NCBI RefSeq assembly: GCF_025677645.1
Contig: NZ_CP106879.1
Span: 2,728,001-2,792,000, forward strand
DNA length: 64,000 bases
Direction: 5' to 3'
Source of the DNA: Curtobacterium poinsettiae
GTDB lineage: Bacteria > Actinomycetota > Actinomycetes > Actinomycetales > Microbacteriaceae
Shown: positions 1 to 64,000 of the stretch, piece by piece
How the letters are laid out: the number at the start of each line of letters is the position of its first letter
How positions within the stretch are numbered: position 1 is the stretch's first letter
Translations under genes and position numbers: made by a program
The notes under the pieces: generated by a model
Database searches by the model: none
Seen by the model: the letters and a program-made list of their open reading frames with translations, nothing else
Told to the model about the DNA's origin: nothing

Positions 1-1
1 C

Positions 2-553
2 AGCGAAGGACACCGCCAGTGGGTGGTCGACCCGATCGACGGCACCGCCAACTACCTGCGGGGCGTGCCGGTGTGGGCGACCCTCATCGCGCTCGCGGTC
101 GACGGCCGCCCGGTGCTCGGCGTCGTCAGTGCGCCCGCCCTCGGCAAGCGCTGGTGGGCGGCCGAGGGCTCCGGCGCGTTCTCGCTGGACGGACCGCTCC
201 GGGTCTCCGGGGTGGCCGAGCTCGGGGACGCGAGTCTGAGCTACAACAGCATCCAGCAGTGGGACGACGACGACCGCCTCGAGCCACTCGTCGACTTGTC
301 GCGCCGGGTCTGGCGCACCCGGGCCTACGGCGACATGTGGTCCTACATGATGGTGGCCGAGGGCGTCCTCGACGTCGCCGGCGAACCGGACCTGAAGCCG
401 TGGGACATCGCGGCCCTCGTCCCCATCGTCGAAGAGGCCGGCGGCCGCTTCACCTCGCTCGACGGCGATCCCGGGCCGTGGCACGGCAGCGCGCTCGCCT
501 CGAACGGCCTGGTGCACGATGCCGTCGTCGAGGTCATCCGTCGCGACTCCTAG
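2..553 (+). CDS. hisN: Histidinol-phosphatase, inositol monophosphatase family (5' partial)
   Basis: This is the C-terminal 183 residues of a protein that starts before the window; the frame is open from base 2. It begins in the family metal-binding motif (VVDPIDGTANYLRG), which carries the Asp residues that bind Mg2+, and ends with the second family signature around WDIAALVPIVEEAGG, where the Asp of PWDIAA is a metal ligand. The family removes phosphate from inositol phosphate or histidinol phosphate. The DPIDGT-NY-RG-PVWATLIAL pattern is that of actinobacterial HisN, which performs the histidinol-phosphate step of histidine synthesis. An inositol-phosphate substrate is the alternative. The converging MFS gene begins 18 bp beyond the stop. 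Confidence 0.85.
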   Translation, partial: SEGHRQWVVDPIDGTANYLRGVPVWATLIALAVDGRPVLGVVSAPALGKRWWAAEGSGAFSLDGPLRVSGVAELGDASLSYNSIQQWDDDDRLEPLVDLSRRVWRTRAYGDMWSYMMVAEGVLDVAGEPDLKPWDIAALVPIVEEAGGRFTSLDGDPGPWHGSALASNGLVHDAVVEVIRRDS

Positions 554-571
554 GCCCGGTCGGCGGGCCGG

Positions 572-2131
572 TCAGCCGCGATCGGCGGACCCCGGCGCGC
601 CGGTCCGGTCGGCGGACTCAGCAGCGGCGTCCGAGCCCTCGGACTCCCCGTCCGGCCGCCGCGCCGCGCGACGACGCGCCACCAGGTCCGCGCCGGCCAG
701 CGCGAGCGCGAGTGCCATCAGCGACACCGTGAACGTCGTGCCGCTGCGGAAGGCGTCGTGGTAGGCGTCGAGACGCCCGCCCGACCCGCCCGAACCCGAC
801 CCTGCCGCCTCGCTCCGCACGATCCCGTAGAAGATGCTGGTCGCCACCGCGGTACCGATCGCCGTGCCGACCCGCTGGCCGAGCTGCTGCATCGACCCCG
901 CCACCCCGGACTGCTCGACGGGGATCTCGGCCAGGGTCAGGGTCTGGTTCGGCGACACCACGAACCCGCCACCGAGTCCGCCGACCAGGAACGCGCCCGC
1001 CATCGCCCACGGGGTGACCTCCGGTGGGGTGACGACGGCGGCGACCATGAGCAGCAGGAAGCCGACGACGACCATCCCGAGCCCGGCGACGACCAGCGCC
1101 CGCCCGACCCGGTCGACGATCCGTCCGCCGATGTACGAGCCCACCGCACTCGTCGCGGCGAAGGGGATGCTCACCATGCCGGCGAACAGCGGTGAGAGCC
1201 CGAGGCCCTCCTGCAGGTACAGCGTGACCATGAGGAACGACGCCGGCAGCGCGGCGAAGTAGACGGCCACGATCGACAGGCCGTTGCGGTACGACGACAG
1301 CCGGAACAGCTCGAAGTGCACCACGGGCGACTTGCCCTGCCGCTTGAACCGCTGCTCCCAGAGCACGAACAGCACGAGGAACACCGCGAAGCCGACGAGC
1401 CAGAACCAGCGGGTCGCGGAACCACCACCACCGCTGGTCAGCACGAACGGCAGCATCAGGGTGACGATGGCGGCTCCGAGCAACAGGATGCCGACGACGT
1501 CCAGTTCGCGGTCCTGCGCCTTCCCCTGGGCGCCCTTCGGCAGCAGGCGGACGGCGAAGAGCAGTGCGGCGATCCCGAGGGGCACGTTCATCCAGAACAG
1601 CAGCCGCCAGCCGGACTCCTCGCCGCCGATCGCGATGAGGCCACCGCCGATGGTCGGCCCGAGGGCGGTGGAGATGCCGATCATCGCCCCGAAGAGCCCG
1701 AACGCGCGGCCACGCTCCGGCCCGCGGAACAGCTGCTGCACGAGTCCGATGACCTGGGGCATCTGGATCCCGGCGGCGAAGCCCTGCAGGATCCGGGTGA
1801 CGATCAGGACTTCGATGTTCGGTGCGACGGCGCACAGCAGGCTCGATCCGGTGAACGCGCTGAGCCCCACGATGAACATGACGCGCCGGCTCTGCAAGTC
1901 CCCGAGCCGACCCGCGGGCACGAGGGCGAGGCCGAACGCCAGCGCGTACCCCGCGACGATGAGCTGGAGCGACGAGCTGGTGGCCCCGAGGGACTGCTCG
2001 ATCGAGGGCAGCCCGACGTTCACCTTGGACAGGTCGAGGATCGTCAGGGCCGCCACCGCCACACACACGCCGAAGGCCCGCCACCGGGTGCGGTCATCGA
2101 GGCGGGCGTCGGTCGGTTCGGCGTTGGACAT
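572..2131 (-). CDS. MFS drug-resistance transporter, DHA2 (EmrB/QacA-like) family
   Basis: This 519-aa protein of the major facilitator superfamily has about 14 hydrophobic helices, the number typical of DHA2 proton-driven drug exporters. The N-terminal helix (LTILDLSKVNVGLPSIEQSL) corresponds to the usual DxTIVNVALP region of the family, and the loop after helix 2 has GRLGDLQSRRVM, the motif A signature. The C-terminal tail (about 35 residues) is hydrophilic and acidic. The start is an ATG preceded by a purine-rich GGACGGG. It is transcribed alone, convergent with hisN and divergent from the LuxR-type regulator. The substrate cannot be told from sequence; export of a drug-like compound is inferred from the family. 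Confidence 0.85.
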   Translation of the reverse strand: MSNAEPTDARLDDRTRWRAFGVCVAVAALTILDLSKVNVGLPSIEQSLGATSSSLQLIVAGYALAFGLALVPAGRLGDLQSRRVMFIVGLSAFTGSSLLCAVAPNIEVLIVTRILQGFAAGIQMPQVIGLVQQLFRGPERGRAFGLFGAMIGISTALGPTIGGGLIAIGGEESGWRLLFWMNVPLGIAALLFAVRLLPKGAQGKAQDRELDVVGILLLGAAIVTLMLPFVLTSGGGGSATRWFWLVGFAVFLVLFVLWEQRFKRQGKSPVVHFELFRLSSYRNGLSIVAVYFAALPASFLMVTLYLQEGLGLSPLFAGMVSIPFAATSAVGSYIGGRIVDRVGRALVVAGLGMVVVGFLLLMVAAVVTPPEVTPWAMAGAFLVGGLGGGFVVSPNQTLTLAEIPVEQSGVAGSMQQLGQRVGTAIGTAVATSIFYGIVRSEAAGSGSGGSGGRLDAYHDAFRSGTTFTVSLMALALALAGADLVARRRAARRPDGESEGSDAAAESADRTGAPGSADRG

Positions 2132-2428
2132 CCCGTCCTGGCTACACCTGCGACGACGAACGAGGTCCGGACAGCCCTGTACCCCGGTTGCGTCCGGAGG
2201 ACCCGGATCGGGGTCAGGAGGGCCGGTGCCACTCCCCCATCGTGGCCCCCCGTACTGGGGGCACCGTTCTGGACATCTGCTCGCGGGAGTCCGCCGCGTG
2301 GACCGGTACCTGAGTTATCGTGCTCCAGACGGCAGGTCACGTGATGCGCTCGGATTCCCTAGATCCGGACGGCGGAACAGACCGGTCGTGTTCGTCCGAA
2401 GACCCTAACCCGAGGGGTGATACAGACG
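2132..2428. other. Divergent intergenic region between the MFS gene and the regulator
   Basis: About 300 bases without a convincing gene. It must hold the promoters for the leftward MFS gene and the rightward small ORF/regulator unit. A TATCGT hexamer at 2316-2321 is a possible -10 for the rightward unit, but no clear -35 is seen. A C-rich/G-rich stretch at about 2230-2263 could form an imperfect stem. No tRNA or recognised riboswitch was found. Confidence 0.4.
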
Positions 2429-2653
2429 ATGACATCATCGTTCCCGAGCGGAACCGAGTGCACCCACACTCGTCGACCGCATCCAATCCACGACAGTTCC
2501 GGCGCGCGCTCAGTCGCCGCCGCTCGTCCGCACTCCGCCACGGTCACCCGCCGTGCAGCAGTCCGGTCCGCCTCCGTGCGCCCCGTCGCCGCGACCCCCG
2601 TGTTCGCCGACGCCCTCCTCGCAGCATCCGCCTCCGGACCCGGAGGCCGGTGA
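2429..2653 (+). CDS. Small ORF directly upstream of the LuxR-type regulator (possible leader gene)
   Basis: An ATG at 2429 lies 9 bases after a good ribosome-binding site (GAGGGGTG). It opens a 74-codon frame that ends in TGA at 2651-2653, three bases before the regulator's ATG at 2657. The product is rich in Arg, Ser, Ala and Pro, has no hydrophobic segment long enough for a membrane helix and resembles no family I know. The tight spacing would allow translational coupling to the regulator. The second half uses mostly G or C at third positions, as real genes here do; the first half does so less clearly. It may be a leader peptide, a small protein or chance. Confidence 0.4.
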   Translation: MTSSFPSGTECTHTRRPHPIHDSSGARSVAAARPHSATVTRRAAVRSASVRPVAATPVFADALLAASASGPGGR

Positions 2654-2656
2654 GTC

Positions 2657-5356
2657 ATGGCACTCACCGGTCGACGTCTCGAGGTCGACCGGATCGCGAC
2701 CCTCGCAGTGCTCCCACGGGAGTCCGCGATGGTCGTGGTCGGCGACCCTGGTTCCGGACGCAGCAGCGTCCTCGACGCGGTCTCGAACCGCGTTTCCCTC
2801 CCCGTCGTCCGGGTCGGTGTCAACGGGAGTGAATCCCGTTGGCCACTGGCCGGGGTGACCTCCCTGTTCACCGCGCTCGACGACCCTCGAGCGACCGCAC
2901 ACATCGCCCACCTGCTGCAAGCCGGCGGGACCGCGGCCGCCGTGACGGCCGGGCTGGCGGCGGCGCACGACTTCCTCGACGCCGTGCACGCTCTGACCCT
3001 CCCGCCGACGCTCGTCCTCATCGACGACCTCGACCGGATGGACGCGGAGAGCCAGGAACTCATCGCGTTCCTCGCCGGACGGCTCGCAGGCACCGCCTTG
3101 CGCGTCGTGGCGACGGTCCGCTCGGTGCCGTCGGACGGTCCGCTCGCGGCCCTGCCGACCCTGCGGATCGAACCGCTCGCCGCGGACGAGGCCCTGGTCC
3201 TCGCCCGGGACATGGCACCGGCCGAGGCGAACGACGGCGTCCTCGCCGTCCTCGCCGCGGAGACCGGTGGCAACCCCGGCGCGCTCCGCGAACAGCTCGC
3301 GGTGCTCACCCGGGAGCAGCTCACCGGCGCGGAGCCGATCGTGCTCCCGCTCCGACCCACTCCGACGACCGAGGCCATCGCGGCACTCGCGCTCGGGCCC
3401 GCCGCGGGACGCGATCTGGACGTCCTCGCGAAGCTCGCCCTGGTGCCCGTCGCGAAGACCACGGCGTGGGACCGGGACGAGCTGGACGACCTGGTCGGGG
3501 CCGGTCTCGCGACCGTCCGCGGGCAGAGCGTCACCGTCCGGCACCCACTCGTCCGTTCCGCGCTCTACTGGCGGATGCCCGCCCGTGACCGTCGTGCGGC
3601 ACACGCCGCGCTCGCCGCGGCGAGCGCGGAGACCGACCCGCGGTCGGCCGCGTGGCACCGGAGCTTCGTCGACGACGTCCCCGACGTGGTCGCGCTGCTC
3701 CAAGCCGCACGGTCGTACGTCGTGGACGGCAACGTGCACGCCGCGATCGCGCTGACCGAGCGTGCCCTGCACATCGGCGGCGGGACCGAGGACGAGCACG
3801 TCGCGCTCCTCGGGGTCGCGGAGGCCATGCTCGGCAAGCGCCTGCTCGGCTTCGCCGCGCGGTACCTCGCGGCGCTCCGTCCGTTCCGGACGACGCCGAA
3901 CGAGGTCCGTCGGCTCCGGCTGCAGTACTCGGCCGAGTACCTCAGCGGTGACGCCGTGCACGCGGACGAGCTGCTCGTCCCCGTCGACGCGACCGACCCG
4001 GCCGAGGTGGACGCCGTCGCCGGGCTGATGGCAATGGTGGCGTGCTTCCGCGCCGAGGCGTGGGAGCTCGACCAGGCCAAGGACCTGCTGCACCGGATCG
4101 AACCGCTCGAGGGGTCGGCGTCCGCGCACACCCTCGAGATCGCGACGACCGCGCGGGAGCTCATCGCCGCCGTGGACGGCGTACTTCCGCCCGACACCGA
4201 GCTGCACGACGGGCTCGCGACGTCGGAGCTCGTGGCGATGTCGGACCCGGCCCTGCTGCTCCTCGCCCACGCGCTGAGCATCGGCGAGCGCTACCGGAGC
4301 GCGCGACGAGTGTTCGCACTCGTGCTCGCCCGGGGGCAGGAGACCGCGGCGGTGTGGACCGAGGCGGCCCGCTACCTGACGGCCGAGAACGAGGTGCGCT
4401 CCGGCAACTTCCGGCAGGCGCTCCGCGCGATCGACGTGTGGGAATCCGGTTCGTCCGTCGCCGAGCGGTTGCGTGAGCCCTCCCGGGCGATCGCCGTCGC
4501 GTGGCGGCACTTCGCCGAGGGCCGTTCCGCCGAGGCGCTCGACGTCGTGGACCGGTGCCTCGAGCACCGATCGACGAGTCGTCTCTGGGGAGCCACGGCG
4601 AAGCTGCACGCGCTCCGCGGCAAGGTCCTGCTGCTCGACGGCCGCCTCGACGAGGCCGCCACCGCGCTCGAGGCCGCCGACGCCGTCGGTCGGTCGCTCC
4701 GGAACCCCGCGGTGCTCCGACACCTCGGCGACCTCGTCGAGGCGTACGTGCGCCTCGGACGGATCGACGACGCGCGCACGATCACGGCCCGCCTGGCGGC
4801 GGACCACCATGCCCGTCCCGGGCGCTGGGGTGCCCTGGTGCTGGCGCGGAGCCTCGCACTCGTCGCCGACGACACCACCCGCGAGCCGGCCCGTCGCCGC
4901 GCGCTGGAACTGTTCCAGCCGCACGACTCGCAGTACGAGCGGGCTCGCACGTTCGCCGCGCTGGCCGCGGTCGGCAACCCGGCGGAACGTCCGCGTCTCG
5001 GCGCGGCGGCCGCAGCGGCGTACGAGGCGGCCGGCCTGCGTCGACCGCTGGTGACGCCGGCACCGGCTGCGGCGATGCCGCAGTTCGGCACGGGCTCGTC
5101 GTCGATCCGGTCCGCACCGGCGCTCTCGCCGGCGTTCCCCGGGACGCCGCGCAGTGCCCCCGACGCGTCGGCGGTGCTCACGTCGCTGACCGCCGAGGAG
5201 CGTGCGGTGGTGCAGAAGGTCACCGAGGGGTACCGCAACCGCGAGATCGCCTCGTCGCTGTTCATGTCGCAGCGCACTGTGGAGCTGCGGCTCACGCAGA
5301 TCTACCGCAAGGTCGGCGCGCGGTCGCGATCGCACCTGGTCGCGCTGCTCACGTAG
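2657..5356 (+). CDS. Large ATP-binding LuxR-family (LAL-type) transcriptional regulator
   Basis: This 899-aa protein has the layout of LAL/MalT-like regulators: an N-terminal AAA-type ATPase, a long helical repeat middle and a C-terminal LuxR DNA-binding domain. The Walker A motif is GDPGSGRS (residues 29-36) and Walker B is LVLIDDLDR (119-127). Residues about 330-800 are Ala/Leu/Arg-rich and TPR-like. The last 60 residues contain the helix-turn-helix (LTAEERAVVQKVTEGYRNRE then SQRTVELRLTQIYRKVG). Members act as ATP-dependent activators. The target is unknown; the divergent MFS exporter is a candidate by position only. The ATG at 2657 follows GGAGG at 2642-2646. The gene ends just before a strong palindromic terminator. 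Confidence 0.88.
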   Translation: MALTGRRLEVDRIATLAVLPRESAMVVVGDPGSGRSSVLDAVSNRVSLPVVRVGVNGSESRWPLAGVTSLFTALDDPRATAHIAHLLQAGGTAAAVTAGLAAAHDFLDAVHALTLPPTLVLIDDLDRMDAESQELIAFLAGRLAGTALRVVATVRSVPSDGPLAALPTLRIEPLAADEALVLARDMAPAEANDGVLAVLAAETGGNPGALREQLAVLTREQLTGAEPIVLPLRPTPTTEAIAALALGPAAGRDLDVLAKLALVPVAKTTAWDRDELDDLVGAGLATVRGQSVTVRHPLVRSALYWRMPARDRRAAHAALAAASAETDPRSAAWHRSFVDDVPDVVALLQAARSYVVDGNVHAAIALTERALHIGGGTEDEHVALLGVAEAMLGKRLLGFAARYLAALRPFRTTPNEVRRLRLQYSAEYLSGDAVHADELLVPVDATDPAEVDAVAGLMAMVACFRAEAWELDQAKDLLHRIEPLEGSASAHTLEIATTARELIAAVDGVLPPDTELHDGLATSELVAMSDPALLLLAHALSIGERYRSARRVFALVLARGQETAAVWTEAARYLTAENEVRSGNFRQALRAIDVWESGSSVAERLREPSRAIAVAWRHFAEGRSAEALDVVDRCLEHRSTSRLWGATAKLHALRGKVLLLDGRLDEAATALEAADAVGRSLRNPAVLRHLGDLVEAYVRLGRIDDARTITARLAADHHARPGRWGALVLARSLALVADDTTREPARRRALELFQPHDSQYERARTFAALAAVGNPAERPRLGAAAAAAYEAAGLRRPLVTPAPAAAMPQFGTGSSSIRSAPALSPAFPGTPRSAPDASAVLTSLTAEERAVVQKVTEGYRNREIASSLFMSQRTVELRLTQIYRKVGARSRSHLVALLT

Positions 5357-5375
5357 GAGACGCACCACAGGACGC

Positions 5376-5413
5376 ACAGGAGGCCCGGTACCAGCTGGTA
5401 CCGGGCCTCCTGT
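5376..5413. terminator. Palindromic terminator after the LuxR-type regulator
   Basis: A 38-bp perfect palindrome with core AGGCCCGGTACCAGCT, 20 bases after the regulator's stop. It has no T-run. It belongs to the same family as the palindromes at 25451, 59190 and 61713, so a terminator role is inferred from position and recurrence. Confidence 0.75.
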
Positions 5414-5779
5414 CCGCGCGCCCTCCGTTCGCTGTCACGGCGGTTGCGGGAGTCCGCACGCGACCGCAGCGCGGAGTGCCCCGCACGCGGGGAACCGCAA
5501 GAGCGTCCGACGGGTGTTGCCGTGCGGTCGGCGGCGGGTGAGGCTTCTCCTGCACCGACCGCCGTGCCCCTCCCCCGGGGGCCAGCCCGCGCTACCCGAG
5601 TCCGGTACCCGAACCCCTCGGCCCAACGACACCGACGTCCGTCCTCGCCTGATCCGAGGACGGGCGTCGGTTCCCGGGCCGGGAGGCCCCGGACGCGCGG
5701 CAGACCCGACGGCGGTCGGTGCCGCACCAGTCCCGACCTCCCCGTTCCACCCACCCTCGTTCCCCCGAAGGGACAGCCG
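5414..5779 (+). other. Long glmS upstream region with a strong hairpin
   Basis: These 366 bases have no convincing gene. A near-perfect 16-bp stem (5632-5647 pairing with 5655-5670, one mismatch, 7-nt loop, arm CCGACGTCCGTCCTCG) lies about 110 bases before the glmS ATG. It may be an attenuator, a processing site or a terminator for upstream transcripts. The glmS ribozyme core is not recognisable. Confidence 0.4.
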
Positions 5780-7594
5780 ATGTGCGGCATCATCGCGGCC
5801 CGCGTGTCTGACGACGCGACCCCCTACCTGCTCGACGGACTCGAACGACTCGAGTACCGCGGGTACGACTCCGCCGGCATCGCCGTCCGGACGGCCGTCG
5901 GCCGCACCGAGACCATCCGCTCGGTCTCCCGAGTCGGCGACCTGCGCACGCTCGTCGCGGCACGCTCGGGTGACGCGCTCACCGGCGTCGGCATCGGTCA
6001 CACCCGCTGGGCCACACACGGTGCCGTGCGCGAGGCGAACGCGCACCCGCACGCCGACTGCACGGGCCGGATCTCGATCGTGCACAACGGCATCATCGAG
6101 AACGCGGAGCGGCTGCGGCAGACGCTCGAGGCCCAGGGCCACCGTTTCCGGTCCGACGTCGACTCCGAGGTCATCGCGCACCTGGTCGAGCGGTCCCTGG
6201 CGGTCGACCCGGACCTGATGCTCGCGGTGCAGATCGCGACGGCGCAGCTCGAGGGCTCGTGGGCGATCGTGGTCCTGGACGCCCGCGACGGCCGCATGGT
6301 CGTGGCGGCGGACCGTTCGCCGCTCGTCGTCGCCCGCTCCGGCCGCGGTGACTTCGTGGCGAGCGACATCGGCGCGATCGCCGAGTGGTGCGAGACGTTC
6401 GTGGCGCTGCGCGACGGCGACGTCGTGGAGCTCGGTGAGGCCTGGACCTGGTCGTCCGACGGCATCACGGTGCCGGTGCCGTTCCCCACGCCGTCCCCGT
6501 TCGCCGCCGCCGCGCTCGACCTCGGCGACCACACCGACCACATGGCGAAGGAGATCGACGAGCAGGCCGACGTCGTCGCGACGATCCTGGACCGGGTGAC
6601 CCGCCGCACCGCCGACGGCAGCATGTGGGTGGGCCTCGGCCTGGCCGGCTTCCACCGGCTGGCGATCGTCGCCTGCGGCACGTCGCTGAACGCGGGCCAG
6701 GTGATCGCGACCGCACTGCGCGGGATCGGCGGCGTGCCGACCGACATCGTCGTCGCGAGCGAGGCCGACCAGGCCGTGCTCGGTCCGGGCACCCTGGTCG
6801 TCGCGATCAGCCAGTCCGGAGAGACCGCTGACGTGCTCCGCGCCCTGGACCGGTTCGAGGACCGCCACCCGGTGCTCGCGCTGACGAACAACATGCACTC
6901 CTCGCTCGCCCGACGGGCCGACGCCGTGCTGGACTGCCACGCCGGTCCGGAGATCGGTGTCGCCGCAACGAAGACGTTCACGGCGCAGGTCGTCGTCGGC
7001 GTCGCGGCGATGATCTCCGCGATGGTCGCCTCCGGCCGGATCGAACCGTCGCGCGCGCAGGTGCTCGTCGACGAGCTGCTCGACCTGCCGGCACGGATCG
7101 AGCACGCCGCGCGGGTATCAGCCGAGCGGATGCCGCTGCTGGTGTCGAGTGTCAAGGAGGCGACGGGCTTCCTGTTCCTCGGCCGCGGCGCCGGACTGCC
7201 GTACGCCGCCGAGGGCGCCCTGAAGCTCAAGGAGCTCAGTTACCGCTGGGCCGAGGCCTACCCAGCCGGCGAACTCAAGCACGGGCCGCTCGCGCTGGTG
7301 GACGACGGCACCCCGGTGGTCGTCATCGACCACGGTGAACCGAAGATCCGGTCGGCGATCGCCGAGGTCCGGGCCCGTGGCGGCTTCGTCATCACGATCG
7401 GCGGCGAGTCCGCGGACATCCCCGCGCTCGGCCGCCGTGGCACCGGCGACCTGGCCTGGGGTGCGATGACCGCGCCGTGGGGTCCGCTCGAGGCCGTCGT
7501 ACCGCTGCAGATGCTGGCCCGCGAACTGGCCCTGCAGCTCGGGTGCGACGTCGACAAACCACGGAACCTCGCGAAGTCGGTGACGGTCGAATAG
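5780..7594 (+). CDS. glmS: Glutamine-fructose-6-phosphate aminotransferase (isomerising)
   Basis: This 604-aa enzyme makes glucosamine-6-phosphate from fructose-6-phosphate and glutamine, the first step toward UDP-GlcNAc for peptidoglycan. The start is fixed by MCGIIAARV: after removal of Met, the N-terminal Cys is the glutaminase nucleophile. The class II glutamine amidotransferase domain covers about residues 1-220 (with HTRWATHG). Two SIS sugar-isomerase domains follow, with the CGTSLNAG and SQSGETADV phosphosugar-binding motifs. The C-terminus ends KSVTVE, the usual GlmS tail. Length matches the family. ATG 5780 is preceded by AAGGGACAG. The long hairpin-containing upstream region suggests leader-level control. 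Confidence 0.97.
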   Translation: MCGIIAARVSDDATPYLLDGLERLEYRGYDSAGIAVRTAVGRTETIRSVSRVGDLRTLVAARSGDALTGVGIGHTRWATHGAVREANAHPHADCTGRISIVHNGIIENAERLRQTLEAQGHRFRSDVDSEVIAHLVERSLAVDPDLMLAVQIATAQLEGSWAIVVLDARDGRMVVAADRSPLVVARSGRGDFVASDIGAIAEWCETFVALRDGDVVELGEAWTWSSDGITVPVPFPTPSPFAAAALDLGDHTDHMAKEIDEQADVVATILDRVTRRTADGSMWVGLGLAGFHRLAIVACGTSLNAGQVIATALRGIGGVPTDIVVASEADQAVLGPGTLVVAISQSGETADVLRALDRFEDRHPVLALTNNMHSSLARRADAVLDCHAGPEIGVAATKTFTAQVVVGVAAMISAMVASGRIEPSRAQVLVDELLDLPARIEHAARVSAERMPLLVSSVKEATGFLFLGRGAGLPYAAEGALKLKELSYRWAEAYPAGELKHGPLALVDDGTPVVVIDHGEPKIRSAIAEVRARGGFVITIGGESADIPALGRRGTGDLAWGAMTAPWGPLEAVVPLQMLARELALQLGCDVDKPRNLAKSVTVE

Positions 7595-7608
7595 CCGGGC
7601 GCCGACGC

Positions 7609-7710
7609 GTGAACCGCCTGACGGTCTTCCTCGCCGTCCTCACCGCCCTGGCGATCGCCGGCACCGTGGTCCTGGTCACGGTGGTGCTGACGACGCCCGT
7701 GCTCCCCTGA
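7609..7710 (+). CDS. 33-aa single-helix membrane peptide
   Basis: A GTG at 7609, 14 bases after the glmS stop, opens a 33-codon frame. The product is almost entirely one hydrophobic helix (FLAVLTALAIAGTVVLVTVV) after the start VNRLT. A single-helix peptide of this kind could sit in the cytoplasmic membrane. There is no strong ribosome-binding site and no known family. Its position in line with glmS and before the M50-like gene suggests cotranscription. It could be chance, but the clean helix and GC-rich third positions favour a real small protein. Confidence 0.4.
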   Translation: MNRLTVFLAVLTALAIAGTVVLVTVVLTTPVLP

Positions 7711-7757
7711 CGCCGAGCCCGCAGGGTCTTCCTGGGCGGGGCTGCGATGCTGGTCAC

Positions 7758-8471
7758 TTGACCACCGCAGCCCCGCCCCTCGTCTTCGTCGCGCTCCTCG
7801 TCGGCGCCGTCCTGCCGTTCGTGCCGTTCGTCGGCCGGGTGGCCCGCATCGCCGCGACCATCGCGCACGAGGTCGGGCACGCGATCGTCGTCGTGCCGTT
7901 CGGCGGGCGGATCCAGCGGATCGAGCTGCACCCGGACGGGTCCGGCGAGGCCTGGGTCCAGCTCGGCCGGGTGCCCGGCGGCATCCGGTGGCTCGTCCGG
8001 ATCCTGAACCTGTACGCCGGCTACAGCGCACCCCTGTGGGCGGGGGTGCTCCTGGTGACCGGGGTGCTGCACGGCTCCCGCTGGCTGCCCGTGGTGGTGC
8101 TGGCGATCATCGGGCTCGTGGCGCTGGCGTTCGTCCGGAACTGGTTCGGCCTGCTCGTCGTGCTCGGCTTCGACGCGCTCGCCCTGTGGGTGGCCTTGCG
8201 CCCGTCCGAGGCCACCGTCCTGGTGGTCGCCGCCGTCGGGGCGTTCTTCGTCGTCGACGGCCTGCGCTCCGTGGTGCAGGTCGGTCGCTGGCTGGTCACC
8301 GGCGCCCGGGTACAGACCGACTTCCACATCGCCGCGGCCGAGATGCGGGTGCCGGCGTCCCTGTGGTTCGTGCTGTTCGTCGTCGTGAACGCCGTCGCCG
8401 TGTGGCTGGCGCGCGAGCCGCTGCTCCAGGTCTGGGACACCGTCGCCACCGGGGTCCGCTCGCTCGTCTGA
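7758..8471 (+). CDS. M50-type membrane metalloprotease-like protein
   Basis: This 237-aa integral membrane protein has HEVGH near residue 38, the HExxH zinc motif of M50 (site-2 protease) peptidases, right after the first hydrophobic segment. Several more helices follow (about residues 85-165 and 205-230). An N-x2-Y-x-G stretch (NLYAGYSAPLW) may correspond to the conserved second half of M50B-like proteins. The start appears to be TTG at 7758, with GATGCT at 7746-7751 six bases before it, like other leaderless-looking starts here. It resembles the M50 family proteins common in actinobacteria, whose substrates are mostly unknown. Intramembrane proteolysis is inferred from the motif only. Confidence 0.75.
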   Translation: MTTAAPPLVFVALLVGAVLPFVPFVGRVARIAATIAHEVGHAIVVVPFGGRIQRIELHPDGSGEAWVQLGRVPGGIRWLVRILNLYAGYSAPLWAGVLLVTGVLHGSRWLPVVVLAIIGLVALAFVRNWFGLLVVLGFDALALWVALRPSEATVLVVAAVGAFFVVDGLRSVVQVGRWLVTGARVQTDFHIAAAEMRVPASLWFVLFVVVNAVAVWLAREPLLQVWDTVATGVRSLV

Positions 8472-8557
8472 GGCTGCTCGCGTAACCGGGGGCCGCAATC
8501 GCCAGTCCGCGCCGAGGGGCTGCGAGGCTACCGCCAGACGACCCCCGGAGGTGTCCC

Positions 8558-9943
8558 ATGGCGACCGACGACCACGGCTTCGCGACCGAGCAGGTACACG
8601 GCGGCTTCGTGCCCGACGCCGGGCACGGCGCCCGCGTCCCCGCGATCCACATGTCCTCCGGGTTCCTGTTCGACGACTTCGACCAGGCCCGCGACCGCTT
8701 CGCCGACACCGACGACGGCTACACCTACACGCGCCTCGGCAACCCCACGAACGCCGACGTCGAGCGTCGCGTGGCGCTGCTCGAACGCGGTGTCCAGGCG
8801 ATCCTGGTCGGCAGCGGCCAGGCGGCGGCGGCCGTGGCGTTCCTCGGTCTGCTGCAGGCCGGCGACCACGTCGTCAGCGCCCGGAGCATCTACGAGGGCA
8901 CCCGCGGGCTGCTGCTGCAGAACCTCGGACGGCTCGGCATCGAGGTCGACTTCGTCACCGACGCCCGCGACCTCGACGCCTGGGCCGCCGCGGTCCGACC
9001 GAACACGAAGGCGTTCTTCGCCGAGACCATCCCGAACCCGAAGAACGACGTCCTCGACATCACCGGCGTCGCGGAGACCGCGCACCGCGCCGGCGTCCCG
9101 CTGATCGTCGACAACACCCTCGCCACGCCGTACCTGGTGCGCCCGGTCGAGCACGGTGCCGACATCGTCGTGCACTCGGCGTCGAAGTTCCTGTCCGGGC
9201 ACGGAGCCGGACTCGGCGGCGTGGTCGTCGACGGCGGCCGGTTCGACTGGACCGCCGCCCCCGAGCGCTGGACGCACCTGACCAGCCCCGAACGGTCCCT
9301 CGGCGGCGAGAGCTACGTCGAGCGGTACGGCAACCGGGCGTTCGCCGTGTTCGCCCGCGACGTCGTCGCCGCACGCATCGGTCCGGCGCCGTCCCCGTTC
9401 AACGCGTTCCTGCTCCGGCAGGGCATCGAGACGCTGTCGCTGCGTGTGGAACGCCACTGCGCGAACGCGCTGGCCGTCGCGTCCTGGCTGGACCAGCAGC
9501 CGGAGGTGACAAGCGTCGACCACGCGGGCCTGGCCTCCAGTCCCTTCCACGACCTCGCCCGACGCTACCTGCCCCGCGGAGCAGGGTCCGTCTTCGCCTT
9601 CACGCTCGCCGGTGGCGAAGCCGCCGCGCGGGCGTTCATCGACGCCGTGCAGCTGTTCAGCCGGATGACACACCTGGGCGACGTCCGCTCGCTGATCCTG
9701 CACCCGGCGACCACCACGCACGCCGGCCGCACGCCGGAAGAGCGAGCCGAGCAGGGCATCGACGACGGCTTGATCCGCCTGTCGGTCGGCATCGAGGACG
9801 TCGCGGACCTGCTCCGCGACCTGGAACGCGGGCTCGCCGCGGTGCGGTCCGCAGACGCAGCCACCGGCCTGGAGGCGCGAGGAGCGTCGGACGCGCACCG
9901 CACGGCAGTCGGTGGGCAGGCCCTCGACCGGCAGGAGCGCTGA
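8558..9943 (+). CDS. metY: O-acetylhomoserine sulfhydrylase-like PLP enzyme
   Basis: This 461-aa protein belongs to the Cys/Met PLP-dependent transsulfuration family. Visible marks are YTYTRLGNPT near the N-terminus, the phosphate-binding region GSGQAAAAV, DNTLATPYLVRP, and the PLP-lysine motif VVHSASKFLSGHG. The length and overall pattern fit MetY (O-acetylhomoserine plus sulfide to homocysteine) better than the shorter MetB/MetC type. The ATG at 8558 follows GGAGGT by 5 bases. The stop directly abuts the ATG of the FMN monooxygenase, so the two are translationally linked. Together they suggest a sulfur-salvage unit in which the monooxygenase frees sulfite or another sulfur form, which is inference. 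Confidence 0.85.
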   Translation: MATDDHGFATEQVHGGFVPDAGHGARVPAIHMSSGFLFDDFDQARDRFADTDDGYTYTRLGNPTNADVERRVALLERGVQAILVGSGQAAAAVAFLGLLQAGDHVVSARSIYEGTRGLLLQNLGRLGIEVDFVTDARDLDAWAAAVRPNTKAFFAETIPNPKNDVLDITGVAETAHRAGVPLIVDNTLATPYLVRPVEHGADIVVHSASKFLSGHGAGLGGVVVDGGRFDWTAAPERWTHLTSPERSLGGESYVERYGNRAFAVFARDVVAARIGPAPSPFNAFLLRQGIETLSLRVERHCANALAVASWLDQQPEVTSVDHAGLASSPFHDLARRYLPRGAGSVFAFTLAGGEAAARAFIDAVQLFSRMTHLGDVRSLILHPATTTHAGRTPEERAEQGIDDGLIRLSVGIEDVADLLRDLERGLAAVRSADAATGLEARGASDAHRTAVGGQALDRQER

Positions 9944-11248
9944 ATGGCCGAGCTGCAGCACTTCGGGTACTTCTTCTCGCGCGGCTTCGGCCCGCAGGCG
10001 TGGGGACGGTCCGACTGGGACTGGGGGCACGACTGGACGAAACCGGACCTGTACCAGCAGTCCGTCCGGACGCTCGAGCAGGCCGGCATGGACCTGGTCA
10101 TCGCCGAGGACGCCGTCTCGCTCGGCTCCCCCGCGACCCTCGACCTGCGCATCCGGCAGGCGTACGGCGGCCCGAAGCACGACCCTCTGCTGCTCGCCCC
10201 GTACCTGTTCGCCGCCACCTCGCACATCGGCATCGCTCCGACCGTCAACGCGGGGATCACCCCGCCGTACCTGGCGGCCCGGCAGTTCGCGACCCTGGCG
10301 CACCTGTCCTCGGACCGGCTCGGGATCAACGTCGTCACCGACGTCGGCAGCGCACGGCACGCCGGCCTGCCGCCGCTGCCGCACGACCAGGCGTACGACC
10401 GCGCCGAGGAGTGGATCACCCTGCTCCGCCGGCTCTGGCACTCGTGGGGTGACGCGTACGTCGGCGCACCGGACTCCTGGCACTTCGCGGACGGCGACGC
10501 CCTGGACGCGTTCCATCACGAAGGCGCCCACTTCACCGCGGACGGTCCGCTCAACGCCCTGCCGCTGGCGTCGGACCCCGTGGTCGTCTCCCCCGGTGGC
10601 TCGGGTCGAGGGCTCGCGTTCGCTGGCACCCACTCGGACGTGCAGCTCGCGCTCGCGCCGCTGTCCGCCGACGCGGTGACGGACTACCGCGCCCGGGTGC
10701 TCGCGGCTGCGGAAGCCGCAGGGCGGTCGACCGCGGACCTGCGGATCCTGTTCGTGCTCAAGCCCGTGATCGTGTCCTCGCCGGAGGAGGCCGACCGCAT
10801 CGTCGCGGCATCCGAGCACCCCTCCGACGACGCGCTGCGTGCGGCGGCGATCGCGTGGTCGAGTGACTCCGAGACCGACCTGCTCGCGCTGGACCTGGAC
10901 GCACCGGTGCCCGACGGGACCTTCGGCGAGCACGTCTCGGCCGGCACGATCCGCGGGCTGCTCGGGGACACCCCGGACGCACCGCTGCGCGAGCTGCTCA
11001 CCCGCAAGGCGCGGCAGGGGCGGATCCGGTCACGCTCGGGTTTCGTGGGGACCGCCGATGAGTTCGCGGACTTCATCGAGGAGCTCGGCAGCGACGCCGA
11101 CAACGACGGCATCATCTTCTCGGGCGACCTGCACCCGGCGCAGATCCACCGGATGCTCGGCGACCTGGTGCCCGTGCTCCGGCGCCGTGGGCTCCTGCGA
11201 CGGGAGTACGGCGCCGGAGGGATCCGGGCGAACCTGTTCGACTTCTAG
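9944..11248 (+). CDS. LLM-class FMN-dependent monooxygenase (NtaA/SnaA/DszA type)
   Basis: This 434-aa protein is a luciferase-like flavin monooxygenase of the NtaA/SnaA/DszA/SsuD branch. It shows the early EDAVSLGSPA segment, PYLFAATSHIGIAPTVN (the strand before the FMN site) and LGINVVTDVGSARHAG, typical of FMN-binding in this branch. It begins immediately after the MetY-like stop, so the pair is almost certainly one operon. Members need reduced FMN from a partner reductase, which is not encoded here. Substrates across the family include nitrilotriacetate, sulfonates and dibenzothiophene sulfone. With a sulfhydrylase next door, an organosulfur substrate is plausible but not shown. Confidence 0.82.
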   Translation: MAELQHFGYFFSRGFGPQAWGRSDWDWGHDWTKPDLYQQSVRTLEQAGMDLVIAEDAVSLGSPATLDLRIRQAYGGPKHDPLLLAPYLFAATSHIGIAPTVNAGITPPYLAARQFATLAHLSSDRLGINVVTDVGSARHAGLPPLPHDQAYDRAEEWITLLRRLWHSWGDAYVGAPDSWHFADGDALDAFHHEGAHFTADGPLNALPLASDPVVVSPGGSGRGLAFAGTHSDVQLALAPLSADAVTDYRARVLAAAEAAGRSTADLRILFVLKPVIVSSPEEADRIVAASEHPSDDALRAAAIAWSSDSETDLLALDLDAPVPDGTFGEHVSAGTIRGLLGDTPDAPLRELLTRKARQGRIRSRSGFVGTADEFADFIEELGSDADNDGIIFSGDLHPAQIHRMLGDLVPVLRRRGLLRREYGAGGIRANLFDF

Positions 11249-11263
11249 CGGGGCGGCTGCGAG

Positions 11264-12094
11264 CTACTGCTTCTTGGACTTCTTGGAATCGTCCTGCTTC
11301 TTGGACTTCTTCTTGAGGTCGTCCTGCTTCTTGGACTTCTTCTTGACGTCGTCCTTCTTCTTGGACTTCTTCTCGTCGTCGTCCTTCTTGGACTTCTTCT
11401 TGGACTTCTTCTTCTCGTCGTCCTGCTTCTTCGACTTCGCCTTGCTCGCACCCGCCGGCAGCGGCAGGACGGCCGACACGGCCTCCGGCGACTCCACCCC
11501 GTCGATCGGCTCGACGACCACTGCCGAGCCGGTGTCCAGCTCGACGTCGACCGCGTGCTCCTCGAGCACCGGTGCCAGGGCATCGGCGACCCGCTCGACC
11601 GACAGGACCGCGTCCGCCTCGGCCAGTCGGAGCAACGCCTGCGCGGTCCGCACCCGGGTGGTCGTCTTGCGCTCGAGGACGTCGGACCGCGCCCCTTGAA
11701 GGAACGTGCGCAGCGCGCGTTCCACGGTGGAACGCCCGCGCGGGGCAGCGCGGTCGAGCCGATCGAGTTCCCCGGCGACGCCGGAGACGTCGTCGGCGAC
11801 GTGCTCGTGGCGGACCGACTCGATGAGCGCGGCGATGGCGGCCGCGGCACGTTCGACCCCGGCGGAGCGCTGGTCGAGCACGACGAGCATCTCGACCACC
11901 GAGCCGTACGTCACGGTCTCGAGCCGCACCGGTTCGGCACCACGACCGCGCACGACCAGGCGGGTGTCGGGGTTCGGCAGCCATGTGGCGAGGGCGGCGA
12001 CCGTGGCGACGGAGCCGACGATCCGCTCGTACTCGCTGAGCACCACTCGTTCCTGCTCCCGCAGACGGACACGGATCGCGATCTCCTGCACCAC
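11264..12094 (-). CDS. Unknown protein with lysine-rich repeat tail
   Basis: I do not recognise this 276-aa protein. Residues 1-205 are mixed alpha/beta with a helical region of low hydrophobicity. The last 70 residues are a tandem array of about ten residues per unit with the pattern KKKSKKQDD. Such Lys/Asp tails bind nucleic acid or polyanions in other proteins, which is only suggestive here. The start is taken as GTG 12094 (VVQEIAIRV) because GAGAGG lies 8 bases before it; a longer reading back to 12298 would run into the tmRNA gene. It is convergent with the monooxygenase and has no membrane segment or signal peptide. Confidence 0.65.
   Translation of the reverse strand: MVQEIAIRVRLREQERVVLSEYERIVGSVATVAALATWLPNPDTRLVVRGRGAEPVRLETVTYGSVVEMLVVLDQRSAGVERAAAAIAALIESVRHEHVADDVSGVAGELDRLDRAAPRGRSTVERALRTFLQGARSDVLERKTTTRVRTAQALLRLAEADAVLSVERVADALAPVLEEHAVDVELDTGSAVVVEPIDGVESPEAVSAVLPLPAGASKAKSKKQDDEKKKSKKKSKKDDDEKKSKKKDDVKKKSKKQDDLKKKSKKQDDSKKSKKQ
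11271..11450 (-). repeat. Coding minisatellite for KKKSKKQDD-type units
   Basis: Tandem imperfect units of about 27-30 bases, rich in CTTCTTGGACTTCTTCTT on the plus strand, encode the lysine-rich tail. Units differ by one or two codons (Q/D/V/L substitutions), so copy number could change by slippage or recombination. Confidence 0.8.
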
Positions 12095-12177
12095 GTGCTG
12101 ACCTCTCGTTCGGGTTCGACGCGAGCGTGTTCTGCGCGCCTGTTCCGGAGCGTAGTCCTCGGACGTGGCGGAACAGC

Positions 12178-12218
12178 GAACGCCCCGGCACTGTCCAGGG
12201 GACGGTGCCGGGGCGTTC
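12178..12218 (-). terminator. tmRNA terminator hairpin
   Basis: A 14-bp perfect stem (GAACGCCCCGGCAC at 12178-12191 pairing with 12205-12218) with a 13-nt loop, about 40 bases beyond the tmRNA 3' end. There is no clear T-run. It overlaps the upstream flank of the Lys-tail gene. Confidence 0.65.
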
Positions 12219-12256
12219 AGGTGGCGCAGCATGACAGCGGCTCGTCGTCCGGCGAA

Positions 12257-12633
12257 TGGTGGAGATGGGGGGAATCGAACCCCCGTCCATCGCTGCAATT
12301 CGACGTCTTCTACGGGCGTATCCGGATGGTTCGTTCTGCTCGGCCCCGTCCTTTGCTACCGGCTTCTAGGACGACGGGCCCAGTCTCAGTGCAAGTCCCG
12401 CACGGCCCTGAGGCGCAACCGTGCAGCAAGTCCTCTGGATGACGCCGGGATCAGGTTAGAAGACGGTCACCTGGCCGACGGACTTCATGTGCTGGGCTGC
12501 TTACGCAGCGAGAGCGAAGTCAGTGCGCTTGGAATTGGCACTTGTTGTTTTCCACGGATCGTTAACGAGATAACCGTGGGTCCTCGGCCCGCTTCCCGTC
12601 GGCACACAGGCAATGTCGAAACCGATCATCCCC
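12257..12633 (-). ncRNA. ssrA: Transfer-messenger RNA (tmRNA)
   Basis: This tmRNA rescues stalled ribosomes together with SmpB, encoded next to it. On the minus strand the 5' end GGGGATG (12633 leftward) pairs with CATCTCC just before the encoded 3' ACCA, forming the tRNA-like acceptor stem. The T arm GGGGGTTCGATTCCCCC is intact. The resume reading frame at 12539-12501 encodes ANSKRTDFALAA followed by TAA, a typical actinobacterial degradation tag ending in ALAA. Length is 377 nt. The order prfB-ftsE-ftsX-smpB-ssrA is conserved in related actinobacteria. Confidence 0.97.
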
Positions 12634-12702
12634 ATGCGGGCCGGACGTGCGAGCCGCTGTCACGCTGTTCAGTTGCCAATGCTCCTGTCGGAGCAGTCCC
12701 TC

Positions 12703-12708
12703 AGTCTA
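12703..12708 (-). promoter_or_regulatory. Probable -10 box of the ssrA promoter
   Basis: TAGACT on the minus strand lies about 70 bases upstream of the mature tmRNA 5' end. This would give a precursor with a leader of some 60 nt, to be trimmed by RNase P. No clear -35 is visible. Confidence 0.45.
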
Positions 12709-12728
12709 GCCGAGGAGGCGCATCGGCG

Positions 12729-13205
12729 CTACTCGCCGACGCGGTTCCGGGTGCGCATGGCCCGCTCGGCCTCACGCTTGTCGGTCTTCTCGCGCAGGGC
12801 CTGACGCTTGTCGAACTCGCGCTTGCCCTTCGCCACGGCGATCTCGATCTTGGCGCGACCGTCGTGGAAGTAGATCTGCAGCGGCACGAGGGTGTAGCCG
12901 CCCTGGGCAGTCTTGTGCGAGATCTTCACGATCTGCTGCTTGTGCAGGAGCAGCTTGCGCTTCCGTCGGGGCGAGTGGTTGTTCCACGTGCCCTCGGTGT
13001 ACTCCGGGATGTGTACGGCGTCGATCCACGCTTCGCCACCGTCGATGTAGGCGTACCCGTCGACCAGGGACGCGCGCCCCATCCGCAGCGACTTCACCTC
13101 GGTGCCGGACAGGACCATGCCCGCTTCGTACGTGTCCTCGATGAGGTAGTCGTGCCGGGCGCGACGGTTCGTCGCGACGATCTTCTCCCCGCGTTCCTTC
13201 GCCAT
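12729..13205 (-). CDS. smpB: tmRNA-binding protein SmpB
   Basis: SmpB (158 aa) carries tmRNA to stalled ribosomes. The sequence shows the family core: N-terminal [51 protein letters not shown] and the C-terminal basic tail ([15 protein letters not shown]) that folds in the decoding centre. Length is typical. The ATG at 13205 is followed by AKERGEK. The ssrA gene lies immediately downstream, which supports the function. A hairpin at 13281-13320 separates it from ftsX, so it is probably transcribed on its own. Confidence 0.97.
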
Positions 13206-13280
13206 GACGACTCCTCTCGATGGTGACCGGTGCAGTGCGCTGCACGGGTGGTTCCGCGCAGCCCCACAGACTACTCAACA

Positions 13281-13320
13281 CGAAGCGGGCGGCGCACCTT
13301 CCCGGCGCGCCGCCCGTTCG
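13281..13320 (-). terminator. Terminator of the ftsE-ftsX operon
   Basis: CGGGCGGCGC (13286-13295) pairs perfectly with 13307-13316, and the flanking CGAA/TTCG extend the stem. It lies 16 bases past the ftsX stop. Confidence 0.65.
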
Positions 13321-13335
13321 CGGATGCTGGCTGCG

Positions 13336-14250
13336 TCAGACCTTCAGGTACCGGCGGATGGCGATCGACGCCGACGCCGCGGCGAGGAGCACCCCGATCA
13401 CGATCACCGCCGGGACCACGATGGCCGCGTCGCCCATGCCGATGAACGCCGTGCCGGTGAAGCGCTCCGCCAGGAAGTTCCGGACGAAGAACCAGACCAC
13501 GGCGGTGATCGCGCCTCCGGCCAGGACGGCTCCGATGGCGGCGGCGATCACCCCCTCGAGCACGAACGGTGTCTGGATGAACCGGTTCGACGCACCGACG
13601 AGCCGCATGATGCCGAGCTCTCGCCGTCGACTGAACGCCGACAGGCGGATCGTCGTCGCGATGAGCAGCACCGCCGCCACGAGCATGAGCGCCGCGATGC
13701 CGATCGCCGTGTACGACGAGGCGTTGAGCAGGTTGAAGATCGGCTGCAGGTACCCGCGTTGATCGACGACGCTCTGCACGCCGGCGACCTTCGACAGGCT
13801 CTCGACCAGGACGTCGGCCTGCGAGGGGTTCTTCAGGTTCACCCAGAAGGTCTCGTTCAGGTACTCCGGCTTGACGAACTCCGTCGCCGCCGAGTCCTTG
13901 AACTGCTCCTTGAAGCGGGTGAATGCCTGGTCCTGGTTCTCGTAGTAGGTCTTCTCGATGTACGGCTTGAGCGTCGACGAGTCGAGCTGCGCCTGGACCT
14001 GCTCGCGCTGGTCCGCGGTGGCCTTCGCGCCGGTGCAGTTGCCCGTGGTGTCGGTGTCGGTGCACAGGTAGACGGCGACCTGCGCCCGGTCGTACCAGTA
14101 CCCCTTCATCTGGTTGATCTGCATCTGGAGCAGGATCGCCGTACCGACGAAGGTCAGGGAGATGAAGGTCACGAGGACGACGGAGACGACCATCGACGCA
14201 TTGCGCCGCAGGCCCGAGCCGACCTCGGACATGACGAGCCCGAGCCTCAT
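13336..14250 (-). CDS. ftsX: Cell-division permease FtsX
   Basis: FtsX (304 aa) is the membrane half of the FtsEX complex, which transmits ATP hydrolysis to peptidoglycan hydrolases at the septum. It has the expected form: one N-terminal helix ([20 protein letters not shown]), a large extracellular domain (about residues 45-175) and three C-terminal helices. [14 protein letters not shown] between helices 2 and 3 is the FtsX/MacB family signature. The extracellular domain contains two Cys ([10 protein letters not shown]) that could form a disulfide. It overlaps ftsE by 4 bases, so translation is coupled. Confidence 0.95.
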
Positions 14251-15002
14251 CGGATGAGCCCCGGGATCGTCTGGATGCCGGTGGTGTTGGACACGGTGCC
14301 TCGCTGGATCGGGACGGCCTGGGTCTGGTAGCCGCCGGACTGTTCGTCGCGCAGGACGGTGCCGTTCGAGAGCTCGATGACCCGACGCTGCATCTGGTTC
14401 ACGATGCTGGCGTCGTGGGTCGCCATCAGCACGGTGGTGCCTCCCTGGTTGATGCGTTCGAGGAGCGCCATGATGCCGGCGGACGTGGTGGGGTCCAGGT
14501 TCCCGGTGGGCTCGTCGGCCAGCAGGATCGCCGGCTTGTTCACGACGGCGCGGGCGATGGCCACGCGCTGCTGCTCACCACCGGAGAGTTCGTGCGGCAT
14601 GCGGGTGGCCTTGCCGGCGAGACCGACGAGCTTCAGCACGTCGGTCACGGCCTCACTGATGAAGCCCTTGCTCTTGCCGATCACCTGCAGCGAGAACGCC
14701 ACGTTGTCGAACACGTTCTTGTTCGGCAGCAGACGGAAGTCCTGGAAGACCACGCCGAGGTTCCGGCGGAAGTAGGGGACCTTCCGCGATGCCAGGGACC
14801 CGAGGCGCTGCCCGAGCACGTGGATCTGCCCGCTGGTGGGCTTCTCCTCCTTGAGCACGAGGCGCAGGAAGCTGGACTTGCCGGAACCGGACGCGCCCAC
14901 GAGGAACACGAACTCGCCCTTGAGGATCTCGAGGGTGAGGTTGTCGAGCGCCGGACTCGGGTTGCCCGAGTAGACCTTGGTGACCTGGTCGAATTTGATC
15001 AT
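14247..15002 (-). CDS. ftsE: Cell-division ATP-binding protein FtsE
   Basis: FtsE (251 aa) is the ABC ATPase partner of FtsX. Walker A is GASGSGKSS, the Q-loop is VFQDFRLLP, the signature is LSGGEQQR and Walker B is [12 protein letters not shown], followed by the ATHD switch. The segment after the ATPase core (from about residue 225) is longer than in E. coli FtsE and is rich in Gln/Thr/Gly. A TACCCT -10-like hexamer lies 9 bases before the ATG at 15002, so the operon may have its own promoter with a very short leader, although prfB lies just upstream in the same direction. Confidence 0.96.
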
Positions 15003-15063
15003 GACCGGATCAGGGTAGGTCGCCCCGCTCGGAAAGCAAGCGAGGCGCGCGGCTCACGAACCC

Positions 15064-16173
15064 CTACTCGGCGGCGGATTGCTTGCGCCAGCGGATGCCC
15101 GCGTTGATGAAGCCGTCCAGATCGCCGTCGAACACGGCTGAGGGGTTGTTCACCTCGTGCTCCGTCCGGAGGTCCTTGACCATCTGGTACGGCGCCAGGA
15201 CGTAGGAGCGGATCTGGTCACCCCAGCTCGCCGTGATGTTGCCGGCGAGTTCCTTCTTCTTCGCGTTCTCCTCTTCCTTCTTGAGGAGGAGCAGGCGTGA
15301 CTGCAGCACGCGCATGGCGGCCGCACGGTTCTGGATCTGCGACTTCTCGTTCTGCATCGAGACGACGGTGCCGGTCGGGATGTGCGTCAGGCGCACCGCG
15401 GAATCGGTCGTGTTGACGGACTGCCCGCCGGGGCCCGACGAGCGGAACACGTCGACGCGGATGTCGTTCTCGGGGATGTCGATGACCGCGGTCTCCGGCA
15501 TGAGCGGGATGACTTCGACCGCGGCAAAGGACGTCTGGCGCTTGCCCGCGGCACCGAACGGCGACATCCGCACCAGGCGGTGGGTGCCGGCCTCGACCGA
15601 CAGCGTGCCGAACGCGTGCGGGGCGTCGATCTCGAACGTCGCGGACTTGATGCCCGCTTCTTCGGCGTACGAGGTGTCCATCACGGTGGTCTTGTAGCCG
15701 TGCTGTTCGGCGTACCGGAGGTACATGCGGAGGAGCATCTCGGCGAAGTCCGCCGCGTCGACGCCGCCGGCGCCGGCCCGGATCGTGATGACCGCCGGAC
15801 GGTCGTCGTACTCGCCGTCGAGGAGCGTCTGCACCTCGAAGTCGCCGATCATCTTCTGAATCGCCTTGAGCTCGGCGAGCGCTTCGTCGGCGGACTCCTG
15901 GTCGTCGCCCTCGTTCGCCATCTCGACCAGCACCTCGAGGTCGTCGATGCGCTGCTCGGTGTCGGTGATCTTCTTCAGCTCCGACTGGCGGTGCGAGAGC
16001 GCGCTCGTCACCTGCTGCGCGTGGTCGACGTCGTCCCAGAGGTCCTGGGCCCCGGCCTGCTCGCTGAGGTCGGCGATCTCACGCTGCAGGCGGTCGACGT
16101 CGACCACCGAGCGGATGTTGCCGAAGGTCTCGCGAAGGGCGGAGAGCTGCTCGGTGAAGTCCAGTTCGACCAT
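15064..16173 (-). CDS. prfB: Peptide chain release factor 2
   Basis: RF2 (369 aa) ends translation at UGA and UAA. The SPF tripeptide for stop-codon recognition is seen in [11 protein letters not shown] and the GGQ peptidyl-transfer motif in [20 protein letters not shown]. The frame is continuous, so the programmed +1 frameshift that controls prfB in many bacteria is absent. ATG 16173 (MVELDF) is preferred over ATG 16179 because a TAGGAT hexamer (16182-16187) would place the transcript start after the upstream ATG, giving an almost leaderless mRNA. The N-terminal helical bundle carries the usual coiled region. Confidence 0.95.
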
Positions 16174-16302
16174 GGTCATCGATCCTACCGGCGCGAGTCC
16201 GACTCGGCCGACCGGGAGGCCCGGTGTGGGTCCGCCCCGCTGGTCACGGTCCCTCTCCGCGTGCCTCGCACCCCGCCCCGGCCCCGGGTGAGCGGCGCTT
16301 CG

Positions 16303-16815
16303 TCATCCGGGCCTGCGGTGCGACCTGGCGATCGCGTACCGTCGCAGCCGCACGCCCCCGCGGCGCTCGGTCGACAACAGGACGGCGTCGTAGTGCTCCA
16401 ACACTCCGATGGAGCCGTCGTCGTCATCGCGGCAGACGGCGACCACCGGGTCGATCCCGACGCGCGAGGCGTGCGCGAGCACCTGGCCCAGCGCCCACGT
16501 CGCCACGCCCCGGCCCCTCGCCGACGGGCGGATCCCGTACCCGACGTGGCCGAATCGCTGCACGCCGGCCGCGTCTCCCGGGGCCCGGAGCGCGATCCCG
16601 CCCAGGACGCGGCCGTCCTCGACGATCCACCAGAGCGCCCCGGGTCTGGCGTGCAGTCGGCCCACCCAGGCGCGGAAGCCGTCCTCGTCGCCGACGTCGT
16701 CGTGGGCGGTGATCCCGAAACCGTCCTCGTGCACGCCCGACCCCCACTCGGCATGCGCTTCGGCCCATGCCTCGTACAACGCCGTCTGCGGTCTCACCAA
16801 CTCGAGCATGTCCAA
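16303..16815 (-). CDS. GNAT-family N-acetyltransferase
   Basis: This 170-aa protein has the GNAT fold pattern. [16 protein letters not shown] gives the central strands and [19 protein letters not shown] holds the acetyl-CoA pyrophosphate loop (R-G-R-G-V-A). A final [14 protein letters not shown] segment matches strand 6. GNAT enzymes move an acetyl group from acetyl-CoA to an amine; the substrate here is unknown. It is a single gene, divergent from the small membrane protein at 16914. Confidence 0.8.
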
Positions 16816-16913
16816 GTATCACAACGATGCGGGTCGGCCACGAGCCCCCGGTGGACATCGCGTCGGTTGCTTTGACTGCGTCGCGAGAGGCGCTGCCGAG
16901 CTACCATCGCGCG

Positions 16914-17219
16914 GTGGCTGGAACAGGTCTGCTCGCAGCGAGCATCGCGGTGTTGATGGGCACCGTCGCGATCTTCGTGTGGCGTGTACGGGACCCGATC
17001 TGGGTGCGTGACGCTCGGCTCACTCAGAACGCCAGTCCCGTGTCCAGTCTGCTCATGCTCGTCTTCGGTGCGCTCGTGACAGCCCTCGTCCTCGCCCTCG
17101 GGGTCTTCTGGATCGCAACCGGGCACACCGTCGTCGGGTGGGCGATGGTCTGTCTCGCTGCGACCGCCCTCTCGCACGTCTCGGTCGGCGCCTGGATCCG
17201 ACGGCGGCCGCTTCCGTAG
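16914..17219 (+). CDS. Small membrane protein, leaderless-type start
   Basis: This 101-aa protein is not recognised. It has an N-terminal helix (LLAASIAVLMGTVAIFVW), a short charged loop (RVRDPIWVRDARLTQN), then two helices (about 45-70 and 73-93) and a basic end. The GTG at 16914 is chosen because TACCAT at 16902-16907 lies six bases before it, which fits a leaderless transcript and a start where hydrophobicity begins. An upstream ATG at 16827 in the same frame would add a non-hydrophobic 29-residue stretch overlapping the promoter. A DUF-type inner-membrane protein is the best description. Confidence 0.6.
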   Translation: MAGTGLLAASIAVLMGTVAIFVWRVRDPIWVRDARLTQNASPVSSLLMLVFGALVTALVLALGVFWIATGHTVVGWAMVCLAATALSHVSVGAWIRRRPLP

Positions 17220-17255
17220 GCCGGTGGTCGAGCAGAGGATGCCCGGGGTCGACCA

Positions 17256-18443
17256 CTACCGCCCGAGCAGCGGCTCCCGCGATGCCATCCCCGCGGCACC
17301 GGCCCGTGCGACAGCATCGGGCAGCGCCGTCAGGAACGCGTCGACGTCGGCATCGGTCGTCGTGTGGCCGAGCGTGATCCGGAGCGCGCCACGGGCATCC
17401 TGCTCCGACAGTCCCATCGCGAGCAGCACGTGCGACGCCTCGGGCACACCGGCCTGGCACGCCGACCCCGTCGAGACCGCGACCCCGGCGGCGTCGAGCA
17501 GGAACAGGAGCGAGTCGCCCTCGCAGCCGGGGAACGTGAAGTGCGCGTTGCCCGGCAGGCGGTCGACGGGGTCCCCCATCAACATCGCGGCGGGGACGGC
17601 CGCACGGACCCCGGCGACCAGACGGTCCCGCAGGGCGACGAGTGACGGGTGCGGCATCGGCTCGGCGACGACCGCGCTGGCCGCCACGCCGAAGGCCGCA
17701 GCCGCCGGGGCGTCCTGTGTGCCGCTCCGCACCTGCCGCTGCTGCCCACCACCGTGGATGAGGGGCTCGACGGTGGCCTTCCGTCCGAGCACGAGCGCAC
17801 CGATGCCGACGGGCCCGCCGACCTTGTGCGCGGAGACGCTGAGGGCGTCGAGGCCGGACGCGGCGAACGACACCGGCACCTGCCCGTAGGCGGCGACCGC
17901 GTCGCTGTGCACGGGCACGCCGGCGGCGTGCGCGAGCTCGACGATCCGTGACACGGGCTGGATGGTGCCCACCTCGTTGTTCGCCCACAGGAACGTGACC
18001 AGGGCGACGTCCGAGGCGTCGGCGAGCCGTGCCTCCAGTCCGGCGAGGTCGACGCGACCCTGCGCGTCCAACGGGACCACGTCGATCACGGCGCCCTCGT
18101 GGGTCTCCAACCAGGTCAGGGTGTCGACCGTGGCGTGGTGCTCGCCGCCCGGGACGACGATGCGGGGCCGCTGGCGGTCGCGCTGGCGAGCCCAGAACAG
18201 GCCCTTCACGGCGAGGTTGATGCTCTCGGTGCCGCCGGAGGTGAACACGACCTCCACCGGGTCGGCGTCGAGCGAGCGGGCGACGGCGGCGCGACCGTCC
18301 TCGAGCAGCATCTTGGCGCGTTGACCGGCGCTGTGGATGGACGACGGGTTGCCGACGGTGCCCAGGGCATCGGTGAAGGCGGCGAGCGCCTCCGGCAGGA
18401 TCGGCGTCGTCGCGGCGTGGTCGAGGTAGACCGACAAATGCAC
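17256..18443 (-). CDS. Cysteine desulfurase (NifS/IscS type)
   Basis: This 395-aa PLP enzyme takes sulfur from cysteine to feed Fe-S cluster or tRNA thiolation. It begins YLDHAATTP, the family hallmark. The PLP lysine is in SVSAHKVGGPVGIG and the persulfide Cys in STGSACQAGVPEASHVL, which gives a group I enzyme with a flexible active loop. Relatives are often followed by mnmA, but here the next gene is unrelated, so the sulfur acceptor is unknown. The start is GTG 18443 (HLSVYLDH), with AGGGGG upstream. It is divergent from glgX with only 53 bp between them. Confidence 0.92.
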   Translation of the reverse strand: MHLSVYLDHAATTPILPEALAAFTDALGTVGNPSSIHSAGQRAKMLLEDGRAAVARSLDADPVEVVFTSGGTESINLAVKGLFWARQRDRQRPRIVVPGGEHHATVDTLTWLETHEGAVIDVVPLDAQGRVDLAGLEARLADASDVALVTFLWANNEVGTIQPVSRIVELAHAAGVPVHSDAVAAYGQVPVSFAASGLDALSVSAHKVGGPVGIGALVLGRKATVEPLIHGGGQQRQVRSGTQDAPAAAAFGVAASAVVAEPMPHPSLVALRDRLVAGVRAAVPAAMLMGDPVDRLPGNAHFTFPGCEGDSLLFLLDAAGVAVSTGSACQAGVPEASHVLLAMGLSEQDARGALRITLGHTTTDADVDAFLTALPDAVARAGAAGMASREPLLGR

Positions 18444-18484
18444 CCCCTGGATCGAGCAGTGTCCAGGATACGCGCCGGTCCTCG

Positions 18485-18490
18485 TACCCT
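18485..18490 (+). promoter_or_regulatory. Probable -10 box for a leaderless glgX transcript
   Basis: TACCCT ends 6 bases before the GTG of glgX. The spacing puts the transcript start on or next to the start codon, and there is no ribosome-binding site in between. Confidence 0.55.
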
Positions 18491-18496
18491 TGTCGC

Positions 18497-20605
18497 GTGC
18501 ACGAGACAGCGATCGACCTCACGCCGGGGTTCTCCCTGGGCGGGACCGTCCCCCGGTTCACCCTGCGGTCCGCGACGGCGACGAGCATCGTCCTGGTCGT
18601 GGCGGGCGCGGGGAGCGCCGAAGGCGCGGACGGGCACGACCGCTCCGACGGCCGGCCGACCCGGCACCCGCTCGAGCGCGTCCCCGACACGGACGTGTGG
18701 ACCGGCGAGGTCCCCGGGGTCGTGCCCGGCGACCGCTACCACCTGCTCGTCGACGGGCCGGTCGGGCCGCGGCACGAGTTCGACCCGACGCGTCCGCTGC
18801 TCGACCCGTACGCTCGTGGCATCCTGCCGACCGGCGACGACGAGGCCGCCGGACCACGCTGGACCAGCGTGGTCGTCGACGACGCCTTCGACTGGGGCGG
18901 CGTCGTGAAGCCGCAGGTCCCGCTCGACCGTGCCGTCGTGTACGAGGCGAACGTCCGCACCCTGACGGCCGCGAACCCGCACCTGCCGGAACACCTGCGC
19001 GGCACGTACGCCGGGGTCGCCCACGAGAGCACGATCGCGCACCTGCACCGCATCGGCGTCACCACGCTCGAGCTGCTGCCCGTGCAGGCCTTCGACACCG
19101 AGCGGTGGCTCCGCGACGCCGGCCGGCAGAACGCCTGGGGCTACAACACGCTCGGGTTCTTCGCCCCGCACGCCGCGCACGCCTCGGCGCCGGCGCAGCA
19201 GGAGGGCGCCGACGCCGTCCTGCGCGAGTTCAAGGGCATGGTCCGGCTGCTGCACGAGGCCGGCATCCAGGTCGTCCTGGACGTCGTCTACAACCACACC
19301 GCGGAAGAGGGCCTGGGTGGTCCGACGACGAGTCTGCGCGGCATCGACGGCGCGAACCGCTACCGCTGGGCGCAGACCGACCCGCCCCGCCGGGACACCT
19401 ACTACGACACCACCGGGTGCGGGAACACGCTCGACACCTCGGTCGAGGCGACGGCGGACCTCATCGTCGACAGCCTGGTGTACTGGGCACGCGAGGTGCA
19501 GGTCGACGGCTTCCGCTTCGACCTGATGGCCGCCCTGGCCCGCGACGGCGAGCACCGGTTCGACCCGTCGCACCCGCTGCTCGAGCGCATCCGGAACCAC
19601 CCCGACCTGCAGGACACCCTGGTGATCGCCGAGCCGTGGGACGTCGGCCCGGACGGCTGGAAGACCGGTGCCTTCGGCGCGGCCGGTCACCGCACGAGCG
19701 AGTGGAACGACGGGTTCCGCGACACGGTCCGCCAGTTCTGGCTCACCGACATCGCCGAGGAGCGCCGCACCGGCCTGCCGCAGACCGGGATCGGCCGGCT
19801 GGCTGAGGCGTTGTCGGGGTCGAGGAGTGTCTTCGGTGCCGACCGCGGCCCGCTGGCGAGCGTCAACTTCGTCACCGCGCACGACGGCTTCACCCTGCTC
19901 GACCTGGTGTCGTACGACGGCAAGCACAACGAGGCCAACGGCGAGGACAACCGCGACGGCTCGAACGACAACCGCTCGTTCAACCACGGCATCGAGGGCG
20001 ACACCGCCGACCGCGGGGTCCGTGCCGCGCGTGGGCGGTCGATGCGCAACCTGGTGGCGACCCTGATGCTGTCCGCCGGGGTGCCGATGCTCACCGCCGG
20101 CGACGAGCGGAGCCGCACGCAGCACGGCAACAACAACGCCTACGTGGTGTCTGACGACCTGACCCCGGTGGACTGGTCCGACGACGAGGACGCCGAGACG
20201 ATGACCGAGGCCGTCGCCGCGCTGGCACGGTTCCGGCAGGCGCACCCGTCGCTCCGCCCCACCCGCTTCGGCGTCGAGGGGCAGGAGACCCCCGGGGCCT
20301 CGCGGATGTCCTGGTACGGGCCGGACGGGCACCCGATGACGATCGAGGGTTGGGACCAGCCCGTGCACCGCGCCCTGCAGTACTTCGTCGAGTCGACGCC
20401 GGAGCACGAGCCCTTCGACCGCGTCCTGGTGGTCGTGCACGGCAGCGGCCGCACCCGCGACCTGACCCTGCCGGTCCGCGAGGACGTCTTCGCGTACCGC
20501 CTGGCCTGGTCGAGCGAGAAGCACCGCGACCACGAGCGCCTCCGTCCCGCCGGGCAGGTCTTCACCGCCTACGGCCCCGGCATCCACCTGTTCGAGGTGG
20601 CGTAG
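18497..20605 (+). CDS. glgX: Glycogen debranching enzyme GlgX
   Basis: This 702-aa GH13 enzyme cleaves alpha-1,6 branches from phosphorylase-limit glycogen. An N-terminal CBM48-like beta domain (about 1-120) precedes the (beta/alpha)8 barrel. GYNTLGFFAP, VVYNHTAEE, the nucleophile in VDGFRFDLMAAL, the acid/base in LVIAEPWDVG and TAHDGFTLLDLVSYDGKHNE are all present as in GlgX/TreX. The GTG 18497 start is supported by TACCCT six bases before it. A strong terminator at 20647 follows, so glgE has its own promoter. Confidence 0.95.
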   Translation: MHETAIDLTPGFSLGGTVPRFTLRSATATSIVLVVAGAGSAEGADGHDRSDGRPTRHPLERVPDTDVWTGEVPGVVPGDRYHLLVDGPVGPRHEFDPTRPLLDPYARGILPTGDDEAAGPRWTSVVVDDAFDWGGVVKPQVPLDRAVVYEANVRTLTAANPHLPEHLRGTYAGVAHESTIAHLHRIGVTTLELLPVQAFDTERWLRDAGRQNAWGYNTLGFFAPHAAHASAPAQQEGADAVLREFKGMVRLLHEAGIQVVLDVVYNHTAEEGLGGPTTSLRGIDGANRYRWAQTDPPRRDTYYDTTGCGNTLDTSVEATADLIVDSLVYWAREVQVDGFRFDLMAALARDGEHRFDPSHPLLERIRNHPDLQDTLVIAEPWDVGPDGWKTGAFGAAGHRTSEWNDGFRDTVRQFWLTDIAEERRTGLPQTGIGRLAEALSGSRSVFGADRGPLASVNFVTAHDGFTLLDLVSYDGKHNEANGEDNRDGSNDNRSFNHGIEGDTADRGVRAARGRSMRNLVATLMLSAGVPMLTAGDERSRTQHGNNNAYVVSDDLTPVDWSDDEDAETMTEAVAALARFRQAHPSLRPTRFGVEGQETPGASRMSWYGPDGHPMTIEGWDQPVHRALQYFVESTPEHEPFDRVLVVVHGSGRTRDLTLPVREDVFAYRLAWSSEKHRDHERLRPAGQVFTAYGPGIHLFEVA

Positions 20606-20646
20606 CGCCGAGCAGGCGGGTGCGGCCCGGCGTCGCGAACGGGTGG

Positions 20647-20690
20647 CGGACGGGAGGCCCGTGGCGGCCCCGCCACGGGCCTCCCGTCCG
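20647..20690. terminator. Terminator hairpin after glgX
   Basis: A 20-bp perfect stem (20647-20666 with 20671-20690, loop GCCC) built on GGAGGCCCGTGGCG. It is related to the other GGAGGCCC palindromes here but has its own core. Confidence 0.75.
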
Positions 20691-20793
20691 GTCCTCAACA
20701 GGGTCCACGGCGCGCCCGGCCCGCCACAGCGGGCCGATCCGTCCGGTCCTCAACAGGGTCCACGGCGCGCCCGGCCCGCCACAGCGGGCCGAT
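20684..20793. repeat. Perfect 55-bp tandem duplication between glgX and glgE
   Basis: Two identical copies, 20684-20738 and 20739-20793, lie head to tail. Each contains a CGGCCCGC...GCGGGCCG stem with a CACA loop. The first copy begins within the 3' arm of the glgX terminator. The duplication stops about 30 bases before the glgE -10 box. Confidence 0.9.
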
Positions 20794-20821
20794 TCCGGGG
20801 AACGCGGAGCCGCTCGCCGGG

Positions 20822-20827
20822 TAGCGT
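20822..20827 (+). promoter_or_regulatory. Probable -10 box for a leaderless glgE transcript
   Basis: TAGCGT ends 7 bases before the glgE GTG. It fits the same leaderless pattern as glgX. Confidence 0.5.
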
Positions 20828-20834
20828 CGCTTCC

Positions 20835-22835
20835 GTGGCCACCGCAGACCGACCCCGCCGCCCGAAGATCGGGCGCATCCCGATCACCGAGCTCGCCCCG
20901 AGGACGCCGAACGGCTTCCCCGGCAAGGCATTCGACGGCGAGGTGATCACGTTCGGTGCAACCGTCTTCCGAGAAGGACACGGCATCATCGGCGCCGACC
21001 TCGTCCTCGAACGCCCAGACGGTGGAACTCGCACCGTCCCCATGACCCTCGGTGCCCCCGGCACCGACCGCTACGAAGCCACGGTGCAGGTCGACCACGT
21101 CGGCGTCTGGACGTGGCACGTCGAGTCGTACTCCGACGACTGGGCGAGCTGGCTGCACGGCGCACGTCTGAAGATCGCGGCCGGCGTCGACACCGAGGCG
21201 ACGCTGCTCGACGGCGCCGTGCTGCTCGACCGGCTGGCCGAGGAGACCGACTCCCCCGCCGCCACCCGTGCCGCCGCACGCGTCCGGGACACCGACCTCG
21301 ACCCGGCCGAACGCCTGGCCGCCGTCGACGACCCACGCATCGTCGCCGAGGTCGAGGAAGCCCCGCTCACCTCGCTCCGGACCCACTCCGCCACCCAGCT
21401 GCTCGACGTCGAACGCACCCGCGCCGGCGTCGGCGCCTGGTACGAGTTCTTCCCCCGCTCAGAAGGTGCGAAGAAGAACCCCGACGGCTCCTGGAAGAGC
21501 GGCGACTTCCGCACCGCGGCCCGCCGTCTGCCCGCCGTCGCCCGGATGGGCTTCGACGTCATCTACCTGCCGCCGATCCACCCCATCGGCACCACCGCCC
21601 GCAAGGGGCCGAACAACACGCTCACGCCCGGGCCGCACGACCCCGGCAGCCCGTGGGCGATCGGCTCCCCTGACGGCGGGCACGACGCGATCCACCCCGA
21701 CCTCGGCACCGAGGACGACTTCCGCGACTTCGTCGAGACGGCGAAGAACACCGGCATGGAGGTCGCGCTGGACTTCGCGCTGCAGTGCTCCCCCGACCAC
21801 CCCTGGGTCACCCAGCACCCGGAGTGGTTCACGCAGCGTGCCGACGGCTCCATCGCGACCGCCGAGAACCCCCCGAAGCGGTACCAGGACATCTACCCGA
21901 TCCAGTTCGACACCGACCCCGAGGGTCTGGTCACCGAGGTCGAGCGTGTCCTGCGCCACTGGATCGACTTCGGCATCCGGATCTTCCGCGTCGACAACCC
22001 GCACACCAAGCCGCTCTGGTTCTGGGAACGCGTCATCCGCGAGATCCGCGACGAACACCCCGACACCGTGTTCCTCGCCGAGGCGTTCACCCGCCCGGCG
22101 ATGATGCGCGCGCTCGCCGAAGCCGGGTTCCAGCAGTCGTACTCGTACTTCACCTGGCGCAACACGAAGGACGAGATCGAGGACTACTTCACGGAGCTCT
22201 CCCACGAGACGAGCGACTACCTGCGCCCGAACCTCTTCGTGAACACCCCCGACATCCTCACCGAGTACCTGCAGTTCGGCGGCCGTGCCGGCTACAAGGT
22301 GCGCGCGGCGCTCGCCGCCACCGGTGCGCCGACGTGGGGCATGTACGCCGGGTACGAGCTCTTCGAGGACGTCGCCCGTCCGGGCTCGGAAGAGAACATC
22401 GACAACGAGAAGTACGAGTACAAGCCGCGTGACTTCGCCCTGGCCGAGGCAGAGGGTGCGTCGCTCGCGCCGTACGTGACGATGCTCAACCGCCTCCGAG
22501 CGGCGCACCCCGCGCTGCGACAGCTGCGGAACCTGCACGTGCACGCCGCCGAGGACCCGGCGATCGTCGTCTACTCGAAGCACCTGTCGGGCGAGTACAT
22601 CCGGTCAGGACGCCCCGACACCGTGATCGTGGTCGCCAACGTCGACCCGCACTCCGCCCGTGAGACCACCGTGCACCTGGACCTCGCTGCACTCGGTCTG
22701 CCGACCGAGGGCCTGTTCGACGTCCGCGACGTCGTGACCGGTCAGCGCTGGACCTGGGGCGCGTCGAACTACGTCCGCCTGGATGCGTTCCAGGAGCCCG
22801 TGCACCTGCTCGTCGTGGAAGGACCCCACCGATGA
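20835..22835 (+). CDS. glgE: Alpha-1,4-glucan:maltose-1-phosphate maltosyltransferase GlgE
   Basis: GlgE (666 aa) adds maltosyl units from maltose-1-phosphate to linear alpha-glucan. An N-terminal domain (about 1-180) precedes the GH13_3 catalytic domain. [19 protein letters not shown] is characteristic of GlgE. The nucleophile Asp is in [16 protein letters not shown] and the general acid Glu in [23 protein letters not shown] and the EYKPRDF segment are also GlgE-like. The start is GTG 20835, preceded by TAGCGT. It overlaps glgB by 4 bases, so extension and branching are translated together. The enzyme that makes maltose-1-phosphate is not in the window. Confidence 0.96.
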
Positions 22836-25420
22836 CCCCCGAACCGACCGACCCCACGAAGCGCGGACCGGCCGTCCCACCCGTACCGCCTCCGCCGCCG
22901 GCCGTGCCGCGGTACGAGCCGAAGGTGTCCGCGCCGGACGAGGACCTGCCCGGCGCTCCGCCGGCGCAGCGCGAGGCGCCCGACCGCGGCGTGGCGGAGT
23001 CCGCCACGCTCGCCGGGCATCCTGTCGACCCGACGCACCCGCGGCAGCCGTCCGTCGCAGCCGCGGCACCGTCGGACGCCCCGACGGCCCCGACCGGAGG
23101 CGCTGCACCCGTGGTCCGGCCTGCCTCCGTCGAGGCTCCGGCCGCCCCGAGCGCCGCTGCTTCGGCGCCGGCTCCGGCTGAGGTGTCGGCATCGACTCCG
23201 GCTGACGCCTCAGCTGCTGCCCCTGCCCCTGCCGGTACGGCCACGGATCCGCGTCCGGCTCCGATCGAGGACTGGCTGCGTCTGCAGGTGGCCGAGGGCC
23301 GCTGGTCCCAGCCGCACGACGTGCTCGGCCCGCACCCGGTCGACGGCGGCACCAGTGTCCGCGTCGTCCGGCACCTGGCCCGCGCGGTGCGCCTCGTGCG
23401 CCCCGACGGCGACGACATCGAGCTCACCCACGAGGGCGACGGGCTCTGGGCCGGCGCCACCGCCGATCCGCTCGGTCGCTACCGCGTCGAGTCGGAGTAC
23501 GACTCCGACGAGTCCACGGACGAAGACGACGCCACCTGGACCACCGACGACGCGTACCGGTTCGCCCCGACGCTCGGCGAGCTCGACCTGCACCTGTTCG
23601 GCGAGGGCCGTGACGAGCAGCTCTGGCACCACCTCGGCGCACACGCCCGCACGGTCGACGGCGTCGACGGTGTCGCGTTCGCCGTCTGGGCGCCCCGGGC
23701 GACCGCCGTCCGCGTGATCGGCGACTTCGAGGGCTGGGAAGGCCGCACCACCGCGATGCGCCGTCTGAGCGACCTCGGCGTCTGGGAGCTGTTCTGGCCC
23801 GGCGCGGTCGTCGGGCAGCGCTACAAGTTCCAGATCCTCACCGACTCCGGTTGGGTGGAGCGGGCCGACCCGTTCGCCCGCGAGGCCGAGATCGCGCCGG
23901 CGACCGCCTCCGTCATCACCGAGTCCACGTACGCGTGGTCCGAGGGTGACGCCGCGTGGATGGAGCGCCGCGCGCAGACCACCACGCACGACGCCCCGAT
24001 GAGCGTCTACGAGGTGCACCTCGGCTCCTGGCGCCCCGGTCTGTCGTACCGCGAGGTCGCCGACCAGCTCATCGGGCACGTGGAGTACACCGGCTTCACC
24101 CACGTGGAGTTCCTGCCGCTCGCCGAGCACCCCTTCGGCGGCTCGTGGGGCTACCAGGTCACCGGGTACTACGCACCGACAGCACGTTTCGGTTCGCCCG
24201 ACGACCTGCGCTACCTGATCGACCGCCTGCACTCCGCGGGCATCGGCGTGATCATGGACTGGGTCCCCGGGCACTTCCCGAAGGACGAGTGGGCGCTCGG
24301 TCGCTTCGACGGCTACGCACTGTTCGAGCACCCGGACCCCCGCCGCGGTGAGCAGCTCGACTGGGGCACGTACGTGTTCGACTTCGGGCAGCCGCAGGTG
24401 CGCAACTTCCTGGTCGCGAACGCGCTGTACTGGCTCGAGGAGTTCCACATCGACGGCCTGCGGGTCGACGCGGTGGCCTCGATGCTGTACCTCGACTACT
24501 CCCGCACCGACTGGCTGCCGAACATCCACGGTGGCCGCGAGAACCTCGACGCGATCTCGTTCCTGCAGGAGACGAACGCGACGGCGTACAAGCGCTACCC
24601 CGGCATCGTGATGATCGCGGAGGAGAGCACCTCGTGGCCGGGCGTGACCCAGCCGACGAGCGCCGGTGGGCTCGGCTTCGGGCAGAAGTGGAACATGGGG
24701 TGGATGCACGACTCGCTCGAGTACGTGCAGCGCGACCCCGCGTACCGCAGTTACCACCACGACGAGATCACGTTCTCGTTCGTCTACGCGTTCAGCGAGC
24801 AGTTCACGCTGCCGATCAGCCACGACGAGGTCGTGCACGGCAAGGGCTCCCTGTACGGCAAGATGCCCGGCGACGAGTGGCAGAAGCTCGCCAACGTTCG
24901 TGCGTACCTGGCGTTCATGTGGGCGCACCCCGGCAAGCAGCTGCTCTTCATGGGCCAGGAGTTCGCGCAGCCCGCCGAGTGGTCCGAGGCGAAGGGCCTC
25001 GACTGGTGGCTCCTCGACCAGCCCGGCCACCGAGGTGTGCAGGACCTCGTCGCGGAGCTCAACCGCGTGTACAAGGACTCCCCTGCGCTCTGGACGCACG
25101 ACTCGACAGCCGACGGCTTCGAGTGGCTCGAGGGCGGCGACGCACCGCACTCGACGCTCGGGTTCCTGCGGAAGGACGGCGACGATCGGGTCGCGGTGTT
25201 CGTGAACTTCTCCGGCGTGCCGGTGGAACGTCGCTTCGGGCTGCCGACCGCCGGTGATTGGCACGAGGTGCTCAACACCGATGCTGCCGAGTACGGCGGG
25301 TCCGGAGTCGGCAACCTCGGCGTCGTCACGGCGGAGGACACCCCGTGGGCGGGCCGCCCGGCCTCGGCGCACCTCGTGGTGCCGCCGCTCGGCGCCGTCT
25401 GGCTGAAGCTGGCCCAGTAG
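22832..25420 (+). CDS. glgB: 1,4-alpha-glucan branching enzyme with Pro/Ala-rich N-terminal extension
   Basis: GlgB (862 aa) makes alpha-1,6 branches in glycogen. The family core runs from about residue 145 ([14 protein letters not shown]) to the end: an N1 beta module, a CBM48, and a GH13_9 barrel with [16 protein letters not shown], the nucleophile in [15 protein letters not shown], the acid/base in [13 protein letters not shown] and [14 protein letters not shown]. The first 140 or so residues are unusual: Pro/Ala/Thr-rich and probably disordered, about the excess over a standard 730-aa GlgB. It is coupled to glgE by a 4-bp overlap and ends at a palindromic terminator. Confidence 0.95.
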
Positions 25421-25450
25421 CCCGGCCAGCGTCCTCGACGCGACCGATGA

Positions 25451-25496
25451 ACAGACGGGAGGCCCGGTGCCAGCTGGCACCGGGCCTCCCGTCTGT
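25451..25496. terminator. Palindromic bidirectional terminator between glgB and the CnoX-like gene
   Basis: A 46-bp perfect palindrome with core GGAGGCCCGGTGCCAGC lies between converging genes. It is identical in its core to the palindromes at 59190 and 61713. Confidence 0.8.
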
Positions 25497-25505
25497 CTCG
25501 TGGGG

Positions 25506-26516
25506 TCAGTACAGGGCGTTCGCCAGGCGGCGACGCGCCGCGACGACGCGCGGGTCCTCGCTGCCGATGAGCTCGAAGTACTCGACGAGCCGGACACGCA
25601 GGGCCTCACGGTCGTCCCCGAACACCGTCGGTACGAGGTCGAGCAGCCGCCCGAAGGCGTCGTCGACGTGCCCGCCCGAGATGTCGAGGTCGGCGACCGC
25701 CAGCTGTGCCTGGACGTCCTGCGGGCCGGCGGCTGCTGCCGCCCGGATCTCGTCGGCCGTCCGACCGTTGAGCCGGTCGAGCAGTGACACCTGCGCGAGC
25801 CCGGCCACGGCCATCTGGTCGTGCGGGTCCTGCAGGATGGCGGTCTTGTACTCCTCGATCGCGCTGGCGTAGTCACCCCGCTCGATTGCGTCGTACGCGG
25901 CCTGGTGGTGCGGCGGGAGCGGCTCCGGCTCCGGCTCGCCCTGCTCGGCGTCAGCGGATGCGACTGCGCCGTCGACGGTCACGCGACCGGCCACGCCGTT
26001 CTGCTCGGCGGCCTGGAGCACCTGCTCGTAGACATCACGGACCTGCGCCTCGGGCAGCGCCCCGACGAAGAGCCCGAGCGGGCGTCCGCCGATCACGGCG
26101 GCCACGGTCGGGATCGACTGCGCCTGGAACGCCTGCACGAGCTGCGGGTTCGTGTCGGCGTCCACCTTGGCGAGCACCACGCGGCCGTCGTACTCTGCGG
26201 TGAGCTGCTCGAGGATCGGCGAGAGCTGCTTGCACGGCCCGCACCACTCGGCCCAGATGTCCACGATGACCGGGACGACGTTCGACAGCTCCAGGACATC
26301 CTGGAACGTCGCGTCGGTGACGTCGATCACGAGCGACGGGACGGTCAGGTCGGCACCGTTCACGGTGCCGGCTTCCGTGCCGGGAGCGGCTCCGCTGGCG
26401 GAACCCGCCGGGGCCGGAGCACCGGACGGCTGGGGCGGCCGCTGTGCGCGGTCGACGAGCGACGACAGGTCCACGGCTCCGCGGAGCCCGGACGGGGTCG
26501 GGGGGATGTTGCTCAT
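25506..26516 (-). CDS. Thioredoxin-TPR co-chaperone (YbbN/CnoX-like)
   Basis: This 336-aa protein has a thioredoxin domain (about residues 62-170) with WCGPC at 91-95, followed by a TPR-like helical domain (about 200-336), the YbbN/CnoX layout. Unlike E. coli CnoX, which has lost the second Cys, both cysteines are present, so redox activity is possible. CnoX-type proteins hold oxidised or unfolding clients for chaperones. An N-terminal stretch of 60 residues is Pro/Gly/Ala-rich and likely disordered. The start overlaps the stop of the upstream membrane gene by 4 bases, so the two are cotranslated. Confidence 0.82.
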   Translation of the reverse strand: MSNIPPTPSGLRGAVDLSSLVDRAQRPPQPSGAPAPAGSASGAAPGTEAGTVNGADLTVPSLVIDVTDATFQDVLELSNVVPVIVDIWAEWCGPCKQLSPILEQLTAEYDGRVVLAKVDADTNPQLVQAFQAQSIPTVAAVIGGRPLGLFVGALPEAQVRDVYEQVLQAAEQNGVAGRVTVDGAVASADAEQGEPEPEPLPPHHQAAYDAIERGDYASAIEEYKTAILQDPHDQMAVAGLAQVSLLDRLNGRTADEIRAAAAAGPQDVQAQLAVADLDISGGHVDDAFGRLLDLVPTVFGDDREALRVRLVEYFELIGSEDPRVVAARRRLANALY

Positions 26517-28255
26517 TGCACCTCACTTGCTGCGGTCAGGCCCTGTGTGAACCCGAGCAGGACCACTTTGCCATCCGAGGCGACCGGCGGCACGTAGAAG
26601 AGCAACTGGACGCTGTAGGTCGCGCTGATGCCCTTCTTGCTCGTGTCCACGCCGGACAGTGCCTTGACGGCACCCTCGGTGTTCACCTCGGCACCCGACG
26701 CGGTCGGGGTCACCTTCTCGATCTCGTCCAGGTCCGCGGAGACCAGGGCGCCGGCGTCGTCCGTCGCGATGGCGACTGCGGAGTCGGCGGGCACCTCGGA
26801 CGAGTACTCGATCTTCGCCGTGTCCGGCAGGGCCTTGGCCTTCTTGTCCTTGTACGCCTTGCCGATGGTGGTGCGGAGCGCGTCGCCCTCGGTCGCGAAC
26901 AGGTCGGCGTACTCACTGGCGGTGTCCTTCGACAGGATGTCGCCGTAGGCGGTCGCGACCTGGTCGGGCTGGATCGTCAGGAGCTTCGACTCCGGCGCGA
27001 GCAGTGCTGCACCGATCGTCGTCGGGGCGAGGCTCGGGATCTTCGCGTCGGCCTCGAGCGAGACGTCGTACGCCACCTTGTACGGATCGCGGGCAGTGTC
27101 CTGCACCAGGGTCAGGGCCTGCGGTGCGGACTTGGCGTCACAGTCCTCGGCGACGATCGTGAAGACCGTGCGCGGCCAGGTGTCGGTCTGCTGCGGCAGC
27201 GCGACGCACACCTGCGCGGCCGAGATCGCCGGCGGTGCCTTGACGTCCGAGTCCTTGCCGCGGATCGAGTAGTTCGCCAGACGGAGATCGAGCGCCGCTC
27301 CGGAGAACCGGGTCCGGACCAGGTCGCGGTCGCGGGCCCCGTCGGCCTGCTCGGCGACGGCGGCGGTGCGCTGCACGATGCGGGTGATCTGCTGCTTGGT
27401 CGCAGCCGTCGGCTCCGTGGTCTCAGCAGCCCCCGTGGCGGTGGCCGTCGGGGTCGGCGTGGCGAGCGACGGGTCGCCACCCTGCGGCCAGTAGTCCGAG
27501 GAACAGCCGGCCAGGGTCAGGGCGCCGACGAGCAGCACCGGGACGCCGACGAGCGCACGCGTGCCGCGACGACCGCGGCGCGGCACCTGGGCTCCGGCGG
27601 CGGCGGCTCGACGGGACGCACGCACCCGCGGCGGGCGGCTGCCACCACTGCGACGGCGGGGACCGCGGCCACGGCGCTGGTGCAGGAAGGCGAGGACGAG
27701 CAGCACGAGACCTCCGAGGACGAACACGCCGCCGGCCACGAGCAGCGGACCTACCGCCGGCGTCGCGGTGTCCTGCGGCCAGGTGACGGACACGTCGCTC
27801 GGCGCTGCGGCCTTGCCGTCGCTCACGACGAGGACCGAGACGTCCTGCGGCAGGCGGACCGTGAACTGTCCGGCACCGTCGTACTCCTGGTACCAGAGGT
27901 CGCTGCCCTTCGGCGAGGGGACGCTGGTCTCGCTGCCCGAGGTCGACCCGATCAGCGAGCCCTTCTCGGCGTCGAAGCGGAGCGTGGTGTGCTCGGCGTC
28001 ACCGATCCAGGCATCCACGTCGGCGGTCTTGCCGTAGGCCGCGAAGACCTTGCCGGAGCCGGACACGTTGATGCGCTGGTAGCCCGGGTTGGCGTTGAGC
28101 GTCGTCCCCGGGATCACGGTCACCGGGGCGGAACTGGTCGTCGAGCTCTCGGCCACGAGCGAGGACGGCGGCGCGAACACGGTCCGCTGTCCCACCGCCA
28201 GCGCCACGAGCAGCAGACCGATGACGAAACTGACGATCGCCAGGACGAATCGCAC
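26513..28255 (-). CDS. Unknown envelope protein with an internal lipoprotein signal
   Basis: I do not recognise this 580-aa protein. Helix 1 (residues 4-22) and helix 2 (168-191) flank an extracytoplasmic beta-rich domain. An Arg-rich segment (193-234) is followed by a third helix ending in LTLAGC (Cys 251), a perfect lipobox, then a Thr/Ala/Pro-rich linker and a 300-residue soluble domain. Codon 224 is GTG with GGAG five bases before it, so a 357-aa lipoprotein could be made from an internal start. Alternatively the whole is a three-helix membrane protein, or a membrane gene and a lipoprotein gene that lost the stop between them. The CnoX-like gene overlaps its end. Confidence 0.65.
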   Translation of the reverse strand: MRFVLAIVSFVIGLLLVALAVGQRTVFAPPSSLVAESSTTSSAPVTVIPGTTLNANPGYQRINVSGSGKVFAAYGKTADVDAWIGDAEHTTLRFDAEKGSLIGSTSGSETSVPSPKGSDLWYQEYDGAGQFTVRLPQDVSVLVVSDGKAAAPSDVSVTWPQDTATPAVGPLLVAGGVFVLGGLVLLVLAFLHQRRGRGPRRRSGGSRPPRVRASRRAAAAGAQVPRRGRRGTRALVGVPVLLVGALTLAGCSSDYWPQGGDPSLATPTPTATATGAAETTEPTAATKQQITRIVQRTAAVAEQADGARDRDLVRTRFSGAALDLRLANYSIRGKDSDVKAPPAISAAQVCVALPQQTDTWPRTVFTIVAEDCDAKSAPQALTLVQDTARDPYKVAYDVSLEADAKIPSLAPTTIGAALLAPESKLLTIQPDQVATAYGDILSKDTASEYADLFATEGDALRTTIGKAYKDKKAKALPDTAKIEYSSEVPADSAVAIATDDAGALVSADLDEIEKVTPTASGAEVNTEGAVKALSGVDTSKKGISATYSVQLLFYVPPVASDGKVVLLGFTQGLTAASEVQ

Positions 28256-28439
28256 GAACTCTCTCCCTACCGCGCCGGGGTGGGGATGTCGGCGCGCGAA
28301 TCAGCGACTCAGGATAGCGAGCAACGCTGGACAGCGCATCAATCCGCGCTGTCGCCGGACTCAGACGACCCGCTCCGGCCGCCACTACAATCGACCGCGG
28401 GCCGATCCAGGCCCTCCGCCGAGCACCCAGGAGCGACAC

Positions 28440-30281
28440 GTGGCGAACGACGAGGCCGAGTTCGGGACCGAGCTGCGGGGGTACCGCCGCGACGAGGTGG
28501 AGCGTTCGCTGAACGACCTGCGCCGCGAGCTCATCAAGTCGAACAACGACCGCGCCGACGCCGCGAAGGAGATCCGTCTCCTGCAGGCCCGGGTCTCCGA
28601 ACTGCAGGGCGAGCTCGACGAGGCCGGCACGCCCACGTACAGCGGACTGGGCACCCGCCTCGAGTCCACCTTGCGTGTGGCCGAGGAGCAGTCGACCCGG
28701 CTCATCAGCCAGGCGGACATCGACGCCCAGCGGCTCCGAGCCTCGAGCCGCGCCGAAGCCGAGCGCACCGTCCGCGAGGCCCAGGAGGAAGCGCGCGACA
28801 CCCTCGAGGACGCCCGCACCCGCGCCACCAACGAACTGACCCGCGCCCGCGCCGAGGCAGCCGACACCGTCGAACGTGCCCGCGCCGAGGCCGGTCTGCT
28901 CACGCAGGACGCCCGCAACGAAGCCGCCTCGATCCGCGGGGCCGCCGTGACCGAGGCCGCCGAGGTCCGTTCCGTCGCCATCCGCGAGACGAACGCACTG
29001 CGCGCGCAGGTCGAGCACGAGGTCGCCGAGCTCCGCGAGATCGCCCAGCGCGAGTCCGCCGACGCCCGCACCGCCGCGGCCGAGCTCGACCGCGAGACCG
29101 AGCACCGCCGTTCCGTCTTCGAGGCCGACCACACCCGCCGCACCGAGGACCTCGACCGCGAGGAGACGACCCGGCGCGAGGCCCTCGAGCGCGAGGTCAC
29201 CGAGGGCCGTGCCGCCTGGCACCGTGAGCGTGACGAGGAGCAGCAGGCACACGCCCTGGCACTCGAGACCGGTCGCGCCGAACTCGAGTCCGAGGTCACC
29301 CGCCGTCGCGCCGAGCTCGACACCGAGGTCGCGGACCGCCGCCGCGAGCTCGACGAGGAACTCGCCGCCGCCCGCGCCCAGTGGGACCGCGAACTGGCCG
29401 CAGCCCGCACCGCGCTCGAGCAGGAGATCGAGGCGGCCCACGCCCAGCTCCGTGTCGACGAGGAGCAGACCCGGGTCGAGAACGCGCGCCTGGTGCAGGA
29501 GACCGCCGACCGGATCGCCCGTGAGCTCGAGGAGCACGACGCCCGGATCGCGCAGGAGCGCGCCGAGGCCGACGCGGCAGCCGAGCGTGCCGTCCGGGAG
29601 CACGAGAACGCCATCGCCGCCCGACGCGAGCGCGAGCACGCCGAGGTCGACACCGAGATCGCCGACCGTCGCACCGCCGAGCTGGGGGTGCTCGAGGCCG
29701 AGCGCACCGCCCTGCGGCAGGAGATCGACACGGCCCGCGCCGCCCTGGTCAAGGAACGTGACGAGGTGCGCGCCGAGATCGCCCGGGAGCGCGACGAAGC
29801 GCGCACGACGCTCGAGTCGGAACTCGCGTCCCGCCGCGACGACGCCGAGCAGGACTACCTGCGGAAGCACCACGAGACCGTGACCGAGACGCAGAAGTAC
29901 CTGGACGAGGCCAACCTGCAGCTCGCCGAGGCCACCCGCCGCGCGACCGAGGCCCGCGAGCGCGCCGAACGCCTGCAGCAGGAGGCCGACGACCTCGAGC
30001 GCACCAGCACGGCCGAGGCCCAGGAGCACGCCCGCACCATCATCGCCGACGCGCAGGACCGCGTGCACCGGATGGTCGCCGACGCCGAGGAGCGCACCGC
30101 CGGCGTCATCGCCGAGGCCGAGGACCGCCTGGCGGCGATCCGCACCGAACGCGAAGCCGTCGCTGGCTACCTCGAGAACCTCCGCGGGGTCCTCACGAAC
30201 GCCACGGGCCTGCTCGGCACGGCACCCGCCGCAGCGTCCGCTGCGGACGCTGACGACGACGTGGACGCGACCGACCGCTGA
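28440..30281 (+). CDS. Long coiled-coil protein with DivIVA-like N-terminus (polarity scaffold candidate)
   Basis: This 613-aa protein is almost wholly coiled coil. The start (GTG 28440) follows CAGGAG by 5 bases. Residues 1-50 (FGTELRGYRRDEVERSLNDL) look like the DivIVA/GpsB membrane-binding start, where GYxxxEV is the hallmark. From residue 90 to about 580 the chain is Ala/Arg/Glu-rich with heptad character and repeated REA, RAEAE and RREL units. It ends in a short Ala/Asp tail. Streptomyces Scy and FilP, which organise tip growth with DivIVA, have this character. A role in polar growth or septum placement is inferred. The gene is divergent from the envelope gene at 28255. Confidence 0.75.
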   Translation: MANDEAEFGTELRGYRRDEVERSLNDLRRELIKSNNDRADAAKEIRLLQARVSELQGELDEAGTPTYSGLGTRLESTLRVAEEQSTRLISQADIDAQRLRASSRAEAERTVREAQEEARDTLEDARTRATNELTRARAEAADTVERARAEAGLLTQDARNEAASIRGAAVTEAAEVRSVAIRETNALRAQVEHEVAELREIAQRESADARTAAAELDRETEHRRSVFEADHTRRTEDLDREETTRREALEREVTEGRAAWHRERDEEQQAHALALETGRAELESEVTRRRAELDTEVADRRRELDEELAAARAQWDRELAAARTALEQEIEAAHAQLRVDEEQTRVENARLVQETADRIARELEEHDARIAQERAEADAAAERAVREHENAIAARREREHAEVDTEIADRRTAELGVLEAERTALRQEIDTARAALVKERDEVRAEIARERDEARTTLESELASRRDDAEQDYLRKHHETVTETQKYLDEANLQLAEATRRATEARERAERLQQEADDLERTSTAEAQEHARTIIADAQDRVHRMVADAEERTAGVIAEAEDRLAAIRTEREAVAGYLENLRGVLTNATGLLGTAPAAASAADADDDVDATDR

Positions 30282-30288
30282 CGGTCCA

Positions 30289-30321
30289 CGGCCTGGAGGC
30301 GTGACCCGCGCCTCCAGGCCG
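30289..30321. terminator. Terminator between the coiled-coil and hydrolase genes
   Basis: A 13-bp perfect stem (CGGCCTGGAGGCG at 30289-30301 with 30309-30321) 7 bases past the coiled-coil stop. It serves converging genes and contains the GGAGGC/GCCTCC arms seen at other ends here. Confidence 0.7.
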
Positions 30322-30368
30322 TCCCACCTGGTGCAGGTGGCGGGCTGCAGGGCTTCGTGCGGACGTGG

Positions 30369-31118
30369 TCAGACGGGCCAGTTGGTCGGCAGCGGGGCGC
30401 TGCCCGGCACGACGAGGTCGGCGATCGCGTCGAGGACGATCCGCACGTACCGCTCCCCCACCCACAGGTGCTTCGCGCCGGCCACGGGCACGACCCGGAC
30501 GTTCGGGGCGAGCGCGAACCGTGCCGCGGCGGCTTCGGGCTGCAGGAAGTCGTCGTGTTCCGGGACGAGCGCCACGACCGGGACACCGACGGCAGCCCAG
30601 CGGGCGAGCTCCTCGTCCGAGGTGCGGTGCAGCGGTGGCGACAGCAGGACGACGCCGTCGACCGTGCCGGCCTCGACGTGTTCGAGCGCGTGCTTGAGGA
30701 TCACCTCGGTGCCGAAGGACCACCCCACCAGCCACGGCGTCGGCAGGCCGCGGTCGGCGACCTCGGCGACGGCCGCGCGCAGGTCGAAGCCCTCGGACAC
30801 GCCCTCGCCGAAGACACCCTCGGACGTGCCCCGGGGCGACGTGACGGACCGGAAGTTGAAGCGCAGCACCGCGATGTCGGCGAGGGCGGGCAACCGTGCG
30901 GCGGCCTTCTTGAGCACGTGCGAGTCCATGAACCCGTGCGCGGTCGGCAGCGGGTGGAGCGTGACGATGGTCCCGCGAGCCGGGGTGTCGGCAGGCTCGG
31001 CGAGCTCACCGACGAGCGTCAGGTGGTCGTCCGTGACGAGCTCGACCTCGGTGCGACGGGCCGGTAGCTCGGTGGCCGATCGGATCTCGGTGTCGTGCGT
31101 CACGTCACGCTCGGTCAT
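30369..31118 (-). CDS. Alpha/beta-hydrolase
   Basis: This 249-aa alpha/beta-hydrolase has the nucleophile elbow GWSFGTEV, a probable acid in VPEHDDF and a His in AGAKHLW, which together give a plausible Ser-Asp-His triad. The early TIVTLHPLPTAHGFMDSHVL segment resembles the dienelactone hydrolase/KANL3-like group with an oxyanion-loop HP. The substrate is unknown. It overlaps the zinc-ribbon gene upstream by 4 bases, so the two are cotranslated. Confidence 0.75.
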   Translation of the reverse strand: MTERDVTHDTEIRSATELPARRTEVELVTDDHLTLVGELAEPADTPARGTIVTLHPLPTAHGFMDSHVLKKAAARLPALADIAVLRFNFRSVTSPRGTSEGVFGEGVSEGFDLRAAVAEVADRGLPTPWLVGWSFGTEVILKHALEHVEAGTVDGVVLLSPPLHRTSDEELARWAAVGVPVVALVPEHDDFLQPEAAAARFALAPNVRVVPVAGAKHLWVGERYVRIVLDAIADLVVPGSAPLPTNWPV

Positions 31119-31417
31119 GCGATGCTCCAGCAGTGGTTGTGCCAGTGCCGGCGCGACGCCAGGTCGGCAGCGTCACCGAGCACGCCGTCCGCACGCCAGA
31201 CCACCACGTGGGCGGTGCCGGGCAGGACGGTTCCGCCGCACCCCGGGCAGATGTACTCCTTCTGCGCCGACGCGGCCGAGATCGGCTGCACCTGGTACTC
31301 ACGACCGTGGCGGACCTCGGTGCGCTTCCACGAGCTCATCAGCCGGTCGAGGGTGGTCTCCTCGTCAGGCTCGACCTCGCGACCACGGGGACGCCGCGGT
31401 CGGTTGCTGCGCGGCAC
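31115..31417 (-). CDS. Small zinc-ribbon-like protein
   Basis: This 100-aa protein is not assigned to a named family. CPGCGG (two Cys) around residue 60 and HWHNHCW near the C-terminus give a C-x2-C...H-x2-H-C array that could bind zinc. The N-terminus is Arg/Pro-rich. The GTG at 31417 is the likely start, with no strong ribosome-binding site. Similar short proteins sit next to this hydrolase in related actinobacteria as far as I recall; a metal-binding regulatory role is only a guess. Confidence 0.6.
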   Translation of the reverse strand: MPRSNRPRRPRGREVEPDEETTLDRLMSSWKRTEVRHGREYQVQPISAASAQKEYICPGCGGTVLPGTAHVVVWRADGVLGDAADLASRRHWHNHCWSIA

Positions 31418-31429
31418 CCGAGCAGCCGA

Positions 31430-32425
31430 TCAGTACCAGTTGTTGGCCTGGCTGTGCCCCCAGGCACCGCAGGGGGTGCCGTAGACGCCGGCGATGTAGT
31501 TGAGACCCCAGGTGATCTGCGTCGCCGGGTTGGTCTGCCAGTCGGCGCCGGCCGTGGCCATCTTGCTGCCGGGGAGGGCCTGCGGGATGCCGTACGCACC
31601 GCTGGGGTTGTAGGCGTTCACCCGCCAGCCGGACTCCTTGTTCCACAGCGAGACCAGGCAGTTGTACTGATCGGTGCCCCAGCCACGAGCCGTGACCTGC
31701 TGCAGGGCGATGGCCTGCGCGCTGCCCGGGTCGGGCGTCGCGGCGGTCGCGGCGAGCGTGTTGGCGGCCGAGACCGGCTGGGTCTCGGTGGCCGCAGCGT
31801 CCGCGCTGTCGTCGGTGGTCTCGGCGTCGGCGTCGGCCTCTTCGACGACGGGCTTGACGACCTTCGGGGCCGGGACGGTGACGTCGTAGCCGTCACGGTC
31901 GGCGGCGGCCACGGCGTAGGTGCCGTGCGCGGTGTACTGCTGCGGCGCCTGCGGAGTCTTCACGAGCACCGGGGTGTCGACGGCGGCCTGTGCCACGTCG
32001 GCCTGCAGCGGGTTGAACAGCGAGCCGCCGACGAAGAGAAATACGCCGACGAAGGACATCATCGGTGCGACCGCACGCTTGCGGGTCACAGCGTTCACCG
32101 ACGAAGCGGCGGGCTTGCCGAGCTTCGGCGTCGCGCGGCGCTGCACCGTCGCGGTGCGCTGCTTCGCGGGACGCTGGTCAGCGTCAACCAGGGCATCGTG
32201 GGCGAAGGACGCCACACGCTCGTCGGAGACGCGGTTCGCCGCCACCGACTTCGGCATGGCGACCGGACCCGTCGCCGCGGGCGCTGCCTGCGGGGTCACC
32301 CCGAACGCCGACGTCTCCGTCGTGCGGGTTCGCTGCATTGCCGCGCGGCGCTCACCGGAAGCCTGGAGGCTGAGGTGCTCGCGGGTATCGCGGTCGGAGC
32401 TTGAGTCTGCCGTGTGCCTGCCCAT
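31430..32425 (-). CDS. Membrane-anchored lytic transglycosylase-like protein
   Basis: This 331-aa protein has a long cytoplasmic N-terminus (about 120 residues, Ala/Arg/Thr-rich), one helix (MMSFVGVFLFVGGSLFNPL), an Asp/Glu/Thr-rich spacer and a C-terminal transglycosylase-like domain (about 245-331). This domain contains SLWNKESGWRVNAYNPSGAYG, in which the Glu of NKESGW is the likely catalytic residue. It resembles the SLT-type domain fused to a signal anchor in actinobacterial cell-wall hydrolases. It probably cuts glycan strands outside the membrane. Confidence 0.8.
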   Translation of the reverse strand: MGRHTADSSSDRDTREHLSLQASGERRAAMQRTRTTETSAFGVTPQAAPAATGPVAMPKSVAANRVSDERVASFAHDALVDADQRPAKQRTATVQRRATPKLGKPAASSVNAVTRKRAVAPMMSFVGVFLFVGGSLFNPLQADVAQAAVDTPVLVKTPQAPQQYTAHGTYAVAAADRDGYDVTVPAPKVVKPVVEEADADAETTDDSADAAATETQPVSAANTLAATAATPDPGSAQAIALQQVTARGWGTDQYNCLVSLWNKESGWRVNAYNPSGAYGIPQALPGSKMATAGADWQTNPATQITWGLNYIAGVYGTPCGAWGHSQANNWY

Positions 32426-32485
32426 GAGTAGGACCAGGGTAACGGAACGATCACGGAAAGCGAAGCACCTGGGGACAGCGCGTCG

Positions 32486-33061
32486 TCACCGGACAGCGAG
32501 CATCACTTCGACGACGGCGTCGAGCAGCGCATCGACCTGCGCCTCGCGGTACCCGCCGTGCTTCGGGCGGAAGACGATCGAGCGGACCTCGGTGAGGCTG
32601 AGCGGCTTGCCCTCGCGGAAGTACCCGGCCAGCCGGGCAGCGAACGCGTCGACGTCCTTCGGGTGGTACCCGGTGCCGAGCACGCTGACCCGGCTGAACC
32701 GTTGCCCGTCGGGCCGTTCGAGCCGCGCCACGACGTCGGAGGCCTTCGTCCGCGCCTCGGCGTACCAGGCCTTCTTGCCCACCTCGCTCATCTCCCGCTC
32801 ACGCTCGCGGGCCGCGAAGGCGTCCTCGAGTCGCTCGAGTGCGGCGTCGACGTGCGACGTGGAGTACCCGCCCTTGCGCATCGAGAACGCCGTGGCGCGG
32901 ATCTTCGCGGCTTCGATGCCGGGGGCGCTGTCGTCGGCGGAGTACGCGCGCCGGGCGTCCTCGAGGAAACGCTCGACTTCGTCGACGTCGTAACCGAGGG
33001 CGGAACGGGCTGCGGTCGGGAAGGTGGTGGCCACGGCGTCATTCTGCCAGTCCCCCGCCAT
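32486..33061 (-). CDS. DivIVA-domain protein
   Basis: This 191-aa protein carries three copies of the short DivIVA-type motif: GYDVDEVERFLEDARRAY (about 24-41), GYSTSHVDAALERLEDAF (64-81) and GYHPKDVDAFAARL, with a further GYREAQVDALLD at the C-terminus. Actinobacterial proteins of this type are annotated as DivIVA-domain proteins; a septal or polar role is plausible. A start at GTG 33034 (182 aa) is an alternative, because CAGAAT lies six bases before it. The gene is transcribed leftward, next to cdsA. Confidence 0.75.
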   Translation of the reverse strand: MAGDWQNDAVATTFPTAARSALGYDVDEVERFLEDARRAYSADDSAPGIEAAKIRATAFSMRKGGYSTSHVDAALERLEDAFAAREREREMSEVGKKAWYAEARTKASDVVARLERPDGQRFSRVSVLGTGYHPKDVDAFAARLAGYFREGKPLSLTEVRSIVFRPKHGGYREAQVDALLDAVVEVMLAVR

Positions 33062-33111
33062 GGCACAACCTGGACGCGCTGAGTGCGGCGTTCAGCCCGG
33101 GACGGGCGCGG

Positions 33112-34121
33112 TCAGTGGTTGACGATCAGGTACAGCACGTAGGCGACCGCGGCGGACGGCAGGATGCTGTCGATGCGGTCGAGCAGGCCACCGTGTCCGG
33201 GCAGGAACGACGAGATGTCCTTGATGCCGAGGTCACGCTTGATCATCGACTCGGTCAGGTCGCCGAGCGTGGCCGAACCGGAGATGAGCACACCGAGCAG
33301 GACACCGGTCCACCAGGGCAGCCCGAGCATGAACACGGCCACCAGGATGCCGACGACGATGCTCGCCGCCACGGACCCGGCGAAGCCCTCCACGTCTTCT
33401 TGGGGCTGATGCGCGGAGCCATCGGGTGCTTGCCGAGGTTCAGCCCGGTGGCGTACGCGCCGGTGTCGACCGCGACGACGACGAGGATGAACCCGATCAC
33501 CCAGAGGTTGCCGTCGGGCTGGGCGGAGAGCAGCACGACGCACGCGCCGAGCAGCGAGATGTAGGCCTGGACGAACAGCCCGTTCGTGAGGTCTCGGGCG
33601 ACGTTGCCGGCCGGGGGCTTCTGCCGCGCGAGGGCGACCTCGACCAGTCGCCAGGCGCTGATCAGGACGATGCCGCCGAGCAGGGTGAACAGCGCCGCCA
33701 CCTGCCCGAGCAGGAACGCCGCCGGCACGACCGCGATCGCGACGGCGACGCTCGGGATCCGCGGGACGTCGCGCCCGGCGAACCGCATCGCACTCGTCAG
33801 CTCGTAGACGCCGACCCCGAGCAGGAACGCCGCGACCACCATGAAGGAGGGCGTGAACAGGAGCAGCGTGCCGAGCATCACGACCGCGAACGCGAGCGCG
33901 ATGCCGATCGCCGCCGGCAGGTTGCGCCCGGTCCGCGCGGTCAGCGCTTCGTTGCGCGCGCCGAAGTCGGCCTTCCGCTGGCGGAGCTGCGCCTCGAAGT
34001 CGGTGCGCGCCGCTCGTGCACGCGCATCGAAGTCCTGACGGAGCCCCTTCTTCACGGGCCCGCTCGACGCGGGCCCGTGCTCTGCTGTGGGGCGGTCCTC
34101 GCCCTGGTCGGAGCGACGCAT
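33112..34121 (-). pseudogene. cdsA: Phosphatidate cytidylyltransferase, frameshifted by one base
   Basis: CdsA makes CDP-diacylglycerol, the precursor of all phospholipids. The reading frame from ATG 34121 is a good CdsA with about six helices up to PRISPKKTW, and the rest (EGFAGSVAA... through the signature SMIKRDLGIKDISS...HGGLLDRIDS) is intact but one frame away. The junction is at about 33388-33391: the minus strand reads ACGTGGAGGGC where ACGTGGGAGGGC is expected, so one G is missing. Intact length would be about 336 aa. As cdsA is usually essential, a sequencing or assembly error in the G-run is the likeliest cause; a true pseudogene or a translational slip is also possible. It overlaps frr by one base. 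Confidence 0.85.
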
Positions 34122-34675
34122 CAGACCTCGAGGAGTTCGGCTTCCTTCTTCTTCAGCGCGTCGTCGATCTGGTCGACGTGCTTCTTCGTCAGGGCCTCGA
34201 GGTCCTTGTCGCCACGCGAGATCTCGTCGTCGGAGATCTCACCCTTGAGCGCGTCGAGGTCGTCCTTGGCCTTGCGGCGGATGTTCCGGATGACGACCTT
34301 GTGGTCCTCGCCCTTCGTCCGCACGAGCTTCACGAACTCCCTGCGGCGGTCCTTGGTGAGCTCCGGGATCGTCACGCGGACGATGTCGCCGTCGTTCGTC
34401 GGGCTGGCGCCGAGGTTCGGGAACGTCGCGATGGAGCGTTCGATCTCCTTGAGCGCCGACTTGTCGTACGGCGTGACGATGAGCGTGCGGGCCTCGGGCG
34501 TCTGCAGGGACGCGAGCTGCGCGAGCGGCGTCGGCGTGCCGTAGTAGTCGACCGGGATCTTCTGGAAGAGCGCGGCGTTGATCCGGCCGGTACGGACGGT
34601 CGAGAAGTCGTCCTTGGCGACCTCCACGGCCTTCGCCATCTTCTCGGTGGCTTCGGTCAGGACATCACTGATCAC
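34121..34675 (-). CDS. frr: Ribosome recycling factor
   Basis: RRF (184 aa) splits post-termination ribosomes with EF-G. The length and motifs are typical: N-terminal [33 protein letters not shown] and the C-terminal three-helix bundle [15 protein letters not shown]...[17 protein letters not shown]. The order pyrH-frr-cdsA is universal in this lineage. The cdsA start overlaps its stop (TGATG). Confidence 0.97.
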
Positions 34676-34722
34676 GGTGTTACTCCTTCGGTACTGGCGT
34701 CGAGTCTAGTCAGCGCCGGGGG

Positions 34723-35442
34723 TCAGTTGCTGACGACGGTGCCGATGCGCTCGCCACGGATCGCGGCCTGGACGTTGCCGTCGCCCTCCATGCCGAAGAC
34801 GTGCATCGGCATGCCGTTGTCCATGCAGAGTGAGAACGCGGTGGCGTCGACGACCTTGAGGCCCTTCAACAGCGCGTCCTGGTAGGTCACGTGGTGCAGT
34901 TTCTCAGCGGTGGCGTCCTTCTTCGGGTCGGCGGTGTACACGCCGTCCACGCCGTTCTTGGCGACGAGGACCTCGTCCGCCTTGATCTCGAGCGCACGCT
35001 GCGCCGCCACCGTGTCGGTGGAGAAGTACGGCAGTCCGGCACCGGCGCCGAAGATGACGACCCGGCCCTTCTCGAGGTGCCGCTCGGCGCGCCGCGGGAT
35101 GTACGGCTCGGCGACCTGGGTCATCGCGATGGCGGACTGCACCCGGGTTGCAGCTCCCGCCTGCTCGAGGAAGTCCTGCAGCGCGAGAGCGTTCATCACC
35201 GTGCCGAGCATGCCCATGTAGTCGGCGCGCCCGCGGTCCATGCCGCGCTGCGAGAGCTCGGCTCCGCGGAAGAAGTTGCCCCCGCCGACGACGATCGCGA
35301 TCTCGACCTCGCGCGCGGCGACGGCGATCTCCTTGGCGATGGTGCCGATCACGTCGGGGTTCACCCCGAGGGAGCCGGCGCCGAACGCCTCTCCCGACAG
35401 CTTCAGCAGAACGCGGCGTCGTCCGGTCTTCTCGTCGGTCAT
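34723..35442 (-). CDS. pyrH: UMP kinase
   Basis: PyrH (239 aa) phosphorylates UMP to UDP in pyrimidine synthesis. It begins [20 protein letters not shown], with the conserved [31 protein letters not shown] and the C-terminal [11 protein letters not shown] are family marks of the hexameric bacterial UMPK. The ATG at 35442 is chosen over an in-frame start at 35562 because the extra 40 residues are not family-like and overlap the tsf terminator. It is 47 bp upstream of frr. Confidence 0.96.
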
Positions 35443-35520
35443 CTGGTCCGCACCCTTCGTCGTGGTCTCGTGGAAATGTACTCGCGGATGTGTCGCGCGC
35501 GTGTCGTGCCGGCGCGCGCG

Positions 35521-35559
35521 AAAAACGGGGCCAGGAACCTGGTTGGTTCCTGACCCCGT
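35521..35559 (-). terminator. Intrinsic terminator of rpsB-tsf
   Basis: A 15-bp stem (35525-35539 with 35545-35559, one mismatch) is followed on the minus strand by TTTTT. This is one of the few stem-plus-T-run terminators in the window, just after the tsf stop at 35570. Confidence 0.85.
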
Positions 35560-35569
35560 CACGGGTTCG

Positions 35570-36397
35570 TTACGCGCCGACCTTGACGCGGGCGAAGCCC
35601 TGGATCGTGATGCCGGCGTTCTCGGCGGCCTTCGCGACGGAGATCTTGTTGTCCTTCGCGTAGTCCTGGTCGAGGAGCGACACCTGCTTGATGTAGGCGT
35701 TCACCCGGCCCTCGACGATCTTCGGGAGCGCAGCCTCGGGCTTGCCCTCTTCGCGCGTGATCGCCTCGACGGTCGCACGCTCCTTCTCGATGGCCTCGGC
35801 CGGGACCTCGTCGCGGGTCAGGTACGTCGGGTTCGCGAACGCGACGTGCTGTGCGATCGAACGTGCCTCGGCGGCGTTGTCACCCTCGTACGCGATGACG
35901 ACGGCGATCTGCGGCGGCAGGTCCTGGCTGGTCTTGTGCAGGTAGATCTCGAAGGCCGAGCCCTCGACACGGCGGACCGTGCGGACCTCGAGCTTCTCGC
36001 CCAGCGCAGCAGCCGACTCGTTGACGACCTCGAGGACGGTCTTGCCGTCCAGCGGTGCGGCGTTGGCGGCGGCGACGTCGGCGGCACCGGCAGCGGCGAC
36101 CGCGCCCAGCACCTTGTCGGCGAGGGTCGTGAACTTCTCGTTCTTCGCGACGAAGTCGGTCTCGCTCGCGAGCTCGACGACCGTGGCGGCGCCGTTCTCG
36201 GAGGTCGCGACGACGACGCCTTCAGAGGTGGCACGGTCGTCGCGCTTGGCGACGGCCTTCGCACCCTTGATGCGGAGCAGCTCGACGGCCTTGTCGTAGT
36301 CGCCGTCGGCCTCGACGAGCGCGTTCTTCGCGTCCATCATGCCGGCGCCGAGGTCCTCGCGGAGCTTCTTCACGTCAGCAGCGGTGAAGTTTGCCAT
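35570..36397 (-). CDS. tsf: Elongation factor Ts
   Basis: EF-Ts (275 aa) recycles EF-Tu-GDP. It starts [27 protein letters not shown], the family hallmark, with the [10 protein letters not shown] motif of the core domain at about residues 75-85. The C-terminal module around KVGA ends the protein. The ATG at 36397 has GGAGTCCTTT just upstream. It lies 88 bp after rpsB in the standard rpsB-tsf operon. Confidence 0.97.
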
Positions 36398-36485
36398 TGA
36401 CTGGAGTCCTTTCTGGACTGTACGTGTGTGGAGAGTGGTGTGCAGTCGGGGCGCCGGACCCGGTGGGGTCCGGCGCCCCGGCGAC

Positions 36486-37403
36486 TCACTCGGCGGGGGT
36501 GGTCTCCGCGGCTGCCTCGGCCTCGGCCGTCGGCTCCGCGTTCTTCGCCTCGTCGGCGATCGGCTCGCCGATCTCCTTCGCGGCGACCTGCGCGTCGGCA
36601 TCGTTCTCCTCGACCGGGGCGGCGGGCGCCTCGGTCGTGGCGGCGGTCTCGCCACCGAGGAGCTCCTGCTCCCACTCGGCGAGGGGCTCGCTGGCCTCGT
36701 CCTCGTCGCCGCCGTTGTGGCGGGTCTTCAGGCCCTCGGCCGCGGCGTCGGCGACGATGCGGGTCAGGAGGCCGACGGAGCGGATCGCGTCGTCGTTGCC
36801 CGGGATCGGGTACGTGATCTCGTCGGGGTCGCAGTTGGTGTCGAGGATGCCGATGATCGGGATACCGAGCTTCTGCGCCTCGTCGACGGCGAGGTGCTCC
36901 TTCTTGGTGTCGACGATCCAGAGCGCGCTCGGGGTCCGCGTGAGGTTGCGGATACCACCGAGGGTCTTGTGGAGCTTGTCCAGCTCGCGCTTCTTGATGA
37001 GGAGCTCCTTCTTGGTGAAGCCCTTCGTCGTGTCGTCGAAGTCGATCTCCTCGAGCTCCTTCATGCGCGCGAGGCGCTTGGAGACCGTCTGGAAGTTCGT
37101 GAGCAGACCGCCGAGCCAACGCTGGTTGACGTACGGCTGGCCGACGCGGGTCGCCTGCTCGGCGATGGAGCCCTGGGCCTGCTTCTTGGTGCCCACGAAG
37201 AGGATCGTGCCACCGTGCGCGACCGTCTCCTTGACGAAGTCGTACGCGCGGTCGATGAAGGCCAGCGACTGCTGCAGGTCGATGATGTGGATGCCCGAGC
37301 GCTCGGCGAGGATGAATCGCTTCACCTTCGGGTTCCACCGACGGGTCTGGTGTCCGAAGTGGACGCCGCTGTCGAGCAGCTGGCGGATGGTGACGACGGC
37401 CAT
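36486..37403 (-). CDS. rpsB: 30S ribosomal protein S2
   Basis: S2 (305 aa) begins [26 protein letters not shown] and contains [20 protein letters not shown] and [18 protein letters not shown]. The C-terminal 75 residues ([10 protein letters not shown] onward) are an Ala/Glu/Thr-rich tail common in actinobacterial S2. ATG 37403 is preceded by AGGAGGACGGC. The upstream 230 bp are noncoding. Confidence 0.97.
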
Positions 37404-37723
37404 GTGCCGTCCTCCTTCTGTGTTCTCGGCGCGCAGCCGTGCTCTCGCACGTCGCTGCGGACCTGTTGCGGTTGTGTCGATCACGACCGTCGGTCGTGGT
37501 CCCTGGTGTCCTGGCACGCGACCGCCTGCTCGCGAGAGCAGGACCGGTGGTCGGGTACCGAGCCCCTGAGGGCTTGGTGGACACGCGAAGTCAGCGCGCG
37601 TCAGCACGCTGCTGGATAGATGCTAACAGAACGGAGGCCCGGATCACGCTCGCCTCGCGGCTGACGTGGTCCGGGCCTCCTGACCGGTGATCCGTGCGGA
37701 ACGGACGCGGTGCGACCGGCCGA
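37404..37723. other. rpsB upstream region with a terminator hairpin
   Basis: These 320 bases lie between rpsB and the sugar transporter, both leftward. At 37633-37680 a 15-bp stem (GGAGGCCCGGATCAC with its partner at 37666-37680, one G-U) forms the transporter's terminator. From about 37404 to 37625 the region should hold the rpsB promoter and leader; TAGCAT on the minus strand (about 37620-37625) is a possible -10. No gene or known leader motif is clear. Confidence 0.5.
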
Positions 37724-39166
37724 TCAGGCCTTGGCGTCCACCGTGTCGCCGTCGGCGGAGATGCCCATCTCCTCGAGCGAGCGGCCCTTGGTCTCCGGGA
37801 TCTTGGCGATGACGAAGAACAGCGACAGCAGCGCGAACAGCGCGTAGATGCCGTACGTGACCGTCAGGTTGAAGCCCGAGAGCACCGGGAACGAGATCGT
37901 CACGATGAAGTTCGCGATCCAGTTGGCGGCCGAGCCGACGCCCAGCGCCGTGGCGCGGATGCGGTTCGGGAACATCTCGCCGAGCAGGACCCACATGAGC
38001 GGACCCCACGTCGCGCCGAAGGACACCACGAAGAGGTTCGCGAAGACCAGCGCGATGACGCCCCACGAGCCGGGAAGGCTCGGGCTGCCGTCGACGATCG
38101 TCGCCTGCGAGAACGCGATGGCGACCATGGTGAGCGAGACGAACATGCCCGCGGAACCGGCGACGAGCAGCGGCTTGCGGCCGACCTTGTCGACCAGGAA
38201 GATCGCCACGAAGGTGACGGCGACGTTGACCACCGAGGTGATCGTGGAGATGAGGAACGAGTCCTCCTCCTTGAAGCCGACGGCCTGCCAGAGCGTCGTC
38301 GAGTAGTAGAAGATCACGTTGATGCCGACGAACTGCTGCAGCACGGCCAGGATGATGCCCACCCAGACGATCGGCTGGAGCCCGAAGCGGTTGCCCCGGA
38401 TGGAGCCCTTCTTCTCGTTGGCTTCCTTCTTGATGCCGTCCTGGATCTCCTCGAGGCTCGTGTTCACGGTGTCGCGCGGGACGATCTTGCCCATCACGAC
38501 GCGCGCATCGTCAGCACGGCCCTTGGTGAGCAGGTAGCGCGGGGACTCCGGCAGCGTGATCGCCAGGACGCCGTAGACGACCGAGGGGATCACCCCGACC
38601 AGGAACATCCAGCGCCAGGCGGCCAGACCCCAGACCTCGGCCGAGGCGCTGCCCGCGGTGACGGCGAAGAGCTGGTCGGACAGGAGCGCGGCGAAGATAC
38701 CGAGCGTGATCGCCAGCTGCTGGAACGAGGCCAGCCGCCCGCGGATCGCCTTCGGGGACACCTCGGAGATGTACGCCGGTGCGATGACCGACGCGGTACC
38801 GATGCCGAGACCGCCGACGAGACGCCAGATCACGAGGTCCCACGTCGCGAACGCGAACGCCGAACCGATCGACGAGACGAAGAACAGCACGGCGGCCCAG
38901 AACATGATCCGGGTGCGGCCGTAGCGGTCGGCGAGGCGGCCGGCGAAGTAGGCGCCGAACGCGCAGCCGATCAGGGCCGATGCGACCGCGAAACCGCTGG
39001 CCGCGTCGGAGAGGTCGAACTCGCCCTTGATCGCGTCGACGGCGCCGTTGATGACGGACGAGTCGAAGCCGAACAGGAAGCCACCGACCGCCGCCGCGAT
39101 GGCGAACAGGGTGACCTTCCCCTTGAACGCACGGTCTTCGCCGTGCCCGGTGGTCGTGGTGGACAC
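37724..39166 (-). CDS. MFS sugar transporter, sugar-porter family
   Basis: This 480-aa transporter of the sugar-porter family has 12 helices. Family marks are RYGRTRIMFW, the RLVGGLGIGTAS and APAYISEVSPKAIRG run, PESPRYLL after helix 6, QQFVGINVIFYYST in helix 7 and PETKGRSLEE at the C-terminus. These are seen in XylE/GalP/GLUT-type proton symporters. The substrate is probably a hexose or pentose but cannot be told. GTG 39166 is preferred as start: AGGAG lies 6 bases before it. It interrupts the M23-rpsB neighbourhood of related genomes. Confidence 0.9.
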   Translation of the reverse strand: MSTTTTGHGEDRAFKGKVTLFAIAAAVGGFLFGFDSSVINGAVDAIKGEFDLSDAASGFAVASALIGCAFGAYFAGRLADRYGRTRIMFWAAVLFFVSSIGSAFAFATWDLVIWRLVGGLGIGTASVIAPAYISEVSPKAIRGRLASFQQLAITLGIFAALLSDQLFAVTAGSASAEVWGLAAWRWMFLVGVIPSVVYGVLAITLPESPRYLLTKGRADDARVVMGKIVPRDTVNTSLEEIQDGIKKEANEKKGSIRGNRFGLQPIVWVGIILAVLQQFVGINVIFYYSTTLWQAVGFKEEDSFLISTITSVVNVAVTFVAIFLVDKVGRKPLLVAGSAGMFVSLTMVAIAFSQATIVDGSPSLPGSWGVIALVFANLFVVSFGATWGPLMWVLLGEMFPNRIRATALGVGSAANWIANFIVTISFPVLSGFNLTVTYGIYALFALLSLFFVIAKIPETKGRSLEEMGISADGDTVDAKA

Positions 39167-39442
39167 GATGCTCCTGGGTTCTGCCGCCGTGCAGTTGTGC
39201 AGCACGGTGCCCCGGCGGTCGGCTGGTTCGCCGTCCGAGCGGCGTTGCGTGTTCCGGAGCGGCCCCGACTGTACTCCTCGCTCGGGATCTGGTCATAACC
39301 GGGGCGCGATCGGGACGGCGTGCGGTCGGTGCTGTCGCATCCGCCGCCCTCTTTTCCCTCCCCAGGCCTGGAGGCGCGACTCCCCCTCCACGGATCGCCC
39401 CCGCCCGCATCGGGGCCGGGTTCCGCCGCCCAGGCTGGGGAG

Positions 39443-40015
39443 ATGCGATCGAGCGCACGTCCCGTCCTGCTGTCCGTGGTGTGCGCGGCGGTGCTGAGCG
39501 GGACGGTGCTGAGCGGAACCGTGGTGTTCGTTGCTGCGTCGTCGACCGGAGCCGGGTCGTCCGCGGACGCTGCGACCGATCGGGGCCGGGTCGAGGCTCG
39601 CTGGGTCTGGCCCACCGGATCGCGGGTGGTCGAGCGCGCGTGGGAGGCACCGTCCTCGGACTACGGCGCCGGCCACCGGGGCCTCGACGTCCCGGGCGCC
39701 CTCGGCAGCACTGCCTCGGCGGTGGACGACGGCACCGTGGCGTTCGCCGGCGCGGTCGGCGGCCGCACCGTCGTGACGATCGACCACGGCGACGGGCTGG
39801 TCAGCACGCTCGACTCGGTGACGCCCCTGGTGGCCGCCGGTGACGAGGTCGTGCGGGGCGCGCCGGTCGGCCGCGTCTCGGTCGGGCACTGTCCGACGTC
39901 GGCGCCGTGCCTGCATCTGGGTGCTCGCGTGGACGGTCACTACGTCGATCCGATGGCGTACCTTCCACCAGCCGAGTGGCCGGTGCTGTTGCCCGAGTCG
40001 GCCTGGCCCGGGTGA
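39443..40015 (+). CDS. M23-type peptidase domain protein, catalytic His missing
   Basis: This 190-aa protein has an N-terminal signal or anchor helix (residues 6-30) and an M23/LytM domain. The first metal motif GHRGLDV supplies His and Asp, and CLHLG supplies the last zinc His. In active LytM enzymes this last motif is H-x-H; here its first His is Cys, so catalysis is doubtful while zinc binding may remain. Regulatory, non-enzymatic LytM proteins are known as activators of amidases. The ATG at 39443 has CAGGCT six bases before it. Confidence 0.8.
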   Translation: MRSSARPVLLSVVCAAVLSGTVLSGTVVFVAASSTGAGSSADAATDRGRVEARWVWPTGSRVVERAWEAPSSDYGAGHRGLDVPGALGSTASAVDDGTVAFAGAVGGRTVVTIDHGDGLVSTLDSVTPLVAAGDEVVRGAPVGRVSVGHCPTSAPCLHLGARVDGHYVDPMAYLPPAEWPVLLPESAWPG

Positions 40016-40048
40016 GCGGAGCCGACCGGGACGTACATCGGCGCACCG

Positions 40049-40981
40049 TCAGGCGCGCGGGTGTGCCGTCCGGTAGACCTCGCGCAGCCGGGCCGACGAC
40101 ACGTGCGTGTAGATCTGCGTCGTGCCGAGGCTGGCGTGTCCGAGGAGTTCCTGCACCGCGCGCAGGTCCGCTCCCCCGTCGAGCAGGTGCGTCGCCGCGG
40201 TGTGCCGGAAGGTGTGCGGCCCGCTCGGCCCCTCGCCCGGCAGGTCACCGAGCAACCGCGCCACCACGCGGTAGGCGCTGCGGACGCCGAGTCGCGTGCC
40301 ACGGTCGCCGAGGAACAGCGCCGTGCCTGCCGGTCCCTCGGCCCGTGCGGCGAGGGCGGGCCGTCCGCGCTCGAGCCACGCCTCGAGTGCGTCCCGCGCC
40401 GGCACCCCGAACGGCACCACGCGTTCCTTGCCGCCCTTGCCGAGCACCCGCACGGTCAGGCGTCCCCGATCGACGTCGGTCACGTCGATGCCGACGAGCT
40501 CGCTGACCCGGATGGCCGCCGCGTACAGGAGCTCGACCAGGGCCAGGTCCCGCAGCGCCGTCGGATCGTCCGTCGCCGCTCGGGCACCGAGCCCGTCGAG
40601 CAGGGCGCGCACCTGGTCGGCCGACACCACGCGGGGAAGGTGTGCCCCACCCTTCGGGGCCCGGAGCCGGACCCCGGCGTCCGCCGCTGTCGCCCCGGTC
40701 TCGCTCGCCCAACGCGTGAACGCCCGCACGGACGAGGACCGCCGAGCGATGGTCGACCGGGCGAGCCCCCGGTGGTCGGCATCCCACAGCCAGTCACGCA
40801 GGAGCTCGAGCTCGACGTCGGCGACGCGGTCGACCCCTCGGGCGTCCGCGAACGCCACGAGCTGCTCGAGGTCGTTGGCGTACGCGCGGAGAGTCTGCTC
40901 GCTGAGGCCCCGCGCATGCCGGGCGTGCCCGAGGAAGGCGTCCACCGCCACCACGAGTCGACCGTCCGTCCGCGCAACCAC
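40049..40981 (-). CDS. xerC: Tyrosine recombinase XerC
   Basis: XerC (310 aa) resolves chromosome dimers at dif. The N-terminal SAM-like core-binding domain (about 1-105) precedes the catalytic domain. The Arg I motif is AAIRVSELVGI, the Lys is in GKGGKERVVP, the HxxR motif is HTFRHTAATHLL, the second His is in LLGHASLGTTQIY and the Tyr nucleophile is in TQIYTHV. The start is GTG 40981 because TACGCT (40988-40993 on the minus strand) lies six bases before it; longer readings overlap dprA. It follows dprA. Confidence 0.93.
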   Translation of the reverse strand: MVARTDGRLVVAVDAFLGHARHARGLSEQTLRAYANDLEQLVAFADARGVDRVADVELELLRDWLWDADHRGLARSTIARRSSSVRAFTRWASETGATAADAGVRLRAPKGGAHLPRVVSADQVRALLDGLGARAATDDPTALRDLALVELLYAAAIRVSELVGIDVTDVDRGRLTVRVLGKGGKERVVPFGVPARDALEAWLERGRPALAARAEGPAGTALFLGDRGTRLGVRSAYRVVARLLGDLPGEGPSGPHTFRHTAATHLLDGGADLRAVQELLGHASLGTTQIYTHVSSARLREVYRTAHPRA

Positions 40982-41006
40982 GACGTCAGCGTACGGCTGC
41001 CGACCG

Positions 41007-42242
41007 TCATGCCCGACCCCACCCGCCGCCGCTCGCGACGACGAGTCCCTGCAGCTGCGCCAGCGCGAGCGCGTCGGCGACGTCGGACGTCGACATCCCG
41101 GCCCGGCGGGCGATCTCCGCCTCGGGCAGGGCGCGACGACCGAGCGCGTCGAGCACCCGGAGCACATCGGGGTCCTGCCGACCGGACAGGAGCGGTTCGT
41201 CCGGCACCGCTCCCCCGCTCATCCCGGTCGCCGGTCTCGCCGCCGCGACCGGATCGCCGGGGTGCACGACGATCTGCGCCCGCCCCTGTGCGATGAGTCG
41301 ATGGCACCCGACCGATGCCGAGGACGCGAACGCACCCGGGACCGCGAACACCGGGCGACCGAGCTGCGCGGCGTGGTGGGCCGTGTTGAGCGCGCCGGAC
41401 CGGGCGCCGGCCTCGACCACGACCGTGACGTCGGCGAGCGCGGCGATCAGCCGGTTCCGGGCGAGGAAACGCCACCGCGTCGGTCGCGTCCCCGGTGCGG
41501 ACTCGGCGAGCAACGCCCCCTGCCGCGCCACGTTCTGGAGCAGCTGTGCGTTCCCCGCCGGGTAGAGCTGGTCGATGCCACCGGCCAGGACGGCGACCGT
41601 GGGCGTCCCGGCGGCGACGGCGACACGGTGCGCCACCGCGTCGATGCCGTAGGCACCCCCGCTCACGATGCGGACTCCCGCGTCCGCCGCCGTCGAGGTG
41701 ATCTCCGCCGCGGCCTCAGCACCCGCCACCGTGTTCGCCCGGGACCCCACGACACCCAACGCCGACATCCCGTCGCCGAGGCGTGCACCCGAGCTGCGCG
41801 TCCAGAGGACCACCGGCGCGTGCGGCCCGAGGTCGTCCATCGCCGACGGCCACCCGTCGCTCTCGGGGACAAGGAGCCCGGCACCGACAGCACCGGCGGC
41901 CGCGAGCACGTCGCCCACCTCGACAGCGGCCAATCGGGGCCGCCAGCGTTCCACCGCGGTCTGCAGCACACCGAGCAGCACCGCGGGGTCCTCGGCACCC
42001 GGCACCTCGGCGTCGACGCAACATCCCAGCAGCGAATCGAAGTCCCCGTCCGCCGCGAGCAGCACCGCACCGAGCGCGCGCTCGGGTCCGAGGCCGGTGA
42101 GGAGCTCTCCGGCGACGGAGTCCCCCGGTTCGACGATGGCCGACCAGGCGACGCGGGCCGCGGCCTGCACCGGGTCCACCGCGGCGCCGCGGGGCCCGAG
42201 CAGGCGCGCCACGGTGTCGAGGAGCTCCGTGCCCGCCGGCAT
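41007..42242 (-). CDS. dprA: DNA-processing protein DprA
   Basis: DprA (411 aa) binds incoming single-stranded DNA and loads RecA during transformation. The Rossmann core carries LGVVGSRANTVAGAEAA and IVSGGAYGIDAVAHRVAVAAGT, the family signature. It continues through YPAGNAQLL and RNRLIAALADVTVVVEAGARSGAL. The C-terminal winged helix (about residues 340-411) is present. The ATG at 42242 overlaps the comM stop by one base (TGATG), so translation is linked. Confidence 0.94.
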   Translation of the reverse strand: MPAGTELLDTVARLLGPRGAAVDPVQAAARVAWSAIVEPGDSVAGELLTGLGPERALGAVLLAADGDFDSLLGCCVDAEVPGAEDPAVLLGVLQTAVERWRPRLAAVEVGDVLAAAGAVGAGLLVPESDGWPSAMDDLGPHAPVVLWTRSSGARLGDGMSALGVVGSRANTVAGAEAAAEITSTAADAGVRIVSGGAYGIDAVAHRVAVAAGTPTVAVLAGGIDQLYPAGNAQLLQNVARQGALLAESAPGTRPTRWRFLARNRLIAALADVTVVVEAGARSGALNTAHHAAQLGRPVFAVPGAFASSASVGCHRLIAQGRAQIVVHPGDPVAAARPATGMSGGAVPDEPLLSGRQDPDVLRVLDALGRRALPEAEIARRAGMSTSDVADALALAQLQGLVVASGGGWGRA

Positions 42243-43765
42243 CACAGCGCGCTCCGCAGGGCAAGGGCACCGCGGACGTGCGCACCCGTGGGCCGCTCCA
42301 CCGCGTCGAGGTCGGCCAGCGTCCACGCCAGTCGCATCACGCGGTCCCAGCCGCGCATCGTCAGGGTGCCGAGGTCGAGTGCGCGGTCGAGGTCTGCCGT
42401 CGACCCGGGTTCGATGCGCCCCTCGGCCCGGAGCCACGTCCCGGTGACCTCGGCGTTGCGCGTCCATCCCGTCCCGTGCAGTCGCTCCGCCATCCGGGCG
42501 CGGGCCGCCGCGACCGCTGCACGCGCGACCGCCGTGGTCGGGGTGTTGCCGTCCGCGTCCCGCATCCGGCCCGTCGTCACCCGGGGCACCCGTACCCGGA
42601 TGTCCATCCGGTCCAGCAGCGGCCCCGACATCCGGCCGAGGTACCGGCGGACGGTGCTCGGGGAGCACTCGCACGGTTGCCCGTGTGCACCACCGGCGTT
42701 GCCGCACGGGCAGGGGTTCGCCGCCAGGACGACCTGGCATCGTGCGGGGAACTCGGCCGCTCCCGCCGCACGGTGGATCGTGATCCGCCCGGACTCGAGC
42801 GGTTGCCGGAGCGCGTCGAGCACGGCCCGTGGGAACTCCGGTGCCTCGTCGAGGAACAGGATGCCCCCGGTGGCGCGCGACACGGCTCCGGGGCGCAGGA
42901 CCCCGGATCCGCCGCCGATGAGCGACACCGCCGACGCGGAGTGGTGCGGGGCTTCCCACGGTGGCTTCGTGCTCCACGACGCGGGGCCCAGCCCGGCGAC
43001 GGACCGGACCGCGGCCACCTCGAGCGCGGTCTCGTCGTCGAGGTCGGGCAGCAACCCGGGCAGCCGTTCGGCGAGCATGGTCTTGCCGGCGCCCGGCGGC
43101 CCGAGCAGGAGTGCGTGGTGTCCACCGGCCGCCGCCGCGATGAGCGCTCGGACGCCGACCGGGTTCCCCACGACGTCCGACAGCTCGGCCACGGGACGCG
43201 GCACAGCCGTGACCGGAACCGGCAGCACCGGATCGACCTCGACCGTCGGCAGGAGCGCCCCGGCATCGATCGCCGCCGCACGCAACGAGTCCACACCACG
43301 GATCCGGACCCCGCTGACCACACGGGCCTCGGTCAGGTTGCCGACGGGCAGGACGACACGGTCCACACCGGCGTCGCGCGCGGCGATCAGCATCGGGATC
43401 ACGCCGGGGACCGGACGCACCCGCCCGTCGAGGCCGAGCTCGCCGATGTAGACGATGCGCTCCGAGACGTCCGGCGCGAGACCGGCACCGGCGAGCACGG
43501 CCATCGCGATGGCGAGGTCGAACCCCGAACCGCGTTTCGGGATCGCCGCCGGGGTCAGGTTCACGGTGATCCGGCGGGCGGGCAGCGGACACCCCGCGTT
43601 CGCCGCTGCGGATCGCACGCGTTCCCGTGCCTCACCCAGCGAGGTGTCGGGCAGACCGATGATGCTGAACGTCGGGAGCTGACTGGTCAGGTGCGCTTCG
43701 ACCTCGATGCGCCGACCGGTGACACCGAGGAGCGCGACCGCGGCAGCGCGCCCGATGCCGGTCAC
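42242..43765 (-). CDS. comM: Mg-chelatase-like AAA ATPase ComM (YifB)
   Basis: ComM (507 aa) is a hexameric helicase that extends heteroduplex during natural transformation. The N-terminal Lon-like domain contains FSIIGLPDTSLGEARERVRS and GFDLAIAMAVL. The AAA core has Walker A GPPGAGKT and Walker B ILFLDEAPEF. A NPCPCGNAG...CECS cysteine cluster and the C-terminal helical domain follow. The start is GTG 43765, overlapping the yraN stop by 4 bases. The yraN-comM-dprA-xerC order matches related genomes. Confidence 0.93.
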   Translation of the reverse strand: MTGIGRAAAVALLGVTGRRIEVEAHLTSQLPTFSIIGLPDTSLGEARERVRSAAANAGCPLPARRITVNLTPAAIPKRGSGFDLAIAMAVLAGAGLAPDVSERIVYIGELGLDGRVRPVPGVIPMLIAARDAGVDRVVLPVGNLTEARVVSGVRIRGVDSLRAAAIDAGALLPTVEVDPVLPVPVTAVPRPVAELSDVVGNPVGVRALIAAAAGGHHALLLGPPGAGKTMLAERLPGLLPDLDDETALEVAAVRSVAGLGPASWSTKPPWEAPHHSASAVSLIGGGSGVLRPGAVSRATGGILFLDEAPEFPRAVLDALRQPLESGRITIHRAAGAAEFPARCQVVLAANPCPCGNAGGAHGQPCECSPSTVRRYLGRMSGPLLDRMDIRVRVPRVTTGRMRDADGNTPTTAVARAAVAAARARMAERLHGTGWTRNAEVTGTWLRAEGRIEPGSTADLDRALDLGTLTMRGWDRVMRLAWTLADLDAVERPTGAHVRGALALRSAL

Positions 43766-44151
43766 AGCACACCTGCCAGGTGCTCGACGACGGTGCGGGG
43801 ACCGTCGACGTGGACCGCGATGACGTCCACCCGGACGGCACGCGCCGAGGTCTCGGGGTGCGCGTCGAACCACTCGGGCACGAGTCGCCGCATCCGGCTG
43901 AGCTTGGTCGCCGTGATCGCCTCGAACGGGTGACCGGTCGCGGCGCCGGAACGGGTCTTCACCTCGATGAAGGCGAGCGTGCAGGAATCCCACGCGACGA
44001 TGTCGATCTCACCACGGGCACATCGCCAGTTCCGCTCGAGCACACGGAATCCCCGTGCTTCGAGCCAGGCCACCGCTCGTTCTTCACCGAATCGTCCGAG
44101 TCGGCCGTTCCGGAGCGACCGCCCCGGTGCGCGTTGCACGTCGTGTTCCAT
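43762..44151 (-). CDS. yraN: YraN family nuclease-like protein (UPF0102)
   Basis: This 129-aa protein has the endonuclease-fold pattern of UPF0102: GRFGEERAVAWLEARGF then ERNWRCARGEIDIVAWDSCTLAFIEVKTRSG, in which E-x-D and E-V-K make the PD-(D/E)xK-like site. Its role is unknown, though it is usually linked to rnhB or comM/dprA, as here. The start is ATG 44151. It overlaps comM by 4 bases. Confidence 0.92.
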   Translation of the reverse strand: MEHDVQRAPGRSLRNGRLGRFGEERAVAWLEARGFRVLERNWRCARGEIDIVAWDSCTLAFIEVKTRSGAATGHPFEAITATKLSRMRRLVPEWFDAHPETSARAVRVDVIAVHVDGPRTVVEHLAGVL

Positions 44152-44257
44152 GTCGTTGCCTCCACGACAACGATCTCCGGAACGAACACCCCGATCGGCG
44201 GATGCGGAGAGTCTGTGGAATCAGTGCGGGCCAATTGCTCCTGTGGAGGAAGAAGAA

Positions 44258-44287
44258 GGACCCGGGCGATCGAGATCACCCAGGTCC
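44258..44287 (-). terminator. Intrinsic terminator of lsr2
   Basis: A 13-bp stem (GGACCCGGGCGAT with 44275-44287, two G-U pairs, loop CGAG). On the minus strand it is followed by TTCTTCTTCC, a weak T-run. It lies just past the lsr2 stop. Confidence 0.7.
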
Positions 44288-44301
44288 TGCTGCAACGAGC
44301 G

Positions 44302-44652
44302 TCAGTGCGCTGCTGCGTAAGCTTCCTGCACCTGCGTCGAGATGCGGCCGCGGGACGAGACTTCGTACCCGTTCTCCTTGGCCCACTCGCGGATCTTGCC
44401 GAGTTCTTCCGAGTTGCCGCGCCTGGGGGCGGACTTCGGGGCGGAACCGCCGCCGGTGCGACGACCGGAGACCTTGCGCGCTGCGGCGATGTAGTCGGAG
44501 ATCGCCTCGCGGAACTTGTCGACGTTGTCGTTCGACAGGTCGATCTCGTACGACGAGCCGTCGAACGCGAATTCGACCGTCCGGCCTTCACCGGTGGTGA
44601 TGGGGGAATCGTCGAGGTCGTCGACGAGCTGGACGGTGACCTTCTGTGCCAT
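44302..44652 (-). CDS. lsr2: Lsr2 nucleoid-associated protein
   Basis: Lsr2 (116 aa) coats AT-rich DNA and silences foreign genes in actinobacteria. It begins MAQKVTVQLVDDLDDSP, the conserved dimerisation strand, and VEFAFDGSSYEIDLSNDNVDKFR follows. The C-terminal DNA-binding half has IREWAKENGYEVSSRGRIS, with the RGR AT-hook-like motif that inserts in the minor groove. The upstream DNA (44653-44769) is unusually AT-rich for this genome, so Lsr2 may bind its own promoter. RBS is CAGGAG. Confidence 0.96.
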   Translation of the reverse strand: MAQKVTVQLVDDLDDSPITTGEGRTVEFAFDGSSYEIDLSNDNVDKFREAISDYIAAARKVSGRRTGGGSAPKSAPRRGNSEELGKIREWAKENGYEVSSRGRISTQVQEAYAAAH

Positions 44653-44769
44653 GGGGTGCTCCTGTTCGTGGGGCGGTTATTTCCCCATCAGAATAGCGCC
44701 AACAATTCTCCGCCGTTCCGGATCAGCGGCGATTCATCGAGAAAGAAGCAGGAGAAAGGAAATTGACGA
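44653..44769 (-). promoter_or_regulatory. AT-rich lsr2 promoter region
   Basis: This stretch has runs such as TTATTTCCCC and AACAATTC and several A/T clusters, clearly less GC-rich than its surroundings. TATTCT on the minus strand (about 44690-44695) is a possible -10. Autoregulation by Lsr2 is inferred. Confidence 0.4.
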
Positions 44770-45093
44770 TCACTCGTCGAGTGCGAGTTCCTTCGGCAGT
44801 TCGAGTTCCCGCGTCGTGAGTTCCTCGACGTTCACGTCCTTGAACGTGAGTACCCGGACACCCTTGACGAACCGGTCGGAACGGTAGACGTCCCAGACCC
44901 AGACGTCGTTCATCGTCAGTTCGAAGTAGAAGTCGTGCTCCGTGTCACGGCGCACGAGTTCGACCTCGTTCGCCAGGTAGAAACGGCGCTCCGTCTCGAC
45001 CACGTAACGGAACTGCGACACCACGTCGCGGTACTCGCGGTACAGGGCCAGCTCGACCTCGCGGTCGTAGTCGTCGAATTCGTCCTCATCCAT
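44770..45093 (-). CDS. DUF2469-type acidic protein
   Basis: This 107-aa protein matches the actinobacterial DUF2469 family, which sits next to rnhB (Rv2901c-type). It starts MDEDEFDDYDREVELALYREYRD; the central VVETERRFYLANEVELVRR and the FYFELTMNDVWVWDVYR segment are the recognisable core. Function is unknown. ATG 45093 is taken as start; TAGACT nine bases before it suggests its own promoter with a very short leader. A GTG at 45102 is the alternative. Confidence 0.85.
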   Translation of the reverse strand: MDEDEFDDYDREVELALYREYRDVVSQFRYVVETERRFYLANEVELVRRDTEHDFYFELTMNDVWVWDVYRSDRFVKGVRVLTFKDVNVEELTTRELELPKELALDE

Positions 45094-45138
45094 TGCGCCC
45101 ACAGTCTACGGCGACGGAGGCCCGTGCGGACGACCGGC

Positions 45139-45846
45139 TCAACCGGCGACGGCGTCGAGTTCGTCGAACCCGTCCAGTGCGACGCTCGAGGCTTGGTGCA
45201 ACCACGACTTGCGGTGCAGCGCGTGCGCCCCGATCGCCCGGATCGCGTCGTAGTGCGCCGTCGACCCGTAGCCCTTGTTCGACACCCACCCGTAGTGCGG
45301 AGCCTCGTCGTGCGCGGAGATCATGAGCGCGTCACGAGCGACCTTGGCCACCACGGACGCCGCAGCCACCGAGGCACAGTCGCGGTCGGCCTTGATCCGG
45401 ACGACGACCTCGAGCGGATCTGCGGCCGGACGGAGCGACGTGGGCAGAGCGCGGCTCAGCCAGTCGAACGAGCCGTCGAGCACCACCACCGCACCGTCGA
45501 GGGACACCCCGTCGGCGACCAGGGAGCCGAGCGCCTGCGCACCGGCAGCACCGAGGGCGGGGACGATGCCCTGCTGGTCGACGAAGTCCGCCGAGGCCAT
45601 GCCGACCGCCGTGCGCGCCCATCGCTGCACGACGGGCACGAGGTCGGTGCGGCGCGCTTCGGAGAGCAGCTTCGAGTCCGCGAGCCCCTGGGGCACTCGG
45701 CCGATGTCGAGCGTCACCGCGGCCACCCCGACGCCGACCGGACCGGCGATGGCGCCACGGCCGACCTCGTCCATGCCGATGACCGTCACGCGGCCCTCGG
45801 CGAGCAGACGCTTCTCGACCCGGAGCGACGGACGGACGGCGGTCAC
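45139..45846 (-). CDS. rnhB: Ribonuclease HII
   Basis: RNase HII (235 aa) cuts RNA in RNA-DNA hybrids and single ribonucleotides in DNA. The first catalytic acids are in VIGMDEVGRGAIAGPV; the GSFDW and IKADRDCASVAAASVVAKVARD segments hold the remaining ones, with the family GYGS near the C-terminus. The start is GTG 45846, overlapping the lepB stop by 4 bases, so it is cotranslated with lepB. Confidence 0.94.
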   Translation of the reverse strand: MTAVRPSLRVEKRLLAEGRVTVIGMDEVGRGAIAGPVGVGVAAVTLDIGRVPQGLADSKLLSEARRTDLVPVVQRWARTAVGMASADFVDQQGIVPALGAAGAQALGSLVADGVSLDGAVVVLDGSFDWLSRALPTSLRPAADPLEVVVRIKADRDCASVAAASVVAKVARDALMISAHDEAPHYGWVSNKGYGSTAHYDAIRAIGAHALHRKSWLHQASSVALDGFDELDAVAG

Positions 45847-46586
45847 TCGTCGCGCTCCTCCACGCCGGCGAACACCTCGGGATGGTCGTCGAGCCACGTC
45901 CAGCGGCTCGCCGGCCACGAGATGACGAACGCGCGGCCCGTGACGTCGGACATCGGGACGAAGCCCTTCGACGGTGTGTCCCCGTTGTACCGGGAGTCCT
46001 TCGAGTCGTTCCGGTTGTCGCCCATCACCCAGATGGTGCCCTTCGGCACGGTGACCGAGAAGTCGGTCGCCGAGGCCGGAGCGCCGGCAGGCAGTTTCAG
46101 GTACGGCTCCTTGATCGGCACACCGTTCACCGACATCTGCCCGAGGTCGTTGCAGCAGGACACCTTGTCACCGGGCAGACCGATGACGCGCTTGATCAGG
46201 TGGTCGTCGCTGTCACCGGTGCCGAGACCGACCTGGGTCAGTGCCCAGTCGATGGCCTTCGCGGGCTGGGTGTCCGGCGTGACGCTCGGCACCTCGGACC
46301 CGGTGAGCCACCCGCCCGGGTCCTTGAACACGACGACGTCTCCCCGCTTCAGCGCCACGGCGCCGGGGACGAGCTCGTTGACGATCACCCTGTCGTTGAT
46401 CTGGAGCGTGTTCTCCATCGACGCCGACGGGATGTAGAACGACCGGATCAGGAACGTCTTGACCAGGAACGACACGAGCAGTGCGGCGATGAAGATGATG
46501 ACGAGGTCACGAAGGAATGTGAGGACTCCGTTCCGTTGCTTCTCGGCACGTGGCCTGCGCCCGGGATCCTCTGTCGTGTCCGTCAT
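45843..46586 (-). CDS. lepB: Signal peptidase I
   Basis: This 247-aa type I signal peptidase removes signal peptides from secreted proteins. One N-terminal helix (FLRDLVIIFIAALLVSFLV) is followed by the catalytic Ser in IPSASMENTLQINDRV, then RGDVVVFKDPGG, the Lys in LIKRVIGLPGDKVSC and GDNRNDSKDSRY. These are boxes B to E of the family. ATG 46586 (MTDTTEDPG) is the start. The terminator at 46627 lies between rplS and lepB, but the operon may continue by read-through. Confidence 0.95.
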   Translation of the reverse strand: MTDTTEDPGRRPRAEKQRNGVLTFLRDLVIIFIAALLVSFLVKTFLIRSFYIPSASMENTLQINDRVIVNELVPGAVALKRGDVVVFKDPGGWLTGSEVPSVTPDTQPAKAIDWALTQVGLGTGDSDDHLIKRVIGLPGDKVSCCNDLGQMSVNGVPIKEPYLKLPAGAPASATDFSVTVPKGTIWVMGDNRNDSKDSRYNGDTPSKGFVPMSDVTGRAFVISWPASRWTWLDDHPEVFAGVEERDE

Positions 46587-46626
46587 TTCCGCTCTCGTTC
46601 GAACCACTGTCTCCCCGCAATGGGAA

Positions 46627-46668
46627 GAGCCCCCCGTCGATGCACAACCGTACATGGACGAGGGGCTC
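46627..46668 (-). terminator. Hairpin after rplS
   Basis: A 12-bp stem (GAGCCCCCCGTC at 46627-46638 with 46657-46668, one mismatch) in the rplS-lepB gap. There is no clear T-run; it may be an attenuator. Confidence 0.55.
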
Positions 46669-46708
46669 GCAGCGGCGTCCGGCTCGCGGACGTTCACTGT
46701 GAAGGCGA

Positions 46709-47065
46709 TCAGGCGTCGCGCTTCTCCTTGATCTTGCGGCGGGCCGCCTTGCCGCGGAGCTCGCGCAGGTAGTAGAGCTTCGCACGACGGACGTCACCCT
46801 TGGTGACGATCTCGATGTGGTCGATGATCGGCGAGTGCACCGGGAACCAGCGCTCGACGCCGACCTGGAAGCTCACCTTGCGGACCTTGAAGGTCTCGCC
46901 GATGCCGTGGCCCTGACGGCCGATGACGACTCCCTGGAAGACCTGGATACGCGAGCGCGTGCCTTCGATGATGTTGACGTGCACCTTGATGGTGTCGCCG
47001 GGACGGAAGTCCGGGACGTCGGTACGCAGCGATGCTGCGTCGACGTTGTCGAGGAGCTGGCTCAT
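46709..47065 (-). CDS. rplS: 50S ribosomal protein L19
   Basis: L19 (118 aa) sits at the 30S-50S interface. The sequence matches throughout: [57 protein letters not shown] and the basic C-terminus [23 protein letters not shown] 47065 ([10 protein letters not shown]) is the start. A -10/-35 pair lies upstream at 47188-47215. Confidence 0.97.
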
Positions 47066-47187
47066 GGTGGGTTTCACTCTCTGCGGACGCGCACGGGTCG
47101 CCGCGGATCGAAGGTTCGGAAAGTGGTGGTGCGTGCCCGGTGTCGGCGACTCCCCCGTGGCAGAGTCCAGCCAGGGCACAGCGATCA

Positions 47188-47215
47188 ATACTGCCACAGA
47201 GAGCGCGGGAGACAA
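47188..47215 (-). promoter_or_regulatory. Probable rplS promoter (-35 and -10)
   Basis: On the minus strand TTGTCT (47215-47210) and CAGTAT (47193-47188) are 16 bp apart. They lie about 120 bases upstream of rplS and back to back with map. Confidence 0.5.
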
Positions 47216-47233
47216 AACGACGAGGATGGTCCC

Positions 47234-48025
47234 ATGATCGAACTCCGCACCCCCGCCGAGCTGGACGGACTGCGCGTCGCCGGCCGGTTCGTGGCCGACG
47301 TCCTCGACGAGCTGCTCGAGACCGTCGACGTCGGCGTCAACCTCCTCGACCTCGACCGCGTCGCGGCCCGGATGATCGCCGAACGCGGGGCGGAGAGCTG
47401 CTACGTCGACTACCACCCGTCGTTCGGCATGTCGCCGTTCGGCAAGAACCTCTGCACCTCGGTCAACGACGCCGCCCTGCACGGCCTGCCACACGACCAC
47501 ACCCTGCAGGACGGCGACCTCGTGAGCCTGGACTTCGCCGCGAGCGTCGACGGCTGGGTCGCGGACTCCGCGGTCAGCGTCCAGGTCGGGACGCCGCGCG
47601 ACGAGGACCAGGCGCTGATCGCCACGGTCGAACGGGCACTGGCCGCCGGCATCGCCCAGGCGACTCCCGGCAACAAGCTCGGCGACGTCTCGCACGCCAT
47701 CGGTCGCGTCGCACACGAGGCCGGACACGAGGTGAACCTGCAGTTCGGCGGACACGGCGTCGGTCGCACGATGCACGGGGACCCGCACGTGCCGAACGAC
47801 GGCCGTCCGGGTCGTGGCCTGAAGCTCCGGCCGGGACTGGTCGTCGCGATCGAGCCGTGGCTCATGCAGACCACCGACGAGCTCTACCAGGACGACGACG
47901 GCTGGACGCTGCGCAGCGTCGACGGCTCGCGTGCCGCGCACGTCGAGCACACGGTCGCGGTCACCGCGGCCGGCCCCGAGGTCCTGACCCTGCGTCGCGC
48001 CCAGCGCGCCGACCCGACCGCGTGA
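47234..48025 (+). CDS. map: Type I methionine aminopeptidase
   Basis: Map (263 aa) removes the initiator Met. The core runs from [20 protein letters not shown] to the end. Metal ligands are in [18 protein letters not shown] (two Asp), [16 protein letters not shown] (His), AIEPWLM (Glu) and AHVEHTVAV (Glu). [11 protein letters not shown] matches the substrate His region. It starts at ATG 47234, with GAGGAT (47222-47227) six bases before it. It is transcribed opposite to its neighbours, unusually between rplS and trmD. Confidence 0.95.
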
Positions 48026-48071
48026 CGGACTGGAGGCACGGTGCGGGCCCGCTCCGCGCCTCCGGTCCGTC
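48024..48071. terminator. map terminator hairpin
   Basis: A 14-bp stem GACGGACTGGAGGC (48024-48037) with 48058-48071, one G-U pair. It is a relative of the GGAGGC hairpins at other gene ends. Confidence 0.7.
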
Positions 48072-48130
48072 ACGCTTCGTCCCCATCCCACGGACGCGAC
48101 AGATCTCGCGGCCCGCGGACCGTCACAACA

Positions 48131-48181
48131 GCGAAAGCGACAGATCTCCGCGGATGTTCCGCGGAGATCTGTCGCTTTCGC
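48131..48181. repeat. 24-bp perfect inverted repeat between map and trmD
   Basis: Arms 48131-48154 and 48158-48181 are exactly complementary with a 3-nt loop TGT. A partial copy of the same arm (GCGACAGATCTCGCGG, about 48097-48112) lies upstream. It is probably a shared terminator for converging map and trmD, but it has no T-run and a different core from the other palindromes. Confidence 0.85.
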
Positions 48182-48194
48182 GAGACCGGCGAGG

Positions 48195-48887
48195 CTACTC
48201 GTCGGGCAGCAGGTCCGGACGGACGCGCCGCGTCCGCTCCAGCTGCTGCTCGTGCCGCCAGGCACCGACGCGGCCGTGGTGCCCGCTGAGCAGGACGTCG
48301 GGGACGTCGAGGCCGCGCCAGGACGCGGGCTTGGTGTACGAGGGGTACTCGAGCAGGCCGTCCTCGTGGGACTCCTCGACCAGCGACTCGGGGTTGCCGA
48401 CGACGCCGGGGACGAGTCGTCCGATGGCCTCGATCATCGCCATCGCGGCGACCTCGCCGCCGTTCAGCACGTAGTCGCCGAGCGAGAGCTCGACGACGGT
48501 CGCCCGCGACGACGCCCACTCGAAGACGCGGGCGTCGATTCCCTCGTACCGCCCGCAGGCGAACACGAGGTGCTCCGACGTCGACGCGAGCGACCGCGCG
48601 ATCGACTGCGTGAAGGGCGTGCCGGCCGGCGTCGGGACCACCAGGGTGGACGAGCCGTCGGGGCGGAAGAGCGCTTCGAGCGCCTGCGCCCACGGCTCCG
48701 GCTTCATCACCATGCCGGCGCCCCCGCCGTACGGGGTGTCGTCGACGGTGCGGTGCCGGTCGGTGGTCCAGGACCGTAGGTCGTGCACGTGCAGGTCGAG
48801 CAGACCGCCGGAGCGGGCCTTGCCCAGCAGGGACACGTCGAGCACGGAGAAGAACTCCGGGAAGATCGTGACGATGTCGATCCGCAC
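48195..48887 (-). CDS. trmD: tRNA (guanine-N1)-methyltransferase
   Basis: TrmD (230 aa) makes m1G37 in tRNA. It begins [13 protein letters not shown]. The SPOUT-type knot has [15 protein letters not shown] and the SAM-binding region [50 protein letters not shown] is the family hallmark. It directly follows rimM (5-bp gap), and ends next to the large hairpin. Confidence 0.97.
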
Positions 48888-48892
48888 GGGGA

Positions 48893-49438
48893 CTAGTCCG
48901 TGACCGTCTCGGGGCGCGAGGTGTCCTCGGGGTCCTCGAAGAGCCCCTGCGGCGGCGTGACCGTGACGGTGCCGGCCGCGATGTCGACCGCGGGCACGAT
49001 GGCCGAGACGAACGGCACGAGGACCTCGCCGCGGGACGGCGTGTCGATCGCGAGGAGGTCCTGAGCGGGCATGTGGTCCACGCGGGCGACCGTACCGACC
49101 TCGACGCCGTCACGCAGGACCTTGAGCCCGACGAGCTGGTGGTCGTACCAGGCGTCGTCCTCACCGGTCTCGGCGTCGGCGTCCTGCTCGACCCAGAGGA
49201 TGATGCGCGCCAGGGACTCGGCCGCGGTCCGGTCGTCGATCCCGGCGAAGAACGCGACGGGGTGCCCGTTGTACCAGCGGAGTTCGTCCAGCTCGAGGGT
49301 CTTGCCCGACCACGGTGAGTCGTCGGGGACCTGGAGCGTGAAGGTGGCGCCCGGGGTGAACCGACGATCCGGGTCGTCGGTGTAGAGCTCGAGCTTGATG
49401 CCGCCCTTGAGCCCGTGCGCCTTCGTGATTCGACCCAC
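48893..49438 (-). CDS. rimM: 16S rRNA processing protein RimM
   Basis: RimM (181 aa) helps mature the 30S head and binds S19. [27 protein letters not shown] is the N-terminal hallmark; a PRC-barrel domain with DLLAID and [16 protein letters not shown] follows. The start is taken as GTG 49438, which removes the two or three residues before VGRI usually present, because no ATG or GTG lies further upstream in frame. It lies 19 bp after khpA. Confidence 0.93.
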
Positions 49439-49457
49439 CCGGAGCTGGGTCGTCTCC

Positions 49458-49694
49458 CTAGGAATCGGTGTCCACCACGTCGACCCGCACGCGCTTGCCG
49501 TCGGCCAGGGCCGTGACGAGCGTACGGAGCGCCTTGGCGGTGCGCCCGGCGCGACCGATCACGCGGCCGAGGTCCTCGGGGTGCACGCGCACCTCGAGGA
49601 CCTCGCCGCGTGGGGAGGTGGAGCTGGCGACGCGCACGTCGTCAGGGTGATCGACGATCCCCTTGACGAGGTGCGTCAGCGCGGATTCGAGCAA
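49458..49694 (-). CDS. khpA: KH-domain RNA-binding protein
   Basis: This 78-aa single KH-domain protein has the type II pattern (VHPEDLGRVIGRAGRTAKALRT, with the GRAG loop at about residues 40-45). KhpA works with KhpB in sRNA or rRNA-related roles. It lies 3 bp after rpsP in the standard rpsP-khpA-rimM-trmD operon. Confidence 0.93.
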   Translation of the reverse strand: MLESALTHLVKGIVDHPDDVRVASSTSPRGEVLEVRVHPEDLGRVIGRAGRTAKALRTLVTALADGKRVRVDVVDTDS

Positions 49695-49697
49695 GGA

Positions 49698-50111
49698 CTA
49701 CGCCTCGGTCGTCTCGTCGGCGGTCTCGGCGTCGTCGGCCTTGGCGGCGGGCGCCGTCTTCTCCGACTTCGGCTTGAGGACGGCCTTCTTCGAGGAGTCG
49801 ACCTGGAAGGCCGGCTTCGGCTCGGCGACCTTGACCTTGGACTCGGTGTCCTTCTCGCCCTTGAACTTGGCCCAGTCGCCGGTCAGCTTGAGGAGGGCCG
49901 CGACCTGCTCGGTCGGCTGCGCGCCGACGCCGAGCCAGTAGAGCGCACGCTCGGACTCGATCTTGATGACCGAGGGCTCCTCGGTCGGGTGGTACTGACC
50001 GATCTCCTCGAGGACACGACCATCGCGCTTGGTGCGCGAGTCGGCGACGACGATGCGGTAGTAGGGCGCACGGATCTTACCGAGACGCTTCAGACGGATC
50101 TTGACAGCCAC
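49698..50111 (-). CDS. rpsP: 30S ribosomal protein S16
   Basis: S16 (137 aa) starts [44 protein letters not shown] and [19 protein letters not shown] are conserved. A Lys/Ala/Glu-rich tail of about 50 residues follows the core, longer than in E. coli (82 aa) but usual in actinobacteria. The start is GTG 50111, with GGAG five bases before it. It heads the operon with khpA, rimM and trmD. Confidence 0.96.
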
Positions 50112-50275
50112 AATTGCTCCTGTTTGCTTTCGTTGTGGTTGAACTGGAACCGCGGGCGTGGGGGCACACACGGCGAAAGCTCGAGAGAGATCGCTCACAG
50201 CTGGATAGAGGGTCGAGCTGCGGCGATTCGACCGTTCATTCTTGCAGATTCCCGGCCGTGATGCGAGCCGACTCG

Positions 50276-52411
50276 CTACGGCGCGAGGCGCCGCACCGCT
50301 TCGAGGGCCTCGGACGTCGCCCGGACCGCGTCGACGCTCCGTGCGTCACGCGCGCCGCCGACGACGGCGTACGGCACGCCGGCGGCCTGGAGGCCCGTGG
50401 CGAGTCCGTCGGGCGCGTCGCCCTCGGCGTCGCTCGCGCGCTCCTGCCCGGCGCAGACCACGACGCTGTCCGCCGGGACGCCGACCTCGTCCCCGTGCTC
50501 GTCGCGGATCCAGAGCACCCCGGGTTCGATGCGCAGGTACTCCTGCACGCCGCCGACCATCCGCACCCCGGCGTCCCGCAGCCGGCCGATCGCGACCCAG
50601 CGCGAGGTGATGCCGATCCCCTGGCCGAACTTGCCCGAACGCCGGAGCACCGTCACCTGCGACCCCGGCCGGGTGGTGCGCTGCGCCGCGGGGAGCCGCT
50701 GCGGCACGTCGCCGACGAGCTCCTCGGACACGTCGAGGTCCCAGCGGGCCGCGAACTCCGCGGCCCGGACGACCTCGTCGGGCGACTCGGTCAGGAACGC
50801 CGCGGTGTCCACGCCGATGCCACCGCCGCCGATGATCGCGACGGTGCCCTCGGGGACCCCCTGGCGGAGTGCCTGCTCGTAGGACAGCACGTGCGGCAGG
50901 TCGCTGCCGGGGACGTCGATGCTCCGCGGGACCACCCCGGCCGCGAGCACGACGGCGTCGCTGTCGACGAGGTCCGCAGCCGTGGCCGGGCGTCCGAGGT
51001 GGATCGTGGCGCCCCGCTCCGTGAGCTCGGCACGGGCGGACCGCACCGTGGCGGCGTAGTCCTCCTTGCCCGGGACGAGTGCGGCGAGGCCGAACTGGCC
51101 GCCGAGGCGGTCGGAGGCCTCCCAGACGGTGACGTCGTGGCCCCGTCGGGCGGCGTCCACCGCGGCGGCGAGGCCGGCCGGTCCGCCACCGACGACGTCG
51201 ACGCGCTTCGGGTCCGCGGTCGGCCGCGCGGGGAAGACCACCTCGCGGGCGGCTCGGGGGTTCACGAGGCACGACACCGGTGCGCCGATGATCGAGCGGT
51301 CGAGGCACGCCTGGTTGCAGCCGATGCAGGTGTTCACGAGGGCGAACCCGCCCGCGAGCGAGCGCGACACGATCGCGGGGTCGGCGAGGAACGGCCGGGC
51401 GAGGGCGACGGCGTCGATCAGGCCGTCGCTGAGGACGGCCTCGCCGTCGCGCAGGTCCGTCATCCGGTTCGATGCGATCACGCGGACGTCCGGGTGCGCG
51501 GACGAGCGCACCACCGCGGCGACCCGTGCCGCGTACGCCAGCCACGCCCCGTGCGGCACCGAGGCCTGCACGGTCGGGGTGCGGGACTCGTGCCAGCCGA
51601 TGCCGACCGAGATGCCGTCGAGTCCGAGCGGCAGCAGGTCGTGCACGAGCGCGTCGACCTCGTCGTCGGTCGACGAGCCGGGCATCAGGTCGGCACCGGA
51701 CAGCCGGATCGTCACGGCGAGCTCGGGCACCGCGGCGCGCACGGCTCGGACGACCTCGATCGCGAAGCGCCGACGCCGTTCCGCATCGCCGCCCCACTCG
51801 TCGTCGCGCAGGTTCGTCAGCGGCGACTGGAACTGGTTGATCAGGTACCCCTCGGACGCCATGATCTCGACGCCGTCGAACCCGATCGCGCGAGCGGTGC
51901 GGGCCGCGGCGGCGAAGTCCTCGATGGTCCGCTCGACCTCGGCCGACGTCAGCTCGGTCGGTACCACCCCGCGGGCGGCCGCCCACGGCAGGGCCGAGGG
52001 CGCCACGACGCGCTGCGGGTCACCGTGCCGGTCGACCATGCCCGACGCGAGCGCGTACCGCCCGGCGTGGAACAGCTGCGCGAGGATCGTCCCGCCCTCG
52101 TCGTGCACGGCGTCGACCGCCACCCGGAACCGCTCGTCGGCTCCCCCGACGCCGAACACCGCGAAGTCCGGACCGCCGCGGGCCTCGTCGTTCACCGCGA
52201 TGCCGCCGGTGATGATGCACGCCACCCCGCCGGCCGCCCGTTCGCGGTAGAAGGCGGCCATGCCGGCTCCGCCGTCGTCGTGCACCTCGAGCCCGGTGTG
52301 CATCGACCCCATCACCACCCGGTTCGCCAGGTGCAGGGGGCCGAGGGTCCAGGGTGACGCGACGGTCCGGAGGGACTCCGGCACGACGGGGGCGGAAGCG
52401 ACGCTGCTCAT
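50276..52411 (-). CDS. 2,4-dienoyl-CoA-reductase-like flavoprotein of the cyclohexanecarboxyl-CoA operon
   Basis: This 711-aa protein has the FadH layout: an FMN-binding OYE-type barrel (about 1-360), a [4Fe-4S] site (C-x2-C-x3-C-x11-C in CIGCNQACL...SCLVNP, about residue 365-380) and an FAD/NAD(P)-binding C-terminus with [18 protein letters not shown] and [14 protein letters not shown]. FadH reduces 2,4-dienoyl-CoA with NADPH. In Streptomyces ansatrienin clusters a 2,4-dienoyl-CoA-reductase homologue takes part in turning shikimate into cyclohexanecarboxyl-CoA. Here the ATG lies 4 bases beyond the ChcA-like stop, so it is the last gene of the operon. A role in reducing a cyclohexadienyl-CoA is inferred. 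Confidence 0.8.
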
Positions 52412-52415
52412 GCGC

Positions 52416-53261
52416 CTATTCTGCGGTGTCCGCGGCCGGGGCGTCGGCCGGCAGCACCGCGTCGCGGAGGGGCGACGTCGTGTCCGACCAGTACGGCGGG
52501 GCGATGACCGTGAGTCCGCCGTCGACCGAGAGCACCTGCCCGGTGATGTACCCGGCCTTGTCCGACAGCAGGAAGTCGACGGCGTCGGCCATGTCGTCGG
52601 CCGTCCCGGGGCGCTGCAGCGGGAGCTTCTCGAGCACCGTGTCCATCGGCGCCTGGCCGGGGACCTTCGTGTAGAAGTACTCGAGCGAGTCGGTGTCGAT
52701 GAGGCCGCCGTTCACCGCGTTGACGGTGATCTGACGCGGACCGAACTCCACCGCCATGTACTTCATGTAGGCCTCGCTCATCGCCTTGGCGGCACCGAGT
52801 GCGGCGTAGGTCGGGAACGCCCGGAGCGATCCGTACGAGGTCACGACGACGATGCGGCCACCACGGTCCATCAGCTCGGCAGCGCGTTGCGCCCCGAGCA
52901 CGAACGAGCGGGCGTTCGTGGCGTAGCTGCGGTCGAGGTGGTGCAGTTTGAGGTCCGCGACGGGCTTGAACGCGCTGGCGGCGGCGTTCGCGACGAACAT
53001 GTCGAGGCGTCCGTAGGTGTCGCGCACCAGGTCGAACAGGGCGTCGATCGACTCCGGCTGCTCGATGTCGACCTGCGCGGTGATTCCGTCGCCGCCCGCG
53101 GCCTTGACGTCGGCCAGCGACTCCTCGGCCAGGTCGGCGTTGCCCTTGTACGTCACCACGACGGTGACGCCGCGCCTGCCGAGCTTCTGTGCGAGCAGGC
53201 GGCCGATGCCGCGCGAAGCGCCCGTGATCAGTGCGATGGGTGCGTTGGTGGAGTCGGTCAC
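52416..53261 (-). CDS. chcA: FabL/ChcA-type enoyl reductase (1-cyclohexenylcarbonyl-CoA reductase candidate)
   Basis: This 281-aa SDR has GASRGIG (14-20) for NADP(H) and the enoyl-reductase arrangement Tyr152-x6-Lys159 (YAALGAAK), not the usual Y-x3-K. It resembles B. subtilis FabL around YMAVEFGPRQITVNAVNGG and IDTDSLEYF. Length and motif match ChcA of Streptomyces collinus (about 280 aa, NADPH), which reduces 1-cyclohexenylcarbonyl-CoA and related dienes. A general fatty-acid enoyl reductase is the alternative, but the neighbours are an EPSP-synthase/CoA-ligase fusion, an acyl-CoA dehydrogenase and a FadH-like gene, which fits cyclohexanecarboxyl-CoA synthesis. The start is GTG 53261 with AGAGGA upstream. 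Confidence 0.7.
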   Translation of the reverse strand: MTDSTNAPIALITGASRGIGRLLAQKLGRRGVTVVVTYKGNADLAEESLADVKAAGGDGITAQVDIEQPESIDALFDLVRDTYGRLDMFVANAAASAFKPVADLKLHHLDRSYATNARSFVLGAQRAAELMDRGGRIVVVTSYGSLRAFPTYAALGAAKAMSEAYMKYMAVEFGPRQITVNAVNGGLIDTDSLEYFYTKVPGQAPMDTVLEKLPLQRPGTADDMADAVDFLLSDKAGYITGQVLSVDGGLTVIAPPYWSDTTSPLRDAVLPADAPAADTAE

Positions 53262-53289
53262 TGGTGTCCTCTGCTGACGTGGTTGCGGA

Positions 53290-53333
53290 CGGACTGGAGG
53301 CGCGGGGCGGGCCCGCCACGGGCCTCCGGTCCG
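53290..53333 (-). terminator. Hairpin inside the cyclohexanecarboxyl-CoA operon
   Basis: A 12-bp stem (CGGACTGGAGGC at 53290-53301 with 53322-53333, one G-U) lies between the acyl-CoA dehydrogenase stop and the chcA-like start. It is like the GGAGGC hairpins at operon ends, so it may terminate or attenuate transcription and lower the downstream reductases. Confidence 0.6.
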
Positions 53334-53348
53334 GTGGTTGGTGACGGT

Positions 53349-54527
53349 CTAGAACCCGGCCTGGCCGGTGACGACGGCGCGGCCGACGATCAGCTTCTGG
53401 ATCTCGTTGGTGCCCTCTTCGAAGCGCTGCGCGCGTGCGTCGCGGTAGACGCGCTCGATGGCGTTGCGCTTCCAGTAGCCCTGCCCGCCGTGCACCTGCA
53501 GGGCCTTGTCGGTGACGCGCGCGAGCATGTCGACGGCGACCATCTTCGAGGCGCTGGACAGCGTGCCGGCGTCGGGGCGGTCTGCTTCGTAGGCGCGGGC
53601 GGCCTCGAGCACCAGGGCGCGGGCGGCGGCGATGTCGGCGTAGTTCTCGGCCAGGTAGAACTGGATCGCCTGGCGGCTGGAGAGCCGCTTGCCGAACGTC
53701 TCGCGCTTGTTGGCGTACTCGACGGCGAGCTCGTTCGCCCGCTCGGCGAGCCCGACGGCGCTCATCGCGACGGACACCCGGCTCGGCAGCAGGAAGCCGC
53801 CGAGCGCGACCTCGAGGCCCTGGCCTTCCGCGCCGAGGCGGGCGCTGGCGGGGATCGGGGTGTCGGTGAACCGCAGGATCGCGTGGTCGGTGCCGCGGAT
53901 GCCCATCGTGTCGGAGTCGTCGATCACCTCGGCACCCGGCAACCCGCTGTTCGGCATGAGGAACGCGACCGTGCCGTCCTGGCCGGTGGTGCCCTCCAGC
54001 CGAGCGGCGATGAGCCAGTGGTCGGCCTGCACGCCGAAGGTGATGAGGTGCTTCTCGCCGTTCATCACGTAGGTGTCGCCCTCACGCCGGACCGTCGTGC
54101 GGATGTCCGCTCCGGTGCCCGCGGTGGCCTCGGTCAGGGTGAACGCGACGAGCGTGTCGCCGGCGACGCTCGGCTTGACGACCTGCTCGATCTGCTCCGG
54201 CGTCGCGTAGGGGGCCATCGCGCGCCAGGTGCCGTTGATGACGTGCACGAGCATGCGGATGGAGGCGTGCGAGCGGGAGATGACCTCCATGATCTCGAGG
54301 TACCGCGAGAAGGGGATCGCCCGTCCGCCGAGCTCCGTCGGGGCTGCGAGGCTGAGCCACCCGCGCTCCTTGAGCTCCTGGAACAGCTCCGGGGCGACCC
54401 GGCCGGTGCGTTCGATCTCGTCCGCCCACTCCTCGCCGGGGCCTCGGACCCACTCGGTGACCTCGGTCTTGAGCTGCTGGAAGGCGGCTTCGTCGAAGCC
54501 GGTGCTCGTCTGCTCGACGATCGTCAT
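53349..54527 (-). CDS. Acyl-CoA dehydrogenase of the cyclohexanecarboxyl-CoA operon
   Basis: This 392-aa FAD enzyme of the acyl-CoA dehydrogenase family has FTLTEATAGTGADIRTT (flavin-binding), QVHGGQGYWKRNAIERVYRDAR and the C-terminal EEGTNEIQKLIVGRAV, whose Glu is the catalytic-base position of medium-chain enzymes. It starts at ATG 54527, overlapping the fusion gene by 4 bases. Cyclohexanecarboxyl-CoA clusters contain such a gene; here it probably moves hydrogen on a cyclohexenyl- or dihydroxy-cyclohexadienyl-CoA, which is inference. A plain beta-oxidation enzyme is the alternative. Confidence 0.8.
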   Translation of the reverse strand: MTIVEQTSTGFDEAAFQQLKTEVTEWVRGPGEEWADEIERTGRVAPELFQELKERGWLSLAAPTELGGRAIPFSRYLEIMEVISRSHASIRMLVHVINGTWRAMAPYATPEQIEQVVKPSVAGDTLVAFTLTEATAGTGADIRTTVRREGDTYVMNGEKHLITFGVQADHWLIAARLEGTTGQDGTVAFLMPNSGLPGAEVIDDSDTMGIRGTDHAILRFTDTPIPASARLGAEGQGLEVALGGFLLPSRVSVAMSAVGLAERANELAVEYANKRETFGKRLSSRQAIQFYLAENYADIAAARALVLEAARAYEADRPDAGTLSSASKMVAVDMLARVTDKALQVHGGQGYWKRNAIERVYRDARAQRFEEGTNEIQKLIVGRAVVTGQAGF

Positions 54528-57500
54528 CGTGTCTCGTTCTCCTTCGTCGCGACGAGCGCGGCCGCCTGCTCGCGCAGGACGTTCTTCTGGACCTTGCCGA
54601 CCGCGTTGCGCGGCAGCTCGGTGGTGTACTCGAGTCGTTCCGGCCAGTAGTACTTGCTCACGCCGGCCGTGTCGAGGTACTGCTGCATCCCGGCGAAGTC
54701 GAGCGGCTCGTCCGCGCGGGCGTTCACGACCCAGGCGCACGCACGTTCACCGAGCCGTTCGTCCGGCATCGCCACGATCGCGACGTCCGTGACCAGCGGG
54801 TGCTGGTACAGCAGGTTCTCGATCTCGACGACGGGGATCTTCTCGCCGCCGCGGTTGATGACGTCCTTCACGCGTCCGGTGATCGACAGGAAGCCCTTCT
54901 CGTCGACCTTCGCCAGGTCGCCGGTGCGGTACCAGCCGTCCGCGGTGAACACGTCGTCGGTCAGGTCCGGACGGTCGAGGTAGCCGGCGAACATCGTGGG
55001 CGAGTGCAGCTCGAAGTTGCCCTCGGTCCCGGCGGGCAGCTCGATCCCCGCGTCGTCGACGATGCGGATGGCGATGCCCGGCAGTGCCCGGCCGTCGTGG
55101 CCGTACGCGTCGGCGGGGTCGTCGCCCGGGCTGGACAGGGCCCCGAGACACGTCTCGCTCGTCCCGAAGGCGCCGAGGATGGCGCTGCCGAGCACCGTGC
55201 TCGCCCGCTGGGCCAGTGCGCGGGGCACCGCGGCCCCCGTCGGCACGAAGATCCGGAGCGACTCGGGCCGCGGAGCGCCGGCCTCGACCAGGTCGACGAG
55301 GTCGGTCAGGAACGGCGTCGCGCACTGCACGAAGGACGCCCGGGCGACGCCGAACGCCTGCTCGAGTGCGACCCGGCCGTCCCACACCGGCTGGATGACC
55401 TGCGGCGCACCGAGCCGGAACGCCAGCAGCATGCCGTACAGGAACCCGGTCTGGTGGGCGAGCGGCGAGGGGATGTAGATGCGGTCGGCGCTGGTCAGAC
55501 CGGACTGCGCCACGTGCATGGCGGTCGCGAGCCCGAGCGTCCGGTGCGGGTGCTGCACGCCCTTCGGCTCCCCCGTGGTGCCGGAGGTGAAGAGCAGCTG
55601 GCAGACGTCGTCCGGACCGGGAGCGTGCGACGCGATCTCGTCGACGTCGACGTGCACGGCGGCGAGGGCGTTCTCGAAGTAGCGCCAGTGCCAGTCGCTC
55701 GCCACCACCCGCTCCAGGGCATCGGCGGGCAGCGGCGGCTGGTTCGTCGGGGTGTCCCCCTGCCCGCGGGCCTCGGCGCGGAGCACGATGACGTGCTCGA
55801 GCGACAGGCGGCGGTCCTGCGCGGCGGCCTCGTCGATGACGTCGAGGAGTTCGAGCGCGGGACGGCGCTTCCGGAACACGTTCGGCAGGAAGACCACGCG
55901 GGCCTTCGAACGCGCGAGCGTCATGGTGGTCTCGCGTGGACCGAACACCGGCATGATCGGGGTCGCGACGGCGCCGATCTGGATCGTACCGAGGGTGATC
56001 GAGACGAACTCGCGCCAGTTCGGCAGCTGCATCGCGACGGATTCGCCGGTGCGCACGCCGAGTTCGAGCAGCAGGGCGGAGACCCGGTCGGCCTCGTCCT
56101 GCAGCTCCTTCCACGTGGTGTTCACGGGCGTCGCACCGCCGACCTCGATCACCGCGAGGCCGTCGGGGTCGGTCTGCGACAGGGCACGGACCCGCTCGCT
56201 CAGGACGAGGGGGTCGGCGTCGACGCCGGCGAGCTCGGGCACAGCGACGGGGGGCGGCGGGGCGGGGGATTGCGGAGCGGCGGGCTCCGGGACGGCGGGC
56301 TGCGCGACCGGCTGGTCGGTGGGCTCGGGCACCGCCGACGTGTCGAGGTCACCGGCAGCCGCGCTGACCAGGGGCGTGCCCAGGTGCGTGCGGACCCCGT
56401 CGGCCTCGGCGGCGTCGATCCGGTCGTCCCGCGCCACCTGCGCTGCGAGCCGGTCACCGACGGACATGTCGAGCCCGACGGAGTTCATCGCCTCGAGGAA
56501 CGTCGGGTAGGAGATCCGGTAGGCACGCGGGTAGGTCAGGCCGGACACCCCGTCGGCACCCGACGCAGCGACCGCGAGGGACATCAGCACGCGGTGGTCG
56601 TTGAACGAGGACATCGGCGCACCGTGCAACCCGGCTGCACCGACGCCGGTGACCCGCAGCTCGTCCGCACCCTGCTCGGCACGGCCGCCCATCCGGTTGA
56701 GCTGGAGCATCGCCGCGACGCGGTCGGACTCCTTCAGCCGGATGTGCGCCACGTTCCACAGCCGGCTGGTGCCCTCGGCGAAGGTGGCCATCGTCGACAG
56801 CACGGGCAGCAGGTCCGGGATCGGACGGCAGTCGACGTCGAGCGGCCGGAGCGGTGACCCGTCGTGCTCGATCCGGACGAAGCCGGTCTCCTCGTCGATC
56901 CGCATCGGCACGCCCATCGCGGTGGCGAGGTCGAGGAACTCGCTCTCCGGGTGGTCCGTCTCGGCCGTCGTCGTGGCCGTCATGCCGCGCAGCAGCACGT
57001 TCGACTCGCGGGTGCCGGCCGCCGCGATGCCGAACGCAGCGGAGCCGATGTCGGGCGGGATGACGTAGTCGTGCGGGGTGGCCTGTTGGCCCGCCGGGAT
57101 CCGGTACTCGAGCCAGTCGTCGGAGACCTCCACCGTCAGGCCGAACTGCCGCATCATCCGCACGGTGAGCTCGACGTAGGGCTGCTCGTTGAGCCGTCCG
57201 CCGGTGATGTGGATCCGGGTCTCGTGCTCGGCGAACGGTGCCACCAGCAGCAGCCCGGACACCCACTGCGACAGCGTGCCGGCGATCGTCACGTCACCGC
57301 CGCGCGGGCGCCTCGGCTGCACGGTGACGGGCGGGCAGTCGTTCGTCGCCTCGAGCTCCACACCCATCTGCGTCAGCGAGGTGAGCAGCGCCTTGATCGG
57401 CCGGCGCTGGAAGTACTTCATGCCGGACAGGGTCATCGGGCGGTCGGCCAGCGAGGCGAGCCCGGTCATGAAGTAGAGCGTGGTGCCCGAGGACCCCATG

Positions 57501-57793
57501 TTGAGCAGGCCGTCGGCACCCCGCGAGCCGTGGTCCACCACGTCGGTCGCCTCGTACCGGCCGCCCAGTCCGGTCACGTGGTACGCGTTCCCACGACGCT
57601 TGACGTCCACCCCGAGCGCGCGGAGCGTGCCCACGGTCCACTCCACCTGTCGCGTCGCGCTCACCCCGGAGACGACACTCGTCCCCTTCGCGAGCGACGC
57701 GAGCACCAGCGCACGGTGCGCGTGGTACTTCGAGACCGGGATGTCAAGTTCTCCGACGAGCGGGGCGTTCGTCCCGCGGACCACCAACTGCAT
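54524..57793 (-). CDS. EPSP-synthase-like and acyl-CoA-ligase fusion for shikimate activation
   Basis: This 1089-aa protein joins an AroA-like domain (1-440) to an acyl-CoA synthetase (about 525-1089) by a Pro/Ala linker (480-520). AroA positions include K22 and R27 (SKYHAHR), SSGTT (101-105), D327 (RPIPD), KESDR (354-358) and NDHR (398-401). Against E. coli, S23 is Tyr, S169 is Leu and K411 is Ile427, so ordinary EPSP synthesis is unlikely. The ligase half has LLFTSGTTGEPKG (733-747), YRTGDL and the C-terminal Lys region PRNAVGKVQK. Separate homologues of both halves occur in the shikimate-to-cyclohexanecarboxyl-CoA pathway. The start is ATG 57793 with GAAGAGG before it. Confidence 0.8.
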   Translation of the reverse strand: MQLVVRGTNAPLVGELDIPVSKYHAHRALVLASLAKGTSVVSGVSATRQVEWTVGTLRALGVDVKRRGNAYHVTGLGGRYEATDVVDHGSRGADGLLNMGSSGTTLYFMTGLASLADRPMTLSGMKYFQRRPIKALLTSLTQMGVELEATNDCPPVTVQPRRPRGGDVTIAGTLSQWVSGLLLVAPFAEHETRIHITGGRLNEQPYVELTVRMMRQFGLTVEVSDDWLEYRIPAGQQATPHDYVIPPDIGSAAFGIAAAGTRESNVLLRGMTATTTAETDHPESEFLDLATAMGVPMRIDEETGFVRIEHDGSPLRPLDVDCRPIPDLLPVLSTMATFAEGTSRLWNVAHIRLKESDRVAAMLQLNRMGGRAEQGADELRVTGVGAAGLHGAPMSSFNDHRVLMSLAVAASGADGVSGLTYPRAYRISYPTFLEAMNSVGLDMSVGDRLAAQVARDDRIDAAEADGVRTHLGTPLVSAAAGDLDTSAVPEPTDQPVAQPAVPEPAAPQSPAPPPPVAVPELAGVDADPLVLSERVRALSQTDPDGLAVIEVGGATPVNTTWKELQDEADRVSALLLELGVRTGESVAMQLPNWREFVSITLGTIQIGAVATPIMPVFGPRETTMTLARSKARVVFLPNVFRKRRPALELLDVIDEAAAQDRRLSLEHVIVLRAEARGQGDTPTNQPPLPADALERVVASDWHWRYFENALAAVHVDVDEIASHAPGPDDVCQLLFTSGTTGEPKGVQHPHRTLGLATAMHVAQSGLTSADRIYIPSPLAHQTGFLYGMLLAFRLGAPQVIQPVWDGRVALEQAFGVARASFVQCATPFLTDLVDLVEAGAPRPESLRIFVPTGAAVPRALAQRASTVLGSAILGAFGTSETCLGALSSPGDDPADAYGHDGRALPGIAIRIVDDAGIELPAGTEGNFELHSPTMFAGYLDRPDLTDDVFTADGWYRTGDLAKVDEKGFLSITGRVKDVINRGGEKIPVVEIENLLYQHPLVTDVAIVAMPDERLGERACAWVVNARADEPLDFAGMQQYLDTAGVSKYYWPERLEYTTELPRNAVGKVQKNVLREQAAALVATKENETR

Positions 57794-57921
57794 GCGTACC
57801 TCTTCCCTGTAGGAACATTTCAACGGTACGCCCGGTGTGGAACTAATTGCGGAAGGATCCGCACGATCGGGACAGTGCTTCGTTGTGCGTGTCCGACAAG
57901 GACCCGGGCAGGATGGACGGC

Positions 57922-59052
57922 ATGGACATCCGCTTCACCGAGTCCCGCCCGTCGACCATCGGCGTCGAGTGGGAACTCCCCCTGGTCGACCGGGCGACCG
58001 GCGACCTCGCTCCCCGCGCCCCCGCCGTCATCGCCGCCGTGCACGAGCGGCTCGGTGACCACGACCGCGTCACCGAGGAACTCCTGACGAACACGGTCGA
58101 GGTCGTCTCGAGCGTCCACGACCGCGTGGGGGCTGCGACGAGCGAGCTGTCCGGCATCATCGGCGAGGTCATCGACGCCGCCGAGCCGCTCGACGCCCAG
58201 GTGATGTGCTCCGGCACGCACCCGTTCGCGGTGTGGGACCAGCAGGAGATCACCCCGGACAGCGAGCACTACACGACCCTCATCGACCGCACCCGCTGGT
58301 GGGGACGCCAGATGCTCATCTGGGGCGTGCACGTGCACGTCGGCATCGACGACCGCGACAAGGCCGTGCCGATCATGAACGCGATGCTCGCCTACGTCCC
58401 GCACCTGCAGGCGTTCACCGCGTCGAGCCCGTTCTGGGGCGGCACCGACACCGGGTACGCCTCGAACCGCGCACTCATGTTCCAGCAGCTCCCGACCGGC
58501 GGGCTCCCGCCGCAGCTCGGCGCCTGGGCGAACTTCGAAGAGGTCGTCGGCGACCTCACGCACACCGGCGTCATCGACGGGGTGAAGGACCTGCGGTGGG
58601 ACATCCGACCGTCGCCGGGCTGGGGCACCCTGGAGAACCGGGTGTCCGACGGCATCTCGACCCTGCACGAGGTCGGCGCCGTCACCGCGCTCGTGCAGTG
58701 CCTGGTGACCGCTTGCTCGGACCGGCTCGACGCCGGTGAGACCCTGCCCACGATGCAGCCCTGGTTCATCCGCGAGAACAAGTGGCGCGCGGCCCGCTAC
58801 GGCATGGAGGCCGAGATCATCACGAACGTCGCCGGCGACGAGCGGCTCGTGACCGACGAGGTGCACGACCTGGTGCAGCGGCTCGACCCGATCGCCGAGC
58901 GGCTCGGCTGCCAGGACGAACTGCACCACCTCGACACCATGATCGAGCGCGGCGCCTCGTACCAGCGGCAGCTGCAGGTCGCGCGGGAGAACGGTGGCGA
59001 CCTGCGCGCCGTGGTCCGCCACCTGGTGACCGAGTTCCGCGAAGCGCTCTAG
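57922..59052 (+). CDS. Glutamate-cysteine ligase-like protein (GCS2/YbdK family)
   Basis: This 376-aa protein belongs to the GCS2 carboxylate-amine ligase family. IGVEWELPLVDRATG holds the family start (GVExE), LTNTVEVVSSVHDRVG the following acidic strand, MCSGTHPFAVW the active-site SGTHP-like motif, and HVHVGIDD the His-x-His motif. Members make gamma-glutamylcysteine or other gamma-glutamyl amides. The start is set at ATG 57922, with CAGGAT seven bases before; ATG 57913 would add three residues. It is divergent from the fusion gene. Confidence 0.85.
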   Translation: MDIRFTESRPSTIGVEWELPLVDRATGDLAPRAPAVIAAVHERLGDHDRVTEELLTNTVEVVSSVHDRVGAATSELSGIIGEVIDAAEPLDAQVMCSGTHPFAVWDQQEITPDSEHYTTLIDRTRWWGRQMLIWGVHVHVGIDDRDKAVPIMNAMLAYVPHLQAFTASSPFWGGTDTGYASNRALMFQQLPTGGLPPQLGAWANFEEVVGDLTHTGVIDGVKDLRWDIRPSPGWGTLENRVSDGISTLHEVGAVTALVQCLVTACSDRLDAGETLPTMQPWFIRENKWRAARYGMEAEIITNVAGDERLVTDEVHDLVQRLDPIAERLGCQDELHHLDTMIERGASYQRQLQVARENGGDLRAVVRHLVTEFREAL

Positions 59053-59071
59053 CCGCGACCGGCCCGCCCCC

Positions 59072-59137
59072 GAATCGGGCGTACCTGGTCGAATCGGGCG
59101 TACCTGGTCGTTTCTTTCGACCAGGGACGCCCGATTC
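59072..59137. repeat. Arm-duplicated hairpin after the GCS2 gene
   Basis: Two exact direct copies of GAATCGGGCGTACCTGGTC (59072-59090 and 59091-59109) are followed by an inverted copy with one mismatch (59119-59137). Either direct copy could pair with the inverted one. Confidence 0.85.
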
Positions 59138-59189
59138 CACTTTCCATCGCGCGTGCGATGGGAAGGAACGTCGCGGCGCGACCACGAAC

Positions 59190-59231
59190 GGACGGGAGGC
59201 CCGGTGCCAGCTGGCACCGGGCCTCCCGTCC
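59190..59231. terminator. Palindromic terminator before the TPR gene
   Basis: A 42-bp perfect palindrome with core GGAGGCCCGGTGCCAGC, identical in its centre to the copies at 25451 and 61713. It lies about 140 bases after the GCS2 stop and 30 bases before the TPR promoter. Confidence 0.75.
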
Positions 59232-59260
59232 TGGGGGCATCGGCAGTCCACGGCGAACGC

Positions 59261-59266
59261 TACAGT
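59261..59266 (+). promoter_or_regulatory. Probable -10 box for a leaderless TPR-gene transcript
   Basis: TACAGT ends 6 bases before the GTG at 59273, with no ribosome-binding site in the gap. Confidence 0.5.
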
Positions 59267-59272
59267 TCCCCT

Positions 59273-60376
59273 GTGGCGGGGGAGGCAGCACGGCGCGGAC
59301 CGGCGACGGTGATCCGTGCCGGCGCGCTCGTCGACGCCGGTCGACCGGAACAGGCACTCGCCGAGGTCAGGGCGGTCGAGCACGACGAAGGCGAATCGAT
59401 CGCCGGACAGCGCGTGCGTGCCCTGGCGCTGCTCGCGCTCGACCAGCCGGACGCGGCGTGCGAAGCTGCTCGACGAGCGGTCGCTCTCGCGCCGGGTGAC
59501 AGCACCTCCCTCCGTGTGCTGTCGACCGCCCTGCTCCGCTCTGGGGACCGGATCGGAGCCGTCGAGGCCGCCCGTCGTTCGGTCGCCGCGGACCCGGGAT
59601 CGTGGCAGGCGCACGCTGCGCGAGTCGATGCCCTCTGGCTCGGCGAGCAGAACCGCTTGGAGGCGATGCGGGCGAGCTTCGAGGCCGTCCGCTTGGCTCC
59701 CACCGAACCGTTCGTGCACCGCCAGCACGGCGACCTCCTGCTCGCCGTCGGACGGCAACGGGAAGCGCAGGACGCGTACCGCCGGGGGCTCGCGCTCGCT
59801 CCGGAGGACCGAGGGGCACGGCACAACCTGGCGGTGGCACGGCTGCGGCACGGCCACGAGAGCGAGTCCGCGCTGGCCTTCGCGGGCATCCTGTCGACGA
59901 ACCCGACGGACGCCACAGCACTGCGGAACCTCATGGTCGGCGTCGTCAACCCACTCGGCCGGATCCGGGTGACCCTCGGCGGCGGCGCAGTGTTCACCGG
60001 CTTGGAGTTCCTGGCGACGATCGACAGCGGGGATCCGGGGATGGTGCGGTGGGCCACCACCTTCCCGCCGGTGTTCGCCCTCGCCGTGATCGCCTTCATC
60101 GCCCTCCGGTTCACCTCCGAGGCACGGCCTCGACTCGCGTTCCTCGTCTCGGTCGCTCGACGAGCGGTACCGGGTTGGGGACTCGTGGCGCTGGTCCTCG
60201 GTGTCGCGACCGCGATCTCCGTGACCGGGCTGTTCCTCCCACCGGTCGTTGCCCTCGTCGCGCAGGGTCTCGTGTTCGTCGGGGTCGTCATCGCGTCCGT
60301 CCTGATGAAGCGCATCCTGCGCGCCTTCCCGAGGACCCGCCCAGCGGTGCACGAGGACGACGATGACGACGGGTGA
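59273..60376 (+). CDS. TPR protein with C-terminal membrane helices
   Basis: This 367-aa protein has an N-terminal TPR-like helical repeat region (about 8-225) with units such as AGALVDAGRPEQALAEVRAV and LRVLSTALLRSGDRIGAVEA. The C-terminal half has about four hydrophobic segments (about 243-345), then an acidic end. The start is GTG 59273. The next gene, 86 bp on, encodes an AAA ATPase that also begins with a TPR. The pairing suggests a membrane platform that recruits the ATPase; no named family is recognised. Confidence 0.65.
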   Translation: MAGEAARRGPATVIRAGALVDAGRPEQALAEVRAVEHDEGESIAGQRVRALALLALDQPDAACEAARRAVALAPGDSTSLRVLSTALLRSGDRIGAVEAARRSVAADPGSWQAHAARVDALWLGEQNRLEAMRASFEAVRLAPTEPFVHRQHGDLLLAVGRQREAQDAYRRGLALAPEDRGARHNLAVARLRHGHESESALAFAGILSTNPTDATALRNLMVGVVNPLGRIRVTLGGGAVFTGLEFLATIDSGDPGMVRWATTFPPVFALAVIAFIALRFTSEARPRLAFLVSVARRAVPGWGLVALVLGVATAISVTGLFLPPVVALVAQGLVFVGVVIASVLMKRILRAFPRTRPAVHEDDDDDG

Positions 60377-60462
60377 CGAGCTCGCCCTCGCGACCGAACT
60401 GCGCCTGGCCTGACGCCGCGTCGCGCGACACCACCGAACCGACCGCTCCGAGAGGACTCCCG

Positions 60463-61710
60463 ATGAACGACGACCCGGTCCACGACGACCCGGTGATCGG
60501 CGCGCTCCGACGCGCGGTCGACAGCGCGCCCCACGACGTCGCACTGCGTGTCCACCTCGGTCGTCTGCTCCTCGAAGCCGGACGTCCGGCTGAGGCGACC
60601 GCCGAAGCGGCAGCCGCACTCGCCATCGCGCCGACCGACGTCGCGGCGGGCGCGCTCATGCTGGCGGTGCTGCGCCCGGGTGCCGCCACGGCACGCCCCG
60701 CGGACGCGCCGACCGACGCTCCCGCCGCTGGTGCACCGTCCGACTTCGACTGGCACGCCGCGGAACAGCAGGTCGAGCACATCGTCGAACCGTCCTTCGT
60801 CGAGGACTCGGCTCCCGACCCGGACCTGCCGTCGGCGTTCTCGGTCGAGCCGTCGGAGGTCCGGTTTGCGGACGTGGGCGGGATGGAGGCCGTCAAGCAG
60901 CGGCTCACCGTCGCGTTCCTCGCCCCGCTCGCGAACCCCGAGCTCCGGGCGTTGTACGGCAAGAGCCTCCGCGGCGGTCTGCTGCTGTACGGCCCTCCGG
61001 GGTGCGGGAAGACGTTCATCGCCCGGGCTGTCGCCGGCGAGCTCGGCGCACGCTTCATGAGCGTCTCCATCACCGACGTCCTCGACCCCTACCTCGGCGC
61101 GAGCGAGCAGAACATCAGGGCGGTCTTCGAGGCCGCACGGGCTGCGGCCCCGTGCGTGGTGTTCTTCGACGAGGTCGACGCGCTCGGCCAGCGACGGAGC
61201 CAGACCCGCAGCTCGCACGTGCGCGGGATGGTGAACCAGCTGCTCACCGAACTCGACGGCGTCGACGGCGGGAACGAGGGCGTGTTCGTGCTGGCTGCGA
61301 CGAACCAGCCGTGGGACGTCGACCCCGCGCTCCGTCGTCCGGGCCGGCTGGACCGGACGGTGCTCGTCCTGCCGCCGGACGCCCCGGCACGCGACGCGAT
61401 CTTCCGCGGGCACCTCCGCGACCGACCGGTCGAGGGCATCGACCCAGCAGCGCTCGCGAAGCGGACCGAGGGTTTCTCCGGTGCGGACATCGCCTACGTG
61501 TGCGAGGTCGCCGCCGAGCACGCGCTCATGGACAGCATCACGACGGGCACTGCACGGCTCATCGGGATGCCCGATCTGCTCGCCGCCCTGGGTGAGGTCC
61601 GGCCCTCCACGAGCGCCTGGCTCGAGACGGCTCGGAGCGTCGTCCTGTTCGGCGAGGACGACGGGACGTACGCCGACCTGCGCGCGTACCTCAAGAAGTC
61701 CAAGCGCTGA
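60463..61710 (+). CDS. TPR-AAA ATPase
   Basis: This 415-aa protein has a TPR-like N-terminus (about 8-70), a Pro/Asp-rich linker and a classic AAA domain (about 135-400). Walker A is GPPGCGKTF, Walker B is VVFFDEVDALG, and the second region of homology is AATNQPWDVDPALRRPGRLDR with its arginine fingers. FVEDSAPDPDLPS marks the linker. The AAA core is like FtsH/p97-type ATPases but no protease or substrate domain follows. ATG 60463 follows GAGAGGA. With the TPR-membrane gene before it, it makes a likely two-gene system whose clients are unknown. Confidence 0.8.
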   Translation: MNDDPVHDDPVIGALRRAVDSAPHDVALRVHLGRLLLEAGRPAEATAEAAAALAIAPTDVAAGALMLAVLRPGAATARPADAPTDAPAAGAPSDFDWHAAEQQVEHIVEPSFVEDSAPDPDLPSAFSVEPSEVRFADVGGMEAVKQRLTVAFLAPLANPELRALYGKSLRGGLLLYGPPGCGKTFIARAVAGELGARFMSVSITDVLDPYLGASEQNIRAVFEAARAAAPCVVFFDEVDALGQRRSQTRSSHVRGMVNQLLTELDGVDGGNEGVFVLAATNQPWDVDPALRRPGRLDRTVLVLPPDAPARDAIFRGHLRDRPVEGIDPAALAKRTEGFSGADIAYVCEVAAEHALMDSITTGTARLIGMPDLLAALGEVRPSTSAWLETARSVVLFGEDDGTYADLRAYLKKSKR

Positions 61711-61712
61711 GA

Positions 61713-61760
61713 GACGGACGGGAGGCCCGGTGCCAGCTGGCACCGGGCCTCCCGTCCGTC
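61713..61760. terminator. Palindromic bidirectional terminator between the AAA gene and ffh
   Basis: A 48-bp perfect palindrome with core GGAGGCCCGGTGCCAGC lies between the converging AAA and ffh genes, starting 3 bases after the AAA stop. Confidence 0.85.
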
Positions 61761-61772
61761 AGGTGGTCGCGA

Positions 61773-63323
61773 CTAGCGACCCAGGAACTTCTGCAGGCTC
61801 GCGAGCTCTTCCTCGGTCGGTGCCTTGCCGCCTTTGGCGCCCCCGAGTCCGAGGCCGGACCCCTGCGGGGCCTGCTGCGGCGCAGCCGCCGCGCCGGCAG
61901 CCAAGGCCGCGCGCTTGGCGGGGTTGCCCACCTTCGACTTCTTCTTGCCGCCCTGCTGCTGCTTCTTGCCGCCGTGCATGCCCGGGATCGGACCCATGCC
62001 CGGCATCTGCGGCACGCCACCGCGAGCGACGGTCTTCATCATCTTGGCGGCCTGCTCGAAGCGGTTGACCAACGCGTTGACCTCGGTGACGGTCGATCCG
62101 GCACCGCGCGCGATGCGCAGACGGCGCGAACCGTTCAGGAGCTTCGGGAGCTCGCGCTCCTGGGGCGTCATCGACTGGATGATCGCCTCGGTGCGGACGA
62201 TCTCGCGCTCGTCGAAGTTGTCGAGTGCCTCGCGCATGCCCTTCGCTCCGGGGAGCATGCCGAGCATGCCCTTGATGGAGCCGGCCTTGCGGAGCTGCTG
62301 CATCTGCTGCAGGAAGTCGTTCAGGGTGAAGTTGTCGGTCGCGATCTTGTCGGCGACCTTGCGGGCCTCTTCCTCGTCGAAGGCGCCCTGCGCCTGTTCG
62401 ATGAGGGACAGGATGTCGCCGAGGTCGAGGATGCGGCTCGCCATGCGGTCCGGGTGGAACGGCTCGAAGTCGTCGAGCGACTCACCCGTCGACGCGAACA
62501 TGATCGGGCGGCCGGTCACACTGGCCACCGACAGGGCGGCACCACCGCGGGCGTCACCGTCGAGCTTCGAGAGCACGACGCCGGTGAAGTCGACGCCTTC
62601 CTGGAAGGCGCGGGCCGTGTTGACGGCGTCCTGACCGATCATCGCGTCGATGACGAAGAGGACCTCGTCCGGGTCGACGGCCTTGCGGATGTTCGCGGCC
62701 TGCTTCATCAGCTCGGCGTCGACACCGAGTCGACCGGCCGTGTCGACGATGACGGTGTCGTACTGCTGGTCGATCGCGGCCTTGACGGCGTTCTTGGCGA
62801 CCTTGACCGGGTCGCCGACTCCGTTGCCGGGCTCGGGCGCGAAGACGTGCACGCCAGCCTGCTCGCCGACGACCTGCAGCTGCTGCACGGCGTTCGGACG
62901 CTGCAGGTCCGCCGCGACGAGCATCGGGGTGTGGCCGTCCTTCTTGAGCCACTTGCCGAGCTTGCCCGCGAGGGTCGTCTTGCCGGCACCCTGGAGACCC
63001 GCGAGCATGATGACCGTCGGCGGCTTCTTCGCGAACTCGAGCCGTCGCTGCTGCCCGCCCAGGATGCCGACGAGTTCCTCGTTGACGATCTGGACGACCT
63101 GCTGCGCCGGGTTGAGCGCGCGGTTGACCTCGTCGGAGAGGGCACGCTCGCGCACCGATGCGGTGAACGCCTTGACGACCTCGAGCGCGACGTCGGCGTC
63201 GAGGAGCGCCCGCCGGATCTCGCGGACGGTGCCGTCGACGTCGGACGGAGTCAGCCGACCCTTGCTCCGCAGATTGCGGAAGGTCTCGGTCAGCCGATCG
63301 GAGAGTGAACCGAATTGCGCCAT
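61773..63323 (-). CDS. ffh: Signal recognition particle protein Ffh
   Basis: Ffh (516 aa) is the SRP54 GTPase that targets membrane proteins with 4.5S RNA. The NG domain shows GLQGAGKTTLAGKLGKWL (P-loop), DTAGRLGVD and TGVVLSKLDGDARGGAAL. The M domain (about 325-430) has the RIARGAGSTVTEVN RNA-binding segment, followed by a Met/Gly/Lys-rich end. ATG 63323 starts MAQFGSLSDRL; TAGAAT nine bases before it suggests an almost leaderless message. Neighbouring rpsP is displaced by about 11 kb from its usual place nearby. Confidence 0.97.
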   Translation of the reverse strand: MAQFGSLSDRLTETFRNLRSKGRLTPSDVDGTVREIRRALLDADVALEVVKAFTASVRERALSDEVNRALNPAQQVVQIVNEELVGILGGQQRRLEFAKKPPTVIMLAGLQGAGKTTLAGKLGKWLKKDGHTPMLVAADLQRPNAVQQLQVVGEQAGVHVFAPEPGNGVGDPVKVAKNAVKAAIDQQYDTVIVDTAGRLGVDAELMKQAANIRKAVDPDEVLFVIDAMIGQDAVNTARAFQEGVDFTGVVLSKLDGDARGGAALSVASVTGRPIMFASTGESLDDFEPFHPDRMASRILDLGDILSLIEQAQGAFDEEEARKVADKIATDNFTLNDFLQQMQQLRKAGSIKGMLGMLPGAKGMREALDNFDEREIVRTEAIIQSMTPQERELPKLLNGSRRLRIARGAGSTVTEVNALVNRFEQAAKMMKTVARGGVPQMPGMGPIPGMHGGKKQQQGGKKKSKVGNPAKRAALAAGAAAAPQQAPQGSGLGLGGAKGGKAPTEEELASLQKFLGR

Positions 63324-63381
63324 GATCCGTCGATTCTACCGGTAGACGAGCAGATCACCTGATCCGGCGTCCAGCGCTCGG

Positions 63382-63387
63382 TATCGT
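63382..63387 (+). promoter_or_regulatory. Probable -10 box for a leaderless nucleotidyltransferase transcript
   Basis: TATCGT ends 6 bases before the ATG at 63394; the spacing fits a leaderless transcript. Confidence 0.5.
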
Positions 63388-63393
63388 CGAGGC

Positions 63394-64000
63394 ATGCGCG
63401 CCGTCCCCGAGGAGCTCGACCCCGCGGTGGTCGCCGAGATCGACGGGCGCCTCGCGCGTCTGCAGACCGAGCTCGGCGTGACGATCCCCTGGGCGATCGA
63501 GAGCGGCAGCCGCGCCTGGGGCTTCCCGTCCCCCGACAGCGACTACGACTGCCGGTTCCTGTACGTGCGACGGCCGGACGACTACCTGTCGCTCTGGCCT
63601 AGCCGTGACGTCATCGAGACGCCGCTGGACAAGGTCTTCGACGTCAACGGGTGGGACCTCGCCAAGACGGTCCGCCTGGCCGTGAACGGGAACGCGACGG
63701 TCGGCGAGTGGCTGCGGTCACCGATCGTGTACTCGGGCGACGAGGGCTTCCGCGACCGCCTGCTGGCGTTCGTGGCGAGCGTCGCCGACCGCGGGCGCAT
63801 CGGCCGGCACTACCTGCACGTCGCCGATCGGCAGTACGAGCGCGAGGTCACGCTGAAGCGCTTCTTCTACGTGCTCCGCACCGCGGCCTCGCTCCGTTGG
63901 CTGCGGGAGCACCCGGAGAGCGCCACGCCCCCGATGGACCTGCCGACGCTGCTCGCCGAGTCGACGGTCGACCGCGCGGTGGCCGACGCCACGACGGATC
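63394..64000 (+). CDS. Predicted nucleotidyltransferase (COG3541/YcgL-type), 3' partial
   Basis: The frame runs from ATG 63394 to the window's end (202 residues visible) without a stop. It begins RAVPEELDPAVVAEID and carries IESGSRAWGFPSPDSDYDCRF, the GS...D-x-D pattern of the nucleotidyltransferase fold, in which the two Asp of the DYD region should bind metal. The later TLKRFFYVLRTAASLRWL matches the helical part of the COG3541 group. Function in this group is poorly known. The gene is divergent from ffh. Confidence 0.8.
   Translation, partial: MRAVPEELDPAVVAEIDGRLARLQTELGVTIPWAIESGSRAWGFPSPDSDYDCRFLYVRRPDDYLSLWPSRDVIETPLDKVFDVNGWDLAKTVRLAVNGNATVGEWLRSPIVYSGDEGFRDRLLAFVASVADRGRIGRHYLHVADRQYEREVTLKRFFYVLRTAASLRWLREHPESATPPMDLPTLLAESTVDRAVADATTD

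Follow-up and report, generated by a model that had tools for sequence, protein, structure and literature searches.

The question raised by this locus is which product is made by four leftward genes, A-B-C-D (57793-50276, minus strand), that occupy a position between two core genes, ffh and rpsP, on the chromosome of Curtobacterium poinsettiae. The window, that is, the whole stretch of DNA analyzed, is 64,000 nucleotides long. Since the 1970s, omega-cyclohexyl fatty acids have been recognized in the membranes of acidophiles and a small number of mesophiles. We consider it quite probable that the operon is a cyclohexanecarboxyl-CoA (CHC-CoA) cassette diverting shikimate, and that FabH uses its product as a starter, leading to omega-cyclohexyl fatty acids.

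Gene content of the cassette

The main features of the locus are as follows.

49698..50111, minus strand: rpsP (ribosomal protein S16), core gene flanking the locus, next to D on its downstream side
50276..52411, minus strand: gene D, FadH-type 2,4-dienoyl-CoA reductase (FMN, FeS and FAD/NAD domains), plmM-like; from profiles, PDB relative and motifs
52416..53261, minus strand: gene C, FabL/ChcA-type SDR enoyl-CoA reductase with Y-x6-K; from profiles, motif and PDB relative
53349..54527, minus strand: gene B, acyl-CoA dehydrogenase family flavoprotein, plmL-like; from domain profiles, with an ATGA overlap with A
54524..57793, minus strand: gene A, EPSP-synthase-like/CoA-ligase fusion, plmJK-like; from domain profiles, family alignment and an order as in plmJK
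57794..57846, no strand: divergent spacer of 53 bases separating A from the GCS2-family gene and presumed to hold the promoter
57847..59052, plus strand: GCS2-family (glutamate-cysteine ligase 2) gene, divergent upstream neighbor of the operon
61773..63323, minus strand: ffh (SRP54), core-gene flank

The coordinates, strand and domain calls proposed for the four genes in the sequence-only reading were borne out by an ORF check and profile searches, as was their coupling by overlaps or small gaps: A and B overlap by 4 bases, C and D are 4 bases apart, and 87 bases separate B from C. A consensus scan of positions 50000-58000 for sigma-70-type promoters yielded zero promoter-like sites, and the one terminator-like site in this range, inside A on the plus strand, was not above the shuffle level.

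The product of gene A (1089 aa) combines an EPSP-synthase-like domain (approximately residues 10-440; PF00275, E 1.9e-77) with an AMP-forming CoA ligase (approximately 540-1075; PF00501/PF13193). It is named 3-phosphoshikimate 1-carboxyvinyltransferase in NCBI and UniRef and passes the AroA equivalog model (306.8 bits, cut-off 287.25); a separate AroA is present in the same genome. Residues S23, S169 and S197 (E. coli numbering), which we take to form the shikimate-3-phosphate site of EPSP synthase, are all kept by this separate AroA. In the 80-row alignment of the A family, the position of S23 is Y in all 79 rows bearing a residue, S197 is replaced by E in 80 of 80, and S169 falls in a one-residue gap in every row, the placement of which is alignment-dependent. 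Among the residues K22, R124, Q171, D313, E341, R344, R386 and K411, presumably catalytic or involved in PEP binding (same numbering), the first seven are retained and K411 is changed to I in 78 of 80 rows; in the genome's own AroA, which is probably misaligned there, D313 is E and K411 falls in a gap. Overall, S23, N26, S197 and K411 are altered in nearly all rows.

Gene B, with the domains PF02771/PF02770/PF00441, has its likely start at the ATG at 54527, overlapping the stop codon of A, and ranks top among the five PF00441 proteins of the genome. The product of gene C (281 aa, adh_short_C2) carries a Y-x6-K motif (TACGCCGCACTCGGTGCCGCCAAG), which we take as the signature of ChcA-like, FabL-type SDR proteins. 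Its best NCBIfam model is FabL, at 226.8 bits and under the cut-off of 328, and its sole PDB relative at E <= 1e-40 is 3oic, an enoyl-ACP reductase [NADPH]. Finally, the closest PDB relative of D (711 aa) is the 2,4-dienoyl-CoA reductase 1ps9, in comparison with which D retains the Tyr, His and four-Cys motifs, presumably with the roles that they have in enzymes of this kind.

Conservation and known counterparts

Among the 80 best related loci, 65 contain A-B-C-D, five A-B-D and five A-B-C, and another five lie on short contigs. A one-strand order shared by 65 of 80 loci is far beyond chance; generic matches lacking a conserved four-gene linkage, named in the sequence-only reading as a refutation of the proposal, are thus not what the loci show. 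The linkage is kept across phyla. Cassettes without C occur in Cellulomonas/Arthrobacter and those without D in other Arthrobacter and their kin, and thus the module can be trimmed. Of 249 Microbacteriaceae genomes sampled, 29 contain A, and it is these 29 that also contain C at 62% identity or more. Fifteen loci have a FabF gene next to the cassette, and in four Eremiobacterota loci a DAHP synthase is at most two genes away from A; profiles were run on L054, L065 and L078. Gene A is a single ORF in 79 of 80 loci, as judged by a simple ORF caller and with some ORFs ended by contig ends, and is divided into two ORFs in four Herbiconiux/Cnuibacter loci; H. moechotypicola has the set with A split in this way, and one genome of the Herbiconiux group (G070) gave no match to A. 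The known producer Propionibacterium cyclohexanicum is not named in a listing of 120 of 957 homologs, and there is no Alicyclobacillus among the matches listed in the homolog searches. Among 3048 matching plasmid records, there is none with a single matching region that spans 80% of A.

The cassette itself is already known from Streptomyces. Table 2 of PMC5852498 gives plmJK-plmL-chcA-plmM as the CHC-CoA genes of the phoslactomycin/lactomycin clusters. The plmJK-plmL-chcA-plmM, pnP1-P4 and lmP1-P4 sets, where the starter is CHC-CoA, agree with the present operon in the kind and order of all four genes (PMC5852498, the part available), so that the earlier suggestion of shared families with Streptomyces shikimate-to-CHC-CoA clusters holds. 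That source counts six genes for CHC. Unlike those clusters, the Curtobacterium operon is flanked by ffh and rpsP, and no modular polyketide synthase was detected in the genome.

In the Streptomyces locus L050, A-B-C-D are found beside an AHBA-synthase-like DegT protein, a class-II DAHP synthase and an A-PCP-TE NRPS, identified by profiles run on this locus only; L051, L053 and L073 have A-B-C-D and the same neighbor clusters. These four Streptomyces loci are read as probable ansatrienin-type clusters, a known counterpart being the ansatrienin CHC genes of Streptomyces collinus. Their A proteins are 53-54% identical to that of the window (approximately 52-54% over all compared Streptomyces loci), the context there being antibiotic rather than lipid. 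The omega-cyclohexyl pathway of Alicyclobacillus, Curtobacterium pusillum and P. cyclohexanicum has the same expected end product, and C. pusillum has the operon. The literature searched, open-access only and in part seen as excerpts, names no genes for this biosynthesis in the three taxa or elsewhere outside antibiotic producers, which fits the remark in the sequence-only reading that it has little genetic description beyond Streptomyces.

Predicted pathway and its client

The chemistry, step order, product and acceptance of CHC-CoA by FabH we infer to be as follows. The cassette would convert shikimate to CHC-CoA. The ligase half of A would form the CoA thioester of shikimate or dehydrated shikimate, and its EPSP-like half could assist in the loss of the first hydroxyl from the ring. 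The later eliminations and double-bond reductions would fall to B, C and D, with C a candidate for alpha,beta-reduction up to the last such step and D for the reduction of a dienoyl-CoA. The delta3-delta2 enoyl-CoA isomerase of the CHC-CoA route is ChcB. A dedicated ChcB was not found in the genome, where PF00378 gives just MenB and a FadB-like protein; this step, not encoded in the operon, might be provided by the FadB-like protein, the sole candidate seen. FabH of the fatty acid synthase, of which the genome has two paralogs, would then take CHC-CoA as the starter, the predicted end product being 11-cyclohexylundecanoate ('cyclohexyl-C17:0').

The assignment of the operon to the ring starter unit is supported by the gene-for-gene match with the Streptomyces set. 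Given the separate AroA, the lack of a modular polyketide synthase in a PF00109 search (two FabF-like proteins and a weak overlap with a FabH were found) and the lack of a BadI-like hydrolase in the PF00378 search, CHC-CoA most likely goes to the fatty acid synthase and from there into membrane lipids.

The presence of omega-cyclohexyl fatty acids in C. pusillum, stated in the original proposal, is confirmed by the available text of PMC3426160 and PMC5023266, and the operon is present in three C. pusillum genomes (L012, from strain ATCC 19096, L027 and L046). In one Streptomyces, CHC-CoA itself is a precursor of omega-cyclohexyl fatty acids, which make up 3.1% of the total (PMC4147253, available part). 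According to the portion of PMC10011130 at hand, Herbiconiux 'may' have cyclohexyl-C17:0. Several points speak against the lipid assignment. Other acids are listed as major in the five Herbiconiux strains of that source, and we know of no report of omega-cyclohexyl lipids in several carriers (C. flaccumfaciens, C. luteum, Acidipropionibacterium thoenii and Frondihabitans). A carrier-specific KAS III, which would point to a dedicated FabH, was not found, the mean number of KAS III proteins being 4.67 in 36 carriers and 5.25 in 24 non-carriers. The lack of a dedicated ChcB, the Herbiconiux-group genome without a match to A, and the listings without P. cyclohexanicum and Alicyclobacillus weigh in the same direction.

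Several other readings of the operon were considered. Its CHC-CoA or CHC could go mainly into an exported acid, an acyl cap or a small secondary metabolite. In Streptomyces the cassette serves antibiotic synthesis, the patchy presence in the genus suits a dispensable product, and the DpgA-like and OleA-type KAS III proteins of the genome are other possible clients of CHC-CoA. This reading is nevertheless unlikely in view of the C. pusillum lipids, the genome without a detected modular polyketide synthase, and a neighborhood in which eight of nine profiled genes are GCS2, TPR, AAA or translation/SRP genes (the ninth has no match). Instead of CHC-CoA, the product could be a ring acid that is hydroxylated or only in part reduced (cyclohexene or dihydroxycyclohexene carboxyl-CoA), in line with the operon lacking an isomerase and with the trimmed cassettes elsewhere. 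This seems decidedly unlikely, since the full four-gene set present in the window is that of clusters with the CHC-CoA starter.

The bad-ali degradation of cyclohexanecarboxylate employs a CoA ligase and an acyl-CoA dehydrogenase of related families in the opposite direction; among the models, that of cyclohexanecarboxylate-CoA ligase gives the best score with the ligase half of A (417 bits), and models of CHC-CoA dehydrogenase also detect B. Such a catabolic role is highly improbable and was rejected: the scores are far under the equivalog cut-offs, those of AliA/AliB included (417 of 792, 190 of 650 and 136 of 575), BadI is missing, and the pathway has no place for an EPSP-like domain. The BadI/BadK candidates of the genome are limited to MenB (201.7 bits against the BadI model, cut-off 467.6) and the FadB-like protein. 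Accidental proximity of a generic aroA and beta-oxidation genes, to which the database name of A and its AroA score would point, is refuted by the conserved linkage across phyla; with the separate AroA and the altered S23, N26, S197 and K411 positions, its probability is practically negligible.

Returning to the CHC-CoA cassette, we tentatively suggest a joint reading, somewhat less probable than not. The cassette may be an old chromosomal membrane-lipid module of Actinomycetota and uncultured Eremiobacterota (there with FabF and DAHP synthase alongside), one branch of which was borrowed by Streptomyces antibiotic clusters. The EPSP-like half may be a distinct enzyme, often misnamed AroA, whose phosphate pocket is remodeled and whose substrate is shikimate without the phosphate, or the thioester of shikimate. 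In Curtobacterium, the lipid trait may have been switched off several times as A-B-C were cleanly lost, with D living on in a second function. The analysis corrects a common database name, by which a CHC-pathway enzyme is called AroA. The cassette may also serve as a marker for predicting omega-cyclohexyl lipids in uncultured phyla and allows a test of the role of the lipid in plant- and soil-dwelling bacteria.

Presence and absence within Curtobacterium

Gene A was detected in 36 of 60 Curtobacterium genomes. In 21 genomes without A, A-B-C are absent at the site flanked by ffh and rpsP and D is retained, with the GCS2-family gene flanking the gap. One Curtobacterium locus, L140, has C and D but neither A nor B. 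On the tree, this distribution requires seven changes of state, five of them forced by well-supported branches. The pattern within one genus constitutes a natural experiment on which genes make the lipid. Where compared, D of the strains without A-B-C is under purifying selection. Since D persists in these strains, it is not private to the pathway, and the assumption that it is was rejected.

In the strains without A-B-C, a short stretch before D is similar to the 3' end of gene C of the window, a resemblance that is not taken as evidence of deletion. The stretch could be left over from C or be the promoter of D itself.

Operon architecture and its Streptomyces counterpart

The operon comprises four leftward genes, A to D, and the domain profiles and PDB relatives of their products agree with the gene assignments of the sequence-only reading. 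The genes and their flanks are as follows.

57793-54524, minus strand: gene A, EPSP-synthase-like domain fused to an AMP-forming CoA ligase (PF00275, PF00501, PF13193)
54527-53349, minus strand: gene B, acyl-CoA dehydrogenase; its start ATG overlaps the TGA stop of A
53261-52416, minus strand: gene C, FabL-like reductase with Y-x6-K; nearest PDB entry, the enoyl-ACP reductase 3oic
52411-50276, minus strand: gene D, FadH-type reductase; nearest PDB entry, the 2,4-dienoyl-CoA reductase 1ps9
57847-59052: GCS2-family gene, divergent from the operon
59153-61710: TPR-repeat gene and AAA ATPase gene, between the GCS2 gene and ffh
61773-63323: ffh, flank of the operon
Downstream flank: rpsP, rimM and trmD

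In genome coordinates the window corresponds to G000:C1:2728001-2792000, and the nearest named genome to it is that of C. flaccumfaciens LMG 3645 (98% in A). The TPR-repeat and AAA ATPase genes vary among related strains, being present in loci L122, L127 and L132 and absent from L009.

In kind and order, by which the likeness is judged, A-B-C-D is the set given in Table 2 of PMC5852498: an AMP-dependent synthetase and ligase (lmP1/pnP1/plmJK), a short-chain-CoA dehydrogenase (lmP2/pnP2/plmL), the cyclohexenylcarbonyl-CoA reductase (lmP3/pnP3/ChcA) and an NADH:FMN oxidoreductase (lmP4/pnP4/plmM); the same source counts six genes for formation of the CHC starter. The system is the Streptomyces cyclohexanecarboxyl-CoA (CHC-CoA) cassette, here chromosomal and PKS-free. 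In the window's own genome, PF00109 matches two FabF-like proteins and, weakly, part of one FabH, which leaves the genome with no modular PKS by this search, and PF00378 matched MenB and a FadB-like protein only, that is, neither BadI nor a dedicated ChcB. The PF00275 proteins are four, namely AroA (L001, 345.6 bits), A and two MurA-like proteins, and those of PF08541 are two FabH, one OleA-type (PRK09258) and one DpgA-like protein. The OleA-type and DpgA-like KAS III genes lie at G000:C1:3552307 and G000:C1:1534048 (L007, L008).

The A fusion is named 3-phosphoshikimate 1-carboxyvinyltransferase by NCBI and UniRef, and some members are named cyclohexanecarboxylate-CoA ligase by JGI. In an alignment of 80 family rows with E. 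coli AroA (29% identity; E. coli numbering), K22 and R27 were kept in all 79 rows that have a residue at the position, and G96, R124, S170, Q171, D313, K340, E341, R344, D384, H385 and R386 in 80 of 80. S23 is replaced by Y and N26 by H (79/79 rows with any residue there), R100 by Y and S197 by E (80/80), a one-residue gap of alignment-dependent placement falls at S169 (80/80), and I stands at K411 (78/80). The control, AroA of the window's genome, keeps S23, N26, R100, S169 and S197 and differs at D313, N336, K340 and K411 in this alignment; K411 therefore carries little weight. With the functional roles that we assume for these AroA residues, the pattern suggests that the catalytic core may still act on a shikimate-like ring, the 3-phosphate pocket having been replaced. 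This signature is apparently new, as far as we know the open-access literature.

Relatives of the cassette and their neighbors

A scan of genome contigs yielded 241 relatives of A; the analysis used the 80 best. Among these 80 loci, A-B-C-D occur in order on one strand in 65, C is absent in five (Cellulomonas, Arthrobacter), D is absent in five (Arthrobacter and kin), and the contig ends too early for a gene-order call in five. Among the names in the titles of cassette records are Curtobacterium, Frondihabitans, Subtercola, Lacisediminihabitans, Gryllotalpicola, Humibacter, Luteimicrobium, Kocuria, Acidipropionibacterium, Microlunatus, Streptomyces, Sinomonas, Conexibacter, Acidothermus and Eremiobacterota. 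In the tree of A (62 rows, 18 near-duplicate or short loci omitted; a quick method with midpoint root and a long-branch warning from the program), the window's clade contains Microbacteriaceae, Luteimicrobium, Kocuria and Acidipropionibacterium, with Homoserinimonas outside, and four AHBA-linked Streptomyces loci form one clade within Streptomyces. The trimmed cassettes without C (L060, L061, L083, L084, L086) form one clade and those without D (L067, L068, L069, L071, L082) another; thiolase and FadB-like genes lie upstream in all five D-less loci (profiles run on L067). Two records, P0022 (named Neobacillus citreus) and P0057 (named Sphingomonas sp. LR61), encode proteins that share 84-86% identity with A of the window; both records are probably misidentified or contaminated.

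In L050 the genes around the cassette encode a DegT-type aminotransferase, a class-II DAHP synthase and an A-PCP-TE protein; these neighbor clusters are shared with L051, L053 and L073 (by clustering, the profiles being run on L050 alone), and from their gene content we read the four as candidate ansatrienin-type clusters. Of the 80 loci, 16 contain a FabF-type ketosynthase cluster (profiles on L054, L065 and L078), which by position adjoins the cassette in 15 of these, the exception being L080. The FabF gene is downstream of D in Streptomyces, Acidothermus and L076; it is upstream of A in L065, L070, L078, L081 and L088 (the last judged by room on the contig), and divergent in L079. Cassettes of Eremiobacterota MAGs are L065, L070, L076, L077, L078, L081 and L088, with an adjacent FabF in six of the seven; a DAHP synthase lies at most two genes from A in 4/7, several of these loci being short (profile on L078). 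The pairing of the cassette with FabF, which stands for fatty acid elongation and lies on differing sides, and with DAHP synthase, which points to shikimate supply, supports a shikimate-fed lipid role. The Eremiobacterota cassettes that are linked to FabF and DAHP synthase are apparently new to the open-access literature known to us, and the cassettes of this group predict omega-cyclohexyl lipids in an uncultured phylum.

Probable link to omega-cyclohexyl lipids

The CHC-CoA and lipid role proposed in the sequence-only reading is very probably right. The gene set is the Streptomyces CHC-CoA cassette, and its lipid end we infer. Against a lipid role, we know of no report of omega-cyclohexyl lipids in several carriers other than C. 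pusillum. Little description of such an operon outside Streptomyces was found in the open-access literature. The operon is present in three C. pusillum genomes (L012, L027, L046), and the presence of omega-cyclohexyl fatty acids in this species, also claimed earlier, is borne out by PMC3426160 and PMC5023266. According to PMC4147253, CHC-CoA in a Streptomyces feeds omega-cyclohexyl fatty acids (3.1% of total), which were fivefold higher in an asuC15 mutant. A Herbiconiux description states that 'Cyclohexyl-C17:0 may be present', other acids being the major ones in the five strains covered there (PMC10011130). Genome G151, which matches H. moechotypicola by an identical C protein, has all four functions, with A divided between two separate neighboring ORFs; among 249 sampled Microbacteriaceae genomes, G070, of the same genus code, has no A match. 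Loci L175-L178, from the Herbiconiux group and Cnuibacter, encode the EPSP-like half and the ligase half as two neighboring ORFs in different frames.

Recurrent absence of A-B-C and retention of D in Curtobacterium

With at most 12 candidates scored per genome, A was found in 36 of 60 Curtobacterium genomes, the window's own included (34 of 56 of good quality). The rpsP region was fetched for 24 genomes without an A match: A-B-C are missing and the GCS2 gene adjoins D in 21, A and B are missing with C and D kept in one (L140), and the contig ends too early in two; D, whole or partial, adjoins rpsP in all 24. Both ffh and rpsP were clustered at 20 of the 80 loci, including Frondihabitans, Lacisediminihabitans and Humibacter; these flanks were also seen in Gryllotalpicola and not at Subtercola L030 or Homoserinimonas L072. 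To us, both the ffh-rpsP locus of the cassette and the repeated lack of A-B-C in strains that retain D appear new in the open-access literature.

The ffh and rimM tree has 48 rows, one for the window, 26 for named carriers and 21 for non-carriers, among which L140 is counted; on it, carrier state changed at least seven times (6-7 in bootstrap; well-supported branches force 5). Its five outgroup rows are carriers from the A scan, so that the ancestral state does not follow from the tree by itself; loss is favored by the common site and the retention of D, and some regain of A-B-C by recombination may also have occurred. Among the 249 Microbacteriaceae genomes, a D match of at least 57% occurs in 24, all of which also have A. 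Two more genomes with A have D at 48-49%, three (G067, G149, G212) have A and no D match at threshold, and nine A-less genomes have D-like proteins at 45-48%. As the closer matches always accompany A, D most likely arrived with A-B-C and then outlived them.

In the Curtobacterium loci L119-L140, from which A-B-C are missing except that L140 keeps C, D lies between the GCS2 gene and rpsP, and the group comparisons show purifying selection on it. In strains without A-B-C, D keeps its motifs, and its median pN/pS is 0.15, 0.23 and 0.21 in three non-carrier groups (28, 28 and 3 pairs; L119 and L139-L142 left out), compared with 0.21 and 0.19 in two carrier groups and 0.06-0.09 for ffh. The kept motifs and low pN/pS indicate that D serves a function independent of A-B-C, perhaps that of an ordinary dienoyl-CoA reductase.
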